DNA from: Saccharothrix sp. S26
Lineage (GTDB): Bacteria; Actinomycetota; Actinomycetes; Mycobacteriales; Pseudonocardiaceae
Direction of reading: 5' to 3'
DNA: 64,000 nt
NCBI RefSeq assembly: GCF_021390395.1
Contig: NZ_JAJUWT010000003.1
Coordinates: forward strand, 248,001-312,000
Position 1 is the first letter of the stretch. The number at the start of each line of letters is the position of its first letter. Positions 1 to 64,000 of the stretch are shown here, piece after piece. The position numbers were made by a program, and so were the translations under genes. Below the pieces are notes generated by a model that searched no databases, had not been told where the DNA came from, and saw nothing but the letters and a program-made list of their open reading frames with translations.

Positions 1-588
1 CTGGTGACCGACGCCGGCATGCCCAGCGTGTCCGACCCGGGCTACCGCCTCGTGGCCGCGTGCGTGACCGAGGACATCCGCGTCACGTGCCTGCCGGGCC
101 CGTCCGCGGTGACGACCGCGCTGGCCGTGTCGGGCCTGCCGTCGGACCGCTTCTGCTTCGACGGCTTCCCACCCCGCAAGCAGGGCGAACGCCTGCGGTG
201 GTTCGCCGCGCTGCTGGACGAGCCGCGCACGTGCGTCTTCTTCGAATCACCCCATCGGCTGGCGGACACCCTCGCCGACGCCGCGCAGGTCCTGGGCCCG
301 GACCGGCGTGCCGCCGTGTGCCGTGAGCTGACCAAGACCTACGAGGAGGTCAGGCGGGGCGGCCTGGGGGAGCTGGCCGAGTGGGCCGCCGAGGGCGTGC
401 GCGGCGAGATCACCGTCGTGCTGGCCCCTGCCGAGGCCCGCGAGGCCCCGCCGATGGAGGCGCTGGTCGCCGAGGTGCGCCAACGCGTGGCCGCCGGCGA
501 ACGGACCAAGACGGCGGCGGCCGAGGTCGCCGAGGCGGCGGGGGTGAGCAAGAAGGCCCTGTATGACGCCGTGATCAGCAAGGGCTGA
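1..588 (+). CDS. rsmI: 16S rRNA (cytidine(1402)-2'-O)-methyltransferase RsmI, 5' end cut by window
   Basis: C-terminal part of RsmI, which uses S-adenosylmethionine to 2'-O-methylate C1402 in the decoding centre of 16S rRNA. The frame is open from base 1 and starts inside the conserved segment VTDAGMPSVSDPGYRLV, so the true start lies upstream of the window. Further family landmarks are PGPSAVTTAL, the FDGFPPRK stretch, and FFESPHRL followed by the conserved CRELTKTYEEV segment. The C-terminus (TKTAAAEVAEAAGVSKKALYDAVI) is the helix-turn-helix-like tail of long RsmI forms. The gene is followed 233 bp later by metG, as in other actinobacteria. The identification is secure; only the length is unknown. 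Confidence 0.95.
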   Translation: MVTDAGMPSVSDPGYRLVAACVTEDIRVTCLPGPSAVTTALAVSGLPSDRFCFDGFPPRKQGERLRWFAALLDEPRTCVFFESPHRLADTLADAAQVLGPDRRAAVCRELTKTYEEVRRGGLGELAEWAAEGVRGEITVVLAPAEAREAPPMEALVAEVRQRVAAGERTKTAAAEVAEAAGVSKKALYDAVISKG

Positions 589-733
589 CCTGGTCGGGCG
601 GCACCTCCGCGGTGAAGTCCAGCCAGGGGTCGCGGTCGAGGTCGCCGGACACCGCCTCGCGGGCGGCGCGGACGTTCGCCTCGAACACGTCGTCGAACGC
701 CTCGTCGACCTCGGACCGGGGAAGACCCGCCGG
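578..733 (-). pseudogene. Possible gene remnant antisense to the rsmI-metG gap
   Basis: The gap between rsmI and metG holds a 52-codon open stretch on the minus strand. It is closed by TGA at both ends and has no ATG. Its translation (EVDEAFDDVFEANVRAARE, then DPWLDFTAEVPPDQV) has natural protein-like composition with alternating acidic and hydrophobic residues, unlike most shadow frames here. I do not recognise the family. It may be the 3' remnant of a lost gene or chance. Confidence 0.2.
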
Positions 734-809
734 TCACCCGCTCCGGGATGCCCGCCGTTCGGCTCCCTCGACCAGCCCATCCCGGAGGAACCCGCTGGGT
801 GCACGTCCG

Positions 810-815
810 TAGGCT
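810..815 (+). promoter_or_regulatory. -10 box of metG (leaderless)
   Basis: TAGGCT lies 6 nt before the metG ATG and there is no Shine-Dalgarno sequence. Transcription probably begins at the start codon. No clear -35 hexamer is seen. Confidence 0.55.
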
Positions 816-821
816 AAGCCC

Positions 822-2612
822 ATGAGTGCCTCCGTGCTGACCGCGGTGGCGTGGCCCTACGCCAACGGTCCCCGCCACATCGGTCACGTCTCCGGTTTCG
901 GTGTCCCCTCCGACGTGTTCTCCCGCTACATGCGCATGTCGGGCAACCGGGTGCTGATGGTCTCCGGCTCGGACGAGCACGGCACGCCCATCTCGGTGCA
1001 GGCGGAGAAGGAGGGGCTGTCCACCCGCGAGCTGGTGGACAAGTACCACCGCGTGATCGCGAACGACCTGCACGGCCTGGGCCTGTCCTACGACCTGTTC
1101 ACCCGCACGACCACCGGCAACCACTACAAGGTGGTGCAGGAGCTGTTCCTCGCCCTCTGGCGCAACGGCTACGTCATCCCCAAGACCGAGATGGGCGCGA
1201 TCAGCCCCTCCACCGGCCGCACCCTGCCCGACCGCTACATCGAGGGCACGTGCCCGATCTGCGGCTACGACGGCGCGCGCGGCGACCAGTGCGACAACTG
1301 CGGCAACCAGCTCGACCCCGTCGACCTGAAGAACCCGCGCAGCCGGATCAACGGCGAGACGCCGAAGTTCGTCGAGACCGAGCACCTGTTCCTCGACCTG
1401 CCGCAGTTCATCGACGCCCTCGGCGGCTGGTTGCAGACCCGCACCGAGTGGCGGCCGAACGTGCTCAAGTTCAGCCAGAACCTCATCGACGACCTGCGCC
1501 CGCGGGCCATCACCCGCGACCTGGACTGGGGCATCCCGATCCCGCTCGACGGCTGGCGCGAGCAGCCGATGAAGCGCTTCTACGTGTGGTTCGACGCGGT
1601 GATCGGCTACCTCAGCGCGTCCGTGGAGTGGGCCCGCCGCAGCGGGGACGACGACGCCTGGAAGGAGTTCTGGACCGGCGACGCCCAGGGCTACTACTTC
1701 ATGGGCAAGGACAACATCGTCTTCCATTCGCTGATCTGGCCCTCCCTGCTGCTCGGCCAGAACGGCCAGGGCGCGAAGGGCGGGCAGCCGGGCGCGTTCG
1801 GCACGCTGAACCTGCCCACCGAGGTGGTCAGCTCCGAGTTCCTGACCATGAGCGGCTCGAAGTTCTCCACCTCCCGCGGCACGGTCATCTACGTCACCGA
1901 CTTCCTCAAGGAGTTCGGGCCCGACGCGCTGCGCTACTTCATCTCCGTGGCCGGCCCGGAGAACCAGGACACCGACTTCACCTGGGAGGAGTTCGTCCGC
2001 CGGACGAACTTCGAGCTGGCCAACGAGTGGGGCAACCTGGTCAACCGGTCGATCTCCATGGCCCACAAGAACGTGGGCGCGGTGCCGAAGCCGACCAGCC
2101 CCACCCAGGCCGACCACGAGCTGCTGGAGCTGTCCCGCAAGGCGTTCGACGTGGTGGGCGGGCACCTGCGCCGCTCCCGGTTCAAGCAGGCGTCCAGCGA
2201 GGCGATGAAGGTCGTCGGCGCGGCCAACCGGTACCTGTCCGACCAGGAACCGTGGAAGCTCAAGGACGACCCGGAGCGCCGCGACACCGTGCTGCACACC
2301 GCGTTGCAGGTCGTGCAGGACGCCAACGCCCTGCTGACGCCGTTCCTGCCGCACTCGGCGCAGAAGGTGCACGAGGCGCTGGGCGGCACGGGCGTGTGGG
2401 CGGCCCAGCCGCGGCTGACCGACGTCGCCGACCTCGACGTGCCCGACCGCGAGTACCCGGTCCTCACCGGCGACTACGCGGCCGAGCAGGCGACGTGGGC
2501 GTCCACCCCGATCGAGGTGGGCAGGCCGCTGGCCAAGCCCGCGCCGCTGTTCGCGAAGCTCGACCCCGAACTGGGTGAGACCGGGCCCGAGTGGGCCCCG
2601 ATCGTCAAGTGA
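822..2612 (+). CDS. metG: Methionyl-tRNA synthetase
   Basis: Charges tRNA-Met with methionine in the cytoplasm; a class I synthetase of 596 residues. The HIGH signature is at residues 19-22 (NGPRHIGH). The zinc knob carries paired cysteines (CPIC and CDNCG, about residues 144-161). The KMSKS loop is replaced by KFSTS near residue 347. The anticodon-binding helical domain follows ([11 protein letters not shown]). There is no C-terminal tRNA-binding EMAPII-type domain. The ATG at 822 gives the normal N-terminus and sits 6 nt after a TAGGCT box. It overlaps tatD by 4 bp, so the two genes are translationally coupled. Confidence 0.97.
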
Positions 2613-3445
2613 CCAAGCGCAACGGCGAACGGCCACCGGTCCCGGAGACCCTGCCGGTGCCGGTGGTCGACGCCCACACGCACCTGGACGCGTGCGGCGC
2701 GAAGACGCCCGAGCAGGTCCGCGAGGTGCTCGACCGGGCCGCCGCGGCGGGCGTCGACCGGGTGGTCACGGTCGCCGACGACCTCGACGCGGCCCGGTGG
2801 GCCGCCGAAGCCGCCACGTGGGACGACCGGGTGTTCGCCGCCGTCGCCCTGCACCCGACCCGCACGTCCACGTTCGGCGAGGTCGAGCAGGCGGAGCTGG
2901 CGCGGCTCGCCGAGCGGCCCAGGGTGGTCGCGATCGGCGAGACCGGCCTGGACTACTACTGGGACTACGCGCCGAAAACCGCCCAGCACGAGGCGTTCCG
3001 GTGGCACATCGACCTGGCCAAGCGGGTCGGCAAGCCGTTGATGATCCACGACCGGGACGCGCACGACGACATCCTCGCGGTGCTCGACGCCGAAGGAGCG
3101 CCGTCCACAGTGGTGTTCCACTGCTTCTCCGGCGACCTCTCCTTCGCGCGCGCGTGCGTGGAGCGGGGGTTCGTGCTGTCCTTCGCGGGCACGGCGACGT
3201 TCCGCAACGCCCACGCGTTGCGGGAAGCCGCCCGGTGGGTGCCGGAGGACCACGTGCTGGTCGAGACGGACGCCCCCTTCCTCACGCCCCACCCGTACCG
3301 GGGTCGCCCGAACGAGCCCTATTGCGCCAACTACACGCTCCGCGACCTGGCGACGCTGCGTGAGACCGACCTCGGCGAGCTGGCCACGAAGATCACCCGA
3401 AACGCCGAACGCGTCTTCGGTCTTCGTGACGCGGTGAAGTCGTAA
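2609..3445 (+). CDS. tatD: TatD family metal-dependent DNase
   Basis: Amidohydrolase-fold, divalent-metal DNase of the TatD/YcfH family, about 278 residues. Metal ligands are visible in DAHTHLD (HxH near residue 22), [10 protein letters not shown] (Glu near 111), IHDRDAHDD (His), FHCFSGD (His) and ETDAPFL (Asp). The family signature near the C-terminus ([11 protein letters not shown]) is intact. The chosen GTG at 2609 overlaps the metG stop as GTGA; an earlier in-frame GTG at 2591 would overlap metG further. The gene lies in the conserved metG-tatD-rpfB-rsmA order. The family acts in DNA repair or degradation; the physiological substrate is not known from sequence. Confidence 0.93.
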
Positions 3446-3662
3446 TCCCCCTTACGACGAATGGCGGACAGACTTGCTCCCCTAACGGAGTGACTGAACT
3501 CACAAGGATTGCCGGGGTGTTGGCACAACCACCGCGCACCCGTTACGGTCCCGTGACCGTGCCCCGTGTTCCGAGTTCGGGGCGCACCCGCAGTCGGGGC
3601 GGGTCACGTTGACACCAGAAGCGCCAAGCCGAACACGCACAGGAGTTGCCGGAGATCACTAG

Positions 3663-5159
<1,497 letters not shown>

Positions 5160-5163
5160 CAAT

Positions 5164-6048
5164 GTGGCGGTGACTGAGGATTCGACGACGGCCGGGTCGG
5201 CGAGCGCGCTCCTCGGTCCGGCCGACGTCCGTCGGCTGGCCGCCGAGCTGGACATCCGCCCCACCAAGAAGCTGGGGCAGAACTTCGTGCACGACCCGAA
5301 CACGGTGCGGCGCATCGTGGCGGCGGCCGACCTGCGCCCGGACGACGTGGTGCTCGAAGTCGGACCGGGGCTGGGCTCGCTGACGCTGGCGCTGCTGCCG
5401 TCCTGCCGGGCGCTGGTGGCCGTGGAGATCGACGGGGTGCTGGCCGAGCGCCTGCCCGTCACCGTGGCCGACCGCGCGCCCGACCTCGCCGACCGGCTGA
5501 CCGTCGTGCACGAGGACGCGATGCGCGTCACGCCCGGGCAGCTCCCGGTCGAGCCGACCGCCCTGGTGGCGAACCTGCCGTACAACGTGGCCGTGCCCGT
5601 GGTGCTGCACCTGCTGGCCGTGCTGCCGTCGCTGCGCACGGGCCTGGTGATGGTGCAGTCCGAGGTGGCCGACCGGATGGCCGCCGGTCCCGGCAGCAAG
5701 GTCTACGGGGTGCCCAGCGTGAAGCTCGCCTGGTACGCCGACGCCCGCCGGGCCGGTCCGGTGCCGCGCTCGGTGTTCTGGCCCGTGCCGAACGTGGACT
5801 CGGCGCTGGTCGCGTTCGAGCGGCACGAGCCGCTGTCCACTGTGGATCAGCGGGCGCTGTTCTCGTTGGTGGACGCCGCTTTCGCGCAGCGGCGCAAGAT
5901 GCTGCGCGGCGCGCTGTCCGGCTGGGCCGGATCGGCGGCGCGGGCGCAGCGGCTGCTGGAGGCCGCGGGCGTGGACCCGTCGGTGCGCGGCGAACAACTG
6001 GCCGTCAGTGACTTCATCCGGATAGCCGAGGCCGCGTCCACCCGGTAG
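5164..6048 (+). CDS. rsmA: 16S rRNA (adenine(1518)/(1519)-N6)-dimethyltransferase
   Basis: KsgA/RsmA dimethylates A1518 and A1519 of 16S rRNA late in 30S assembly; 294 residues. The N-terminal motif [16 protein letters not shown], the SAM-binding loop [14 protein letters not shown] (about 65-78) and the catalytic motif IV NLPYNV (about 137-142) are all present, followed by the C-terminal helical lobe ([12 protein letters not shown]). The GTG at 5164 comes 4 bp after the rpfB stop; a second in-frame GTG at 5170 is possible. rpfB and rsmA are probably cotranscribed, as in mycobacteria. In M. tuberculosis ispE follows directly; here the met leader and metNIQ intervene. Confidence 0.96.
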
Positions 6049-6134
6049 TCGATGATCTTTCGGCCGAACGTGTGATTTGCCGAACGATCCTGTTTCAGGC
6101 TTGCGTCAGCCGGGCTCGGTCAGGTCTACTCGTG

Positions 6135-6230
6135 GTGCCATCCCGAGCGGCCGAGAGACCTGGCTCTACGACGCCGCAGCAACCACCCCTCCATGGGGGC
6201 AGGTGCTTCAGCCAGGATCGATGGAGGATC
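6135..6230 (+). ncRNA. SAM (S-box class) riboswitch upstream of metNIQ
   Basis: The segment carries the S-box core: GAGCGGCCGAGAGACCTGGC, then GACGCCGCAGCAACC, a P3-type hairpin CCCC-TCCAT-GGGG, then GGTGCTTCAGCCAGGA. The closing P1 helix pairs CCATC near 6138 with GATGG near 6220. The arrangement matches actinobacterial SAM-I type leaders, and the downstream genes encode a methionine importer, the expected target. Its 3' edge runs into GGAGG at 6223-6227, the ribosome site of the leader peptide, so control may be translational. SAM-IV is the alternative class; a covariance-model search would settle it. Confidence 0.85.
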
Positions 6231-6232
6231 AC

Positions 6233-6313
6233 GTGCCCAGGATGCGAATGCTCACCCGCCGGCGGGTCGTCGACCACGGCCGCCGGACCTCGTCAGCCTG
6301 TCGCAGCTGCTGA
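6233..6313 (+). CDS. Short Cys-containing leader peptide
   Basis: A 26-codon frame (GTG start) or 23 codons from the ATG at 6242. The sequence LTRRRVVDHGRRTSSACR followed by SC-stop fits the actinobacterial 'putative leader peptide' pattern (RRR-VVD-L/H-x-R-x-SS-A-CR) found ahead of sulfur and metal transport operons. GGAGG at 6223-6227 is 5 nt before the GTG at 6233. It lies between the SAM riboswitch and metN. Known mycobacterial relatives with Cys codons near the 3' end act as cysteine-sensing attenuators; that role here is inferred from two Cys codons in the last five residues. Confidence 0.7.
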   Translation: MPRMRMLTRRRVVDHGRRTSSACRSC

Positions 6314-6345
6314 GCAAGCAGCCCTAGGCGCCTTCGAATCCTCGC

Positions 6346-6369
6346 GTCCTTCATTCAGGACACCTTTCT
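6346..6369 (+). terminator. Candidate attenuator hairpin before metN
   Basis: GTCCT (6346-6350) can pair with AGGAC (6357-6361) across a 6-nt loop and is followed by ACCTTTCT. It is short and weakly T-rich. It sits between the leader peptide and metN, where an attenuator would be expected. Confidence 0.35.
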
Positions 6370-6433
6370 GAGCTGAGCCGTCGGTCACGCACGCCATGAG
6401 CGTGCGCTGCCGCATGCTGTCGTGGAGCGAAAC

Positions 6434-7444
6434 GTGATCACTGTCGAGAACCTCACCAAGACCTTCCCCGGGAGTACCGGGCAGGTTCGCGCGCTGGACG
6501 GCGTGAACCTGGACGTCGCCGCGGGCACCGTCCTCGGCGTCGTCGGCCCCAGCGGGGCGGGCAAGTCCACCCTGGCCCGGTGCGTCGCGCTCCTGGAGCG
6601 ACCCGACAGCGGTGCGATCCGCGTCGACGGCACCGACCTCGTCTCCCTCGACGGCACCGCGCTGCGCGCCGCCCGCCGGCAGATCGGCGTTGTGCCGCAA
6701 GGGGATTCCCTGCTGCGCCAGCGCACCGCCGCGGGCAACGTCGCGCTGCCGCTGGAGGCCGCGGGCGTGGCCGGCCCGCAGCGCCGCACCCGCGTCGCCG
6801 AGCTGCTCGACCTGGTCGGCCTGACCGACAAGGCGGGCTCGTACCCCGACCAGCTCTCCGGCGGCCAGCGCCAGCGGATCGCGGTCGCACGGGCGCTCGC
6901 CGCGTCGCCGTCCGTGCTGCTGGCCGACGAGCCGACCTCCGCGCTCGACCCCGACACGACCGGCTCGGTGCTCACCGTGCTGGACCGGGCGCGCGCCGAG
7001 CTGGGCGTGACCGTGCTCGTCGTCACCCACGACATGGGCGTGGTCCGCCGGATCTGCGACGACGTCGCGGTGCTGGAGGACGGCCGGGTGGTGGAGCACG
7101 GCAAGGTGCTCGACCTGGTCTCCGACGCCGCGAGCCGCACGGCCGCGTCGCTGCTGCCCGCCGTGGACCAGAACCCGGCGGCGGAGGTCTCGTTCGACCG
7201 GGTCGCGGACGTCGTGCTGGTCGGCTTCGCGGCCGTCGGCGCGCTGCTGCCCGAGGCCACCAGCCGGTTCGGCGTCGAGCTCAACCTGCTCGGCGGCGGC
7301 CTGACCCGGCTCGGCGAGACCCCGGTGGCGCGCTTCCGCGTCGGCCTGAAGGGCGAGCGCGCCGACTCGGCGCTGGAGTGGATCTCGGACGCGGGCGGCT
7401 CGGTGCGCCGGACCCTGTCCGGTCCGCAGGGAGTAGCTGCGTGA
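6434..7444 (+). CDS. metN: Methionine ABC transporter ATP-binding protein MetN
   Basis: ATPase subunit of the MetNIQ D/L-methionine importer at the inner face of the membrane; about 336 residues. Walker A is GPSGAGKST (about 38-46), the signature is [15 protein letters not shown], and Walker B is VLLADEPTSALDPD. A C-terminal NIL domain (about 250-335) binds methionine and inhibits transport when the pool is high. The GTG at 6434 is preferred over the in-frame GTG at 6422 because GGAG lies 6 nt upstream and the protein then begins MITVENLTKTF like its homologues. It overlaps metI by 4 bp. Control by the SAM riboswitch and leader peptide upstream is likely. Confidence 0.95.
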   Translation: MITVENLTKTFPGSTGQVRALDGVNLDVAAGTVLGVVGPSGAGKSTLARCVALLERPDSGAIRVDGTDLVSLDGTALRAARRQIGVVPQGDSLLRQRTAAGNVALPLEAAGVAGPQRRTRVAELLDLVGLTDKAGSYPDQLSGGQRQRIAVARALAASPSVLLADEPTSALDPDTTGSVLTVLDRARAELGVTVLVVTHDMGVVRRICDDVAVLEDGRVVEHGKVLDLVSDAASRTAASLLPAVDQNPAAEVSFDRVADVVLVGFAAVGALLPEATSRFGVELNLLGGGLTRLGETPVARFRVGLKGERADSALEWISDAGGSVRRTLSGPQGVAA

Positions 7445-8124
7445 GGTCTGCAACACCCTGGTCCATCGTGTTCGACGACCTGCTGGTCGCCACCGGCGAG
7501 ACGTTGTACATGGTGGTCGTCTCCACCCTGATCGCCGTTCTGCTCGGCGCGCCGGTCGGCATCTGGCTTCAGCTCACCGCTCCCGGTGGGCTGAAGCCCC
7601 GGCCGGTGCTCCACAAAGTGCTCGGGTTCGTCGTGGACCTGGGCCGTTCCATGCCCTTCCTGGTCCTGCTGGTGGTGCTCACCTCGCTGACCAGGTTGCT
7701 GCTGGGCAGCACCATCGGACCCACGGCGGCCATCGTGCCGCTGGCCGTGGGCGCGATCCCGTTCGTCGGCAGGCTGGTCCAGAACGTGCTGGCCGAGGTG
7801 CACGTCTCGGTGGTGGAGGCCGCGGTCACCACCGGGTCGTCCACGTCGCGGATCGTGCGCAGCGTGCTGCTGCGCGAGTCGTTGCCCGCGCTGGTCAACG
7901 CCGTGGGCGTGACCGCGATCGCGCTGCTGGGCTACTCGGCGATGGCCGGGGTGGTCGGCGGCGGCGGGCTCGGTGACCTCGCCGTGCGCATGGGCTACCA
8001 GCGGTTCAACGACCGGTACCTGTGGAGCACGGTGGTCGTGCTGGCGATCATCGCGACCGCGATCCAGTTCACCACCAACCGCGTGGCCCGCGGCATCGAC
8101 CGCCGCCGCACGGCCTCCGTCTGA
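7441..8124 (+). CDS. metI: Methionine ABC transporter permease MetI
   Basis: Membrane subunit of the MetNIQ importer; 227 residues with about five to six hydrophobic segments. The permease coupling (EAA-type) loop is EAAVTTGSSTSRIVRSVLL, which contacts the MetN ATPase. GTG at 7441 overlaps the metN stop (GTGA), giving translational coupling. The C-terminus AIIATAIQFTTNRVARGIDRR is typical of the family. The lipoprotein receptor gene metQ follows after 64 bp. Confidence 0.95.
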   Translation: MRSATPWSIVFDDLLVATGETLYMVVVSTLIAVLLGAPVGIWLQLTAPGGLKPRPVLHKVLGFVVDLGRSMPFLVLLVVLTSLTRLLLGSTIGPTAAIVPLAVGAIPFVGRLVQNVLAEVHVSVVEAAVTTGSSTSRIVRSVLLRESLPALVNAVGVTAIALLGYSAMAGVVGGGGLGDLAVRMGYQRFNDRYLWSTVVVLAIIATAIQFTTNRVARGIDRRRTASV

Positions 8125-8188
8125 CCTTGCTCACCTGATCGAGTTCCGGTTCCCCCGGTTCACCTGTGATCCTCACCTAAGGAATGAA

Positions 8189-8998
8189 ATGCGTATTCGT
8201 GCTGCCCTGCTCGCCGTGCTGCTGACCGCAGTGGGCTGCGGTAGTGGCGACACCGGTGGCGCCGCGTCCGACCCGAACGCGCCGCTGAAGGTGGGCGTGA
8301 GCCCCGTCCCGCACGCCCAGGTGCTCCAGTACGTGGTCGACAACCTGGCCGCGTCGAAGGGCCTGAAGATCGAGATCGTGGAGTTCACCGACTACGTCCA
8401 GCCGAACACGGCGCTGGTGGACGGGTCGCTGGACGCGAACTACTTCCAGACCGTGCCGTACCTGGACACGTTCAAGGCCGAGAGCGGCGCGCCGCTGGAG
8501 TGGATCGGCCCGGTGCACGTCGAGCCGCTGGGCCTGTACTCGAAGAAGTACAAGTCGCTGGCCGACCTGCCGTCCGGCGCGCGGGTGGCGCTGGCCAACG
8601 ACGCGACGAACGAGGCGCGCGGCCTGCAGCTGCTCCAGGCCAACGGCCTGATCAAGCTGACGCCGGGCTCGGAGAAGACGGCCTCGGTGCGCGACGTCGC
8701 GGACAACCCGCGCGGGCTGCAGTTCGTCACGCTGGAGGCCCCGCAGCTGCCGCGGTCGCTGGACGACACGGACGCGTCGGTCATCAACGGCAACTACGCC
8801 ATCGACGCCGGCCTCAAGCCCGCGAACGACGCGCTGGCGCTGGAGAAGGCCGAGGGCAACCCGAACGCCAACGGCCTGGTCACGCGGACCGAGCTGAAGG
8901 ACGACCAGCGGATCAAGGACCTGCTGGCCCTGCTCCAGTCGCCGGAGGTCAAGGAGTACATCAAGCAGACCTTCGCGGGCTCCGTCCTCGCCGTCTGA
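8189..8998 (+). CDS. metQ: Methionine-binding lipoprotein MetQ (NlpA family)
   Basis: Extracytoplasmic receptor that delivers methionine to MetNI; 269 residues. A short signal peptide ends in the lipobox LTAVGC with the acylated Cys near residue 15. Family landmarks are [12 protein letters not shown], the [20 protein letters not shown] region, and [12 protein letters not shown], which lines the ligand cleft. ATG at 8189 has AAGGA upstream. The stop codon is immediately followed by the 22-nt intergenic repeat array, so the operon ends at that element. Confidence 0.95.
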
Positions 8999-9001
8999 CC
9001 C

Positions 9002-9107
9002 GCGAGTCCTACCTCCAGAACGCGTGAGTCCTACGTTCAGAACGCGTGTGTCCTACGTTCAGAACGCGTGTGTCCTACGTTCGGAACCCCTGAGTTCAAC
9101 GCTCAGG
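9002..9107. repeat. Tandem 22-nt intergenic repeat (half element), copy 1
   Basis: Directly after the metQ stop come four head-to-tail units of 22 nt: one diverged CGCGAGTCCTACCTCCAGAA, then three close to GCGTGTGTCCTACGTTCAGA. A terminal segment CCTGAGTTCAACGCTCAGG follows, itself a small inverted repeat. Unit and tail sequences match the left arm of the palindromic elements at 12022 and 29171. The period equals about two DNA turns. No coding potential was found. Confidence 0.85.
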
Positions 9108-9205
9108 GCGGCGGAGTGGGTGGTCGCGGCGGTGACGGGAGGGCGGCGGAGTGGGTTTCGTCGCAGGTCAGCGGCCGGTGGGAGCGGACAACCGGGAAAC
9201 GCCCG

Positions 9206-9211
9206 TACGCT
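9206..9211 (+). promoter_or_regulatory. -10 box of ispE (leaderless)
   Basis: TACGCT lies 7 nt before the ispE GTG at 9219, with no Shine-Dalgarno sequence. It helps fix the ispE start among several in-frame candidates. Confidence 0.5.
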
Positions 9212-9218
9212 TCATGGC

Positions 9219-10184
9219 GTGCTCGCTGTCGTCCCGCCCCCGGTCACCGTCCGCGTCCCGGCCAAGGTCAACCTGCACCTGGCCGTCGGCGAAGCCCGCG
9301 CGGACGGGTACCACGACCTGGTGACGATCTTCCAGGCCCTGTCGCTGACCGACGAGGTGACCGTCGCCATCGCCGACGACCCCGGTGTCGAGGTGCACGG
9401 CGAAGGCGCCGACTCGGTGCCCACCGGGCCGTCCAACCTGGCCTGGCGGGCGGTGCGGGTGCTGGCCCAGCACGTCGGCCGCGACCCGGACGACCCGAAG
9501 GTCCGCGTCGTCATCCGCAAGTCGATCCCGGTGGCGGGCGGCATGGCGGGTGGCAGCGCGGACGCGGCGGCGACGCTGGTCGGGCTGGCGTCGCTGTGGC
9601 GGCTGGAGATCAGCCGCAACGAGCTGGCCGGGCTCGCGGGCAAGATCGGCGCGGACGTCCCCTTCGCCATCTACGGCGGCACGGCGCTGGGCACCGACCG
9701 GGGCGACCGGATCGTGCCCGTGCTGTCCCGCCACACGTTCCACTGGGTGCTCGCGTTCGACCGGCGCGGCCTGTCCACGCCCGAGGTGTTCGACGAGCTG
9801 GACCGGCTGCGCGCGGACGGCGACCCGCCCCGCGTCGGCGAGGCGGAGGCGGTGCTCGAAGGGCTGGCCTCCGGCGACCCGCGCCAGCTCGCGCTGCTCC
9901 TCGGCAACGACCTGCAGGCCGCGGCCGTGTCGCTGCGCCCCAACCTGCGCCGCACGCTGCGCGCGGGCGTGAACGCGGGCGCGTTGGCCGGCATGGTGTC
10001 CGGATCGGGCCCCACCTGCGCGTTCCTCTGCACGGACGGTGACTCGGCGGTGCGCGTGGCCGCCGAACTGGCGGGCGCGGGCGTCTGCCGGACGGTGCGC
10101 GTGGCGCAAGGGCCGGTGCACGGGGCGCGCGTCGTCGGCACCGACGAGGCGCCCCGGCCGATCCCGCCCGAAGTGCACGCCTGA
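9219..10184 (+). CDS. ispE: 4-(cytidine-5'-diphospho)-2-C-methyl-D-erythritol kinase
   Basis: GHMP-superfamily kinase that phosphorylates CDP-methylerythritol in the MEP route to isoprenoids; about 321 residues. The N-terminal motif [14 protein letters not shown], the ATP loop [17 protein letters not shown] and the late motif [11 protein letters not shown] are intact. The frame stays open further upstream, through the repeat array, but the family N-terminus begins at [18 protein letters not shown]; the GTG at 9219 with TACGCT 7 nt upstream is therefore chosen. In mycobacteria ispE directly follows rsmA; here metNIQ separates them. Confidence 0.93.
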
Positions 10185-10251
10185 CGTGCCCGGCGCGGTG
10201 GCTAGGCTGGCGCACCGCGTTGTCTCCCGTTCTCGATGAAGGTGCTGGTAC

Positions 10252-12021
<1,770 letters not shown>

Positions 12022-12196
12022 CCCCCGCGAGAGTCCTACGTTCACGCCGCGAGAGTCCTACGTCCAGCACCCCCGAATTCAACGCTCAGCGCACCGACCG
12101 TTCGTCGTGAACGTTGAACTCGGGGGTCGTGAACGTAGGACTCTCGCGCGCTGAACGTAGGACTCTCACGGGCTGGAGGTAGGACTCTCGAGGGGG
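12022..12196. repeat. Palindromic intergenic repeat element, copy 2 (full)
   Basis: Fills the whole gap between the convergent stops of the ABC-F gene and the DivIVA-repeat gene. The left arm has two units of GCGAGAGTCCTACGT type, the right arm three units of GTAGGACTCTCGC type, all on about 22-nt spacing. The 56-bp centre (12071-12126) is bounded by CCCCGAATTCAACG and its near complement. The element runs directly on from the ABC-F stop codon (TGACCCCC) and ends a few bases from the other stop. It could form a very long hairpin in transcripts from either side. Confidence 0.88.
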
Positions 12197-12200
12197 TGGG

Positions 12201-13424
12201 TCAGCGGCCGCGGCGGCGGAGTTCGGTGGCCAGCAGGGGCATCAGCTCGTCCACGAACGCGCAGTCGTAGCCCTGGCCCGCGACCAAGGACGTGGCGAAC
12301 TTGGTCTTGGCCACCTCCTCCGACGACGCGCCGATCATGCCGTCGAGCGCGATGCCGACCTCCTCCAGCACCCGGTCCACCTGCGACGTCCGGTACCCGC
12401 GCTGCGCCGGCCCCGCCAACGGGATCTTGATCAGGCGCAACTGCTTCCACGACGTGATCGCCGGGAGCGCGCTCGGCCGCAACGGTCCCTCGCCCAACTG
12501 CTTCTCCACCCGCGCCAGGAACGCGTCCACCTCGGTCTCGTCGTACCCGCGCCGGCCGAACATGGGCCGGCTGAAGCGGACCTCGCGGACCTCGCGGGCG
12601 GTCAGGTCGTCCTGGCCGAGCAGCGTGTTCTCGATCCGGTCCAGGAACTTGTCCACCTGCGACTCCTGGTAGCCGCGGCGTCCGCGCGGCGGTTTGCCGA
12701 ACGCGGCGGTGCGGACGTCACGGGCGGTCAACGGGCGCGTGCCGGGGCCCGGACGAGGCCGGACCGGAGGAGCCGGCGGGGCAGGCGTCGGGGCGAACGA
12801 GGAGGGTGGCGCGGGCATCCGCTCCAACGTGACCACGACCAGGTCGAGGAACGTGTCCACGTCGTCCTCGTCGTACCCGATCTGGCCGGGCGGGGCGTAG
12901 CTGAACTCGAAGTCCTGCACCTCGCGGGCGGTCAGGTCGTCACGACCCGCCAGGGTGTTCTCGATCCGGTCGAGGAACGCGTCGATCTCGCCCTCGTGGT
13001 AGCCGCGGTTGCCCGGTCTGGGCTTGTGGAACCGCACCCCGCGCACGTCCTGCGGCGTCAGTCGGGCCGCGGGTCTCATCCCGGTCGACGTGGCGTGCGC
13101 GCCCTGCGCCGGGGCGGTGGCCTGGCGTCGCTGGGGCGTGGAGCCGAGCGTCTCGGCCACCAGGTCCATGAACGCGTCGACCTCGGCCGCGTAGTAGCCG
13201 GGCCGCGCGGGTCTGAACCGCACCCGCCGCACGTCCTGCTCGGTCACGTCGTCACGGCCCAGCAGGGTCGCCTCGATGCGGTCCAGGAAGGTGTCCACCT
13301 GACCCTCGTCGTACCCCGGTTGGCCGGGCGGCGGGCGGTGGAAGGCGACCTGCCGCAGATCCTGCGCGCCCAACAGCGGCGCCGGATGGGCCGGCAGGTG
13401 CTGACGAGCGTCGAACCCGACCAC
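12201..13424 (-). CDS. DivIVA-motif protein with eight tandem repeats
   Basis: 407 residues made of about eight copies of a 30-40 residue unit: a short strand (VxFxxPxxGxRGY), an acidic turn, then VDxFLDRIExTL. Examples are GYDEGQVDTFLDRIEATL, GYHEGEIDAFLDRIENTL and GYQESQVDKFLDRIENTL; the seventh and eighth are diverged. The unit corresponds to the N-terminal DivIVA-type motif, which in DivIVA/Wag31 targets curved membrane at poles and septa, but no long coiled coil is present. A Pro-rich linker separates repeats 4 and 5. GTG at 13424 has a strong AAGGAGG 8 nt upstream. A four-repeat relative is encoded at 15782-16390. Function is not known; multivalent membrane or polar scaffolding is an inference. 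Confidence 0.85.
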   Translation of the reverse strand: MVGFDARQHLPAHPAPLLGAQDLRQVAFHRPPPGQPGYDEGQVDTFLDRIEATLLGRDDVTEQDVRRVRFRPARPGYYAAEVDAFMDLVAETLGSTPQRRQATAPAQGAHATSTGMRPAARLTPQDVRGVRFHKPRPGNRGYHEGEIDAFLDRIENTLAGRDDLTAREVQDFEFSYAPPGQIGYDEDDVDTFLDLVVVTLERMPAPPSSFAPTPAPPAPPVRPRPGPGTRPLTARDVRTAAFGKPPRGRRGYQESQVDKFLDRIENTLLGQDDLTAREVREVRFSRPMFGRRGYDETEVDAFLARVEKQLGEGPLRPSALPAITSWKQLRLIKIPLAGPAQRGYRTSQVDRVLEEVGIALDGMIGASSEEVAKTKFATSLVAGQGYDCAFVDELMPLLATELRRRGR

Positions 13425-13518
13425 CCCGTTACCTCCTTCGTGTGGTGTACCGGGGAGTATCGCCGCCCGATGCGCCCGATGTTTCGCCCTATCGGCTCAA
13501 TGCGTCGGAAGATCGCTC

Positions 13519-13524
13519 TACCCT
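13519..13524 (+). promoter_or_regulatory. -10 box of the acyl-AMP ligase gene (leaderless)
   Basis: TACCCT lies 7 nt before the ATG at 13532, with no Shine-Dalgarno. It supports that ATG over the in-frame GTG at 13442. Confidence 0.5.
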
Positions 13525-13531
13525 GACGGGC

Positions 13532-15181
13532 ATGAGCCGGTTCGTGGACACGATGGTGGCAACCGCTACGGGTGCCGGAGGGCGGGCGCGGGGCATGACC
13601 ACGGGGGAGCCGAACGCTCCCGTCCGCAGGTCGTGGGCGGAGGTGCACCAGCAGGCCACCCGCATGGCCGGCGCGCTGGTCGCCGGAGGGGTGGCGCGCG
13701 GCGAGTCGATCGCGGTGCTCGCGGGCGACCCCGCCGAGATCGCGCCCGCCGTGCAGGCGGTGTGGCTGGCCGGCGGCAGCACGACCATGCTGCACCAGCC
13801 GACGGCCCGCACCGACCTCGCCGAGTGGGCCGCCGACACGTTGCGCGTGCTGGGCATGATCGGCGCGAAGCTGGTGCTGCTGGGCGCGCCGTTCGACGCG
13901 CTGTCGGGCGTGCTGGACGAGCACGGCGTCGCCTACCGCGAGCTGGCCGAGCTGGACGGCGAGCCGCTGGCCGCGCCCGTCGACGTCGACGAGGACATGC
14001 CCGCGCTGCTCCAGCTCACCAGCGGCTCGACGGCCGACCCGAAGGCCGTCCGCATCACGCACGGCAACCTGTGGTCCAACGCCAAGGCCATGGAGACCGC
14101 GGCCCGGCTCGACCCGGAGACCGACCGGATGGTGTCCTGGCTGCCGCTGTTCCACGACATGGGCATGGTCGGCTTCCTGACCGTGCCCATGCTGTTCGGC
14201 ATCGACCTGGTCAAGGTCACGCCGGTCGACTTCCTCGGCCGCCCCACCCTGTGGCCGGACCTGATCAGCCGCTACCAGGGCACGATCACCGCCGCGCCGA
14301 ACTTCGCCTACGCCATCGCCGCCCGGCGCATGCAGGGCGTGGACGACGGCGCGTTCGACCTGTCGACGCTGCGGATCGCGCTCAACGGCGCGGAGCCCAT
14401 CGACCCGGCCGCGGTGAAGACGTTCACCGACGCGGGCGCGCGGTTCGGGCTGCGCCCCGAGTGCGTGCTGTGCGCCTACGGCATGGCGGAGACGACGTTG
14501 GGCGTCGCGTTCGCGCCCGTGTTCACCGGCATCTCGGTCGACGTGGTCGACCCGGAGGAGCTGGAAGCGGGTCACCGCGCCGTGCCCGTGCCGCCGGACA
14601 GCCCGAATGCGCGGGCGTTCCCGCTGCTCGGGCCGCCGTTGCCGGGCCTGGAGGTGCAGGTCGTGGACGACGAGGGCAAGGTGCTCGGCGAGCGCGAGGT
14701 CGGGCAGCTGCGGGTGCGCGGCGAGGCCGTGACGCCCGGCTACCTCACCGTGAACGGCCCGCAGGCCACCCAGGACGCCGAGGGCTGGCTGGACACCGGT
14801 GACGAGGGGTACGTGGTGGACGGCCAGGTCGTCGTCTGCGGGCGGCGCAAGGACGTGATCATCATGGGTGGTCGCAACATCTACCCCACGGACATCGAGC
14901 GTGCTGCGACGTCCGTGGAGGGGGTGCGTGCGGGCAACGCGGTGGCCGTGCGGCTGGACGCGGGGACGCGCCGCGAGCGGTTCGCGGTGGTGGTCGAGTC
15001 GAAGCTGGCCGGTGAGGACGACGCGGTGCGCGCGCTGAGCAAGGAGATCAGCGCGCGGGTCGTGGACGCGGTGGGGCTGCGACCGTTCTCGGTGGTCGTG
15101 CTCAAGCCCGGCAGCCTGCCCAAGACCCCGTCGGGCAAGCTCCGCCGTTCCGCCGCGGCCGCCCTGGTGCCGGTGGGCTGA
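13532..15181 (+). CDS. Fatty-acyl-AMP ligase / acyl-CoA synthetase
   Basis: Adenylate-forming enzyme of 549 residues that activates a carboxylic acid, probably a fatty acid, as acyl-AMP. The A3 loop is LTSGSTADPKAVRITHGN, A5 is AYGMAETTLGVAF, A7/A8 is GWLDTGDEGYVVDGQVVVCG then RRKDVIIMGGRNIYP, and the catalytic Lys lies in TPSGKLRRSAAA. The position between ispE and pth matches pks16 (Rv1013) in M. tuberculosis, which despite its name belongs to this family. Whether the product is acyl-CoA or acyl-AMP handed to a carrier cannot be decided here. The next gene, pth, is convergent. Confidence 0.88.
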   Translation: MSRFVDTMVATATGAGGRARGMTTGEPNAPVRRSWAEVHQQATRMAGALVAGGVARGESIAVLAGDPAEIAPAVQAVWLAGGSTTMLHQPTARTDLAEWAADTLRVLGMIGAKLVLLGAPFDALSGVLDEHGVAYRELAELDGEPLAAPVDVDEDMPALLQLTSGSTADPKAVRITHGNLWSNAKAMETAARLDPETDRMVSWLPLFHDMGMVGFLTVPMLFGIDLVKVTPVDFLGRPTLWPDLISRYQGTITAAPNFAYAIAARRMQGVDDGAFDLSTLRIALNGAEPIDPAAVKTFTDAGARFGLRPECVLCAYGMAETTLGVAFAPVFTGISVDVVDPEELEAGHRAVPVPPDSPNARAFPLLGPPLPGLEVQVVDDEGKVLGEREVGQLRVRGEAVTPGYLTVNGPQATQDAEGWLDTGDEGYVVDGQVVVCGRRKDVIIMGGRNIYPTDIERAATSVEGVRAGNAVAVRLDAGTRRERFAVVVESKLAGEDDAVRALSKEISARVVDAVGLRPFSVVVLKPGSLPKTPSGKLRRSAAAALVPVG

Positions 15182-15188
15182 GGCTCGC

Positions 15189-15236
15189 GCTCAGCGAAAT
15201 CTGTGCTCAGCGGAACTTGTGCTCAGTGGAACTTGT
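15189..15236. repeat. 16-nt tandem repeat, three copies, at the 3' end of pth
   Basis: Three head-to-tail units: GCTCAGCGAAATCTGT, GCTCAGCGGAACTTGT and GCTCAGTGGAACTTGT. The third contains the pth stop codon and last codons (NKFH-stop on the minus strand); the other two lie past the stop. Stepwise duplication of the pth terminus is the simplest origin. Confidence 0.75.
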
Positions 15237-15792
15237 TCTGGGCGGCTTCCAGACCCAGTTCCAGCAGCGCCTCCACGGCGTCCGCCGCCCGGTCCAGCTC
15301 CAGCGCCAACTGCTTGCGCTCCACGAGGGAGAAGTCGCGCAGGACGTAGTCCGCCGGGTCCATGCGACCCGGCGGCCGGTCCACGCCGAACCGCACCCGG
15401 TGGTAGTCCTTGGTGCCCAACGACTTCGTGATCGACCGCAGCCCGTTGTGCCCGTTCTCGCCGCCGCCGAGCTTGAGCCGCACCGTCGCGAACGGCAGGT
15501 CCAGCTCGTCGTGCACGACGATGATCGACGACGGCGGCACCTTGTAGAAGTTCGCCGTGCCCGCCACCGGCCCGCCGGAGGTGTTCATGTAGCCGCGCGG
15601 CTTGGCCAGCACGACCCGGCGGCCGGCCAACCGGCCTTCCACCACCTCGGCCCCGCCCTTGTGGGCCTTGAACCTGCCGCCCACCCGCGCGGCCAGCTCG
15701 TCCACCACGAGGAAGCCGACGTTGTGCCGGTTGCCCTCGTACTTGGGGCCGGAGTTGCCCAGCCCGACGACCAGGGCGACGTCATCGACCAC
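15223..15792 (-). CDS. pth: Peptidyl-tRNA hydrolase
   Basis: Releases tRNA from peptidyl-tRNA dropped by ribosomes; 189 residues, normal for the family. Landmarks are [20 protein letters not shown] with the catalytic His, [39 protein letters not shown] and the Asn/His-rich active site region. GTG at 15792 overlaps the stop of the upstream DivIVA-motif gene by 11 bp, indicating cotranscription with rplY. The 3' end carries a 16-nt duplication. Confidence 0.96.
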
Positions 15793-16390
15793 GGAACCGC
15801 AACTCCTGCTCCAGCTCGTCCAACAGGGCGTCCACCGCGCGCACCTGGTAGCCCCGCCGCAGCCCGGACGTGGTGGTGAACCTGGTGTGGCGCACCTCGC
15901 CCGAGGTCATCCGACCCCGCCCGTCCAGCGTCGCGGCGGCCCGGCCGAGGAACGCGTCGACTTCGCCGCGATCGTAGCCGTTGGGCGAGCGCGGCAGCTT
16001 CACCGCCAGCAACGCCTCACCGGTCTGCAACGTGGTCGGCGGCACGTGCCCGGACCGCAGCTGGTGCTCGCACGCGGTCAGGAAGTCGTCCACGGCCCGC
16101 TGGTCGTAGCCGCCCGCGATCTCCGTGAACACGATCGTGCGCACCTGGTCGGGGTGCAGCTTCGCCCGCCCGGCGAGCGCGTCGGCGATGCGCAGCACGA
16201 ACGCGTCCACCTGCGCCGGGTCGTAGCCCTTGCCCCGCTTGCGGGGGAAGCGGGTGGCGCGCACCTGCGCCGGGCTGAGGAACGGCAACGGCACGCCACC
16301 CCAGCCGTGCGGCGGGGGAGGCGTGCCGTTGGAGTTGCCCGACGTGATGGGCTCAGCCTTCTTCGGTGGCCTCGGACTCGGTGGCCTCAC
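15782..16390 (-). CDS. DivIVA-motif protein with four tandem repeats
   Basis: Up to 202 residues; a short Pro/Gly-rich N-terminus precedes four DivIVA-like units: [54 protein letters not shown] and [18 protein letters not shown]. It is a shorter relative of the protein at 12201-13424. The longest frame starts at a GTG at 16390 inside the rplY 3' end; a shorter form from GTG at 16294 would avoid the overlap and still contain all repeats. It sits between rplY and pth, which are adjacent in most actinobacteria, and overlaps pth. Function is unknown. Confidence 0.75.
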
Positions 16391-16958
16391 CGGTGTCGCC
16401 GTCCAGCTCGGCGGCGGTCGGCGCGGCGTTCACCGCGAGGACCATCGCTTCACCGTCGGTCACCAGGGTGGTGCCGGCGGGCAGCGACAGGTCGGAGGCG
16501 TGCACCTGGGTGCCGGCCTCCAGGCCCTCGATGGAGTACTCGACCTGCTCGGGGATGTTCAGCGCGTCGGCCTCCACCTGGATGGTGGTGAGGTCCTGCG
16601 TGAGCAGGGTCGCCGCGGCCGGGTCGCCGGTGAGGACGATCGGCACCTCGACGGTGACCTTCTCGCCCCGCTGCACCAGCAGCAGGTCGACGTGCTCGAT
16701 GTAGTTCTTGATGGGGTGCGTGGTGACGGTCTTGGTCAGCGCCAGCTCGGTGGAGGACTCGATGTCCAGCGTGAGAACTGCGTTCTGACCGTGCTCACGG
16801 ACGACACGGGCGAACTCCAGCGCCGGCAGGGCCAGGTGCTTCGGGTCGGAACCGTGGCCATAGAGCACCGCGGGGATCTTGCCGGCGCGGCGGGTGCGGC
16901 GGGCGGCGCCCTTGCCGAACTCGGTGCGCTGCTCTGCGGCGAGACGGACCTCGGACAC
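16353..16958 (-). CDS. rplY: 50S ribosomal protein L25/general stress protein Ctc
   Basis: Binds 5S rRNA in the large ribosomal subunit; 201 residues, the long Ctc form. The N-terminal L25 domain has KGAARRTRRAGKIPAVLYGHG, then the conserved HIDLL-like segment (YIEHVDLLLVQRGEKVTVEVP), and a C-terminal beta domain (TPAAAEL type, Glu-rich tail). GTG at 16958 has GGAG about 10 nt upstream. In relatives rplY follows prs; here a 4.4-kb NTPase gene lies between. The 229-bp upstream gap probably carries its own promoter but no clear box was picked. Confidence 0.95.
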   Translation of the reverse strand: MSEVRLAAEQRTEFGKGAARRTRRAGKIPAVLYGHGSDPKHLALPALEFARVVREHGQNAVLTLDIESSTELALTKTVTTHPIKNYIEHVDLLLVQRGEKVTVEVPIVLTGDPAAATLLTQDLTTIQVEADALNIPEQVEYSIEGLEAGTQVHASDLSLPAGTTLVTDGEAMVLAVNAAPTAAELDGDTGEATESEATEEG

Positions 16959-17187
16959 GGTGGGGCTCTCCTAACGGTCTGGCCTGGTAAACGTCGGCGG
17001 GTGCGTCGGGCGGGGCGAAGCGTGGGTTGGCCTGCGGCGGCGGGCGGCGCGGAGGGTGAACACGCGCGGCATCACAACCGCCGCGTCGATCACGCCGAGC
17101 GTGATGCTCGCCCTCGCCGAGGCAACCTGGCCAGTGTAGGCCCGACCGCGGGACGGGGCCTAATCGGGGTCCGCGGGCGGGCCCGGG

Positions 17188-20100
17188 CTAGGCCGAACGG
17201 CTCGCGCGGGCGATAGCGGCCAGTTCCCCGATCATGGCTGGGAGCGCTTCCGGTACCTCTCGGCACAGGACGTCGATGTTGTACGTCCAGTCTTCGTTCG
17301 CGATGGCACGGGCGAGCAGCCGTCGTCCCGTCCCTGGTTCGAGGTCTTCGACCAGGCTTGTCGCATTGACCGTCATCTCAGCGACCGTGATCGAATCGGC
17401 GATCATCGCGGCGCGGGTTCGGTCGCCCGACCACGCGAACGCCGTGGCCACCGCATAAAGCGCGTCACCGCGGTGCTTGGGAGTCGTGATCGAGTGGGCG
17501 AGGTCCACGGCCCGGTCGTGGTCGCCGAAGGCGATGACGGCCTCGGCGACCGAGACGAGCGCTGAGCTCCGGTGGAATGCCTCGCCGATCGAGCGGGCCA
17601 ACGCTTCAGCGCGGTCCAGCAGCCGCGCCGCCCGGTCGAAACAGCCTGCGTCGGTCATCGAGTCGATCGCGCTCTTCAACGGCCGGGCGGAGTGCTCGGT
17701 TTCGATCAACGACAAGGCAAGTCGTTCGGCCCGGTCCAGGTCACCCGCTCTGATCGCCGCGTCCACCACCAAGCCCATCATCGATCCGCGGTTGAAGCGC
17801 GTGACGGTGCGGTGGACCAGTGCCTCGGCCCGGTCAAGGTCACCGGACGCGATCGCGATCTCGACGTTCAGCTCGGCCGGCAGCCCGTCGTGGTCCTCGG
17901 CTTCCCAGTCCGCTACGAGCTGTGCCGCCCGTTCGTGGTTGCCGGTGGCGATCACCCTTCGCACCATGTTGGTGACCGCGAATCTCCGACGAGCGGCTTC
18001 GGGGATGGCAGCGATGAGCGCCGTCGCCCGGTCCAGGTCTCCTGTCGTGATCGCCGCCTTGACCAGCGACTCGAACATCAGGCTCCGGTAGCCGGGGTCA
18101 GCGATGGAACGGGCCAGCGCCTCGGCGTGGTCGAAGTCGCCGTTCGCGAGCGCCGCGTGGACCGACGACGCGACTGACTTCTCCTCCGGCTCGGCCGAAC
18201 CGGTGGTACTCCGTCGCGCTGTGCGGCGAAACACGAACGCGGCCGTGTCGACCCTGCTCAGAGCAGAGTCACGGATGGGTGGGTCGCTGATCGAGTAGGC
18301 GAGGGCTTCCGCCTCGGTGACGTCTCCCGCCATCCCGACGTCCAGAACGAGGTCGTTGATCGCCCGGTCCCGCTGGTACGTGTCACTGATGCCTCGGGCG
18401 GTGGCCTTGGCCTTGTCGAGCAGCGTCTGGGCGCGTTCCGGATCGATCTGTCGCGCGGACGCGAACAGCTTGCTCAACGCCCTGCTCCGGTGTGCCGCGT
18501 CGGTGATGGAGTCGGCCAACGCCTCGGCCCGCCCGAGGTCGCCGATGCGGACGACCTCCCTGATCACAGGCGTCAGCATGTTGCCTTGCCAGTCGGTGTC
18601 TGCCGTGTGCCGTGCCAAGGCCGTAGCGAGCTGAAGTGCTCTTGTCGCCCGTTCCACATCGCCGCTCGCGGTTGCCGCCCTGATGACAGCGACCAGGGCC
18701 CGCCCCTTGTAGGCGGACCTCGAGATCGACCGGGTGAGTGACTCTGCTCGGTCGAGGTCACCGGCGGCGACCGCGGCTCGAGCTATCAGGACGATCGCCT
18801 GGTCCCGATAGGTGGTGCTGGTGATCGACTCCACCACCTGCCGGACTCGGCTGACTTCACCGACCGCGACCCCCGCCTGGACGACGGCGTAGAGCGCCTC
18901 GCTCCTGCGCCTGGCATCGGGCATGGCGTGAGCGGACGCCGTGGCCCGGGCGAAGAGCCGGTCGACCCGCGCCTCGTCCCCGGCCGCGGTCGCCGCCCGC
19001 ACCGCCGCCGCCAACGCCTGCCCGTGGCGCACCGAGGCGTCGGTGAAGTCGGCGAGCGCTTCGATGCGATCGAGGAAACCGGGGACTCGATCGAGGTGGC
19101 CAAGGCGGAGCGCGCTCTCCGTCAACACCTGCAACGCCCGGCCGCGGTGGCGCACGTCGGTGATGGCCGCGGTCAGCGCGTCCGCGCCGTCGAAGTCATC
19201 GGCGGCGATGGCCGCGTAGATCGCGGTGAGCAGGGCGCGCCCCTGGTTCATCCCGGCCACGAGCCGGCCCAGGCTGGCCCTTCTGAGCAAGTCGGCTTCC
19301 AGGTCCGGATCGTCGGAGGCCATCACCCCGCGCACCGCCGAGGTGAGCGACTGGCCTGGGTCGGTGGCGTCGGTGGTGGCCCTCATCGCCACCAGCGCTC
19401 GGTCGAAGGCCGCGCTCCCCTGCCTTGCCCAGGGCACGTGGACCAGGGCGGAGAACCGCCGCGAGGTGTCCATGATCCGCTCGGCCGACATCGACGCGTG
19501 CTCCAGATCGCCCCTCTCGACCAGGTGCCGGACGACGGTGGTCAGCGCCCGTCCTTGAGCCGCGGTGTCGGCGATCTCCAAGGCCAGCGCCTCCGCGCGA
19601 TCGAGGTCGTCGCCGGCCACCGCCTCGACTACGGCCAGCAACGCCAGACCCCGGCTCCGGGTGTCCTCGATCGCATGGGCCAGCCTGATCGCCCGGTCGA
19701 GGTTCCCCCTCGCGGCCGCAGCGACCACCACGGCACGGAGCGCCTCCCCCCGGAATCGCTGGTGGACGATCGACCCGGCCAAGTGTTCGGCGTGGCCGTG
19801 CTCACCGAGCTCGATCAGCGACCGGACCACGGACGTGAGCGCCGCACCCTGCCGGCGGCTGTCCTTGACCAGCTGGAAGGTCGTCTCGGCACGGGTGATC
19901 AGGACACGTGCCCGGTCGAGGTCACCGCGGTCCACGATCGCTGCCACGACGGACTCGAGGGCGTCGCTGTGGTAAGGCAGATCACCGATGGACGAGGTCA
20001 GGTCGACAGCCCGGTCCAGGTCACCGAGCCTGATCACCGCCTCGACAGCCGCGCGCAGTGCCCGGTCCCGTTCGTTGCTCGTGGTGACAGAGGTCGCCAG

Positions 20101-21543
20101 CGATTCGGCGCGGTCGACGTGGCCGATGCCGGCCCACAGCGCCGGCAGATCACGTGGTAGCCACTTGTTGCGGCCGGTGAGGTGGTCACGGTGCACAGCC
20201 AGCCGCGCCATCGCCGTCAGGTTCGGTGTCTCGTCGGACAGCATGAACTGCTGGGTGGCCGCGATCTCGGCCAACGCCGCCGCGTCGCCGCCGGACACCT
20301 CCAGCATGCGGTCGTGGCGGGCCGGGTCGATGCAGCACCCGAGCATGCGGTCGAGGTCTTTGGTGCTGGTCAGCATCGCGAAGTAGCCGCGCAACAGGTA
20401 CTCGGGGGTGTCGGTCGGCCACCGGCGGTCACGGTAGGTGTCGGCCCAGCCGTGGAGGCGATCGCGGTAGTCGCGCATGCGGGACGCGCCGAGCATATCG
20501 ATGGCCTTCAGGTGCAGTTCCTCGTGGCCGAGCAGGTAGACGTCCGGCGACCGTCCCGGCTCGTAATGGGCATCCCGCCTGCGGAAGCTGCGGCCTGTCA
20601 CGGTGCGCAGGTGGTCGTCGACGTCCCACGTCGACCAGCCCGTCAGCTCCGCCAGGTCGGCCGCGGTGAGGCCGCCGCCTGCGGCGGTGAGCAGGCCGAG
20701 CAGGTCGTGCTCGGCCGACGTGCCGTGCAGGAGGCGTTTCAACTCGCGTTCCATGTCGGCGCGCTCGGCCTGGGCCGCCGGGGACCTGGTCAACGGGCGC
20801 GCGATGTCCGGCACCCGCAGCGGGTGGTGGTCGGGGACGTCGGCCGGGATCGGCGGGTCGGGGCGGCCGGCGACGATCACCCGCATACCCGCCGGTGGGG
20901 CGATCGGCAGCAGGGCCGCGATGCTGTGCGCGTCCGGGCCCGTGGTCACGCCCCGGTCCTCGTCCAGGCCGTCCACCAGGAGCACGAAGTGCTCGCCGCG
21001 GTCGCGACAGGCCTTGGCCGCATCGTCCAGCAGACCGAGCAGGTGGGCCTCGCGGGTCGCCTCGGTCAACAGCGGCGGAAGGTCCTGGCCGAGGATGGTG
21101 ACCAGTTGTTCCAGCACGTTTTCGATGAAGGCGTTCCGGTCGTTCTGCGCGGCGAGACGGGCCGTGACGAAGAACGAGACCACCCGGACACCCGGGGGAG
21201 GGTCCAGGACGAACGTCGACATCAGTGCCGACTTGCCTGACCACGCCGCCGCCCGCCACCAGCGGTAACCGCCGGCGGTCGAGGGGGATGTGCAGAACGC
21301 CGCCAGGTCGGCCAGCTCGGCCTCCCGACCGACCAGCCTCGGCGGTGCGATGCGCCGCACCTGCTCCCGGTACCGGGTCTTCACCGGTGCGCCGGTCACC
21401 AGGTTCACGTCGCCGTGCACGACGCCGATCTGCGCCACCGAACCGTGCACCGTGCCGGCCACGGAGTTGGACGACGAACGGCCCGACGCAAGGGGTGCGC
21501 CGGGCCGTTCATGTTCGAGCGCCATCCGGGGATCATCCCGCAC
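17188..21543 (-). CDS. STAND-type NTPase with long helical repeat array
   Basis: 1451 residues, not matched to a named protein. Residues 30-50 hold a Gly/His/Val motif (GTVHGSVAQIGVVHGDVNLV) seen ahead of many actinobacterial STAND ATPases. A P-loop AAAWSGKS (98-105) and Walker B VLLVDGLDED (187-196) define a NACHT/AAA-like domain, followed by a winged-helix-like region (LTAADLAELTGWSTWDVDDHL). From about residue 490 to the end runs an array of roughly 25 TPR-like units of 34-36 residues (GDLDRAEALA..SI....RGRALxAVV). No N-terminal effector domain is visible. The start (GTG 21543, or ATG 21525) is 13-31 nt after the prs stop, so it is probably cotranscribed with glmU-prs. STAND proteins commonly sense ligands and oligomerise, often in phage defence or signalling; the role here is an inference. 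Confidence 0.8.
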   Translation of the reverse strand: MRDDPRMALEHERPGAPLASGRSSSNSVAGTVHGSVAQIGVVHGDVNLVTGAPVKTRYREQVRRIAPPRLVGREAELADLAAFCTSPSTAGGYRWWRAAAWSGKSALMSTFVLDPPPGVRVVSFFVTARLAAQNDRNAFIENVLEQLVTILGQDLPPLLTEATREAHLLGLLDDAAKACRDRGEHFVLLVDGLDEDRGVTTGPDAHSIAALLPIAPPAGMRVIVAGRPDPPIPADVPDHHPLRVPDIARPLTRSPAAQAERADMERELKRLLHGTSAEHDLLGLLTAAGGGLTAADLAELTGWSTWDVDDHLRTVTGRSFRRRDAHYEPGRSPDVYLLGHEELHLKAIDMLGASRMRDYRDRLHGWADTYRDRRWPTDTPEYLLRGYFAMLTSTKDLDRMLGCCIDPARHDRMLEVSGGDAAALAEIAATQQFMLSDETPNLTAMARLAVHRDHLTGRNKWLPRDLPALWAGIGHVDRAESLATSVTTSNERDRALRAAVEAVIRLGDLDRAVDLTSSIGDLPYHSDALESVVAAIVDRGDLDRARVLITRAETTFQLVKDSRRQGAALTSVVRSLIELGEHGHAEHLAGSIVHQRFRGEALRAVVVAAAARGNLDRAIRLAHAIEDTRSRGLALLAVVEAVAGDDLDRAEALALEIADTAAQGRALTTVVRHLVERGDLEHASMSAERIMDTSRRFSALVHVPWARQGSAAFDRALVAMRATTDATDPGQSLTSAVRGVMASDDPDLEADLLRRASLGRLVAGMNQGRALLTAIYAAIAADDFDGADALTAAITDVRHRGRALQVLTESALRLGHLDRVPGFLDRIEALADFTDASVRHGQALAAAVRAATAAGDEARVDRLFARATASAHAMPDARRRSEALYAVVQAGVAVGEVSRVRQVVESITSTTYRDQAIVLIARAAVAAGDLDRAESLTRSISRSAYKGRALVAVIRAATASGDVERATRALQLATALARHTADTDWQGNMLTPVIREVVRIGDLGRAEALADSITDAAHRSRALSKLFASARQIDPERAQTLLDKAKATARGISDTYQRDRAINDLVLDVGMAGDVTEAEALAYSISDPPIRDSALSRVDTAAFVFRRTARRSTTGSAEPEEKSVASSVHAALANGDFDHAEALARSIADPGYRSLMFESLVKAAITTGDLDRATALIAAIPEAARRRFAVTNMVRRVIATGNHERAAQLVADWEAEDHDGLPAELNVEIAIASGDLDRAEALVHRTVTRFNRGSMMGLVVDAAIRAGDLDRAERLALSLIETEHSARPLKSAIDSMTDAGCFDRAARLLDRAEALARSIGEAFHRSSALVSVAEAVIAFGDHDRAVDLAHSITTPKHRGDALYAVATAFAWSGDRTRAAMIADSITVAEMTVNATSLVEDLEPGTGRRLLARAIANEDWTYNIDVLCREVPEALPAMIGELAAIARASRSA

Positions 21544-21556
21544 GGCGGTGGGGGTG

Positions 21557-22540
21557 TCAGGCGTTGCCGTCGAACAGGGAGGTCACCGAGCCGTCCTCGA
21601 AGACCTCCTGGATCACGCGGGCCAGCAGGGGGGCGATCGGGAGGACGGTCATGGCGTCGAAGCGCTTCTCGGCCGGGATCGGCAGGGTGTCGGTGAACAC
21701 GACTTCACGCGCGCCGCAGTCGCGCAGCCGTTCCACGGCCGGGCCGGAGAGGACCGGGTGGGTGGCGGCGATGACGACGTCCGACGCGCCCTCGGCGAGC
21801 AGTTGCTCGACCGCCTTGGTGATCGTGCCGCCGGTGTCGATCATGTCGTCGATGACGACGCACAGCCTGCCCTCGACCTGGCCGACCACCCGGTTGGCCA
21901 CGACCTCGTTCGGCCGCAGCGGGTCGCGGGTCTTGTGGATGAACGCGATCGGCGTGCCGCCGAGGGTGTCCGCCCACTTCTCCGCGAGCTTGGTGCGGCC
22001 GGCGTCGGGGGAGACGACGGTGATCTCGCGGCCCGCGTACTTGTCCTTGATGTGCTCGGCCAGCAGCGGCATGGCCCACAGGTGGTCCACCGGGCCGTCG
22101 AAGAAGCCCTGGATCTGCGCGGTGTGCAGGTCGACGGCCACCAGCCGGTCCGCGCCCGCGGTCTTGAACAGGTCGGCCACCAGGCGCGCGGAGATCGGCT
22201 CGCGGCCGCGGTGCTTCTTGTCCTGCCGCGCGTACGGGTAGAACGGCATGATCACGGTGATGCGCTTGGCCGACGCGCGCTTGAGCGCGTCCACCATGAT
22301 CAACTGCTCCATCAGCCACTGGTTGATGGGCGCGCAGTGCGACTGGATGACGAACGCGTCGCAGCCGCGCACGCTCTCCTCGAACCGCACGAAGATCTCG
22401 CCGTTGGCGAAGTCGTACGCCGACTGCGGGGTCACCGACACGTTCAGGTGCTTGGCCACCTGCTCGGTCAGCTCGGGGTAGGCCCGCCCGCCGAAGAGCA
22501 TCAGGTTCTTCTTGGGTGTCCCGGCCATCGTGGGGTTCAC
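21557..22540 (-). CDS. prs: Ribose-phosphate pyrophosphokinase
   Basis: Makes PRPP from ribose-5-phosphate and ATP for nucleotide, His and Trp synthesis; about 327 residues. Landmarks are KNLMLFGGRAYPELTEQVA, YPYARQDKKHRGREPISARLV (ATP loop), the divalent-cation/PRPP signature VVIDDMIDTGGT and ATHPVLSGPA. GTG at 22540 is favoured because AAGGG lies 7 nt upstream and it follows the glmU stop directly; ATGs at 22555 and 22528 are alternatives. It is the middle gene of glmU-prs-(NTPase). Confidence 0.95.
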   Translation of the reverse strand: MNPTMAGTPKKNLMLFGGRAYPELTEQVAKHLNVSVTPQSAYDFANGEIFVRFEESVRGCDAFVIQSHCAPINQWLMEQLIMVDALKRASAKRITVIMPFYPYARQDKKHRGREPISARLVADLFKTAGADRLVAVDLHTAQIQGFFDGPVDHLWAMPLLAEHIKDKYAGREITVVSPDAGRTKLAEKWADTLGGTPIAFIHKTRDPLRPNEVVANRVVGQVEGRLCVVIDDMIDTGGTITKAVEQLLAEGASDVVIAATHPVLSGPAVERLRDCGAREVVFTDTLPIPAEKRFDAMTVLPIAPLLARVIQEVFEDGSVTSLFDGNA

Positions 22541-22541
22541 G

Positions 22542-24020
22542 TCAGCGCCCTTCATCGGTTGTGCCTGCATTCTCGGGCGTCAGGGCGCGCTCCGCCGCTT
22601 CGGCCGAAGGCGTGCCCGCCCGGCGGGACACCACCCATCCGTCCAGGTTGCGCTGGGGCCCGCCGGACACGGCCAGCGCACCGGGCGGCACGTTCCGCCG
22701 CACCACGGTCCCCGCACCGGTGTAAGCGCCGTCACCGACCGTGACCGGCGCGACGAACATGTTGTCCGAACCGGTGCGGCAGTAGGACCCGATCGTGGTC
22801 CGGTGCTTGTTCACGCCGTCGTAGTTCACCGTGACGCTGGCCGCGCCGATGTTGGAGTGCTCGCCGATCGTGGCGTCGCCGATGTAGCTCAGGTGCGGCA
22901 CCTTGCTGCCCGCGCCGATGTCGGAGTTCTTCGTCTCCACGAAGGTGCCGATCTTGCCGCCCTCGCCGAGCCGGGTGCCCGGCCGCAGGTACGCGAACGG
23001 CCCCACGGACGCGCCCGCGCCGATCTCCGCGCCCGAGCCGTGCGTGCGGACCACGGTCGCGCCCGCACCGATCACGCACGCCGACAGCGTGGTGTCCGGC
23101 CCGACGACCGCGCCCTCGCCGACGGTGGTGCCCGCCCGCAGCTGCACGTTCGGCTCGATCAGCACGTCCCGCTCCAGCCGCACGTCGGCGTCCAGCCAGG
23201 TGGTGGCCGGGTCGACCACGGTGACGCCCGCGCGCATCGCCCGTTCCACGATCCGGCGGTTGAGCTCCGCGCCCAGCCGGGCCAGCTGCACGCGGTCGTT
23301 CACGCCCTCGACCAGCCACGGGTCCGACGTCACCAGCGCGCCCACGCGCCGCCCGTCGCCGCGGGCGATGGTCAGCACGTCGGTCAGGTACAGCTCGCCC
23401 TGGGCGTTGTCGGTGGACAGCCGGGACAGCCCGTCGCGCAGCACGGCCGCGTCGAAGGCGTACACCCCGGAGTTGATCTCGGTGATGGCCTGCTGCTCGG
23501 GCGTGGCGTCCTTCTGCTCCACGATGCCCTCGACCGCGCCGTCCGCGGACCGCACGATCCGGCCGTACCCCGTGGGGTCGGCCACCACGGCGGTCAGCAC
23601 GGTGACGGCGTTGCCGCGCGCGCCGTGCTCGGCCAGCAGCCCGCGCAGGGTGTCGGCGTCCAGCAGCGGCACGTCGCCGTAGGTGACGACGACCGTGCCG
23701 CCCAGGTCGTCGGGCAGTTCGGCCAGGCCGCAGCCGACCGCGTGCCCGGTGCCCTTCTGCTCCTCCTGCACCGCCACGGTGACCTTGCGGTCCAGCGCGG
23801 TGGACAGGCTGTCGAGGTGCTCGGCCACCGCGGCGCGGCCGTGGCCGACCACGACGGCCAAGTGGTCCGGTCCGGTCCCGGCGGCGGCGCGCACGGCGTG
23901 CTCCACCAGGGAACGACCCGCGATGCGGTGCAACACCTTCGGAGTGGCTGAGCGCATGCGGGTGCCTTCACCCGCTGCGAGGACGATCGTGCTGACTGGG
24001 GTGGGGACACCCTCGAGCAT
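22542..24020 (-). CDS. glmU: Bifunctional UDP-N-acetylglucosamine pyrophosphorylase/glucosamine-1-phosphate acetyltransferase
   Basis: Makes UDP-GlcNAc for peptidoglycan in two steps; 492 residues. The N-terminal uridylyltransferase has [32 protein letters not shown] and TYGDVPLL. The C-terminal left-handed beta-helix acetyltransferase shows hexapeptide repeats, [14 protein letters not shown], and the active-site region [16 protein letters not shown] at 24020 has AGGGAG upstream and gives the usual N-terminus; the frame is open further upstream but lacks homology. It overlaps closely with prs. Confidence 0.96.
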
Positions 24021-24087
24021 CAGCGCTCTCCCTAGCTGAGTGCGTGCCTTCAGCGGGAGGGGCCTGGCTTCCCGCCAGGTGCCGATA

Positions 24088-25713
24088 CTAAGCCTCCGAG
24101 GAGGGCTCGACCTCCACGGCCGCAACCTGGCAGCCACCTCGGCGCTTCGCCACGTACATCGCGGAGTCGGCCCGGGCCAGCGCCGCGTGGGCCGCCTCGC
24201 GCGGCCGCACGGAGATCACGCCCACCGACAGCGTCACGCCTCTGGACAGGTCGGAAGGCAGGCAGGCGACCGCATCCACGGCCCGCGCGAGGGCCGCCTC
24301 GGCGGCGTGCAGGGGCGCGCCGGGCAGCAGCACGACGAACTCGTCGCCGCCGTAGCGGGCCACCAGGTCGTCACCCCGCAACGCCTGGCGCAGTGTGCTC
24401 GCAATCACGCGCAGCACGTCGTCTCCCTCGGCGTGCGAGTGCCGGTCGTTGACCACCTTGAACCCGTCCAGGTCGACCAGCGCGATCGCCATCGGGTGGG
24501 TCTGCGCGTTGATCAACGCGGCCAGCCGGTCGTCCAGCGCGCGCCGGTTGGGCAGGCCGGTCAGCGGGTCCTGCAACGCCTGCTGCGCGATCGCGCCGTG
24601 CGCGCGGGTCAGCCGTTCGTGGTCGCGCCGGGTGAGCAGGGTCGCGGTGCGGGCCTCCTGCATCATCCACAGCTCCACCTCCAGCGCGTTGGCGTAGGTC
24701 TGCAACGCCGAGATGGTGCGCTCGCCGTGCGGGCCGGACATGCGGGCGTACTCGCGGGTCAGGCACAGCATCAGGGTCGGTTCGGAGGTGTCGTGCTCCA
24801 GCCGGTCGCGGGCGTCGTGCAGCACCTGGAGCGCCTGTTGCGGCAGCTCCTCCATCTCCAGGCAGCGGGCCAGCGCGATCGACACGATGATCAGCTCGCG
24901 GGCGTACATGGCCAGCTCGCGCAGCGTCCACAGCCGCGCGATGTGCTCCGCGCCCGGTTTGGCCAGCGCGTGCGCCGCGCCGATCACCGGCACCTGCTCG
25001 GCGGCGCTGCGGTCACGGCGGCCGGGGTGCAGCGACTCGCGGAACGGGCCCTCGACCGCGGTGGCGATGGCCGACGCGGTGGTGAACCGCTCGCCCGCCT
25101 CCTCGAAGTTGTCCACCCGCTCCAGCCGCAGGCCCCAGCCGATCAGCAGCCGGGCCCGGTTGACCAGGTGCACGTAGATCTGGTGCGGGTTGGCGCTGTC
25201 CCGGATCGCGTTGTGCGCCCGCGCCAGCACCTCGTCGGCCATCTCGTAGACGCCGAGCTGCGTGAGCACGAGCCCGGTGGACTGCAACGCCGACGCCAGC
25301 AGCCGGTCCCACGTGCGCTTGTCCAGCATCGGGTCGGGGGCGAGGTCCTCCTCCAGCATCGCCAGGCCGCTGGCGACCTCGGTCAACGCCCGGTCCTCGA
25401 ACCCGCCGAGCAGGTAGCGGCGGCCGCGCAGGGCGTGCGCCTCGGCCTCCAGCACCAGCAGGCCGTGGCGGCGGCAGTGGGCCAGCATCTCGTCCAGCAC
25501 GGAGTCGGACAGGTCGACCAGGCCGGGCGTGACGATCCGGACCACGGCGGCCGCGCGCAGCAACTGGCCGACGATCCTGGGCTCGCCGCGCCCCTGCGCC
25601 TCGGCCAGGATCAGGTCGACCTCGTGCGCCGCGTCGAGCTGGTCGGACAGGTGGCTGCTCTGGGCCACGGCCACGAGCTCACTCGCGCGGCCGACCAGCC
25701 ACGCGTCGGACAT
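24088..25713 (-). CDS. GGDEF domain protein, probable diguanylate cyclase
   Basis: About 541 residues. The C-terminal third is a GGDEF domain: [38 protein letters not shown] and the active loop [13 protein letters not shown]. The RxxD inhibitory site (RGDD) sits five residues before GGDEF, so product inhibition by c-di-GMP is likely. The N-terminal 380 residues are helical, possibly TPR-like, with no recognised sensor and no membrane segment. The frame is open across the tRNA upstream, so the start must lie after it: ATG at 25713, or GTG at 25734 with a weak AGGG. It lies between glmU and tRNA-Gln. Confidence 0.88.
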
Positions 25714-25826
25714 CTCGTGGAGCGCCGGCGCCACGTTGCCCTGCTCGTCGACCGCTTCCTCGTGCAGCGACTCACACCCCCATGCAGACGCAGGGCGGCC
25801 GGGGCCTTCGTGGCCCGGCCTCCTCG

Positions 25827-25897
25827 CTCCGCCACCAGGATTCGAACCTGGACCATCGGAACCAAAATCCGAGGTGCTGCCTTTACACCATGGCGGA
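25827..25897 (-). tRNA. tRNA-Gln (anticodon TTG)
   Basis: A 71-nt cloverleaf without encoded CCA. The acceptor stem is TCCGCCA/TGGCGGA with discriminator G. The anticodon stem TCGGA/TCCGA encloses loop TTTTGGT, giving anticodon TTG for CAA codons. The T arm is CAGG-TTCGAAT-CCTG. A tRNA-Gln near glmU is also typical of mycobacteria. Confidence 0.96.
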
Positions 25898-26205
25898 ACG
25901 GCCGGGGCTCGCCCCGACCGCGCGAACACATGTTGTCACGAGTGGCCCTCGGAGGTCAGCACCGCCACTCAAGTGGCGGCAATCCCACCGTAACTCGATC
26001 ATGACACTGCGTGTTGTCCCAGGTCAGGACGTCGCTCGACGTGGCCTACGTCACGGCTGGGTGAACTCGTCGCGGCGTCTGGTCGACGCGTCGCGGTCGC
26101 GCACGCGGCTTCTCCGACCCCTATTCGACACGATTTCGTGCGAAACAATCACCCGCTTAACTACTTGGCGTAGTCGGTCGAGCACGACCGGGCGGGCGCG
26201 TCGCG
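25898..26205. other. Gene-free stretch upstream of tRNA-Gln, with one palindrome
   Basis: No convincing gene on either strand. It should contain the tRNA promoter on the minus strand and the 3' end region of the hydrolase gene. The one clear structure is CCGCCACTCAAGTGGCGG at 25962-25979, a perfect inverted repeat with 8-bp arms and a 2-nt centre. It is too tight for a hairpin terminator and better suited to a protein operator. Confidence 0.5.
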
Positions 26206-27351
26206 CTACCGGATGCCGTCGACCGAGTCGAGGAAATCGGTGAGCGCGCGGTCGTAGCCCTCCGGGTCGACGTTCCACGCCGCCGTGTGCTCCGCCGCGG
26301 GCACCTCGACGTAGTGCATCGGCCAGTCGAGCCGACCCGCCGCGGCGGCCAGGTCCCGTGACGCCTGCACCGGCACGGTGCCGTCCGCGCCGCCGTGGAA
26401 CAGCAGCGTCGGCGGCCTGCGCGCGGGCGGGTGGTCGAGCAGGTCGAACCGGTCGAACTCCAGGTCCACCCGCCAGTCCGAGACCAGCTCCGCGATCGGC
26501 ACCAACTGCTCGGGCACGCCCCGGTTGCGCGACTGGAGCTCCAGCGTCTTCGTCCAGCTCACCACGGGCGCGTCGAGCACCACGGCGGCCACGTCGCCCG
26601 CCAGCGCCGACCGGCCCAGGAACTGGCCCACGATCGCGCCGCCCATCGACCACCCGTACAGCACGACGTTGCGCGCACCGTGCCCGCGGGCGTAGTCCAC
26701 GGCCGCCTCCACGTCGCGCCACTCCGTGTCGCCCAGGTGGTAGAGGCCGTCCGGGGATCGCGGCGCGCCGTCGTCATTGCGGTAGGTCACGGCCAGAACG
26801 GGTAGCCCCAGGGTGTGCAACGCAGGCATCACCCGCAGCGCCTCGGTCCTCGAGCCGCCCCGTCCGTGCACCGCGACCACCCAGGTGGAGGACGTCGCGG
26901 GGACCAGCCACGCCGGCGCGTCACCCAACTCGGTCGGGATTCGCACTTCCGAGTACTCCAGGTCGAGCGCGGTGGTCGGGTCGGTGCTCCAGACCGACGT
27001 CTCCAGCCGCACCATCGTGCCGTCGGCCGGCGCCGTGCCCTGCAACTCGCGCACGACCGTGCCCTCCGACCGGTGGGTCACCGGCCCGATCTTCGCCCCG
27101 CCGCCCGGCCACACGAGACCCCACGTGCCGGGGAGCACTGTGACCCTGGACTCCGCCAGCGAGACGGTCCCGGAGGCCGACGAGGTGACCGTGTCGCGGT
27201 AGCCGGGCCGGGCGTTGCCCGGCTCGAGCAACTGGCCGCTGTAGTACCAGCCGAACCCCAGCAGACCGCCACTGAGCAGCAGTAACACCACCGCGAACGT
27301 GACGAGCGCGAGGCGCAGGCGGCGGTGTCGGCGGACGGTCGGTGACCCCAT
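26206..27351 (-). CDS. Membrane-anchored alpha/beta hydrolase
   Basis: 381 residues. A basic N-terminus and one membrane segment (LALVTFAVVLLLLSGGLLGF, about 15-35) anchor an extracytoplasmic domain. A beta-rich insert of about 120 residues precedes the hydrolase fold. The nucleophile elbow is GWSMGG, the acid Asp lies in HGGADGTVP and the His in AAEHTAAWN; the oxyanion region is VHGRGGSRTEA. The family resembles secreted serine hydrolases or esterases; the substrate is unknown. ATG at 27351 places the membrane segment near the N-terminus. It is divergent from the desaturase gene. Confidence 0.82.
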   Translation of the reverse strand: MGSPTVRRHRRLRLALVTFAVVLLLLSGGLLGFGWYYSGQLLEPGNARPGYRDTVTSSASGTVSLAESRVTVLPGTWGLVWPGGGAKIGPVTHRSEGTVVRELQGTAPADGTMVRLETSVWSTDPTTALDLEYSEVRIPTELGDAPAWLVPATSSTWVVAVHGRGGSRTEALRVMPALHTLGLPVLAVTYRNDDGAPRSPDGLYHLGDTEWRDVEAAVDYARGHGARNVVLYGWSMGGAIVGQFLGRSALAGDVAAVVLDAPVVSWTKTLELQSRNRGVPEQLVPIAELVSDWRVDLEFDRFDLLDHPPARRPPTLLFHGGADGTVPVQASRDLAAAAGRLDWPMHYVEVPAAEHTAAWNVDPEGYDRALTDFLDSVDGIR

Positions 27352-27443
27352 CACCGAATGATGCACCGGGGTTGATCGACACGCCCGACTTCCTGAGAAC
27401 ACGCCATGAGTTCGGCTCCGACTATGGCGGGACGAGGCCAACC

Positions 27444-27475
27444 TAACTTACGCTTCCGTAAGTTACGGTTCCGTA
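27444..27475. promoter_or_regulatory. Tandem palindromic operator upstream of the desaturase gene
   Basis: TAACTTACG (27444-27452) and CGTAAGTTA (27457-27465) form a perfect 9-bp inverted repeat with a 4-nt spacer. An overlapping second palindrome TACGG-TT-CCGTA spans 27464-27475. The two make a 15-nt direct repeat, TTACGCTTCCGTAAG and TTACGGTTCCGTAGG. The size suits a TetR dimer pair, and a TetR gene lies two genes downstream. The site is 31-62 bp before the desaturase ATG, in promoter position. Confidence 0.7.
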
Positions 27476-27505
27476 GGTAGCCCCGATACGCAATGAGGTA
27501 CATGT

Positions 27506-28465
27506 ATGACCAGCACCCTTGAGAGCAGGACCACGCCGCAGGGTCCTGAGGATCGCGGACCCAAGCCGATGATCGAAGGGCGGCGCGGGCACGTCGAGCA
27601 GTTCGGCGTGTACGTGTTCGTCATCGTGCCGTTCCTGGCTCTGCTCGCGGCCGTTCCGCTCGCCTGGGGGTGGGGGTTGGGCTGGGTTGATGTCGCGCTG
27701 TTCGTCGCGTTCTACTACCTGGCCGGCCTCGGCGTGACGATCGGGTTCCACCGGTACTTCACGCACGGCTCGTTCAAGGCCAACCGCGCGCTCAAGATCG
27801 GCCTGGCCATCGCCGGCATGATGGCGTTGCAGGGCCCGGTGATCGTCTGGGTCGCCGACCACCGCCGCCACCACGCGTTCTCCGACCGCGAGGGCGACCC
27901 GCACTCGCCGTGGCTGTTCGGCAGCGGCCCGGTCGCGCTGGCCAAGGGCTTCTGGCACGCCCACATGGGCTGGCTGTTCGACCGCGACAAGACCAACGCG
28001 CAGCGCTTCGCGCCCGACCTGCTGGCCGACGAGGACCTGGTCAAGATCGACAAGCTGTTCCCGCTGTGGACCGCGATCAGCCTGCTCGCGCCCGCCGTGC
28101 TCGGCGGCCTGATCACCATGTCCTGGGCGGGCGCGCTGTCGGCGTTCTTCTGGGCCGGTCTGGTCCGGGTGGCGTTCCTGCACCACGTGACGTGGTCGGT
28201 CAACTCGATCTGCCACATGGTGGGTGACCGCCCGTTCGCCGCGCGCGACCGTTCCGCGAACGTGTGGGCGCTGGCGATCCTGAGCTTCGGCGAGTCGTGG
28301 CACAACCTGCACCACGCCGACCCGACGTGCGCGCGGCACGGCGTCAAGCGCGGTCAGATCGACACGTCCGCGCGGATGATCTGGCTGTTCGAGAAGTTCG
28401 GCTGGGCGACGAACGTGCGCTGGCCGAACCAGCAGCGCTTGGCCCGCATCAGCGCCAAGAAGTAA
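27506..28465 (+). CDS. Acyl-CoA (delta-9 type) desaturase
   Basis: Membrane di-iron enzyme that puts a double bond into a fatty acyl chain; 319 residues. The three histidine boxes are HRYFTH (about 82-87), HRRHH (about 119-123) and HNLHHAD (about 270-276). Four hydrophobic segments flank them, with the VFVIVPFLALLAAVPLAWGW segment first. The N-terminus has no fused electron carrier, so a separate reductase is needed; none is seen nearby. ATG at 27506 has GAGG upstream. The tandem palindrome upstream and the TetR gene downstream suggest lipid-responsive repression, like DesA3 control in mycobacteria. Confidence 0.93.
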   Translation: MTSTLESRTTPQGPEDRGPKPMIEGRRGHVEQFGVYVFVIVPFLALLAAVPLAWGWGLGWVDVALFVAFYYLAGLGVTIGFHRYFTHGSFKANRALKIGLAIAGMMALQGPVIVWVADHRRHHAFSDREGDPHSPWLFGSGPVALAKGFWHAHMGWLFDRDKTNAQRFAPDLLADEDLVKIDKLFPLWTAISLLAPAVLGGLITMSWAGALSAFFWAGLVRVAFLHHVTWSVNSICHMVGDRPFAARDRSANVWALAILSFGESWHNLHHADPTCARHGVKRGQIDTSARMIWLFEKFGWATNVRWPNQQRLARISAKK

Positions 28466-28478
28466 CCGAACGAGCTGT

Positions 28479-28516
28479 CGCCTGCCCCTCGCGCTCCACG
28501 CGGGGGGCAGGCGTTT
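28479..28516 (+). terminator. Intrinsic terminator after the desaturase gene
   Basis: CGCCTGCCCC (28479-28488) pairs with GGGGCAGGCG (28504-28513) over a 15-nt loop, followed by TTT. The last T is also the first base of the TetR -10 box, so desaturase termination and TetR initiation meet here. Confidence 0.7.
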
Positions 28517-28521
28517 AGGGT
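28516..28521 (+). promoter_or_regulatory. -10 box of the TetR gene (leaderless)
   Basis: TAGGGT lies 7 nt before the GTG at 28529, with no Shine-Dalgarno. It begins at the end of the terminator T-run of the preceding gene. Confidence 0.5.
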
Positions 28522-28528
28522 GGTCTGG

Positions 28529-29170
28529 GTGGCGGGGAGACGGCGCGGCGACGAGACACCGGTGCCGCGCGTGCGGATGACGGGCAAGGAGCGGCGCGAG
28601 CAACTGCTCGACGTGGCCCGCGCGTTGTTCGCCGAGAAGGGCTTCGAGGTCACCTCCATCGAGGAGATCGCCCACCGGGCGGGCGTGTCCAAGCCCGTGG
28701 TCTACGAGCACTTCGGCGGCAAGGAAGGCATCTACGCCGTCGTGGTGGACCGCGAGATGCAGTACCTGATGGACCACATCGTCAACGCCCTGTCCGGCGG
28801 GCACCCGCGTGAGCTGCTGGAACAGGCGGCGTGCGCGTTGTTGGACTACATCGAGGGCTCGACGGACGGCTTCCGGATCCTCGTGCGCGACTCGCCCGTG
28901 GCGTCGTCCACCGGCACGTTCTCGTCGTTGCTGAACGACATCGCGTCCCAGGTGGAGTCGATCCTGGGCCTGCACTTCTCCCGCCAGGGCTACGACCGCA
29001 AGCTGGCGGCCCTCTACTCGCAGGCCCTGGTGGGCATGGTCGCCCTGACCGGCCAGTGGTGGCTGGAGGTCCGCAAGCCGAAGAAGGACGAGGTGGCGGC
29101 CCACCTGGTCAACCTGGCCTGGAAGGGCCTGTCCCACATGGACCACAAACCCCGCCTCCGCACCCGCTGA
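28529..29170 (+). CDS. TetR family transcriptional regulator, Rv1019-like
   Basis: 213 residues. A basic tail is followed by the TetR DNA-binding domain (VRMTGKERREQLLDVARALF, then helix-turn-helix TSIEEIAHRAGVSKPVVYEHFGGKEGIY). The C-terminal ligand domain is all-helical. The position between glmU and mfd is that of Rv1019 in M. tuberculosis, a TetR protein that from memory represses a stearoyl-CoA desaturase operon. Here the desaturase gene is its direct neighbour and carries a TetR-size palindrome. GTG at 28529 is preferred over GTG at 28520 because a TAGGGT box ends 7 nt before it. The ligand is probably an acyl-CoA, by inference. Confidence 0.88.
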   Translation: MAGRRRGDETPVPRVRMTGKERREQLLDVARALFAEKGFEVTSIEEIAHRAGVSKPVVYEHFGGKEGIYAVVVDREMQYLMDHIVNALSGGHPRELLEQAACALLDYIEGSTDGFRILVRDSPVASSTGTFSSLLNDIASQVESILGLHFSRQGYDRKLAALYSQALVGMVALTGQWWLEVRKPKKDEVAAHLVNLAWKGLSHMDHKPRLRTR

Positions 29171-29320
29171 CCCCCGCGAGAGTCCTACGTTCACGCCGCG
29201 AGAGTCCTACGTTCAGCACCCCCGAGTTCAACACTCACGACGAACGGTCGGTGCGCTGAACGTTGAATTCGGGGGTCGTGAACGTAGGACTCTCGCGGGC
29301 TGGAGGTAGGACTCTCGGGG
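29171..29320. repeat. Palindromic intergenic repeat element, copy 3 (full)
   Basis: Fills the gap between the convergent TetR and sugar dehydrogenase genes and begins at the TetR stop (TGACCCCCGCGAGAG). The left arm matches the element at 12022 almost base for base. The right arm lacks one 22-nt unit. The 56-bp centre (29220-29275) is the reverse complement of the centre of the copy at 12071-12126. The right end abuts the stop codon of the minus-strand gene (GGGGTCA). Confidence 0.88.
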
Positions 29321-30439
29321 TCAGGAGTTGGTGATGCGGAGGAGTTTGTCGTCGCTGCCGTTCGAAGTGGTGACGTAAAGGGAGCCGTCGGGGGACAGCT
29401 CGGCACCGCGCAGGCGGCCGTAGGTGTCGTCCAGCTCCGGGGGGATGGCGACGGAGTGGACGCCGCCCTCCTGGGTCACGGTGAACAGCAGCAGCTTCGA
29501 GCCCTTCAGAGCCGTCACGGCCAGCACGCCGTTGAGCGAGCCCCACTGCTCGCCCACCAGGAACGCGGCGTCGCAGATCGCCTCCGTCGGATCCCCCGAC
29601 GACCACACGGCGGGCACGGCGTCCGGGAACCGCTCCAGGTCCGTCATCGGCACGTCCTCGTCGTACCCGCCGACCGTGCCACCCCGGGACGGGTCCCACC
29701 CGTAGTTCCCGCCGGCACTCAGCACGTTCACCTCGTCGTCCACGTCCGGCCCGTGCTCGGCGGTGAACACCATCCCGTCCTGCCGCACGGCCACGCCCTG
29801 CACGTTGCGGTGCCCATAGGTGTAGATCCGGTCGCCGAACGGGTTGCCCGCCGCGCCCTCGCCGGTGGCCAGGTCCAGCCGCAGCACCTTGCCGCCCAGG
29901 CTGGACCGGTCCTGCGCCACGGAGCCCCGCGCGGTGTCACCGGTGCCGACGAGCAGGTTGCCGTCGCGGTCCAACGCCATCCGGCACCCCGAGTGACGCC
30001 CGCTCGCCGCCGTCGGCAGGCCCGCCAGCAGCGGGTCCTTCACCCGGGTCGCCTTCGTGCCGTCCAGCTCCCACGTCACCAGCCGCACGTCGGAGGCGGT
30101 GTTGAAGCACGTGGTGAACCGGCGGCTGGTGGCGAAGTCCGGGTGCACGACCAGGCTCATCAGCCCGCCCTCGCCCCGCGCCTCCACGTCACCGAGATCG
30201 GCCTCCACGTCGCTCACCCGACCGTCGGCGACCAGCGCGATCCGCCCCGGCCGCTGCGGCACGAGCATCCGCCCGTCGGGCAGGAACCCCACGTCCCACG
30301 GGTGGCTCAACCCGGACGCCACCACCTCGACCCGCAGCCCCTCGGGCGCGGTCGTGGACGGCGCGCTGCCACCGGAGCCCTCGGCTGAACACGCCGCGCA
30401 CGCGACCAGCACCGCGACGAACCCGACAAACCGACGCAT
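29321..30439 (-). CDS. PQQ-dependent sugar dehydrogenase-like lipoprotein
   Basis: 372 residues. The signal peptide ends in lipobox VACAAC with acylated Cys near residue 17, so the protein is anchored outside the membrane. The rest is a six-bladed propeller of the glucose/sorbosone dehydrogenase family: SGLSHPWDVGFLPDGRMLV, GGLMSLVVHPDF, ASGRHSGCRMALDRDGNLLVGTGD, YTYGHRNVQGVAV, FTAEHGPDVDDEVN and GGNYGWD. Catalytic His/Arg positions appear present. No PQQ biosynthesis genes are in the window, so cofactor and substrate are uncertain. ATG at 30439 gives the shortest sensible signal peptide; ATG at 30451 is also possible. Confidence 0.86.
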   Translation of the reverse strand: MRRFVGFVAVLVACAACSAEGSGGSAPSTTAPEGLRVEVVASGLSHPWDVGFLPDGRMLVPQRPGRIALVADGRVSDVEADLGDVEARGEGGLMSLVVHPDFATSRRFTTCFNTASDVRLVTWELDGTKATRVKDPLLAGLPTAASGRHSGCRMALDRDGNLLVGTGDTARGSVAQDRSSLGGKVLRLDLATGEGAAGNPFGDRIYTYGHRNVQGVAVRQDGMVFTAEHGPDVDDEVNVLSAGGNYGWDPSRGGTVGGYDEDVPMTDLERFPDAVPAVWSSGDPTEAICDAAFLVGEQWGSLNGVLAVTALKGSKLLLFTVTQEGGVHSVAIPPELDDTYGRLRGAELSPDGSLYVTTSNGSDDKLLRITNS

Positions 30440-30476
30440 GACGCCCAGCATGGCAACCGCGGTGTGTGCTCGGCGT

Positions 30477-31007
30477 TCACGCACCGGGCATCGGGTAGGG
30501 CCGTTCCACGGGCAGCAGGGCGCGCGCCCCGTCCAGGTCGCCGGCGCGCACCAGCGCGTGCACCCGGTGCGCCAGCGGCGTGACGTCGGTCAGGCCGACG
30601 ACCCACTCGTCGACGTACCGCTGTGACGCCTCGCCGGCCAGCCCGAGCTGCAACGACCGGTGCGGCAGGGCGTTCAGCCGCAGGTCGCGCTCCGGGTCCC
30701 ACTGCACGCGCACGTCCGGTTTGAGCCCGATGCCCTCGGTGCTCGGCACGGCCGCCCGCACCGCCCAGTCGAACCCCGATCGGGTGATTCGCACGGCCAG
30801 CACGCGCTCCTGGTCCGGCTTCGTCCCCCACCCCGAGCGGTACATCATCCACAGGAACGACGGCTTGACCCACGTCATCCGGCCCGGCCTGAACGGCGGC
30901 ACGAACCGGCCCGCCGCCAGCGCGGGCTCCGCGATGGCGGGCGAGTACGCCTGGTACACGGTGATGTGCCGATCGTCGTAGTCGGCCCTGATCTCCTTCT
31001 GCTCCAC
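30477..31007 (-). CDS. DUF4291 family protein
   Basis: 176 residues, matching the DUF4291 pattern: [59 protein letters not shown] and [10 protein letters not shown]. No signal peptide or membrane segment, so cytoplasmic. The biochemical function of the family is not established. GTG at 31007. It is divergent from mfd across 153 bp and separated from the sugar dehydrogenase gene by 37 bp, so the two may share a transcript. Confidence 0.85.
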
Positions 31008-31160
31008 GTACCCAGCGTCACCCCGCGGTCAACCGAAATCACGGCGCACCCCGCGCGGCGGGGCCGTAGGCTGGCGGTCGAGAACCCCTCCGCGTGGACG
31101 TGTGGACGTTCGGTCCCGGGCAGGGGTCTGTCCGCGTTTGACCCTCGGGGAGCCACCGCA

Positions 31161-34724
<3,564 letters not shown>

Positions 34725-34737
34725 GAAGGTACTGGTC

Positions 34738-35685
34738 GTGAGGACTGTGCAGAGGCGCTTCACCCTGATCGGCGCGGCCGTCGCATCGGTGGCACTGCTG
34801 GTGGCCGGTTGCGGCACCGGGCCCAGCCACGTCGGCTCGGCCGCGATCGTCGGCGACACCGTGCTGCCGCTGGAGCAGGTGCAGCAGCGGCTGGACGTCG
34901 TGCTCAAGAAGGAGCCCGAGGCCCAGAAGCTGCACGACCAGCGCAAACTCGACCAGGTCGCCCGGCAGTTGGTGACCCTGGGAGTGCAGCACGAGCTGAT
35001 CGAGCAGGCGGCCCGGCGCGAGGGCGTGTCCGTGTCCGAGGAGGACGTGACCGAGTCGGTCGAGCAGGCCGGCGGCGCGGAACTGGCCTCCCAGAACACG
35101 GTGTACGACGCGGCGACGTTCCGCGAGCGGGCCCGCGACCAGTTGCTGCTGGTCGAGCTGGCGCGCAAGTACGTGGACCGGATGGAAGTCACGTTCGACT
35201 ACTTCTTCGCCAAGGACAACGCCGAGGCGGTCGAGAAGGCCAAGCAGGTCGCGGCGGACCCGGAGAAGATGGCCGAGTTCGTGGCCGACGCGCCGCGCAG
35301 CGCCGAGGGCCAGACCCTGTCCAAGGAAGGCCAGCGGGTGCGGTCGGCCGAGTCGCCGCAGGCCGCGCAGTCGCCGTTGTTCGGCGTGCCGGCGGGCACG
35401 GTGGTGGCGTTCGCGCCGGACCCGAGCAGCGCCCAGTGGATCGTGGCGTACGTGAAGGACCGCAAGACCGACGTGCGCTCGTCCGGTGAGTCGTCCACCG
35501 AGCAGTTGACGCCCCAGCTGCTGGAGCAGATCGGGCTGCGGCTCGTGCACACGCTGGCCGGCGAGCCGGAGATCCAGGTCAACCCGCGGTACGGGCTGTG
35601 GGACGGCACCGCGATCTCGCTCGCGCCCAGCGAGGGCGAGCTGAGCGGCTACCAGGCGACGGCGCGGGTGCGGCAGAAGTCGTGA
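34738..35685 (+). CDS. SurA N-terminal domain lipoprotein
   Basis: 315 residues. Lipobox LVAGC with acylated Cys25 anchors it on the outer face of the membrane. Residues 37-160 form the helical SurA/PrsA-like N-terminal domain (VGDTVLPLEQVQQRL, LVTLGVQHELIEQAARREGV). A central module with FDYFFAKDNAEAVEKAKQV and FVADAP resembles a degenerate peptidyl-prolyl isomerase region. A foldase or chaperone role for secreted proteins is inferred. GTG at 34738 is 13 bp after mfd, and the stop overlaps mazG by 4 bp, so mfd-lipoprotein-mazG is one operon. Confidence 0.88.
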   Translation: MRTVQRRFTLIGAAVASVALLVAGCGTGPSHVGSAAIVGDTVLPLEQVQQRLDVVLKKEPEAQKLHDQRKLDQVARQLVTLGVQHELIEQAARREGVSVSEEDVTESVEQAGGAELASQNTVYDAATFRERARDQLLLVELARKYVDRMEVTFDYFFAKDNAEAVEKAKQVAADPEKMAEFVADAPRSAEGQTLSKEGQRVRSAESPQAAQSPLFGVPAGTVVAFAPDPSSAQWIVAYVKDRKTDVRSSGESSTEQLTPQLLEQIGLRLVHTLAGEPEIQVNPRYGLWDGTAISLAPSEGELSGYQATARVRQKS

Positions 35686-36605
35686 CGGTTGTCGTCGTAG
35701 GCGCTGCTCCCGTTCTCCCCGCCGCCGCGCTGCCCGCTCTGCGGGGCGCGGCGGCGGTGTACGCGGGGGAGGGCGTGGACGCGGCGCAGTGGTCGGCCGT
35801 GCCGGTGTCGGAGTACGTGCCCGGCGGGGTGGTGGGGGAGGTCGTGCTGATCACGACGAACCCGGACGAGCCGGTGGCGCGGGAGCTGGTCGCGGCGGGT
35901 GCCGCGGTGGTGCGCACGCCCGGGGTGCCGTTGGTCGAGGCGGCGGCGGTCATGGACCGGTTGAGGTCGCCCGGCGGGTGCCCGTGGGACGCGGAGCAGG
36001 ACCACAAGTCGTTGCGGCAGTACCTGGTGGAAGAGACGTACGAGCTGCTGGACGCCATCGAGGACGGCGACCGGGCGGCGTTGCGGGAAGAGCTCGGGGA
36101 CGTGCTGCTCCAGGTGCTGTTCCACGCCCGGATCGCGGCGGAGGACGCGCGGGAGCCGTTCGGGATCGACGAGGTCGCCGGGGACCTGGTGGCGAAGCTG
36201 GTCGGACGGCACCCGCACGTGTTCGAGGGCGGGGATCCGGCGGTGCGGGACGCGACGTCGCAGCAGCACCGGTGGGAAGAGCTCAAGCAGGTGGAGAAGC
36301 GGCGCGAGTCCAGCGTCGACGGGGTCGCGATGGGGCAGCCGGCGGTGGCGCTGGCGGGGAAGCTGGCGCAGCGGGTGGCGCGGGCCGGGTTCCCGGTGGA
36401 GCTGTTGCCCGACGGGGACGACGTCGGGGCGACGTTGTTCGTGGTGGCGGCGTTGGCGAAGTTGGGCGGGGACGACCCGGAGACCGAGTTGCGGGTGGTG
36501 GCGCGGCGGTTCGAGGCGGATGTGCGGGCGGCGGAGAAGGCGGCTCGGGCGGCTGGGGTGGAGAGGTTGACGGCGCAGGATTGGCGCGAGTACTGGCCGC
36601 GGTGA
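35682..36605 (+). CDS. mazG: Nucleoside triphosphate pyrophosphohydrolase MazG
   Basis: Hydrolyses NTPs, including damaged ones such as 5-OH-dCTP in mycobacteria, to monophosphates; 307 residues. About 90 N-terminal residues form a tetrapyrrole-methylase-like remnant typical of actinobacterial MazG. The catalytic MazG fold begins at LRSPGGCPWDAEQDHKSLRQ and carries the metal-binding EETYELLDAI and LREELGDVLLQV motifs (about 117-145). A second, partial MazG repeat follows (AMGQPAVALAGKLAQRVARAGF). GTG at 35682 overlaps the upstream stop (GTGA). It corresponds to Rv1021. Confidence 0.95.
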   Translation: MTVVVVGAAPVLPAAALPALRGAAAVYAGEGVDAAQWSAVPVSEYVPGGVVGEVVLITTNPDEPVARELVAAGAAVVRTPGVPLVEAAAVMDRLRSPGGCPWDAEQDHKSLRQYLVEETYELLDAIEDGDRAALREELGDVLLQVLFHARIAAEDAREPFGIDEVAGDLVAKLVGRHPHVFEGGDPAVRDATSQQHRWEELKQVEKRRESSVDGVAMGQPAVALAGKLAQRVARAGFPVELLPDGDDVGATLFVVAALAKLGGDDPETELRVVARRFEADVRAAEKAARAAGVERLTAQDWREYWPR

Positions 36606-36683
36606 GGTGGGCGTTCAGCCCGGGTGAGAGCGCAGGTGGCTCGGGCCGAGTTCGGGGGCGGTTGGCTGTGCTTACTTCCGGCT

Positions 36684-36809
36684 CGATTTGACATGGGGCC
36701 CGTACGGGCACTTCAGGCAGGCCGAAGCCGGCAGGCCCGGCGGGGAAAAGCGTCCCGCCGGGCCTGCCGGCTTCGACCAGCCTAAAGCACCCGAACCCAT
36801 GTCAAATCG
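36684..36809. repeat. Long nested inverted repeat between mazG and the tricorn-like gene
   Basis: An inner perfect stem of 22 bp (36723-36744 with 36754-36775; CGAAGCCGGCAGGCCCGGCG end) encloses a 9-nt loop GAAAAGCGT. An outer perfect 14-bp repeat CGATTTGACATGGG (36684-36697) faces CCCATGTCAAATCG (36796-36809). The arms between are also largely complementary, so each arm is about 60 bp. There is no T-run. It could be a miniature inverted-repeat element or a strong hairpin after mazG. Confidence 0.85.
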
Positions 36810-36848
36810 GGCCTCGGTGGGCTGCTGCGCGTTTGTTGTTCGGAGCGC

Positions 36849-36854
36849 TAACGT
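36849..36854 (+). promoter_or_regulatory. -10 box of the tricorn-like gene (leaderless)
   Basis: TAACGT lies 6 nt before the GTG at 36861. CGAGGG in between could be read as a Shine-Dalgarno but is too close to the start. Confidence 0.45.
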
Positions 36855-36860
36855 CGAGGG

Positions 36861-39800
36861 GTGACTGAGGCTTACCTTCGTTTTCCGCATTTGCACGGCG
36901 ATCTGGTGACCTTTGTCGCCGAGGACGATGTGTGGCTCGCGCCGCTCGACGGTGGGCGGGCTTGGCGGGTGACCGTCGACCAGTCGCCCGTTTCCTTTCC
37001 CCGGTTCGATCCGACCGGGACGTGGTTGGCGTGGGGCAGTCGGCGCGATGGTGCGCCCGAGGTGCACTTGGTCGGGGTCGAGGGTGGTGAGGCGAAGCGG
37101 CTCACCTATTGGGGCGAGTACACGACCGGGGTGCGGGGGTGGACGGCGGAGGGGGAGGTCGTCGCCGTCACGTCCGCCGGGCAGGCTTCCGGGAATCGGC
37201 AGTGGGCGCACGCCGTGCCCCTGGACGGTGGGCCGGCGAGGCGGTTGCCGTTCGGTTGGGTGGACGACGTGTCCTTCGGGCCGGGTGGGCAGGTGGTCGT
37301 CACGTCCGTGTACGGGCGTGATCCGGCCTGGTGGAAGCGGTACCGGGGTGGGGCGGCGGGGAAGTTGTGGGTCGACGCGAACGGTGACGGGGAGTTCGTG
37401 CGGATCCTCGGTGAGCTGACGTCGTCGTTGACGTCGCCGATGTGGGTCGGGGAGCGGATCGCGTTCCTGTCCGACCACGAGGGGGTCGGGAGCCTGTACT
37501 CGGTGTCGCCGGACGGGTCGGACCTGCGGCGGCACACCGAGCAGGAGTTCTACGCCAGGGTGGCGTCGAGTGACGGTCGGCGGGTGGTGTGGCAGCACGC
37601 CGGTGAGCTGTGGGTGCTCGACGGGCTGGACGGTGCCGAGCCGAGGCGGTTGGACATCCGGTTGGGTGGGCCGCGGACGGCGCGCAGGCCGCGGCCCGTG
37701 CCGTCGCGGCCCGACGACTTCGACCCGGACCGGACCGGGCGCGCGAGCGTGGTCGAGGTGCGCGGGACCGTGCACTGGGTGACGCACCGGGACGGGCCGG
37801 TGCGGGCGTTGGCCGAGCAGCCCGGGGTGCGGGCGCGGCTGCCGCGGGTGGTCGGGGACAGCGTGGTGTGGGTGACCGACGCGGACGGCGAGGAGGGCTT
37901 GGAGTTCGCGCCGGTGGGTGGCGTCGAGCCGGGCAACGAGCCGCGCCGGGTGGCGGTCGGCAAGCTCGGGCGGGTGTTGGAGCTGGCCGTGTCGCCGGAC
38001 GGGCGGCGGTTGGCGGTGGCCACCCACGACGGGAGGCTGTTGCTGGTCGAGGTGGAGTCCGGTGAGGTGCGCGAGGTGTTGAAGGGGGCGAACCCGCACG
38101 TCAGCGACCTGGCGTTCGCGCCCGACTCCAACTGGTTGGCGTGGTCGCACCCCGGGCCGCGGCCGTTGCAGCACATCCGGATGACGAACACGACGGACCT
38201 GTCGGTGGTGGACGTGACGCCGCTGCGGTTCTCCGACTTCTCGCCCACGTTCACCGAGGACGGCCGCTACCTGGCGTTCCTGTCGGTGCGCAGCTTCGAC
38301 CCGGTCTACGACGCGCACGTGTTCGACCTGTCGTTCCCGACCGGTTGCCGGCCCTACCTGCTGCCGCTGGCCGCGACCACGCCGTCGCCGTTCGACCCGC
38401 TGCGCCTGGGCCGTCCGGTCGGCGACGACTCGTCGGACAAGGACAAGGACTCCGACGGCGAGAACCCGATCACGGTGGTGGACCTCGACGGGTTGGCCGA
38501 CCGGGTCGTCACGGTGCCGGTGGCGGCGGCCCGCTACTCCGGGCTGACGGCCGCCAAGGGCGGGCTGCTGTGGCTGCGGTCGCCGGTGCGCGGGGTGTTG
38601 GGCGACAACCTGGCCGACCCGACGGCCCGGCCGCCCCGGGCCGTGCTGGAGCGGTTCGACCTGGCCAAGTCGCGCACCGAAGTGCTGGTGGACGGCGTGG
38701 ACGCGTTCGCGGTCACCGGGGACGGGCAGCGGATGGCCGTGCAGGACGGCGGCGACCTGCGGGTCGTGCCGACGGACCGGAAGGTCGACTCCGACGACCA
38801 CGACTCGGTGGACGTGGACCTGTCGCGGGTGCGGGTGGTGGTGGACCGGGCGGCCGAGTGGCGGCAGGCGTACGCCGAGGCCGGGCGGTTGATGCGGGAC
38901 CACTTCTGGCGCACCGACATGGGCGGCGTGGACTGGGCGGGCGTGCTGGAGCGCTACCGGCCGCTGGTGGACCGGCTGGGCAGCTACAGCGACCTGGTGG
39001 ACCTGCTGTGGGAGGTGCAGGGCGAGCTGGGGACCTCGCACGCCTACGTGATCCCCTCGGGCGGGTCGCGGGGACGTGCGGTGGGGTTGCTGGGCGCGGA
39101 CCTGGAGCGGGACGAGGCGGGCGCGTGGCGGGTCGTGCGGGTCATCCCCGGTGAGACGTCGGACCCGGCGGCGCGGTCGCCGCTGGCCGCGCCCGGGGTC
39201 GCGGTGCGGGCCGGTGACGCGATCGTGGCGGTCGACGGGCGGCAGGTGGACCCGGTGACCGGGCCCGCGCCGCTGCTCGTCGGCACGGCGGGCAAGCCGG
39301 TGGAGCTGACCGTGCGGCCCGGCGGCGGTGGCGAGCCGCGCCGCGTGGTGGTCGTGCCGCTGGAGGACGACGAGCCGCTGCGCTACCACGCGTGGGTGGC
39401 CGACCGGCGGGCGCGCACGCACGAGCTGTCCGACGGCCGGGTCGGGTACCTGCACGTGCCGGACATGATGGGCGCGGGCTGGGCGCAGCTGCACCGCGAC
39501 CTGCGGGTGGAGCTGGCGCGCGAGGCCGTGGTGCTCGACGTGCGGGAGAACGGCGGCGGGCACACCTCCGAGCTGGTGGTGGAGAAGCTGGGGCGGCGGA
39601 TCATCGGCTGGTCCGTGGCCCGCGGGTACACCACGGCCGACAGCTACCCCGGTGACGCGCCGCGCGGGCCGGTCGTGGCGATCGCGGACGAGTTCGCCGG
39701 GTCCGACGGCGACATCGTGAACGTGGCGATCAAGGAGATGGGCATCGGGCCGGTCGTCGGCACCCGCACGTGGGGCGGGGTGATCGGCATCGACATGCGC

Positions 39801-40034
39801 TACCACCTGGTGGACGGCACGCTGGTCACGCAGCCGCGGTACGCGACGTGGTTCGCCGGGCCGGGGTGGGGCGTGGAGAACCACGGCGTCGACCCGGACG
39901 TGGAGGTGGTGATCACGCCGCAGGACCGGGTGGCCGGGCGCGACCCGCAGTTGGACACCGCGGTGCGGCTGGCGCTGGAGGCGTTGGAGGCGCGGCCGGC
40001 GGCCGTTCCGCCGCAGCTCCCGCCCCTCACCTGA
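36861..40034 (+). CDS. Tricorn-type S41 family serine protease
   Basis: 1057 residues, the length of bacterial tricorn proteases, which trim peptides in the cytosol. N-terminal six- and seven-bladed propellers (LHGDLVTFVAEDDVWLAPLDGG; SPDGRRLAVATHDGRLLLVEVE) cover about 1-660. A helical segment, then a PDZ domain (about 770-850, ARSPLAAPGVAVRAGDAIVAV) and the S41 catalytic core follow (LHVPDMMGAGWAQLHRDL). The nucleophile Ser sits in DEFAGSDGDIV (about 947), with GPVVGTRTWGGVIGI after it. No signal peptide. GTG at 36861 with TAACGT 6 nt upstream. It has no place in the mycobacterial backbone and appears inserted after mazG. Confidence 0.93.
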   Translation: MTEAYLRFPHLHGDLVTFVAEDDVWLAPLDGGRAWRVTVDQSPVSFPRFDPTGTWLAWGSRRDGAPEVHLVGVEGGEAKRLTYWGEYTTGVRGWTAEGEVVAVTSAGQASGNRQWAHAVPLDGGPARRLPFGWVDDVSFGPGGQVVVTSVYGRDPAWWKRYRGGAAGKLWVDANGDGEFVRILGELTSSLTSPMWVGERIAFLSDHEGVGSLYSVSPDGSDLRRHTEQEFYARVASSDGRRVVWQHAGELWVLDGLDGAEPRRLDIRLGGPRTARRPRPVPSRPDDFDPDRTGRASVVEVRGTVHWVTHRDGPVRALAEQPGVRARLPRVVGDSVVWVTDADGEEGLEFAPVGGVEPGNEPRRVAVGKLGRVLELAVSPDGRRLAVATHDGRLLLVEVESGEVREVLKGANPHVSDLAFAPDSNWLAWSHPGPRPLQHIRMTNTTDLSVVDVTPLRFSDFSPTFTEDGRYLAFLSVRSFDPVYDAHVFDLSFPTGCRPYLLPLAATTPSPFDPLRLGRPVGDDSSDKDKDSDGENPITVVDLDGLADRVVTVPVAAARYSGLTAAKGGLLWLRSPVRGVLGDNLADPTARPPRAVLERFDLAKSRTEVLVDGVDAFAVTGDGQRMAVQDGGDLRVVPTDRKVDSDDHDSVDVDLSRVRVVVDRAAEWRQAYAEAGRLMRDHFWRTDMGGVDWAGVLERYRPLVDRLGSYSDLVDLLWEVQGELGTSHAYVIPSGGSRGRAVGLLGADLERDEAGAWRVVRVIPGETSDPAARSPLAAPGVAVRAGDAIVAVDGRQVDPVTGPAPLLVGTAGKPVELTVRPGGGGEPRRVVVVPLEDDEPLRYHAWVADRRARTHELSDGRVGYLHVPDMMGAGWAQLHRDLRVELAREAVVLDVRENGGGHTSELVVEKLGRRIIGWSVARGYTTADSYPGDAPRGPVVAIADEFAGSDGDIVNVAIKEMGIGPVVGTRTWGGVIGIDMRYHLVDGTLVTQPRYATWFAGPGWGVENHGVDPDVEVVITPQDRVAGRDPQLDTAVRLALEALEARPAAVPPQLPPLT

Positions 40035-40132
40035 TCGAGTCCACCCGGGCGTGTGACGCCACGGTGGTTGCGGCCGGTGGTCCGAAACCGATCAATGGGT
40101 ACACGCAAGATCGGTTCGGGGGACGGGGTGTC

Positions 40133-40612
40133 GTGAGCCATCGTGAGTCGCCGCGCGGCGGGCGAGGGTGCCTGGCCGCGGTCGTGGGGTTGCCGTTGGC
40201 GGCGGCGGGTGGGGTGGCGGTGTTGGCGCTGTCCTTCGGCCACCCCGACCCGCCGCCGTCGGCCCAACCGCCACCGACCGCCTACCAGACGTTGGTGAGC
40301 GTCCGGACCGCCGCACCGCCCGCCCCGCTGCCGCCGGTGGTCGTCCACGTGACGGCGACGTCGTCGTCCGCGCCGGAGGTCACCCGGTCGCCGGAGCCGA
40401 GGCCGCAGCGCCACGACCAGCACCCGGTGGAGGTCCCGCCGGCCACGTCGACGCAGGCGGCCGGTCCTCGGGCCCGCGCCGACCTGCCGACGACCCGGGC
40501 GCTGCCCACGACGGGCACCGCGCCCACGACCACCGAGCCGGTGGTCACCTCGACCGTGCCGCCGACGACCGAGACCACCCCCACCGCCGAACCGCCGTCG
40601 CCCACGCCGTGA
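40133..40612 (+). CDS. Small membrane-anchored Pro/Thr-rich protein
   Basis: 159 residues. A basic N-terminus (SHRESPRGGRG) and one membrane segment (about 12-33, LAAVVGLPLAAAGGVAVLAL) are followed by about 120 residues rich in Pro, Thr, Ala and Val with no recognised domain (PTTTEPVVTSTVPPTTETTP near the end). Such tails are common in cell-wall-spanning linkers. GTG at 40133 is preceded by a G-rich stretch; the start is uncertain. It is convergent with efeB 7 bp away. Composition alone would be consistent with a false gene, so confidence is moderate. Confidence 0.5.
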   Translation: MSHRESPRGGRGCLAAVVGLPLAAAGGVAVLALSFGHPDPPPSAQPPPTAYQTLVSVRTAAPPAPLPPVVVHVTATSSSAPEVTRSPEPRPQRHDQHPVEVPPATSTQAAGPRARADLPTTRALPTTGTAPTTTEPVVTSTVPPTTETTPTAEPPSPTP

Positions 40613-40618
40613 CCGGGG

Positions 40619-41869
40619 TCAGGTGAACAGGGTGTCGCCCCAGAAGCCGCCCTCGCGGACGCCGGGCGGCACGACGAAGTGACCGGAGCCGTTGTGCTCC
40701 AGGTACTCCATCATCTTGTCCTTGGCCGCCAGCGCCGCCTGCATGGGCACGAACTGCTTGCCCGTGTCGCGGTTGAAGCACAGGAAGAACAACCCGGCGT
40801 CGAGGTGGCCGAGCCCGTCGGAGCCGTCGGTGAAGTTGTAGCCGCGGCGCAGGATGCGCACGCCGCCCAGGTGCTCGGCCGACGCCAGCCGCACGTGCGC
40901 GGTCTCGCCGATCACCGGCTGCCCGCCCTTGCCCTTGACGTGCAGGTCGACCGGGTCGAACTCGGCGACCTGCCCGAGCGGCGCGCCGACGCCCTTGGTG
41001 CGGCCGACGATCTGCTCCTGCTCGGCCAGCGGGGTGCGGTCCCAGATCTCGATGTGCATCCGGATCCGCCGCGCCACCAGGTAGGTGCCGCCGACCAGCC
41101 AGTCCGGGCCGTCGCCGGGCGCGACCCACACGTGCTCGCGCAGCGCGTCGGCGTCCTCGGCCTTGACGTTGTTCGTGCCGTCCTTGAAGCCGAACAGGTT
41201 GCGCGGCGTGGCCTGGGCCGTGGAGGTGGACGACGTGCGGCCGAACCCGAGCTGCGACCACCGCACCGAGACCCGGCCGAAGCCGATCCGCACCAGGTTG
41301 CGGATCGCGTGCACGGCCACCTGCGGGTCGTTGGCGCACGCCTGGATGCACAGGTCGCCGCCGGTGCGCCGCTCGTCGAGGTCGTCGCCGGGGAACCGGG
41401 GCAGGTCGATCAGCTTCGGCGGCTTGAGCCCGGACAGGCCGAACCGCTCGTCGAACAGCGACGGCCCGAAGCCGATGGTGAGGGTCAGCGCGGACGGCGG
41501 CAGGTCCAGCGCCTCCCCGGTGTCCTTGGGCGGCGCCTGGGCGTTGCCGCCGACCGCGCCGCCCTCGACCGCCTCCTGGCCCGCCGTCATCCGGCGTGCC
41601 GCCTCGGTCCACTCCTTCAGCAGGGAGATCAGCTCGGCGCGCTTGGTCGTGGTGACGTCCAGCGCGACGAAGTGCATCCGGTCCTGCGCGGGCGTGGTGA
41701 TCCCGGCCTGGTGCTCGCCGTGGAACGGCACGGCCTCCGCGCCCGTCAGTCGCACCTGGTCCGAGGAGGACGACGACGAGGACAGCGCGCCGACCGCCGC
41801 ACCGGCCCCGGCCAGCGCGACACCCGCGCCGGCGAACCCGAGCAGCCTGCGCCGCGGCAGACCCGTCAC
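40619..41869 (-). CDS. efeB: Dyp-type peroxidase/deferrochelatase EfeB
   Basis: Heme peroxidase exported by the Tat pathway as part of the EfeUOB iron system; 416 residues. The signal has twin-arginine PRRRLLGFAGAGVALAG. The Dyp signature NLFGFKDGTNN and distal Arg region, with a C-terminal segment GYNFTDG...GLFFLCFNRD, are intact. GTG at 41869 overlaps the efeO stop by 4 bp. It is last in efeU-efeO-efeB on the minus strand. Confidence 0.95.
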   Translation of the reverse strand: MTGLPRRRLLGFAGAGVALAGAGAAVGALSSSSSSSDQVRLTGAEAVPFHGEHQAGITTPAQDRMHFVALDVTTTKRAELISLLKEWTEAARRMTAGQEAVEGGAVGGNAQAPPKDTGEALDLPPSALTLTIGFGPSLFDERFGLSGLKPPKLIDLPRFPGDDLDERRTGGDLCIQACANDPQVAVHAIRNLVRIGFGRVSVRWSQLGFGRTSSTSTAQATPRNLFGFKDGTNNVKAEDADALREHVWVAPGDGPDWLVGGTYLVARRIRMHIEIWDRTPLAEQEQIVGRTKGVGAPLGQVAEFDPVDLHVKGKGGQPVIGETAHVRLASAEHLGGVRILRRGYNFTDGSDGLGHLDAGLFFLCFNRDTGKQFVPMQAALAAKDKMMEYLEHNGSGHFVVPPGVREGGFWGDTLFT

Positions 41870-42993
41870 TGCGACACCACCTCCGCGACCCGGCTGATCG
41901 GCTCGCCGAGCGCGTCGACCGCCGCGGCCAGCGCCTTGACCTCGTCCTCGGACAGCTCGGTGTACAGCTTGAAGCCGTCGCCCGCGCGGTGCTGCTCCAG
42001 CAGCTCGTCCAGGGCCTTGAACTTCTCGTCCACCGACGTGACCAGCGCCGCGTCACGCCCCTGGATCACCGGGCGCAGCGCCGCCACGGCCGCCTGGGAG
42101 CCGTCGACGTTGGCCCGGAAGTCCCACAGGTCGGTGTGCGAGTAGCGGTCCTCCTCGCCGGTGATCTTGCCGGTGGCGACCTCGTCGAGCAGCTCCTTCG
42201 CGCCGTTGGCCAGTTGCAACGGGGTCAGCTCGACCGCCTTGGCCTTCGCCACGATGTCCTTGACGTCGGTGAGCAGCCGGTCGGCGACACCCGCGGAGTC
42301 GGCCTGGAGGCCGTCCTGCCACAGGTCCTTCTCCAGCCGGTGGAAGCCGGTGAACTCCATGCCCTCCTCGATGACGTCCTCGCGGCCGTCGATCTTGGGG
42401 TCGAGGTCGCCGAAGCTCTCCGCGACGGGCTCGATGCGCTCCCAGTAGGTGCGGGTGACGGGGAACAGCGCCTTCGCTTCCTCGACCTTGCCCGCCTTGA
42501 CCGCGTCGACGAACTCGGTGGTCTTGGCGAGCAGGCTGTCGGCCTGCGAGTTGACGTACCGCTGGTAGCTCTTGGTCGCCTCGGCGAGCCCGGCGTCGCC
42601 GTCGGTGGCCTTGCGGCCCTCGCCCGACACGGTGAACTCGCCGCGGATGCCGTCGCCCTTCATGCCGGGCTTGCACGCGGTCTGGAGCTTGCCCGCCTCG
42701 GTGACCTCCACGATCAGCCGCCTGGTCAGGCCGGGGCCGATGTTCTCCACCTCGCCGAGGATCCGGTCACCCTCGGCGAACAGGTAGAACTCGGTGACCT
42801 TGCTGCCCTTGTTGGTCACCTCGAACGTCACGTTGCCGGTGTTCGCGGTGGTGCGGGCGACCTTGCAGGCGTCGTCGGTGGCCTCGACCGCGATCGGTCC
42901 GCCCGCGCCCGCGGGCGCGGGCTCGTCGCCGCACGCGGCGAGCAGCAGGACGGAGCCGAGGAGGGCGGTGAGGCGCACGGCGGGGAGGGGCAC
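41866..42993 (-). CDS. efeO: Iron uptake system lipoprotein EfeO
   Basis: Periplasmic-side component that hands Fe to EfeU; 375 residues. Lipobox LLLAAC with acylated Cys21. An N-terminal cupredoxin-like domain (about 35-125, VEATDDACKVARTTANTGNVTFEVTN split across strands) is followed by an M75 peptidase-like helical domain with the conserved HxxE region (EFTGFHRLEKDLW). GTG at 42993 has GGAG about 8 nt upstream. It lies between efeU (16 bp) and efeB (4-bp overlap). Confidence 0.95.
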   Translation of the reverse strand: MPLPAVRLTALLGSVLLLAACGDEPAPAGAGGPIAVEATDDACKVARTTANTGNVTFEVTNKGSKVTEFYLFAEGDRILGEVENIGPGLTRRLIVEVTEAGKLQTACKPGMKGDGIRGEFTVSGEGRKATDGDAGLAEATKSYQRYVNSQADSLLAKTTEFVDAVKAGKVEEAKALFPVTRTYWERIEPVAESFGDLDPKIDGREDVIEEGMEFTGFHRLEKDLWQDGLQADSAGVADRLLTDVKDIVAKAKAVELTPLQLANGAKELLDEVATGKITGEEDRYSHTDLWDFRANVDGSQAAVAALRPVIQGRDAALVTSVDEKFKALDELLEQHRAGDGFKLYTELSEDEVKALAAAVDALGEPISRVAEVVSQ

Positions 42994-43009
42994 TGGTGGT
43001 TCTCCGGTT

Positions 43010-43825
43010 TCAGCTCTTCGCCGCGACGCGCGGGCGGATCAGGAACAGCGGCAGGACGATCGCGACGTACGCGGTCCACGCGATGGCTTGCAGCACGGTG
43101 GTGCGCTGCGAGTAGTTGAAGATGCCCTTGAGCAGCGCCCCGAGCCAGGAGTCCTCGGGCACGGTCTCGCTGAGGTCGAACGCCAGGGTGTCCAGGCCGG
43201 GCAGGATCGCGGCCTCCTGGAGGTCGTGCAGGCCGTAGGCGAGCACGCCCGCCGCCACGAACACCAGCAGCGCGCCCGTCCAGGTGAAGAACTTGCCCAG
43301 GTCGAACCGGATCGCGCCCCGGTAGAGCAGGTACGCCAGCGCGACCGCGACGCCGATGCCCACCAGGAAGCCGATCATGGGCTGCACGGTGTTGCCCGCG
43401 CTCTGCACGCTCGAGTAGAAGAACACCGCGGTCTCCAGGCCCTCGCGGCCGACGGCGAGGAACGCCAGCACCACCACGGCGGCGGGCCCGACCTCCAGCG
43501 CCCGGTCCAGCTTGCCGCGCAGCTCGGCGGCGATCGTGCGGGCCGTGGACCGCATCCAGAAGATCATCGCGGTGACGAACGCGACGGCAAGCAGCGACAT
43601 CGCGCCGCCGAACGCCTCCTGCTGCTCGAACGTCATGGTGGCGGTGGTGAACGTGATGACCGCGCCGACCAGGACCGACAGCGCGACGGCGGCGCCGACG
43701 CCCAACCAGACGTGGGGCAGGCGCGACCGGCGGTCGGTCTTGACCAGGAAGGCCACCAGGATGCTCACGACCAGGGCCGCTTCCAGCCCTTCCCGCAGCC
43801 CGATGAGCCCGTTGCTGACGAGCAC
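43010..43825 (-). CDS. efeU: Ferrous iron permease EfeU (FTR1 family)
   Basis: Seven-helix iron permease of 271 residues. Two REGLE motifs, at residues 11-15 (LREGLEAALVV) and 127-131 (GREGLETAVFF), are the iron ligands of FTR1 proteins. The helices are evenly spaced and the C-terminus is basic. GTG at 43825 has AGGA upstream. First gene of efeUOB; two iron-box-like sites lie just upstream. In mycobacteria this interval (mazG to the LpqU-like gene) has no efe operon, so it looks inserted. Confidence 0.95.
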   Translation of the reverse strand: MLVSNGLIGLREGLEAALVVSILVAFLVKTDRRSRLPHVWLGVGAAVALSVLVGAVITFTTATMTFEQQEAFGGAMSLLAVAFVTAMIFWMRSTARTIAAELRGKLDRALEVGPAAVVVLAFLAVGREGLETAVFFYSSVQSAGNTVQPMIGFLVGIGVAVALAYLLYRGAIRFDLGKFFTWTGALLVFVAAGVLAYGLHDLQEAAILPGLDTLAFDLSETVPEDSWLGALLKGIFNYSQRTTVLQAIAWTAYVAIVLPLFLIRPRVAAKS

Positions 43826-43845
43826 GGCGTTGTCCTCACACGGAG

Positions 43846-43884
43846 TTAACTAAGGCTCATCGAACTTAGGCAAGCCTGTGCTCG
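43846..43884 (-). promoter_or_regulatory. Candidate tandem IdeR/DtxR boxes upstream of efeU
   Basis: Two adjacent 19-nt windows partly match the iron box TTAGGTTAGGCTAACCTAA: TTAACTAAGGCTCATCGAA (43846-43864, 13 of 19) and TTAGGCAAGCCTGTGCTCG (43866-43884, 11 of 19). They lie 21-59 bp before the efeU start and include a TTAACT that could be part of its promoter. Iron repression is expected for this operon, but the match is imperfect. Confidence 0.4.
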
Positions 43885-43978
43885 GGCGTCTAGTGGCACA
43901 AATCGCCGGACACGTGGTATATCCGGCATCGGGGACGAATTGGTCTGTGATCCTCGCCGGGCGGCCGCCAAGAGCACG

Positions 43979-43984
43979 TAGCCT
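43979..43984 (+). promoter_or_regulatory. -10 box of the lytic transglycosylase gene (leaderless)
   Basis: TAGCCT lies 6 nt before the GTG at 43991; no Shine-Dalgarno. Confidence 0.5.
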
Positions 43985-43990
43985 GGGGCG

Positions 43991-44833
43991 GTGGTCGTCC
44001 CGCCGCCGTCCAAGACCGAGCCGCGCCGTCCGTCGCGCGGCGGTGCAGGCAACCTCGTCGGACGCCTCGCGCTCGTGCTGATCCTGCTGGCCGTCGTGGC
44101 GGGTGGGGCGTGGGCCCTGGCCACGTTCCACCGCTCGGCGCCCAGGCAGGCCGCCGACCCGCCGTTCCCGGTGCCGTTCCAGGCGGTCGAGCCCGGCGCC
44201 GCCGCGCCCGCCCTGCCCGGTTCCGGCGGTGGCGTCCCGCCGGCGGGCCAGGACGAGTCCTCCGCCGACCCGCTCGTCGCGTGGGCCGCGACGTTGGCGG
44301 AGAAGACCGACATCCCGAGCCGCGCGCTGCGCGCGTACGCCATCGCCGACCTGATCATGCGGACGGAGAACCCGTCGTGCCGGGTGTCGTGGGCGACGCT
44401 CGCGGGCATCGGCCGGATCGAGTCCCACCACGGCACGATCGGCGGCCTGCGGCTGGGCGAGGACGGCCGGCCGTCCCGCCCGATCATCGGCATCCCGCTG
44501 GACGGCTCACCGGGCGTGAAGGCGATCGCGGACAGCGACGGCGGCGTGCTCGACGGCGACACCAGGTGGGACCGGGCGGTCGGCCCGATGCAGTTCATCC
44601 CGACCACCTGGGCCCGGTACGCGGTGCGCGCCAACGGCGACGGCCAGGCCCCCGACCCGCAGAACATCGACGACGCCGCCCTCGCCGCCGCCCGCTACCT
44701 CTGCTCCGGCGGGCGCGACCTGGGCACGGGCGCGGGCTGGTGGGCCGCCGTGCTGGCCTACAACAACTCGACCGAGTACGGCCAGAACGTCTACAGCGGC
44801 GCCGACGCCTACGCCCGCGCCAGCATCGGCTAG
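43991..44833 (+). CDS. Lytic transglycosylase, LpqU-like
   Basis: 280 residues. A basic N-terminus and one membrane segment (about 24-44, LALVLILLAVVAGGAWALA) precede a linker and an MltB-type transglycosylase domain. The catalytic Glu lies in GIGRIESHHG (about 143); DRAVGPMQFIPTTWARYA and AARYLCSGGRDL are family motifs. The enzyme cleaves peptidoglycan glycan strands outside the membrane. Its place before eno corresponds to lpqU (Rv1022), though here the anchor is a membrane helix rather than a lipobox. A related gene is at 48878. The stop shares CTAG with the convergent downstream gene. Confidence 0.9.
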   Translation: MVVPPPSKTEPRRPSRGGAGNLVGRLALVLILLAVVAGGAWALATFHRSAPRQAADPPFPVPFQAVEPGAAAPALPGSGGGVPPAGQDESSADPLVAWAATLAEKTDIPSRALRAYAIADLIMRTENPSCRVSWATLAGIGRIESHHGTIGGLRLGEDGRPSRPIIGIPLDGSPGVKAIADSDGGVLDGDTRWDRAVGPMQFIPTTWARYAVRANGDGQAPDPQNIDDAALAAARYLCSGGRDLGTGAGWWAAVLAYNNSTEYGQNVYSGADAYARASIG

Positions 44834-45168
44834 GGCCTGGTCGGGTTCGGGTCGACGGTCAGGCCCAGGTCGGGCAGGCCGAGCCAGTCCAGCTCGACCG
44901 ACGCCCGCTGCGCGCGTGAGGCCAGCTCCAGCCGCACCCGGTGCACGGACAGCAGCAGCGCTTGCAGGGAGTCGACGCCGAACGACGCGCCGACCGCCTC
45001 GTCACCCAGGCCGAGCACCTGGTGCGGGCAGCACCAGTCGTCGTTCGGGCTGAGCGGGTCCGGGCGCGGCCGGCCGAAGCGGACCACGACCTCCGTGCGC
45101 GTGCCGTCCGGGGCGACGGCCTCCAGCCGCCGTTCGGCCACCACGGGGCCGAGCTCGTGCGTCGTCAT
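44830..45168 (-). CDS. Small conserved protein, DUF6968-like
   Basis: 112 residues, cytoplasmic, with no signal peptide. The pattern VVVRFGRPRPDP, DDWCCPHQVLGLGDE, SFGVDSLQALLLSVHRVRLEL resembles small proteins annotated as DUF6968; the match is from memory and is not certain. ATG at 45168 overlaps the stop of the TPR gene (ATGA), indicating coupling. The stop overlaps the convergent transglycosylase stop within CTAG. Function unknown. Confidence 0.65.
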   Translation of the reverse strand: MTTHELGPVVAERRLEAVAPDGTRTEVVVRFGRPRPDPLSPNDDWCCPHQVLGLGDEAVGASFGVDSLQALLLSVHRVRLELASRAQRASVELDWLGLPDLGLTVDPNPTRP

Positions 45169-45542
45169 CGGTCCCGTTCCACCGCCAGCCGGGCGCTGAC
45201 CTCGCCCAGCGCTTCCTGGTACTCCGGTGACGGGTTCATCGCCGCCGCGATCCGCAGCTGCGTCACCGCCTCCGTCAACCGGCTCTGCCGCTGCAACGTG
45301 CGACCCAGCGCGAACCGCGCGTAGTGGTCGCTGGGGTCCAGTTCCAGCACCCGGCGGAACGCCGCCTCCGCGCGCTTGAGCTGCGCCGACCCCAGGTAGG
45401 CGCGGCCCGCGAGCAGCTGCACGCCCACCTGGTCCGGCGCGGCTTCGAGCACGACGCGCAGCTCGCGCAGCGCCTCCAGCGGGCGGCGCTCCGCGAGCAG
45501 CGCCTCGGCTCGGCGGAACGCCTCGAAGGTGCTGTCCGTCAT
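45165..45542 (-). CDS. Tetratricopeptide repeat protein
   Basis: 125 residues composed of about three TPR units: EALLAERRPLEALRELRVVL, VGVQLLAGRAYLGSAQLKRA and HYARFALGRTLQRQSRLTEA. All helical and probably a protein-interaction adaptor; the partner is unknown. ATG at 45542 is chosen by the repeat boundary; a TAGCGT box ends 10 nt upstream. It is translationally coupled with the following 112-residue protein, which may be its partner. Confidence 0.8.
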   Translation of the reverse strand: MTDSTFEAFRRAEALLAERRPLEALRELRVVLEAAPDQVGVQLLAGRAYLGSAQLKRAEAAFRRVLELDPSDHYARFALGRTLQRQSRLTEAVTQLRIAAAMNPSPEYQEALGEVSARLAVERDR

Positions 45543-45610
45543 GGTTCGATCAACGCTACCCGGCCATCCGGCCGCCGTACGACAGCCGACCGGATGACGG
45601 GACCGGTGTG

Positions 45611-47719
<2,109 letters not shown>

Positions 47720-47720
<1 letters not shown>

Positions 47721-48277
47721 TGGCACGACGGGAACGGGAACCCCGGCGTGGCCGCGAGGCCGCGCGGGGTTCCCGCCCTGCCCGGGCACGCGACGGGCAG
47801 GCCCGCAAGCGCGAGCCCCGCGACGCGCCACCGCGCCCGAGGCCCGCGGCGCGCAAGCCGCAGTCCCGGGCGCGGACCAGGGCGGGCGCGGGCACCGGTG
47901 GCGCGTTCGGCATGACCGGCACGCGCCGGGCCGCGCTGCTGGCGATGGTGGTGTGCGCGCTGGCGCTGAGCATCGCCGTGCCGCTGCGCACGTACCTGGC
48001 GCAACGCGAGGAGCTGCGCGAGGTCACCGCCTCGCAGGAGACGCTGCGGGCCGAGGTCGGGCAGCTGGAGCAGCGCAAGCGGGAACTGGCCGACCCGGCG
48101 CACGTGGAGGCCGAGTCGCGGCGCAGGCTGCACTACGTGCGGCCCGGCGAGACGCCCTACATCGTGCAGCTCCCCGGTGACGAGGAGCGCGAACTGGAAC
48201 AACAGCGACCGGAGACCAAACCGGCCGAGGACAAGGCGTGGTACGAGCAGTTGTGGGATTCGGCGGCGGCACGATGA
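47720..48277 (+). CDS. ftsB: Septum formation initiator protein (FtsB/DivIC family)
   Basis: 185 residues. A long, very basic cytoplasmic leader (about 1-66, Arg/Pro/Ala-rich) precedes one membrane segment (about 67-88, AALLAMVVCALALSIAVPL) and an extracytoplasmic coiled coil (about 90-125, LREVTASQETLRAEVGQLEQ), then the FtsB-family end RRRLHYVRPGETPYIV. It helps assemble the divisome with FtsL and FtsQ. It corresponds to Rv1024. ATGs overlap on both sides (TGATG with eno, ATGA with DUF501), so eno-ftsB-DUF501 is one unit. Confidence 0.92.
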
Positions 48278-48765
48278 CGGTGAGCGACGAGGACCGGGCG
48301 GCGGTCGCGGCGCAGTTGGGCCGCGAGCCGAGGGGGATGCGGGCGGTGGCCGCGCGGTGCCCCAGCGGGCACCCGGCGGTCGTGCAGACCAGCCCCCGGC
48401 TGGAGGACGGCACGCCGTTCCCGACCCTGTACTACCTGACCTGCTCCCGGTTGAACTCCTACGTCAGCAGGCTCGAAGGGGCCGGGTTGATGAAGGAGAT
48501 GACGGACCGGTTGGCCGCGGATGAACAGTTGGCCGAACGCTACCGCCGGGCGCACGAGCTGTACTTGGCCGAGCGGGACGCGATCGAACCGCTGGGCACC
48601 ACCGTCACCGCGGGTGGCATGCCGGGGCGCGTCAAGTGCCTGCACGTGCACGTGGCGCACGCGCTGGCCGTCGGCCGGGGGGTGAACCCGTTCGGCGACG
48701 AGGCGCTTGACCTGCTCTCGCAGTGGTGGCCGAGCGGCGAGTGCGCGTCAACGGTGAAAAACTGA
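48274..48765 (+). CDS. DUF501 domain protein
   Basis: 163 residues of the DUF501 family, cytoplasmic. Landmarks are CPSGHPAVVQTSPRLEDGTPFPTLYYLTC, RLNSYVSRLEGAGLMKEM and the C-terminal VKCLHVHVAHALAVGRGVNPFGDEAL, split here into shorter parts. Conserved Cys and His residues (CPSGH, KCLHVHVAH) could bind a metal. It is the Rv1025 equivalent, always between ftsB and ppx. ATG at 48274 overlaps the ftsB stop. Function is not established. Confidence 0.88.
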   Translation: MTVSDEDRAAVAAQLGREPRGMRAVAARCPSGHPAVVQTSPRLEDGTPFPTLYYLTCSRLNSYVSRLEGAGLMKEMTDRLAADEQLAERYRRAHELYLAERDAIEPLGTTVTAGGMPGRVKCLHVHVAHALAVGRGVNPFGDEALDLLSQWWPSGECASTVKN

Positions 48766-48877
48766 CCGTCCGGGCAGTTCTTCGGGCACAAAGCCGGGGC
48801 ACGCCCGTGACACCGCTGATCGGATCAGGCAGGCTGGTCTGCAGGCCGGGTGACGAGTCGATGGGGAGTTCGGGGCT

Positions 48878-50215
48878 GTGCCGAAGTCGAAGCGTCGGGG
48901 GCGGAAGCGGACGAAGGTCCATCCGGGCACTATGACGCCGCGGCAGTGGGGTTTCGCCGCGACCGCGACGGCCGCCATGCTCGTGCCGGCGTTGCTGCAC
49001 ACGGCGACGCCACTCGACTGGGTGACGCTCTCCGGCCGTGCCGACGTCGAAGCCGTGCCGCCGGGTCCGGGTGACGTGCTGGGCACGCTCGCGCTGGACC
49101 GCCAGGGCAAGCTCGGCGCCACCGGCCGCCTGCCCGAGACCGACGAGGTCAGCGCGAGCCTGCTGGCCGACGCCGACGACCCGTCGGAGTTCGAGGACGA
49201 CCTGCCCCCGTTGGAGGGCGGCTTCCTGCGCGAGGGCCAGCACGGCATCCCCGGCGTGATGCTGGACGCCTACATGCGCGCGGCCGACCGGCTGGCGCAG
49301 ACCACGCCCAACTGCCACCTGGACTGGCCGCTGCTGGCCAGCATCGGCCGCATCGAGTCCGGCCACGCCCGCGGCGGCCGCGTCACCGAGAACGGCACCA
49401 CGGTCGAGCCCATCCTGGGCCCGGTGCTCAACGGCGCGCCCGGCGTGGCCGCGATCCGCGACACCGACGGCGGCCGCTTCGACAACGACCGCACGTGGGA
49501 CCGCGCCGTGGGCCCGATGCAGTTCATCCCGTCCACCTGGGCCGGGTACGCGGCCGACGGCAACGCCGACGGCGAGCGCAACCCGAACAACATCTACGAC
49601 GCCACCATCGGCGCGGGCAACTACCTGTGCGCCCACAACGCGGACGTGAGCAACCCGGAGCAACGCGCCCGCGCGGTGTTCCGCTACAACCAGTCCAACG
49701 AGTACGTGGCCACGGTGCTGTACTGGGCGGACGTCTACGCCAGCGGCGTGCCCGTGCTGCCGGACGTGATCGGCTCGGACGACGACTTCGGCCAGGACAC
49801 GGGCGCGGGCACCACCCCGGGCGGCAACGACCCGGGCACCGTGCCGCCCGGCACCACGAACCCGCCGTCGTCCAGCACGTCGTCGCACCCGACGACCACC
49901 ACGACGACGACCACGACCCGTCCCGGCGTGACCGTCTCGGTCACCTTCCCGCCGGGGTCGACCACGACCACCTCGCCGACGTGCCCCACGCCGACGACGG
50001 GGCCGACGACCAGCACGTCCACGACGACGCCGACCACGACGCCGCCGCTCCCGCCGGGCTGCCCCACGCCGACGACGACCACCACCACGACGACCACGAC
50101 CACCGAGAGCACGATCGGCACGACGCCCCCGGCCGCCACGACCGGCGGCAGCTCGTCGAGCGGTTCGGGTTCGTCCCAGCCGACGTCGTCCACGTCGTCC
50201 ATGAAGGCCACCTGA
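48878..50215 (+). CDS. Lytic transglycosylase with Thr/Pro/Ser-rich tail
   Basis: 445 residues. A basic start and one membrane segment (about 25-45) lead to an MltB-type transglycosylase domain (about 125-300) with catalytic Glu in SIGRIESGHARGG and DRAVGPMQFIPSTWAGYA. From about 305 to the end the chain is nearly all Thr, Pro, Ser and Gly, with runs of up to twelve Thr. Such tails span or attach to the cell wall and may be O-mannosylated. It resembles the protein at 43991, so the two may be paralogues. It lies between DUF501 and ppx, where mycobacteria have none. Confidence 0.88.
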   Translation: MPKSKRRGRKRTKVHPGTMTPRQWGFAATATAAMLVPALLHTATPLDWVTLSGRADVEAVPPGPGDVLGTLALDRQGKLGATGRLPETDEVSASLLADADDPSEFEDDLPPLEGGFLREGQHGIPGVMLDAYMRAADRLAQTTPNCHLDWPLLASIGRIESGHARGGRVTENGTTVEPILGPVLNGAPGVAAIRDTDGGRFDNDRTWDRAVGPMQFIPSTWAGYAADGNADGERNPNNIYDATIGAGNYLCAHNADVSNPEQRARAVFRYNQSNEYVATVLYWADVYASGVPVLPDVIGSDDDFGQDTGAGTTPGGNDPGTVPPGTTNPPSSSTSSHPTTTTTTTTTRPGVTVSVTFPPGSTTTTSPTCPTPTTGPTTSTSTTTPTTTPPLPPGCPTPTTTTTTTTTTTESTIGTTPPAATTGGSSSSGSGSSQPTSSTSSMKAT

Positions 50216-50264
50216 GCCGGCGGCACCGCCGACCCCGCCGCGTGACTGAGCCTCGCCCCGACCC

Positions 50265-50331
50265 GTGTTCCGAACGTTCAACTCGGGTGTCCTGAACGTA
50301 GGACACTCGCGTTCTGAACGTAGGACTCACG
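50265..50331. repeat. Intergenic 22-nt repeat (half element), copy 4
   Basis: GAACGTTCAACTCGGG is followed by two units TGAACGTAGGACACTCGCGT and TGAACGTAGGACTCACGG spaced by 22 nt. It equals the right arm and half the centre of the palindromic elements at 12022 and 29171. It ends about 20 bp before a TACCCT box of ppx. Confidence 0.82.
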
Positions 50332-50399
50332 GGGTGGGGGTGGGGGACTACCCTGCTCACTGCACCGAGACCACGGCAGCAGTCGGAAGGACCTCAGGC

Positions 50400-51350
50400 A
50401 TGGCACGCGTGGCCGCGATCGACTGCGGGACCAACTCGATCCGCCTGCTGGTGGCCGACGTGACCACTTCGGACGGTGGCGGGCGGTGGCTGCGCGACGT
50501 GCACCGGGAGATGCGCGTGGTCCGCCTCGGCCAGGGCGTCGACGCCACCGGCGAGCTGCACCCCGACGCCATCGCCCGCACCCGCGCCGCGCTCGTCGAC
50601 TACACGAACACCCTGCGCCGCAAGGGAACCGAGCACGTGCGCATGGTCGCCACCTCCGCGACCCGCGACGCCGCCAACAAGGACGCCTTCTTCGACATGA
50701 CCCGCGAGGTGCTGGGCGTCGAGGCCGAGGTCATCACCGGCGACGAGGAGGCCCGCCTGTCGTTCACCGGCGCGGTGTCCGACCTGGACACCGACGAGGG
50801 CCCGTTCCTCGTCTCCGACATCGGCGGCGGGTCGACCGAGCTGGTCCTGGGCACGTGGGACGGCGTGCGCGGCGAGGTCGAGGCCGCCCGGTCGGTCGAC
50901 ATCGGCTGCGTGCGGCTCACCGAGCGCTGCCTGCACTCCGACCCGCCCACCGAGGCCCAGGTCGAGCAGGCCGTCGCCGTCACCCGGGACGTCCTGGCCG
51001 AGGCGTTCGCCGCCGTGCCGACCTCCCGCGCCAAGACCTGGATCGGCGTGGCGGGCACCGTCACGACCCTCGTCGCCCTGGCGAAGGAACTGCCGCGCTA
51101 CGACCCGCAGGAGATCCACCTCGCCCGCCTGGGCCTGGACCGGATCCGCGAGGTCACCGCCAAGCTGCTCACCATGAGCCACGACGAGCGCTCCGCCCTG
51201 GGCCCGATGCACCCCGGTCGGGTGGACGTGATCTGCGGCGGCGCGCTGATCGTGCGCGCGCTGGCCGACCACCTGGAGCCGCACGGCGTGACCGAGCTCG
51301 TCGCCAGCGAGCACGACATCCTCGACGGCATCGCCTTCGCCCTGGCCTGA
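50400..51350 (+). CDS. ppx: Exopolyphosphatase / Ppx-GppA family phosphatase
   Basis: 316 residues of the ASKHA-fold Ppx/GppA family, which hydrolyses polyphosphate or pppGpp. Landmarks are VAAIDCGTNSIRLLVADV, TSATRDAANKDAFFDM, VITGDEEARLSFTGAV, VSDIGGGSTELVLG and SIDIGCVRLTE-like SVDIGCVRLTERCL. It is the short form (no C-terminal HD domain) and corresponds to Rv1026. ATG at 50400 has AAGGA upstream; a TACCCT box at 50350 gives a leader of about 40 nt. The repeat copy 4 lies in its promoter region. Confidence 0.93.
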   Translation: MARVAAIDCGTNSIRLLVADVTTSDGGGRWLRDVHREMRVVRLGQGVDATGELHPDAIARTRAALVDYTNTLRRKGTEHVRMVATSATRDAANKDAFFDMTREVLGVEAEVITGDEEARLSFTGAVSDLDTDEGPFLVSDIGGGSTELVLGTWDGVRGEVEAARSVDIGCVRLTERCLHSDPPTEAQVEQAVAVTRDVLAEAFAAVPTSRAKTWIGVAGTVTTLVALAKELPRYDPQEIHLARLGLDRIREVTAKLLTMSHDERSALGPMHPGRVDVICGGALIVRALADHLEPHGVTELVASEHDILDGIAFALA

Positions 51351-51518
51351 CACCGTCCCCACCCGCGCGAACACGATCCCGGCTGTCAACTGGGATTGAT
51401 CGTGACCAGGTCGTGACGCCCTCACCCGTGTGGCCCCGGTCACGGTGCGCCTAGGTTCTCTCTCACGCTGTGAAAGCGGTCGACTCTGCTCGGTTACCCC
51501 GATCAGGTGGGAGGACCC

Positions 51519-53153
51519 ATGGCACGTGCACGATCAACCCCGCGATTAGTCCCCGCGGTCGTCGCGGTCGCGCTGGCGGCCACGGCCTGCGGCTCGACGG
51601 ACACCCCGACCGGCTCGAACGCCGACGCCGGCATCACGATCTTCAACACCGAGCCGGAGAACCCGCTCGTCCCGGGCAACACCACCGAGGTCGGCGGCAG
51701 CCGCGTCCTCGACCCGCTGTTCACCGGCCTGGTCGAGTACCGCGCCCGGGACGCGCAGCCGGTCAACGCGATGGCCGAGTCGATCGACACCACCGACTCC
51801 AAGACCTTCACCGTCAAGATCAAGAAGGACTGGCTGTTCCACGACGGCTCACCGGTCACCGCCAAGAGCTTCGTGGACGCCTGGAACTGGACCGCCTACG
51901 GCCCCAACGGCACCCAGGGCGCGAGCTTCTTCTCCCAGATCGAGGGCTACGACGCCGTCCACCCGAAGGACCCCGACGGCCCGGACAAGCCCCAAGCACC
52001 GCCCGCGCCCACCGCCGAGACGATGTCCGGCCTCGCGATCGTGGACGACCACACGTTCACCATCACGCTGTCCGAGCCGTTCGCCGTCTTCCCCGTCACC
52101 ATCGGCTACGAGGTCTTCGCCCCGCTCCCCGAGGTGTTCTTCAAAGACCGCGCCGCCTTCGAGGGGCACCCGATCGGCAACGGCCCGTTCAAGTTCGTCT
52201 CGCGCACGGTCGGCACCGACATCAAGCTGACCCGCAACGACGACTACAAGGGCGACGACAAGCCGAAGTTCAAGGACCTCACCCTCAAGGTCTACCAGAG
52301 CCGCGAGTCGGCCTACGCCGACCTCGTCGCCAACAACCTCGACTTCATGGAGGAGCTGCCGCCCAACGCGCTGGCGGGCAGGCAGTACGAGACCGACCTC
52401 GGCGACCGGGTGGTGCAGCGCGAGACGCTGAACAACCAGACCATCGCGTTCCCGTTCTACCTGCCGCCCTACGACAACGTGGACCTGCGCCGCGCGATCT
52501 CCATGGCGATCAACCGCGAGGAGATCACCGAGCGGATCTTCGAGGGCACCCGCAAGCCCGCCGACGGCTGGGTGCACCCGCTGATGAAGGGCTACCGGCC
52601 CGGCCAGTGCGGCGAGTACTGCACGTTCGACCCGGACAAGGCCAAGGCGGCGTTGGCCAAGTCGGGCTACACCGGGGAGATCGTGCTGCTGTCCAACACC
52701 GACGGCGGGCACCAGGAATGGGCCGAAGCCGTCGTCAACAGCATCAAGAACACCCTCGGCGTGCAGGCCAGGTTCGTGCCGTCGACCAGCTTCGGCGAGT
52801 TCCGGCAGAAGGTGAACGCCCACGAGATGACCGGCATGTACCGGGCGGGCTGGGTCGCCGACTACCCGTCGATCGAGAACTGGCTGACGCCGCTGTTCCG
52901 CACGGGCGCGTCGTCCAACGACGGGCTGTACTCCAACCCGGCGTTCGACGCGAAGCTCGCCGAGGCCGACAAGGCGACCAGCGAGGACGAGGCGATCGAG
53001 CTGTACCTCGAAGCCGAGCGGATCATGGCCCCGGACCTGCCGTCCATCCCGCTGTGGACGCAGAACACCATCGCGGGCCGCTCGGACCGGTTGAAGGTGG
53101 CCAACCTCGACCCGTTCCGCACCCTCGACCTCTTCTCGGTGGAAGTGGCCTGA
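51519..53153 (+). CDS. oppA: Peptide ABC transporter substrate-binding lipoprotein
   Basis: 544 residues, SBP family 5. Signal peptide with lipobox AATAC (Cys near 24). Landmarks are DPLFTGLVEY, WLFHDGSPVTAKSFVDAWNW, IGNGPFKFVSRTVG and LRRAISMAINREEI. It captures oligopeptides outside the membrane for OppBCDF. ATG at 51519 has GGAGG 5 nt upstream; the GTG at 51507 is in frame but precedes the Shine-Dalgarno. The 168-bp upstream gap holds a TAGGTT box at about 51452. Five-gene operon. Confidence 0.93.
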   Translation: MARARSTPRLVPAVVAVALAATACGSTDTPTGSNADAGITIFNTEPENPLVPGNTTEVGGSRVLDPLFTGLVEYRARDAQPVNAMAESIDTTDSKTFTVKIKKDWLFHDGSPVTAKSFVDAWNWTAYGPNGTQGASFFSQIEGYDAVHPKDPDGPDKPQAPPAPTAETMSGLAIVDDHTFTITLSEPFAVFPVTIGYEVFAPLPEVFFKDRAAFEGHPIGNGPFKFVSRTVGTDIKLTRNDDYKGDDKPKFKDLTLKVYQSRESAYADLVANNLDFMEELPPNALAGRQYETDLGDRVVQRETLNNQTIAFPFYLPPYDNVDLRRAISMAINREEITERIFEGTRKPADGWVHPLMKGYRPGQCGEYCTFDPDKAKAALAKSGYTGEIVLLSNTDGGHQEWAEAVVNSIKNTLGVQARFVPSTSFGEFRQKVNAHEMTGMYRAGWVADYPSIENWLTPLFRTGASSNDGLYSNPAFDAKLAEADKATSEDEAIELYLEAERIMAPDLPSIPLWTQNTIAGRSDRLKVANLDPFRTLDLFSVEVA

Positions 53154-53209
53154 CGACCTCGGGCCGGTCCGGGCGACCCGGACCGGCCCTCTGCCGAGGG
53201 GAGCGCGCG

Positions 53210-54133
53210 TTGGGGCGTTACGTGCTGCGCAGGTTGTTGCAGATGGTGCCGGTCTTCGTCGGTACCACGTTCCTGATCTACGTGCTGGTGTGGGCGGTCC
53301 CGGGCGACCCGTTCGAGGGCAAGTGCGGCGAACGCGACTGCCCCGCCTCCTACATCACGATGATGCGCGAGCGGTTCAACCTCGACGACCCGCTGCTGCT
53401 CCAGTACTGGAAGTACCTCGTCAACCTGCTCCAAGGCGACTTCGGCGTCACGTCGTCCGGCGTGCAGGTGGTCGACCGCATCGCCGCGACCTTCCCGGTG
53501 ACCCTGCGCCTGGCCCTGGTGGCGCTGCTGGTCGAGGCCGTCATCGGCATCACCGCGGGCGTCGTGTCGGGCCTGCGCGACCGCGGGTTCCTCGACAGCC
53601 TGGTGCTGGTGTCGACGCTGTTCCTGATCTCCATCCCGGTGTTCGTCACCGGGTACGCCGTGCAGCTGGTGTTCGGGTTGCAGCTCGGCTGGATCGCGCC
53701 CACCGTGACCACGCCGACGTTCGGCAACCTGATCGTCCCCGGGTTCGTGCTGGCCAGCCTGTCCATGGCCTACGTGGCCCGGCTCTCGCGCGCGAGCATC
53801 GCGGAGAACCGGCGGGCCGACTACGTGCGCACCGCGCTCGCCAAGGGCCTGCCGACGCGCCGGATCGTCGGCGTGCACCTGCTGCGCAACTCGCTGATCC
53901 CGGTGATCACGTTCCTCGGCACGGACCTCGGCGCGTTCCTGGGCGGCGCGATCGTCACCGAGGGGATCTTCAACGTGCCCGGCGTGGGCGGCCTGGTGTT
54001 CCGGTCGATCCTGACCAAGGACGGCGCGATGGTGACCGGCGTGGTGACCGTGCTGGTGCTGGTGTACCTGCTGATGACGTTGCTGGTGGACCTGCTGTAC
54101 GCGGTCTTGGACCCGAGGATCCGCTATGACTGA
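53210..54133 (+). CDS. oppB: Peptide ABC transporter permease, OppB type
   Basis: 307 residues, six membrane segments. The N-terminus GRYVLRRLLQMVPVFVGTTF and PGDPF motif are typical of OppB/DppB. The coupling loop is YVRTALAKGLPTRRIVGVHL, with GTDLGAFLGGAIVTEGIFNVPG after it. The start is probably TTG at 53210, 7 nt after GGGGAG; GTG at 53222 would truncate the conserved N-terminus. It overlaps oppC by 8 bp. Confidence 0.93.
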   Translation: MGRYVLRRLLQMVPVFVGTTFLIYVLVWAVPGDPFEGKCGERDCPASYITMMRERFNLDDPLLLQYWKYLVNLLQGDFGVTSSGVQVVDRIAATFPVTLRLALVALLVEAVIGITAGVVSGLRDRGFLDSLVLVSTLFLISIPVFVTGYAVQLVFGLQLGWIAPTVTTPTFGNLIVPGFVLASLSMAYVARLSRASIAENRRADYVRTALAKGLPTRRIVGVHLLRNSLIPVITFLGTDLGAFLGGAIVTEGIFNVPGVGGLVFRSILTKDGAMVTGVVTVLVLVYLLMTLLVDLLYAVLDPRIRYD

Positions 54134-55028
54134 CCAACTCGCGACCACGCTCGTGGCCGAACGACCGCGCGGCCTGTTCGGCGACGCCTGGCACGCGTTG
54201 CGCCGGCGGCCGCTGTTCTGGGTGTCGGTGTCGTTGATCGGCCTCGTGCTGCTGATGGCCGCGTTCCCGGGTCTCTTCTCCTCGGCCGACCCGAACGCCG
54301 CCGACCTGTCCCGCTCCCGCGGCGCGCCCTCGGCGCGGGCCTGGTTCGGCTACGACAACCAGGGCTACGACGTCTACGCCCGCGTCGTGCACGGCGCGCG
54401 GGCGTCGATCGTGGTCGGGCTGCTGTCCACGCTGGGCGTGGTGCTGGTCGGTGCCACCATCGGCATGCTCGCGGGCTTCTACGGCGGCCGGCTGGACGCG
54501 GTGGTGTCGCGCATCGCGGACGTGTTCGTGGGCGTGCCGTTCGTGCTCGGCGCGATCGTCATCCTGACCACGTTGAACGCGGGCGGTGACGCCGGGCCGG
54601 CGCGGATCGTGGCGCAGGTGGTGCTGTCGATCTCGGTGCTGTCGTGGCCGGTGGCGATGCGGATCATGCGGTCCACCGCGATCGCGGCCAAGCAGCAGGA
54701 CTACGTCAAGGCGGCACGGGCGCTGGGCGCGTCGTCGCGGCGCATCATCGGCAAGCACCTGCTGCCCAACTGCGTCGCGCCCGTGCTCGTCTACTCGACC
54801 ATCGCGCTGGGCGCGTTCATCGGCGCGGAGGCCACCCTGTCCTACCTCGGCATCGGCCTGCGGCAGCCGGTCGTGTCGTGGGGCGTGATGATCAACAGCG
54901 CCAAGGACTACCTGCGCGTCGCGCCGCACGCGCTGCTGTTCCCGGCGGGGTTCCTGACCGCCACCGTGCTGGCGTTCGTGATGCTGGGCGACGCGGTGCG
55001 CGAAGCCCTCGACCCGAAGCTGCGGTAG
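54126..55028 (+). CDS. oppC: Peptide ABC transporter permease, OppC type
   Basis: 300 residues. A cytoplasmic start with LRRRPLFWVSVSLIGLVLL, then an OppC N-terminal helix and periplasmic loop (FSSADPNAADLSRSRGAPS) and five further membrane segments. The coupling loop is YVKAARALGASSRRIIGKHLL; the C-terminus shows SYLGIGLRQPVVSWGVMI. ATG at 54126 overlaps the oppB stop. Forms the channel with OppB. Confidence 0.94.
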   Translation: MTDQLATTLVAERPRGLFGDAWHALRRRPLFWVSVSLIGLVLLMAAFPGLFSSADPNAADLSRSRGAPSARAWFGYDNQGYDVYARVVHGARASIVVGLLSTLGVVLVGATIGMLAGFYGGRLDAVVSRIADVFVGVPFVLGAIVILTTLNAGGDAGPARIVAQVVLSISVLSWPVAMRIMRSTAIAAKQQDYVKAARALGASSRRIIGKHLLPNCVAPVLVYSTIALGAFIGAEATLSYLGIGLRQPVVSWGVMINSAKDYLRVAPHALLFPAGFLTATVLAFVMLGDAVREALDPKLR

Positions 55029-55038
55029 GAGGGCGTTC

Positions 55039-56013
55039 ATGCTGCTGGAGGTCGAGGACCTGCACGTGGAGTTCCGGACCCGGGACGGGGTGGCGCGCGT
55101 GCTCAACGGCGTCGGCTACCACGTGTCGGCCGGCGAGACGGTGGCCGTGCTCGGCGAGTCCGGGTCGGGCAAGAGCGTGACCGCGCAGGCGATCATGGGG
55201 ATCCTCGACACGCCGCCCGCGTTCGTGACGCGGGGCTCGGTGCGGTTCCGCGGCGAGGAGCTGCTGACCGCGTCGCCCGAACGTCGGCGCGCTATCCGGG
55301 CCGAGGGCGTGGCGATGATCTTCCAGGACGCCCTGTCGGCGCTGAACCCCGTGTTCACGGTGGGGTTCCAGATCGAGGAGCAACTGCGGTTGCGGCGCGG
55401 GATGAGCCGGGCCGACGCGCGGGCGCGGGCCATCGAGCTGCTGGACCTGGTGCGGATACCGGCGGCGCGGCAACGGGTCCGCGAGTACCCGCACCAGTTC
55501 TCCGGCGGGATGCGGCAGCGGGCGATGATCGCGATGGCGCTGGCGCTCGACCCCGAGGTGCTGATCGCGGACGAGCCGACGACGGCGCTGGACGTCACCG
55601 TGCAGGCGCAGATCATGGATCTGCTCGCGGAGGTCCAGCGCGAGCGGCGGATGGGGTTGGTCCTGATCACGCACGACCTCGGGGTGGTCGCCGAGGTCGC
55701 CGACCGGATCGTGGTGATGTACGCGGGGCGGATCGTGGAGCAGGCCGACGCCGTCTCGCTGTTCCGCGCGCCCGGCCACCCGTACACGGCGGCGCTGATG
55801 CGCTCGCTGCCGCGGCTGGACGCCAAGGGCGCGGCCCTGGAGACGATCCGCGGGCTGCCGCCCAGCCTGCTGCGCATCCCGTCGGGCTGCCCGTTCCACC
55901 CCCGGTGCCCGCGGGCGGAGGACGTGTGCGCCGCGCGCGTGCCGCCGGACGTGCCGCTGGGGCCCGGGCGGAGCAGTGCGTGCCACTTCGCGGAGGAGGT
56001 CGTCGGTGGGTGA
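55039..56013 (+). CDS. oppD: Oligopeptide ABC transporter ATP-binding protein, OppD type
   Basis: 324 residues. Walker A GESGSGKS (about 40-47), signature [17 protein letters not shown], Walker [13 protein letters not shown], and switch His in [14 protein letters not shown]. The C-terminal oligopeptide-transporter extension carries Cys residues ([19 protein letters not shown]) that in this family bind an iron-sulfur cluster. ATG at 55039 has GGAGGG 6 nt upstream. It overlaps oppF by 8 bp. Confidence 0.94.
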
Positions 56014-56998
56014 GCTGCTGGAGGTGCGCGACCTGGTGAAGCACTTCCCGGTGACGCGCGGGGTGGCGTTCCGGCGGACCGTCGGGCGCGTGCGGGCGGT
56101 GGACGGCGTGTCGTTCTCGTTGCGGGCGGGGGAGACCCTGGGCGTGGTCGGCGAGTCGGGGTGCGGCAAGTCGACGTTGGCGCAGGTGCTGATGCGGCTG
56201 GAGCCGCCGACGTCGGGGACGGCGCTGTTCGAGGGCGAACCGGTGTTCTCGCTGCGTGGCGCGGCGCTGCGGCGGTGGCGGCGCGACATGCAGATCGTGT
56301 TGCAGGACCCGTACACGTCGTTGAACCCGCGGATGACCGTGGGCGACATCGTCGGCGAGCCGTTCGAGATCCACCCCGAGGTCGCGCCGCGCGGGTCGCG
56401 GGCCGGGCGGGTGCGGGAGCTGCTCGACGTCGTCGGCCTGAACCCCGAGCACATCAACCGCTACCCGCACCAGTTCTCCGGCGGGCAGCGGCAGCGGATC
56501 GGGATCGCGCGGGCGCTGGCGCTGCGGCCGAAGGTGATCGTGTGCGACGAGCCGGTGTCCGCGTTGGACGTGTCGATCCAGGCGCAGGTGATGAACCTGC
56601 TGGCCGAGCTGCAGGGCGAGTTCGGCCTGGCCTACGTGTTCATCGCGCACGACCTGTCGGTGGTGCGCCACCTGTCCGACCGGGTCGCCGTGATGTACCT
56701 CGGGAAGATCGTCGAGATCGGCACGGAGGAGGAGATCTACGAGCACCCCACGCACCCGTACACGCAGGCACTGCTGTCGGCCGTCCCGGTCGCCGACCCG
56801 ACCCTGCGCGGCCGCCGCGACGTGATCCGCCTGACGGGCGACGTCCCCTCCCCCCTGACCCCACCCACCGGCTGCCGCTTCCGCACGAGGTGCTGGAAGG
56901 CCCAGGACGTGTGCGCCACCGACGAACCGGCCCTGCTGACCCGGATCGGCACCCACCCGAGCGCGTGCCACTTCGCCGAGGAACGCCACATCATCTGA
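56006..56998 (+). CDS. oppF: Oligopeptide ABC transporter ATP-binding protein, OppF type
   Basis: 330 residues. N-terminus [16 protein letters not shown], Walker [11 protein letters not shown]-loop [18 protein letters not shown], signature [17 protein letters not shown], Walker [13 protein letters not shown]. The C-terminal extension has [14 protein letters not shown] for an iron-sulfur cluster, as in OppD. GTG at 56006 has GGAGGAGG upstream and overlaps the oppD stop. Last gene of the operon. Confidence 0.94.
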
Positions 56999-57375
56999 CC
57001 ACCAACCCCACCCACCTCACCTCACCGGGCCACCCACCCCCCCGCGCCGCCCACCTCACCGGGCGGCTCACCGCACCGCCGCACCGCCGGCCCGCCGGCC
57101 CGCCGCACCACCCAGCCGAGCCCCGCCGCGCCGCCCGACGACGAGCGTGCTGACGTTCATCGGCCCGACCACGTGGTTCACCACCCACGACGGCGTCTCG
57201 TCGACCACACCGCCCGGCAGGGCGCGGCGACCGCCACCAGGTCGCAGCCCGGGCAGCCGACGACGCCCACCCCGCCCCTCCCTGATTCCCCGCGCCGCTC
57301 CACCCACGGGCCCCGCCGTGCGCCGCCTCCATACTTCCGGCAACGAAATCCGCGATGACATCGATCCCCGCCGAC
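56999..57375. other. Gene-free, C-rich stretch between oppF and the S10 peptidase gene
   Basis: No intact gene is supported. The first 120 bp are C-rich simple sequence (CCACC and CCGCC runs). On the minus strand a frame closing near 57068 contains TPSWVVNHVVGPMNVSTLVV, which looks protein-like, and an adjacent frame has VVGCPGCDLVAVA. They are in different frames, so a decayed gene is possible but unproven. Confidence 0.4.
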
Positions 57376-57444
57376 ACCTGGTTCGCTCGTCCGGGTGATC
57401 TTCGCGGGCTCCTCACCGCGACCCGGACGAGCGAAACCCCAGGT
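57376..57444 (-). terminator. Long hairpin directly after the S10 peptidase stop
   Basis: TTCGCTCGTCCGGGT (57382-57396) pairs perfectly with ACCCGGACGAGCGAA (57421-57435). Outer ACCTGG/CCAGGT and inner CGCGG/CCGCG helices extend it to a compound stem. It begins one base past the stop codon of the minus-strand gene. There is no clear T-run, so it may act as a 3' stabiliser or a Rho-aided terminator. Confidence 0.65.
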
Positions 57445-57445
57445 C

Positions 57446-58927
57446 TCAGCGGTTGGAGGCGGATTGGACGAAGTCGGCCAAGTCCTTCGACTGCTGCACC
57501 CGCGACGGCTCGTGCACGTACATCATGTGCCCCGCCGGGTAGTACGCGGCTTCGATGTTGGCGTGCAGTTCCTCCGGGATCTGCAGGTGCGCCACCACGT
57601 GCTCGGCCGCGTAGTACGGCGTCGCGCCGTCCAGATAGCCGTAAGCGATGTGCACCTTCAAGTGCGGGTTGGCGCGCATCGCCGACGACAGCTTGTTCGC
57701 CACCGTCACGTGCGTCCCCTCGAACTCCTTGTACGACCACGGCCGCACGTTCATCGTCAGGATCTCGTACGGCAGGTCGTTCTCGTACTCCAACTCCGCC
57801 CGCACGTAGTGGTTCAACGCCGCCGTGTACGGCCCGAGGATCGCCGAGTACGACGGGTCCTCGCTGAAGTGCTCCCGCCCGTAGTCGGCGTCCGCGCCGG
57901 TGAACCGCGAGTCCAACCGGCCGACCACCAGGCGCCGCGACCGCAGCAGCTCGGTGAAGAACCGGACGTGCTCGATCCGCAGGTTCACCCGGTCCACGTA
58001 GTCCTCGCTGAGCCCGGTCAGCCCGGCCAGCCGCGCCACCGCCGCCGCCCGTTCCTCAGTGGACAGGCGGTTGCCGCGCGCCAACGCCCACGGGTAGTCG
58101 CGCGAGGCGAAGTCCTCGGCGTCGGCCAGCACGTCCTCCAACGACCGCGAGCCGTGCAGCCCGTGGTAGTGCGCGATCGCCGCGTACGTCGGCAGGAACA
58201 GCGTGTGCGGCAGGTCGTTGCCCTCGCTGAAGTCGAGCGTGGCGAAGTCCAGCACGGACGAGATCAGCATCAGCCCGTTGAGGTACATGCCGTACCGCGA
58301 CTGGAGGTAGTCGGCCAGCCCGGCGGCACGCGTGGTCCCGTACGACTCGCCCGCCAGGAACTTCGGCGACATCCACCGGCCGTTGCGCGAGGTCCACAGC
58401 CGGATCACCTCGCCGACCGACTCCAGGTCGCCCTGGAACCCGTGGTACTGGCCGGGCTTCTCGCCCTTCACCGCCCGCGAGTACCCCGTCGACACGGGGT
58501 CGATGAACACCAGGTCGCTGTGCGCGAGCAGCGTCTCGGGGTTGTCCACCAGGTCGTACGGCGGTGGCGCGAGGTCGCCGACGTCGCCGGACACGACCCG
58601 GCGCGGTCCGAGCAGCCCCAGGTGCAGCCACACGCTGGACGAGCCCGGCCCGCCGTTGAACGCGAACGTCACCGGCCGCTTCGCCGGGTCCGCCCCGTCC
58701 AACGTGTACGCGGTGACGAAGACCTCGGCCTTCGGCAGGTGCCCGTCGAACTTGCCCTCGGTCAGCACCTCCTGGCGCAGCACCACCCGTCCGGTGGTCG
58801 TGGTGTAGTTCAGCTTGCGCCGCTTGACGGTGATGCTGTGCTGGGTGGTGACGAGGTCGTCGGCGGGGAGGTCCTTCTCGTCGCCGTTGTCCTTGGCGGC
58901 CTGCTCGTCGCCGTTCTTGTCGGTCAT
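57446..58927 (-). CDS. S10 family serine carboxypeptidase-like protein
   Basis: 493 residues. Catalytic Ser in FLAGESYGTTRAAGL, Asp in YGYLDGATPY and His in YYPAGHMMYVHE; the oxyanion motif FNGGPGSSSVWLHLG is intact. The N-terminus is acidic (about 1-25) with no signal peptide, unlike secreted fungal carboxypeptidases, so a cytoplasmic peptidase is likely. It may complete degradation of peptides imported by the neighbouring Opp system, by inference. ATG at 58927 with a TAGAGT box 6 nt upstream. Confidence 0.92.
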   Translation of the reverse strand: MTDKNGDEQAAKDNGDEKDLPADDLVTTQHSITVKRRKLNYTTTTGRVVLRQEVLTEGKFDGHLPKAEVFVTAYTLDGADPAKRPVTFAFNGGPGSSSVWLHLGLLGPRRVVSGDVGDLAPPPYDLVDNPETLLAHSDLVFIDPVSTGYSRAVKGEKPGQYHGFQGDLESVGEVIRLWTSRNGRWMSPKFLAGESYGTTRAAGLADYLQSRYGMYLNGLMLISSVLDFATLDFSEGNDLPHTLFLPTYAAIAHYHGLHGSRSLEDVLADAEDFASRDYPWALARGNRLSTEERAAAVARLAGLTGLSEDYVDRVNLRIEHVRFFTELLRSRRLVVGRLDSRFTGADADYGREHFSEDPSYSAILGPYTAALNHYVRAELEYENDLPYEILTMNVRPWSYKEFEGTHVTVANKLSSAMRANPHLKVHIAYGYLDGATPYYAAEHVVAHLQIPEELHANIEAAYYPAGHMMYVHEPSRVQQSKDLADFVQSASNR

Positions 58928-58933
58928 GGTCGA

Positions 58934-58939
58934 ACTCTA
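58934..58939 (-). promoter_or_regulatory. -10 box of the S10 peptidase gene (leaderless)
   Basis: TAGAGT on the minus strand lies 6 nt before the ATG at 58927. It overlaps a plus-strand TACGAT (58938-58943) that may serve the uracil-DNA glycosylase gene. Confidence 0.5.
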
Positions 58940-58957
58940 CGATCGGAGTCGTCGCCG

Positions 58958-59668
58958 GTGCTCCCGCTTTCCGCTCTTGACGAACGGGTTACCAGTTGCC
59001 GGGCGTGCCCGCGGCTGGTGGCGTGGCGCGAGGAGGTGGCGCGGGTCAAGCGGGCCGCGTTCCGCGACCAGGAGTACTGGGGGCGCCCGGTGCCCGGCTT
59101 CGGCCCGGACGACGCGTCGCTGGCCATCATCGGCCTGGCCCCGGCCGCGCACGGCGCCAACCGCACCGGGCGCATGTTCACCGGCGACCGCTCCGGTGAC
59201 TTCCTGTACGCGGCGATGCACGCGGTGGGCCTGGCCACCCAGCCGACGGCCACGCACGTCGGCGACGGCCTGGAGCTGATCGGCACCCGCATCACGGCCC
59301 CGGTGAAGTGCGCGCCGCCGGAGAACAAGCCGACCCCGGAGGAACGCGACAACTGCCGCCCCTGGCTGATCCGCGAGCTGGAACTGCTGCGGCCGACGTT
59401 GCGCGCGGTGCTCGTGCTGGGCGCGTTCGGCTGGCAGGCCCTGCTCCCGGTGCTGGCCGCGTGCTGGCAGATCCCCCGCCCGCGCCCGGTGTTCGGCCAC
59501 GGCGCACACGTCACCCTGCCCGCCCAGGACGGCGGCGAGCCGCTGCACCTGTTCGGCTGCTACCACGTGAGCCAGCAGAACACGTTCACCGGCAAGCTGA
59601 CCCAACCGATGCTCCAGGACGTGCTGCGCGCTGCGGGCACGGCGGCTGGATTGGCCGCCATCGGGTGA
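58958..59668 (+). CDS. Family 5 uracil-DNA glycosylase (UdgB type)
   Basis: 236 residues. Removes uracil and other deaminated bases from DNA. Motif A GLAPAAHGANRTGRMFTGD, with Ala in place of the catalytic Asp/Asn, and motif B HVSQQNTFTGKLT mark family 5. Four Cys for a [4Fe-4S] cluster are visible: CRAC near the N-terminus and the pair in VKCAPPENKP and RDNCRPWL. GTG at 58958 has GGAG about 9 nt upstream. It is divergent from the S10 peptidase across 30 bp. Confidence 0.93.
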   Translation: MLPLSALDERVTSCRACPRLVAWREEVARVKRAAFRDQEYWGRPVPGFGPDDASLAIIGLAPAAHGANRTGRMFTGDRSGDFLYAAMHAVGLATQPTATHVGDGLELIGTRITAPVKCAPPENKPTPEERDNCRPWLIRELELLRPTLRAVLVLGAFGWQALLPVLAACWQIPRPRPVFGHGAHVTLPAQDGGEPLHLFGCYHVSQQNTFTGKLTQPMLQDVLRAAGTAAGLAAIG

Positions 59669-59702
59669 CCCTACGGCGGTAGTACCACGGCGTTTCGCAA
59701 AG

Positions 59703-59708
59703 TAGCCT
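59703..59708 (+). promoter_or_regulatory. -10 box of the AbiEi-like gene (leaderless)
   Basis: TAGCCT lies 7 nt before the GTG at 59716; no Shine-Dalgarno is present. Confidence 0.5.
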
Positions 59709-59715
59709 GTTCCGT

Positions 59716-60849
59716 GTGTCGCGGAACAGCGTGAAACGTGGAACAACCTCAACCGTGCAGCTGCTGTCGCTCGTCGAGCAAGCGCTGCTCTGCACGTTGC
59801 CCCCGACGTGGTCGATCGCCCTCGATCACGATGTGCCACGGGCCGGCGCGCGCCGCGGCGACCGGCCCGACGGCGCGGTCACGATCACCGCACCCGATGG
59901 AACGAAGGTCGGTGTGCTGATCGAGTGCAAGGCGGCCGTCGTGCCCCGTGACGTCGCTTCGGTGGCCGAGCGGTTGCACCTGTACGCCAACGTGGCCGCC
60001 GCCGACGACCGGAGGATCGGCGGGGCGTTGCTGGCTGCGCCGTTCGTCTCTCCGACGACCCGAGCCCAACTGGACAAGCACGGCCTGGGCTGGTTCGACA
60101 CCACCGGCAACTTCCGCCTCAGGCTGGACCGGCCTGCGGTGTTCCTCGACCGCATGGGCGCGGATCGAAGCGGGTTGCGCGATCCGTCGGACCGGTTGCT
60201 CAAATCGCTGCGCGGGCCGGCCGCCGCGAAGGTGCTCTTGGAGCTGTGCGAGACGCCGCTCCCCATGGGGGTGCGCGACCTCGCCGAACGAGCTGAGGTC
60301 GGTGTCGCGACCAGCGCGAGGGTCCTCGACTTGCTCGACCGGGAAGCCGTCATCGACCGGGAAGAGCACGGCTCGGTGATCGCCGTCCGCAAGCGAGCGC
60401 TGATCGAGCGTTGGGTGCAGGACTACCACGTCATGACCTCGAACGACGTGGTGACCACGTTGGACCCACGCGGGCTGACCCACGCGTTGCAGGCGTTGTC
60501 GCAGGCGAGCACTCGTATCGCCGTGACAGGCTCCGCAGCTGTGCGCGCGTACCTCCCGGACGGCGTGACCCCGGTGTCGCCGCTGGTGTCGTTGAGCCTG
60601 TACGCCGAGGACCCGGCCGGAATGATCGAGCAACTGCGCCTGCGAGCGGTCGACCGGGGCGCGAACGTCGTGATCATGAGCCCGTACGACGAAGTGGTGT
60701 ACGCGAGGTCGAGGGTCGTCGACGGAGTCGCTTTCGCGCCACCCGCGCAGGTGGTGGCAGACCTGCTGACCGGGCCGGGTCGGTCGAGCGAGGAAGCCGA
60801 GCAGTTGATGACCGCCCTCGGTGCCGGTGATCGAGGGTGGGCGGCGTGA
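59716..60849 (+). CDS. AbiEi-like protein with PD-(D/E)XK-like N-terminus and winged helix
   Basis: 377 residues. Residues 45-145 look like a restriction-endonuclease fold: Asp52 in RPDGAV, then Glu70 and Lys72 in VLIECKA, the D...ExK arrangement. A winged helix follows (about 190-235, VRDLAERAEVGVATSARVLDLLDRE). The C-terminal part (RIAVTGSAAVRAYLPDG, then VVYARSRVVDGVAFAPPAQVVADLL) resembles the AbiEi antitoxin C-terminal region. GTG at 59716 follows TAGCCT by 7 nt. It overlaps the nucleotidyltransferase gene by 4 bp. A type IV toxin-antitoxin or related defence regulator is likely; nuclease activity is a guess from motifs. Confidence 0.75.
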   Translation: MSRNSVKRGTTSTVQLLSLVEQALLCTLPPTWSIALDHDVPRAGARRGDRPDGAVTITAPDGTKVGVLIECKAAVVPRDVASVAERLHLYANVAAADDRRIGGALLAAPFVSPTTRAQLDKHGLGWFDTTGNFRLRLDRPAVFLDRMGADRSGLRDPSDRLLKSLRGPAAAKVLLELCETPLPMGVRDLAERAEVGVATSARVLDLLDREAVIDREEHGSVIAVRKRALIERWVQDYHVMTSNDVVTTLDPRGLTHALQALSQASTRIAVTGSAAVRAYLPDGVTPVSPLVSLSLYAEDPAGMIEQLRLRAVDRGANVVIMSPYDEVVYARSRVVDGVAFAPPAQVVADLLTGPGRSSEEAEQLMTALGAGDRGWAA

Positions 60850-61667
60850 TCCCGCAGGAGTACGTCAAGGCTCGTTCGGTGTTGCTGGACGCCCTCGACG
60901 GGCTCGGGCCGCACCGCGACGCGGTCGTGCTCGTCGGCGCGCAGGCCGTCTACATCCACGCCGGTGACGCCGATTTCGTCACCGCGCCGACCACGACCGA
61001 CGCGGACTTGGCCTTGATCCCCGACCGGCTGGCCGACGAGCCTTCCATCGCGGACGCGATGCGCGCCGCCGGGTTCGTGCCCGGCGGCCAGCCGGGAACC
61101 TGGCTCGGGCGCGGTGACATCGCCGTCGACCTGATGGCGCCTGAAGCGCTCAGCGGCTCGGCAGGCAGGCGGTCTGCCCGCCTTCGTCCCCCTCACGACG
61201 CCAAGGCGACGGCCCGCAGGACTTCCGGGCTGGAGCCGGTGGTCGTGGACAACGAGGTTCGCGTGATCGGCTCGCTGGATGGCGACGACGCCCGGTCGTT
61301 CGGCATCAAGGTGGCGGGTCCGGCCGCCCTCATCGTGTCGAAAGTGGTCAAGATCGCCGAACGGCGGGGGCAGCCGCACCGGCTCAAGCCGAAGGACGGG
61401 CTCGACGTGCTCCGGCTGCTCCGTGCCGTGGACACGACCCGGTTGGCGCAGGCGCTGACGGCTTTGGTCGCGGACGACTTGTCGGGCACTGTAGTGACAC
61501 AGGCGGTGGCGGAACTTCGAGTGCTGGCGGCGCGCCCGGACGACCTGCTCCCCGTGCTCGCGGCCGATGCCGAGGCGGGCTTCAGCGACCCGGACGAGAT
61601 CAAGATGTCGGTGGTCGCCCTGGCCGATGACCTCCTCCGGGAGTTGGACAGCGCGAGATCGGCCTGA
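60846..61667 (+). CDS. AbiEii-like nucleotidyltransferase family protein
   Basis: About 273 residues. The N-terminal nucleotidyltransferase-like motif is VLVGAQAVYIHAGDADFVTA then TTDADLALI, comparable to GGxAxxxHGxxRxTxDxD of AbiEii toxins, with the second Asp pair kept. Downstream are DIAVDLMAPEAL and PAALIVSKVVKIAERR, matching the AbiEii helical part. GTG at 60846 overlaps the upstream stop (GTGA); GTG at 60837 is an alternative. It forms a two-gene unit with the AbiEi-like gene. In type IV systems this partner is the toxin that modifies tRNA; that is inferred here. Confidence 0.75.
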   Translation: MIPQEYVKARSVLLDALDGLGPHRDAVVLVGAQAVYIHAGDADFVTAPTTTDADLALIPDRLADEPSIADAMRAAGFVPGGQPGTWLGRGDIAVDLMAPEALSGSAGRRSARLRPPHDAKATARRTSGLEPVVVDNEVRVIGSLDGDDARSFGIKVAGPAALIVSKVVKIAERRGQPHRLKPKDGLDVLRLLRAVDTTRLAQALTALVADDLSGTVVTQAVAELRVLAARPDDLLPVLAADAEAGFSDPDEIKMSVVALADDLLRELDSARSA

Positions 61668-61751
61668 GCGGACCGAACCAGGGACCGGTTCGGACGGCCG
61701 GGTTCGGTTGAATCCGGCACGCCGAGCGGGTTCGGCGGGCATCCTGGGTGC

Positions 61752-62411
61752 ATGAAGCCCCGGCTCGCGCTCCTGCTCGCGGTGGGGTCGGCGCTCGTCC
61801 TCATCGCGCTCGCGGCCCGGGGGACGTCACCCGTGCGGTACCAGGAGCGGCCGCCGGCGGACGACGAGGTGGTCGCGTTGACGCCCGAGTCGGTCCCGCC
61901 CCTGGAGACCGACGTGGACGGGTCCGCGGCGGCCGGGTCGCTGCTGGTGGTCCTGATCGTCTTCATCGCCGTGGCGGTCGTCGCCGTGGTCTGGTTGCTG
62001 GTCTCCCTCGGCGTGTTCCAGCACCGCCGCAGGCGTGGCCGCGGTGAGACCGTCGACGCGCCCGACCTGCCCGAGGACCACGCGAAACCGCCCGCGATCC
62101 TCCTGCGGCGCGCCACCGAGGCCCTCGACGAGCTGCGCGGCAACGTCGACGGGCCGCCCGGCGACGCGGTGATCGCCGCCTGGCTCAGCCTCGAACGGGC
62201 CGCGCGGGACAGCGGCGTGCCGCGACAGGGCCACCAGACGGCCACCGAGTTCACCGGCGACCTGCTGCGCCGCTACCGGGTGGACGAGCACGCGGCCGGC
62301 ACGCTGCGCCGCGTCTACCAGCGGGCCCGGTTCGGCACGGCCGAGGTGACCGCGGCGGACGCCCGCACCGCCACCGAGGCGTTGGAGACGATCGTGCGGG
62401 ACCTGCGGTGA
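61752..62411 (+). CDS. DUF4129 domain membrane protein
   Basis: 219 residues. Two membrane segments (about 5-22 and 62-86, LLVVLIVFIAVAVVAVVWLLV) flank an extracytoplasmic loop of about 40 residues. The cytoplasmic DUF4129 domain follows (AAWLSLERAARDSGVPRQGH, ATEFTGDLLRRY, VYQRARFG). Members of this family accompany MoxR-DUF58 clusters. ATG at 61752 is 6 nt after CATCCT, a weak -10. It overlaps the next gene by 4 bp. Confidence 0.85.
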   Translation: MKPRLALLLAVGSALVLIALAARGTSPVRYQERPPADDEVVALTPESVPPLETDVDGSAAAGSLLVVLIVFIAVAVVAVVWLLVSLGVFQHRRRRGRGETVDAPDLPEDHAKPPAILLRRATEALDELRGNVDGPPGDAVIAAWLSLERAARDSGVPRQGHQTATEFTGDLLRRYRVDEHAAGTLRRVYQRARFGTAEVTAADARTATEALETIVRDLR

Positions 62412-62871
62412 ACGCCCTCGTCGGCGGCATGGGACGCGCGGTGGCCCTGGGGGTCGCCGTGGCGGTCGGCACGGCGCTGGTGCTGGCCCGCGTGGGCGCG
62501 CCGTGGCTGTGGGCGGTCGCGATCGGGTTGCCCGTCGGCGCGTTGGCGCTGCTCGTCGCACGTCTGCCGCGCGCCACGGACGTGCAGTGGGCCCCGCAGC
62601 CCACGACCACCTCCACCGCCACGCACGTCCAGGCCAGCACACTGGCGAGCCGCCTCGCCGAAGCCGCCGTCGACCAGGACCGGTTCGCCAAGCGGGTCCA
62701 GCCGCGGCTGCGCCGCCTCGCCGAGGCCCGGCTGCGGCAGGTGCACGGCGTGCCCGACCTGCACGACCCGAAGGCACGCGCGGTGCTCGGCGACGAGTTG
62801 CACCGCCTGCTCACCGACCCGCAAGCGCCGCTGCCCGAGCCGGCCAGGCTCGCCGACCTGTTGGAGAAGCT

Positions 62872-62875
<4 letters not shown>
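62408..62875 (+). CDS. Membrane protein of the MoxR cluster
   Basis: 155 residues. Two adjacent hydrophobic segments (about 8-30 and 33-52) form a membrane hairpin, followed by a helical Arg/Leu-rich cytoplasmic region (RFAKRVQPRLRRLAEARL, then HRLLTDPQAPLPEPARLADL). No named domain is recognised. GTG at 62408 overlaps the DUF4129 stop, and its own stop overlaps moxR, so the cluster is translationally coupled. Confidence 0.8.
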
Positions 62876-63849
<974 letters not shown>

Positions 63850-63862
63850 ACCGGCGACGGTC

Positions 63863-64000
63863 ATGAGCCGGGCGGAGCGGCTGCGCGAGGCGTTCACCGG
63901 CGGGCGGGGCGCGCACTGGCACCCCACCGACGCGATGGTGCGCGGCCTCGCGCTGGGCGTGGGCATGGTGGCGCTCGGCGGGCTGCTGCACGAGGTGGAG
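63863..64000 (+). CDS. Start of a probable DUF58 protein, cut by window end
   Basis: 46 codons from ATG at 63863 run open to the window edge. The residues MSRAERLREAFTGGRG then HPTDAMVRGLALGVGMVALG show a cytoplasmic start leading into a membrane segment. The DUF58 call rests mainly on position after moxR. Only the start is visible. Confidence 0.55.
   Translation, partial: MSRAERLREAFTGGRGAHWHPTDAMVRGLALGVGMVALGGLLHEVE

Follow-up and report, generated by a model that had tools for sequence, protein, structure and literature searches.

This locus raises the question of what a very long STAND-type protein does within the glmU-prs-rplY-pth housekeeping operon of Saccharothrix sp. S26, and with which partner it acts if it carries no effector of its own. 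The reading frame lies at 17188-21543 (minus strand) of the 64,000-nucleotide stretch of DNA that was analysed (the window), and runs uninterrupted for 1451 aa from GTG 21543. The host is a soil actinobacterium. NCBIfam profiles verified the operon neighbours glmU, prs, rplY and pth named in the initial annotation, with prs (ribose-phosphate diphosphokinase; 21557-22570, minus strand; PRK03092, E 8.8e-180) upstream and rplY (50S ribosomal protein L25; 16353-16958, minus strand; E 8.7e-84) downstream. The proposed placement of the frame behind prs on the same strand was also borne out, with GTG 21543 lying 13 nt and ATG 21525 lying 31 nt behind the prs stop codon. Of the seven copies of the gene found at the prs site, six have ATG or GTG at the position of ATG 21525 (residue 7 from the GTG; the G017 copy is without this leader), while the position of GTG 21543 reads CTG in genomes G001, G022 and G011; the ATG therefore appears the likelier start, giving a STAND-TPR receptor gene at 17188-21525 (minus strand; PADLOC STAND_TPR). 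An NCBIfam search with the STAND protein returned a single, insignificant match, and a related-locus search using this protein alone returned 67 pattern matches with no relatives among them.

Judged by its sequence, the protein is a STAND NTPase. The P-loop and Walker B lie in an AAA-type core, which is followed by a winged helix and a superhelical sensor; the NTPase module (20164-21378, minus strand; residues 56-460) is delimited by profile, family and structure matches. The P-loop AAAWSGKS (21229-21252, minus strand) is a variant Walker A with its first G replaced by A, and W101, G103 and K104 are invariant in 37 sequences, as are D191-D196 of the Walker B VLLVDGLDED (20956-20985, minus strand). 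Both elements, as well as an N-terminal HGxVxQxGxxHGDV, are present in the translation as first described. A STAND profile search and a fold search had been suggested in the initial annotation. The former gave a match to PADLOC STAND_TPR (PDLC01173) at E 1.1e-103 in three stretches, the best covering profile positions 93-498. This family is described as an ATPase fused to an Xre-type HTH and TPRs, linked to cas1-less I-E systems in Streptomyces; the NTPase and the region following it match, whereas no N-terminal Xre-type HTH was found (the first 92 profile positions fall outside the best stretch) and a short motif occupies the N-terminus instead. In the fold search, the structural model matched Avs3, Apaf-1 and plant NLRs, Avs3 being the top match by Z (14.3; 364 residues aligned, rmsd 21.7), with sequence identities to Avs, Apaf-1, CED-4 and plant NLR chains of approximately 10-14% in the structural alignments. 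While the architecture of NTPase and winged helix is shared with Avs, Apaf-1/CED-4 and plant NLR resistosomes, no fused effector was found in the prs-operon protein, and its sensor is a 33-aa TPR-like array. Pfam matches to winged helices are weak and confined to the NTPase module, no DNA-binding output domain was found with Pfam, and residues 1-47 match no Pfam family at E≤10, which agrees with the earlier view of a receptor without a recognisable effector domain. A putative role in defence is suggested by the resemblance in fold and family.

The sensor is an array of approximately 27 TPR-like helical units with a period of 33 aa (17449-20139, minus strand; residues 469-1365), of which 22 score above 2 bits. 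TPR proteins are built of arrayed two-helix units of about 34 aa; paired helices are present at residues 476-549 of the structural model, and Pfam TPR matches all fall below the cut-off. The array was originally proposed to have about 25 units, and the count is nearer 27. Its units had also been called very alike and taken as a sign of recent expansion; among 18 pattern-selected units, amino acid identity averages 29% (maximum 55%) and nucleotide identity 46% (maximum 62%), and because the units are not alike, recent expansion was rejected. Unit number, taken as span/33, is 27.2, 28.0, 18.2, 18.8, 6.5, 11.3 and 24.3 across the seven copies at the site, and the dN/dS of the array is 0.50-0.72.

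At the N-terminus lies a docking or candidate amyloid signalling motif, SNSVAGTVHGSVAQIGVVHGDVNLVTG (21391-21471, minus strand; residues 25-51 from the GTG), recognised with an HMM. In the monomer model the motif is unstructured (pLDDT <50), and residues 1-51 are nearly all disordered. Its dN is 0.035-0.092, compared with 0.099-0.181 for the NTPase module and 0.111-0.398 for the linker, and its dN/dS over 27 codons (0.11, 0.70 and 0.36 in three comparisons) is not uniformly low. The profile was built solely from N-termini of this STAND family, using 17 segments picked for showing the motif. Circularity affects matches to genes in the model, such as the prs-operon STAND itself (E 6.2e-12, in the model by construction), but not those to NB-ARC, NACHT, kinase-like, Bell-like and membrane-type proteins. 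Across 25 genomes of the genus the profile gave 188 matches and the reversed profile none; 20 of the matches listed (188 in total), chosen for short frames, were retrieved. Within the window, only the prs-operon STAND gene reached the motif threshold among all frames of at least 25 aa. Elsewhere in the same genome, the motif occurs on seven other NTPases, a kinase-like protein and two small proteins, a count that leaves out the weak match L113 (E 0.017) and seven still weaker ones (E 0.38-7). Three further weak matches, L114, L115 and L116 (E 0.019, 0.028 and 0.27), were read and dropped as chance.

Both small proteins carry the motif in their C-terminal part. The Bell-like protein (110 aa; orthologs in 19 of the 25 genomes) has one moderately hydrophobic stretch near its N-terminus (maximum Kyte-Doolittle 1.34) and, beyond the motif, shares homology with small proteins encoded near NB-ARC genes in G033, G049 and G032. 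Bell domains are small helical bundles that have a membrane-active hydrophobic helix and are linked to NLR genes; the putative label refers to its size, motif position, hydrophobic N-terminal stretch and this homology. The membrane-type protein (122 aa), encoded between truB and ribF, has orthologs in 22 of the 25 genomes, only 13 of which reach E 0.01 with the motif profile. Neither of the two is assigned to an effector family by Pfam or PADLOC, and both are regarded as putative effectors. The pairing of receptor and small protein is supported by the shared motif and, for the Bell-like family, also by proximity to NB-ARC genes in relatives. The initial conjecture that the N-terminal motif recruits a partner gains support, because two small effector-like proteins encoded elsewhere bear the same motif towards their C-terminal ends.

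Six relatives outside the genus yielded matches, and four of these have one copy of the motif on an NB-ARC protein and one on a small protein encoded 1.3-7.5 kb from it (seven stretches examined, covering 11 of the 15 matches). Some STAND homologs also adjoin a small motif-sharing protein; the neighbour of L193 shares a BASS3/RHIM-like motif. These pairs are the best five (scores 76, 56, 54, 53 and 52) of 10,381 comparisons, the lowest accepted being little above background; the sixth-best (51, low-complexity, L146) was excluded. Receptors of the GDATA type often score no higher with their own effector than with one of that type from another locus, and motif types therefore match rather than individual pairs. 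In the membrane-type protein, the first motif matches the prs-operon receptor class, and a second motif at the C-terminus, GGTVHQAGRD, matches N-termini in a different STAND-TPR receptor class (seven QAGRD-type receptors, picked by eye, were compared). Two genomes count against the pairing. The prs-site STAND of G017 has diverged in its motif beyond recognition by the profile, and the Bell ortholog there is without the motif and the membrane-type ortholog without a significant match; in G012, where the motif of the STAND homolog is a variant one, no ortholog of either candidate effector was found.

Bacterial amyloid signalling (BASS) was reportedly described by Dyrka and colleagues in 2020 in the form of NLR-Bell pairs, with profiles BASS1-10. 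Such pairs are described in PMC7889193, PMC8086366 and PMC9815663, and the motifs have been recognised, according to PMC9815663 and PMC7889193, through adjacent receptor-effector gene pairs. As in BASS, a short motif lies at the N-terminus of an NLR-type NTPase, the same motif is C-terminal on a Bell-like or membrane-type small protein (the putative effector) in the same genome, and the organisms are filamentous actinobacteria. The prs-operon receptor differs in residing in a housekeeping operon, where its neighbours are prs and rplY and its candidate effectors are unlinked, and in that NTPases of several families share one plug within the genome of the window. Adjacency does occur in relatives, in the four genomes outside the genus (≤7.5 kb) and for some STAND homologs.

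The explanation that we favour, and consider reasonably probable, is that the prs-operon protein is a BASS-like bacterial NLR whose motif acts in trans on shared effectors encoded elsewhere. Such a receptor would combine a STAND NTPase switch and a long TPR-like sensor with a short adhesive N-terminal motif that replaces a fused effector. The repeat array would bind a trigger, possibly a phage product, whereupon the NTPase would oligomerise, as its Apaf-1/Avs3-like fold suggests. The clustered N-terminal motifs could then form a cross-beta or other ordered template, which would recruit and polymerise the C-terminal motif copies on the 110-aa Bell-like and 122-aa truB-ribF membrane-type proteins. 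Once recruited, the small proteins would act at the membrane to halt or kill the cell, as proposed in the literature for Bell proteins. Because seven other NTPases bear the same plug, the receptors would converge on shared effectors.

A 15-bp stem-loop lies in the 5′ coding region between the start codon and the motif (21476-21510, minus strand; folding against shuffles, and covariation). Over 120 nt its stability has a z of -3.18 (1 of 200 shuffles as stable) and over 100 nt a z of -5.27 (0 of 60); in four sequences 60 of 60 cells are paired, with three pairs changed on both sides. A strong hairpin just behind the start is present in all seven prs-site copies, relatives without the gene mostly have a post-prs hairpin there, and the structure is a candidate retained prs terminator or attenuator. 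A scan of 16300-22700 found no U-tract terminator and a single promoter-like site (9/12; minus strand 21560-21532, at the prs stop; 0.2 in shuffles), which, were it functional, would make dependence on prs transcription less likely. Given the hairpin in seven of seven copies and this promoter-like site, simple constitutive co-expression with prs is doubtful; STAND expression is probably linked to prs and gated by the hairpin in the first codons.

The STAND gene occupies the prs site in 7 of the 25 genomes of the genus and is absent from it in 18, and homologs of the family sit at many other sites. All seven copies at the prs site fall into a single clade (97/94), and repeated independent arrival at the site was rejected on this basis, although the species tree needs seven changes for gene presence and the label is unclustered (500/500 shuffles as low). 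Losses or allele exchange are therefore the more likely cause of the patchy presence. The STAND and housekeeping trees disagree on G022, which is grouped with G002 in the former and lies nearer G000 in the latter, and the dS of the NTPase (0.47-0.56) is 2.6-3.9 times that of prs; allele exchange would account for these observations, as would codon bias of prs. G017 carries a shortened copy. No STAND was found in the prs-site interval of G021, which by eye holds what we take to be a small MscS-like membrane protein and a PRC-barrel-like protein. Comparison of the prs-rplY interval had been put forward as a way to recognise a core gene; repeat number proved not to be conserved, and given this variation and the presence in only 7 of 25 genomes, the prs-site STAND is by these comparisons not a core gene, and it is no newcomer to the site either.

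The patchy presence, the seven changes on the species tree and the shortened G017 copy might be expected of a decaying or selfish passenger of the prs locus with no present function, yet the frame is open without stops, the NTPase module has a dN/dS of 0.21-0.36 and the hairpin shows compensatory changes; we regard this reading as highly improbable. A lineage-specific STAND regulator of the MalT/AfsR-like kind, sensing PRPP, some other metabolite or stress and co-regulated with prs in a non-immune role, is improbable as well: the gene is missing from the site in most of the genus, family homologs are scattered over many other sites, a search for a DNA-binding output domain gave nothing beyond the weak winged-helix matches in the NTPase module, and the repeats diverge fast, unlike those of a conserved metabolic sensor.

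Alternatively, the motif could serve as a tag for docking or localisation without forming amyloid, for instance as a beta-hairpin binding a common scaffold or the membrane, where receptor, kinase-like and small proteins meet, with no templating and no shared death pathway. Its lack of structure in the monomer model agrees with this, as does its presence at the N-termini of kinase-like and other proteins besides NTPases, given which it may be a general interaction tag. However, its N-terminal position in NTPases and C-terminal position in the small Bell-like and membrane-type proteins form the pattern of an effector adaptor, and in four genomes beyond the genus the members of such pairs are encoded a short distance apart. 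Moreover, in distant STAND homologs the N-terminal slot is occupied by TIR, trypsin or a BASS3/RHIM-like motif instead, as an effector adaptor predicts. We consider a docking tag rather unlikely.

For the BASS-like receptor acting in trans, the shared plug of about 25 residues suggests one alarm network with many sensors and few executors, possibly based on amyloid templating. That a genus-wide hub amyloid immune network, a two-socket membrane-type effector and a hairpin-gated prs-operon receptor all hold jointly is a tentative proposal, possible rather than probable. Receptors of several NTPase families, eight in the genome of the window and probably more in some relatives, would dock onto a pair of conserved effectors whose loci are mostly fixed, one of them within the truB-ribF operon. 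The two sockets of the membrane-type effector would serve two different receptor classes, and the retained terminator hairpin would restrict synthesis of the receptor to occasions when transcription or translation passes it. In fungal NLR networks, according to PMC9815663, amyloid effectors are non-adjacent to receptors, and receptor-side motif copies outnumber effector-side copies at separate sites, as here. The network proposed here differs in being bacterial and in that its two candidate effectors are conserved across the genus, mostly at constant loci. Many sensors likewise feed into few executors in the plant NRC helper-sensor NLR network. A similar topology is predicted here from sequence, with small motif-bearing proteins rather than NLRs as executors. 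A literature search for a trans bacterial amyloid network gave no description among the matches listed.

If the trans arrangement with shared conserved effectors is true, many orphan actinobacterial NTPases would gain identifiable partners, and the existence of bacterial sensor-executor immune networks would become directly testable. The in-frame hairpin would provide a testable case of how an immune receptor can reside in an essential operon and yet not be produced continuously.

The receptor gene is an uninterrupted open reading frame of 1451 codons (17188-21543, minus strand) that starts 13 nt behind prs. Among the copies compared in the prs-rplY interval, this GTG start was unconserved (CTG in genomes G001, G022 and G011), while an ATG at 21525 was retained as ATG or GTG in six of seven, the leader being absent from G017. 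Translation therefore probably starts at this ATG, 31 nt behind prs. The initial annotation of a gene lying 13-31 nt behind prs on the same strand thus stands, and its surrounding genes glmU, prs, rplY and pth were verified with NCBIfam. The protein belongs to the STAND-TPR fold class (PADLOC match to STAND_TPR, 1.1e-103). Pfam matches were weak and all below cut-off, mostly to TPR, NPHP3_N and winged-helix models, and an NCBIfam search of the protein returned nothing of note. In its own genome (9.08 Mb, 54 contigs) the receptor gene was the single match at E<=1e-3.

Comparison of the prs-rplY interval, proposed in the initial annotation for the Pseudonocardiales, was carried out within the genus, where rplY was found once in each of 25 genomes at E<=1e-20. 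A homolog occupied the interval in seven genomes (the window's own G000, and G001, G022, G002, G011, G016 and G017) and the interval lacked a STAND gene in 18, measuring 292-655 nt in 17 of them (prs stop codon included) and 2 kb in G021. Homologs at any site were more widespread, 15 of the 25 genomes having one or more matches at E<=1e-60. Among the 80 of 303 relatives kept, named loci with homologs include Streptomyces, Micromonospora, Actinoplanes, Lentzea and Frankia, the nearest named relative being Saccharothrix sp. NRRL B-16348. The seven site copies formed one clade in a tree of 53 NTPase domains (support 97/94), and their distribution on a five-protein species tree required seven changes and showed no clustering. 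From these results, the gene probably entered the site once, early within the genus, and was then repeatedly lost or exchanged.

Rates of change differed along the protein when the own receptor was compared with those of G001, G022 and G002. The N-terminal motif (27 codons) had the lowest dN (0.035-0.092), followed by the NTPase (0.099-0.181), the 18-codon linker ahead of the motif (0.111-0.398) and the repeats (0.31-0.68). Values of dN/dS were 0.11, 0.70 and 0.36 for the motif in the three comparisons, 0.21-0.36 for the NTPase, 0.97-1.63 for the linker and 0.50-0.72 for the repeats, with neighbouring prs at 0.06-0.08 and rplY at 0.34-0.43.

This motif (NSVAGTVHGSVAQIGVVHGDVNL in the receptor) occurs in diverged versions in many homologs at other sites, and a profile of 17 N-terminal segments was searched against whole genomes. 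The own genome gave 11 matches at E<=1e-3: the receptor gene, five NB-ARC proteins with TPR (L103, L109, L110, L111 and L112; in L103 and L109 NB-ARC scored under the curated cut-off), two NACHT proteins (L105 and L108, the latter also with HEAT), a protein kinase below cut-off (L106), and two small proteins whose motif lies close to the C-terminus (L104 and L107). An additional NTPase (L113) fell outside these at E 0.017. Across the genus, scoring the best 150 candidates per genome gave 188 matches in 25 genomes, 1 to 23 each. The reversed profile, a control without a positive control of its own, gave none in these genomes. When the set was widened to 60 genomes of broader kinship, 31 had matches: all 25 from the genus, and 6 among the 35 added.

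The L104 product (110 aa, MPEPMLVSIAASLASRAVAGLYELV...) carries the motif in its last two dozen residues and resembles Bell proteins, as PMC7889193 describes them, in size and motif position; no Pfam model matched it. Orthologs are conserved in 19 of 25 genus genomes, and in 18 of the 19 the motif lies 0-2 residues from the end (two only at about E 0.01), the exception being G017. The L107 product (G000:C2:46656-47021; orthologs L218-L239) is a small membrane-type protein of 122 aa, with one clear hydrophobic segment and a weak second one seen by eye. Its orthologs are conserved in 22 of 25 genomes and adjoin ribF in 20 of these; the own gene lies in the truB-ribF interval upstream of rpsO, making it, like the receptor gene, a candidate immune component within a housekeeping operon. 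The profile reached E 0.01 in 13 of the 22, with diverged versions in the others. Two different motif types stand in tandem in this protein, the second, in its tail, being GGTVHQAGRDIRRD. N-termini of a second, VVQAGRDVN-type class of STAND-TPR proteins (L050, L051, L054, L055, L057, L068 and L080) match this second motif: seven QAGRD-type N-termini, picked by eye, scored 41-55 against it and 23-36 against the first, and the window's receptor scored 23 with the second and 54 with the first.

Both partner orthologs were present in all seven genomes with the prs-site gene, although in G017 neither receptor nor partners had a significant motif match. Neither ortholog was found in the clade of G004, G012 and G014; G012 nevertheless retains a single STAND homolog, which has a variant form of the motif. 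Outside the genus, receptor and small protein are linked in four genomes: G032, G033, G047 and G049 each have exactly two motif matches, 1.3-7.5 kb apart (start to start), one near the start of an NB-ARC protein and one near the end of a small protein. Outside the motif, the small protein was homologous to the Bell-like L104 product of the window's genome in G033 (60% identity, E 1.6e-24), G049 (35%, E 4e-10) and G032 (35%, E 1.3e-8); that of G047 is membrane-type by eye. Two matches lay on separate contigs in G034, and G031 had five.

Among 80 named STAND-TPR loci, the motif type filled the N-terminal slot in 12 (E<0.05), at least six of them contigs of the genus; the others carry other short segments or larger domains there. 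TIR_2 and Trypsin_2 N-termini were confirmed in L184, L074 and L075, and no effector model matched the larger N-termini of L146 and L163. The top score (76) of 10,381 N-to-C comparisons came from L193 (Streptomyces fildesensis), in which an abutting upstream 146-aa protein ends DARDAKGVQIGDNNTQTNTF and the receptor starts DARGARGVQIGSGNTQINVF. This pair resembles the BASS3 peptide VDLRDAKGVQVGDGNVQINRF, for which section 13 of PMC8086366 reports amyloid-like aggregation. In four more loci (scores 52-56; background <=51), a small membrane-type protein close by shares a different, GDATA-type motif with the receptor, and the small protein that abuts the receptor in L154 carries VQAGDVEGDV at its C-terminus. 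In the score matrix, motif types favour their own type, not always their own neighbour. Thus, in this family, the short N-terminus occupies the position that effector domains such as TIR_2 and Trypsin_2 take in some homologs, and the C-termini of small proteins match it.

Further motif arrangements were also seen. Close to STAND-TPR genes, small proteins with two hydrophobic segments (L156, L049:11742-12113, L169 and L212) end in GDA(T/V)A..GG.A.(T/S)G-like motifs, some doubled, possibly a separate amyloid-like motif family. A frame resembling a cyclase by eye (L070:450-1670, minus strand) carries the motif, as NHVSGPASDVVQARDVRGGI, near its C-end; a STAND homolog that gave no motif match with the profile lies 5 kb away. 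In L255, L262 and L274 the motif comes after 140-240 unassigned residues and is followed in L262 by hydrophobic segments (by eye); these products are possible other effector or adaptor types.

Directly behind the likely start codon and ahead of the motif region, all seven site copies can form a stem of at least 14 pairs, in the window GAACGGCCCGGCGCA-CCCCT-TGCGTCGGGCCGTTC (21510-21476, minus strand). The first 100 nt after prs gave z of -3.7 to -6.8, with none of 60 dinucleotide shuffles as stable in any copy. In four aligned copies, from which the structure was itself derived, 60 of 60 cells were paired, three pairs having changed in both bases; with the opposing arm shifted by one base, pairing fell to 40-47%. 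This pairing evidence is strong but not conclusive. The same 100 nt in 18 gene-less genomes gave z between -1.3 and -8.2, with no shuffle as stable in 13 and, of 60, 9 in G004, 2 each in G024 and G012, and 1 each in G018 and G023. By eye, gene-less sister G018 has a similar GGGCCCGGCGCACC stem directly after prs. A terminator scan found no U-tract behind the stem; actinobacterial terminators commonly lack one. The hairpin may be a post-prs terminator retained within the receptor reading frame.

Elsewhere in the window, two proteins near pth (12201-13424 and 15782-16390, both minus strand) contain units like the DivIVA N-terminus. Pfam recognised five DivIVA-type stretches in the former and one in the latter, with more repeats by eye; such tandem units look unusual. 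Upstream of glmU, a GGDEF diguanylate cyclase frame (24088-25929, minus strand) overlaps at its start a tRNA-Gln gene (25826-25897, minus strand), so its true start is probably further in than listed.

Known BASS systems have adjacent receptor and effector genes, whereas the window's receptor has its partners elsewhere in the genome; it is therefore not assigned to any named BASS family. Judged by the motif logic that it shares with BASS systems, rather than by BASS models, the receptor would work like a BASS-type NLR. The data establish its fold class, the sharing of the motif, the conserved small proteins and, in relatives, the linkage; beyond these, such a system would involve phage sensing, receptor oligomerisation, amyloid templating and membrane attack, and the hairpin may gate receptor expression.
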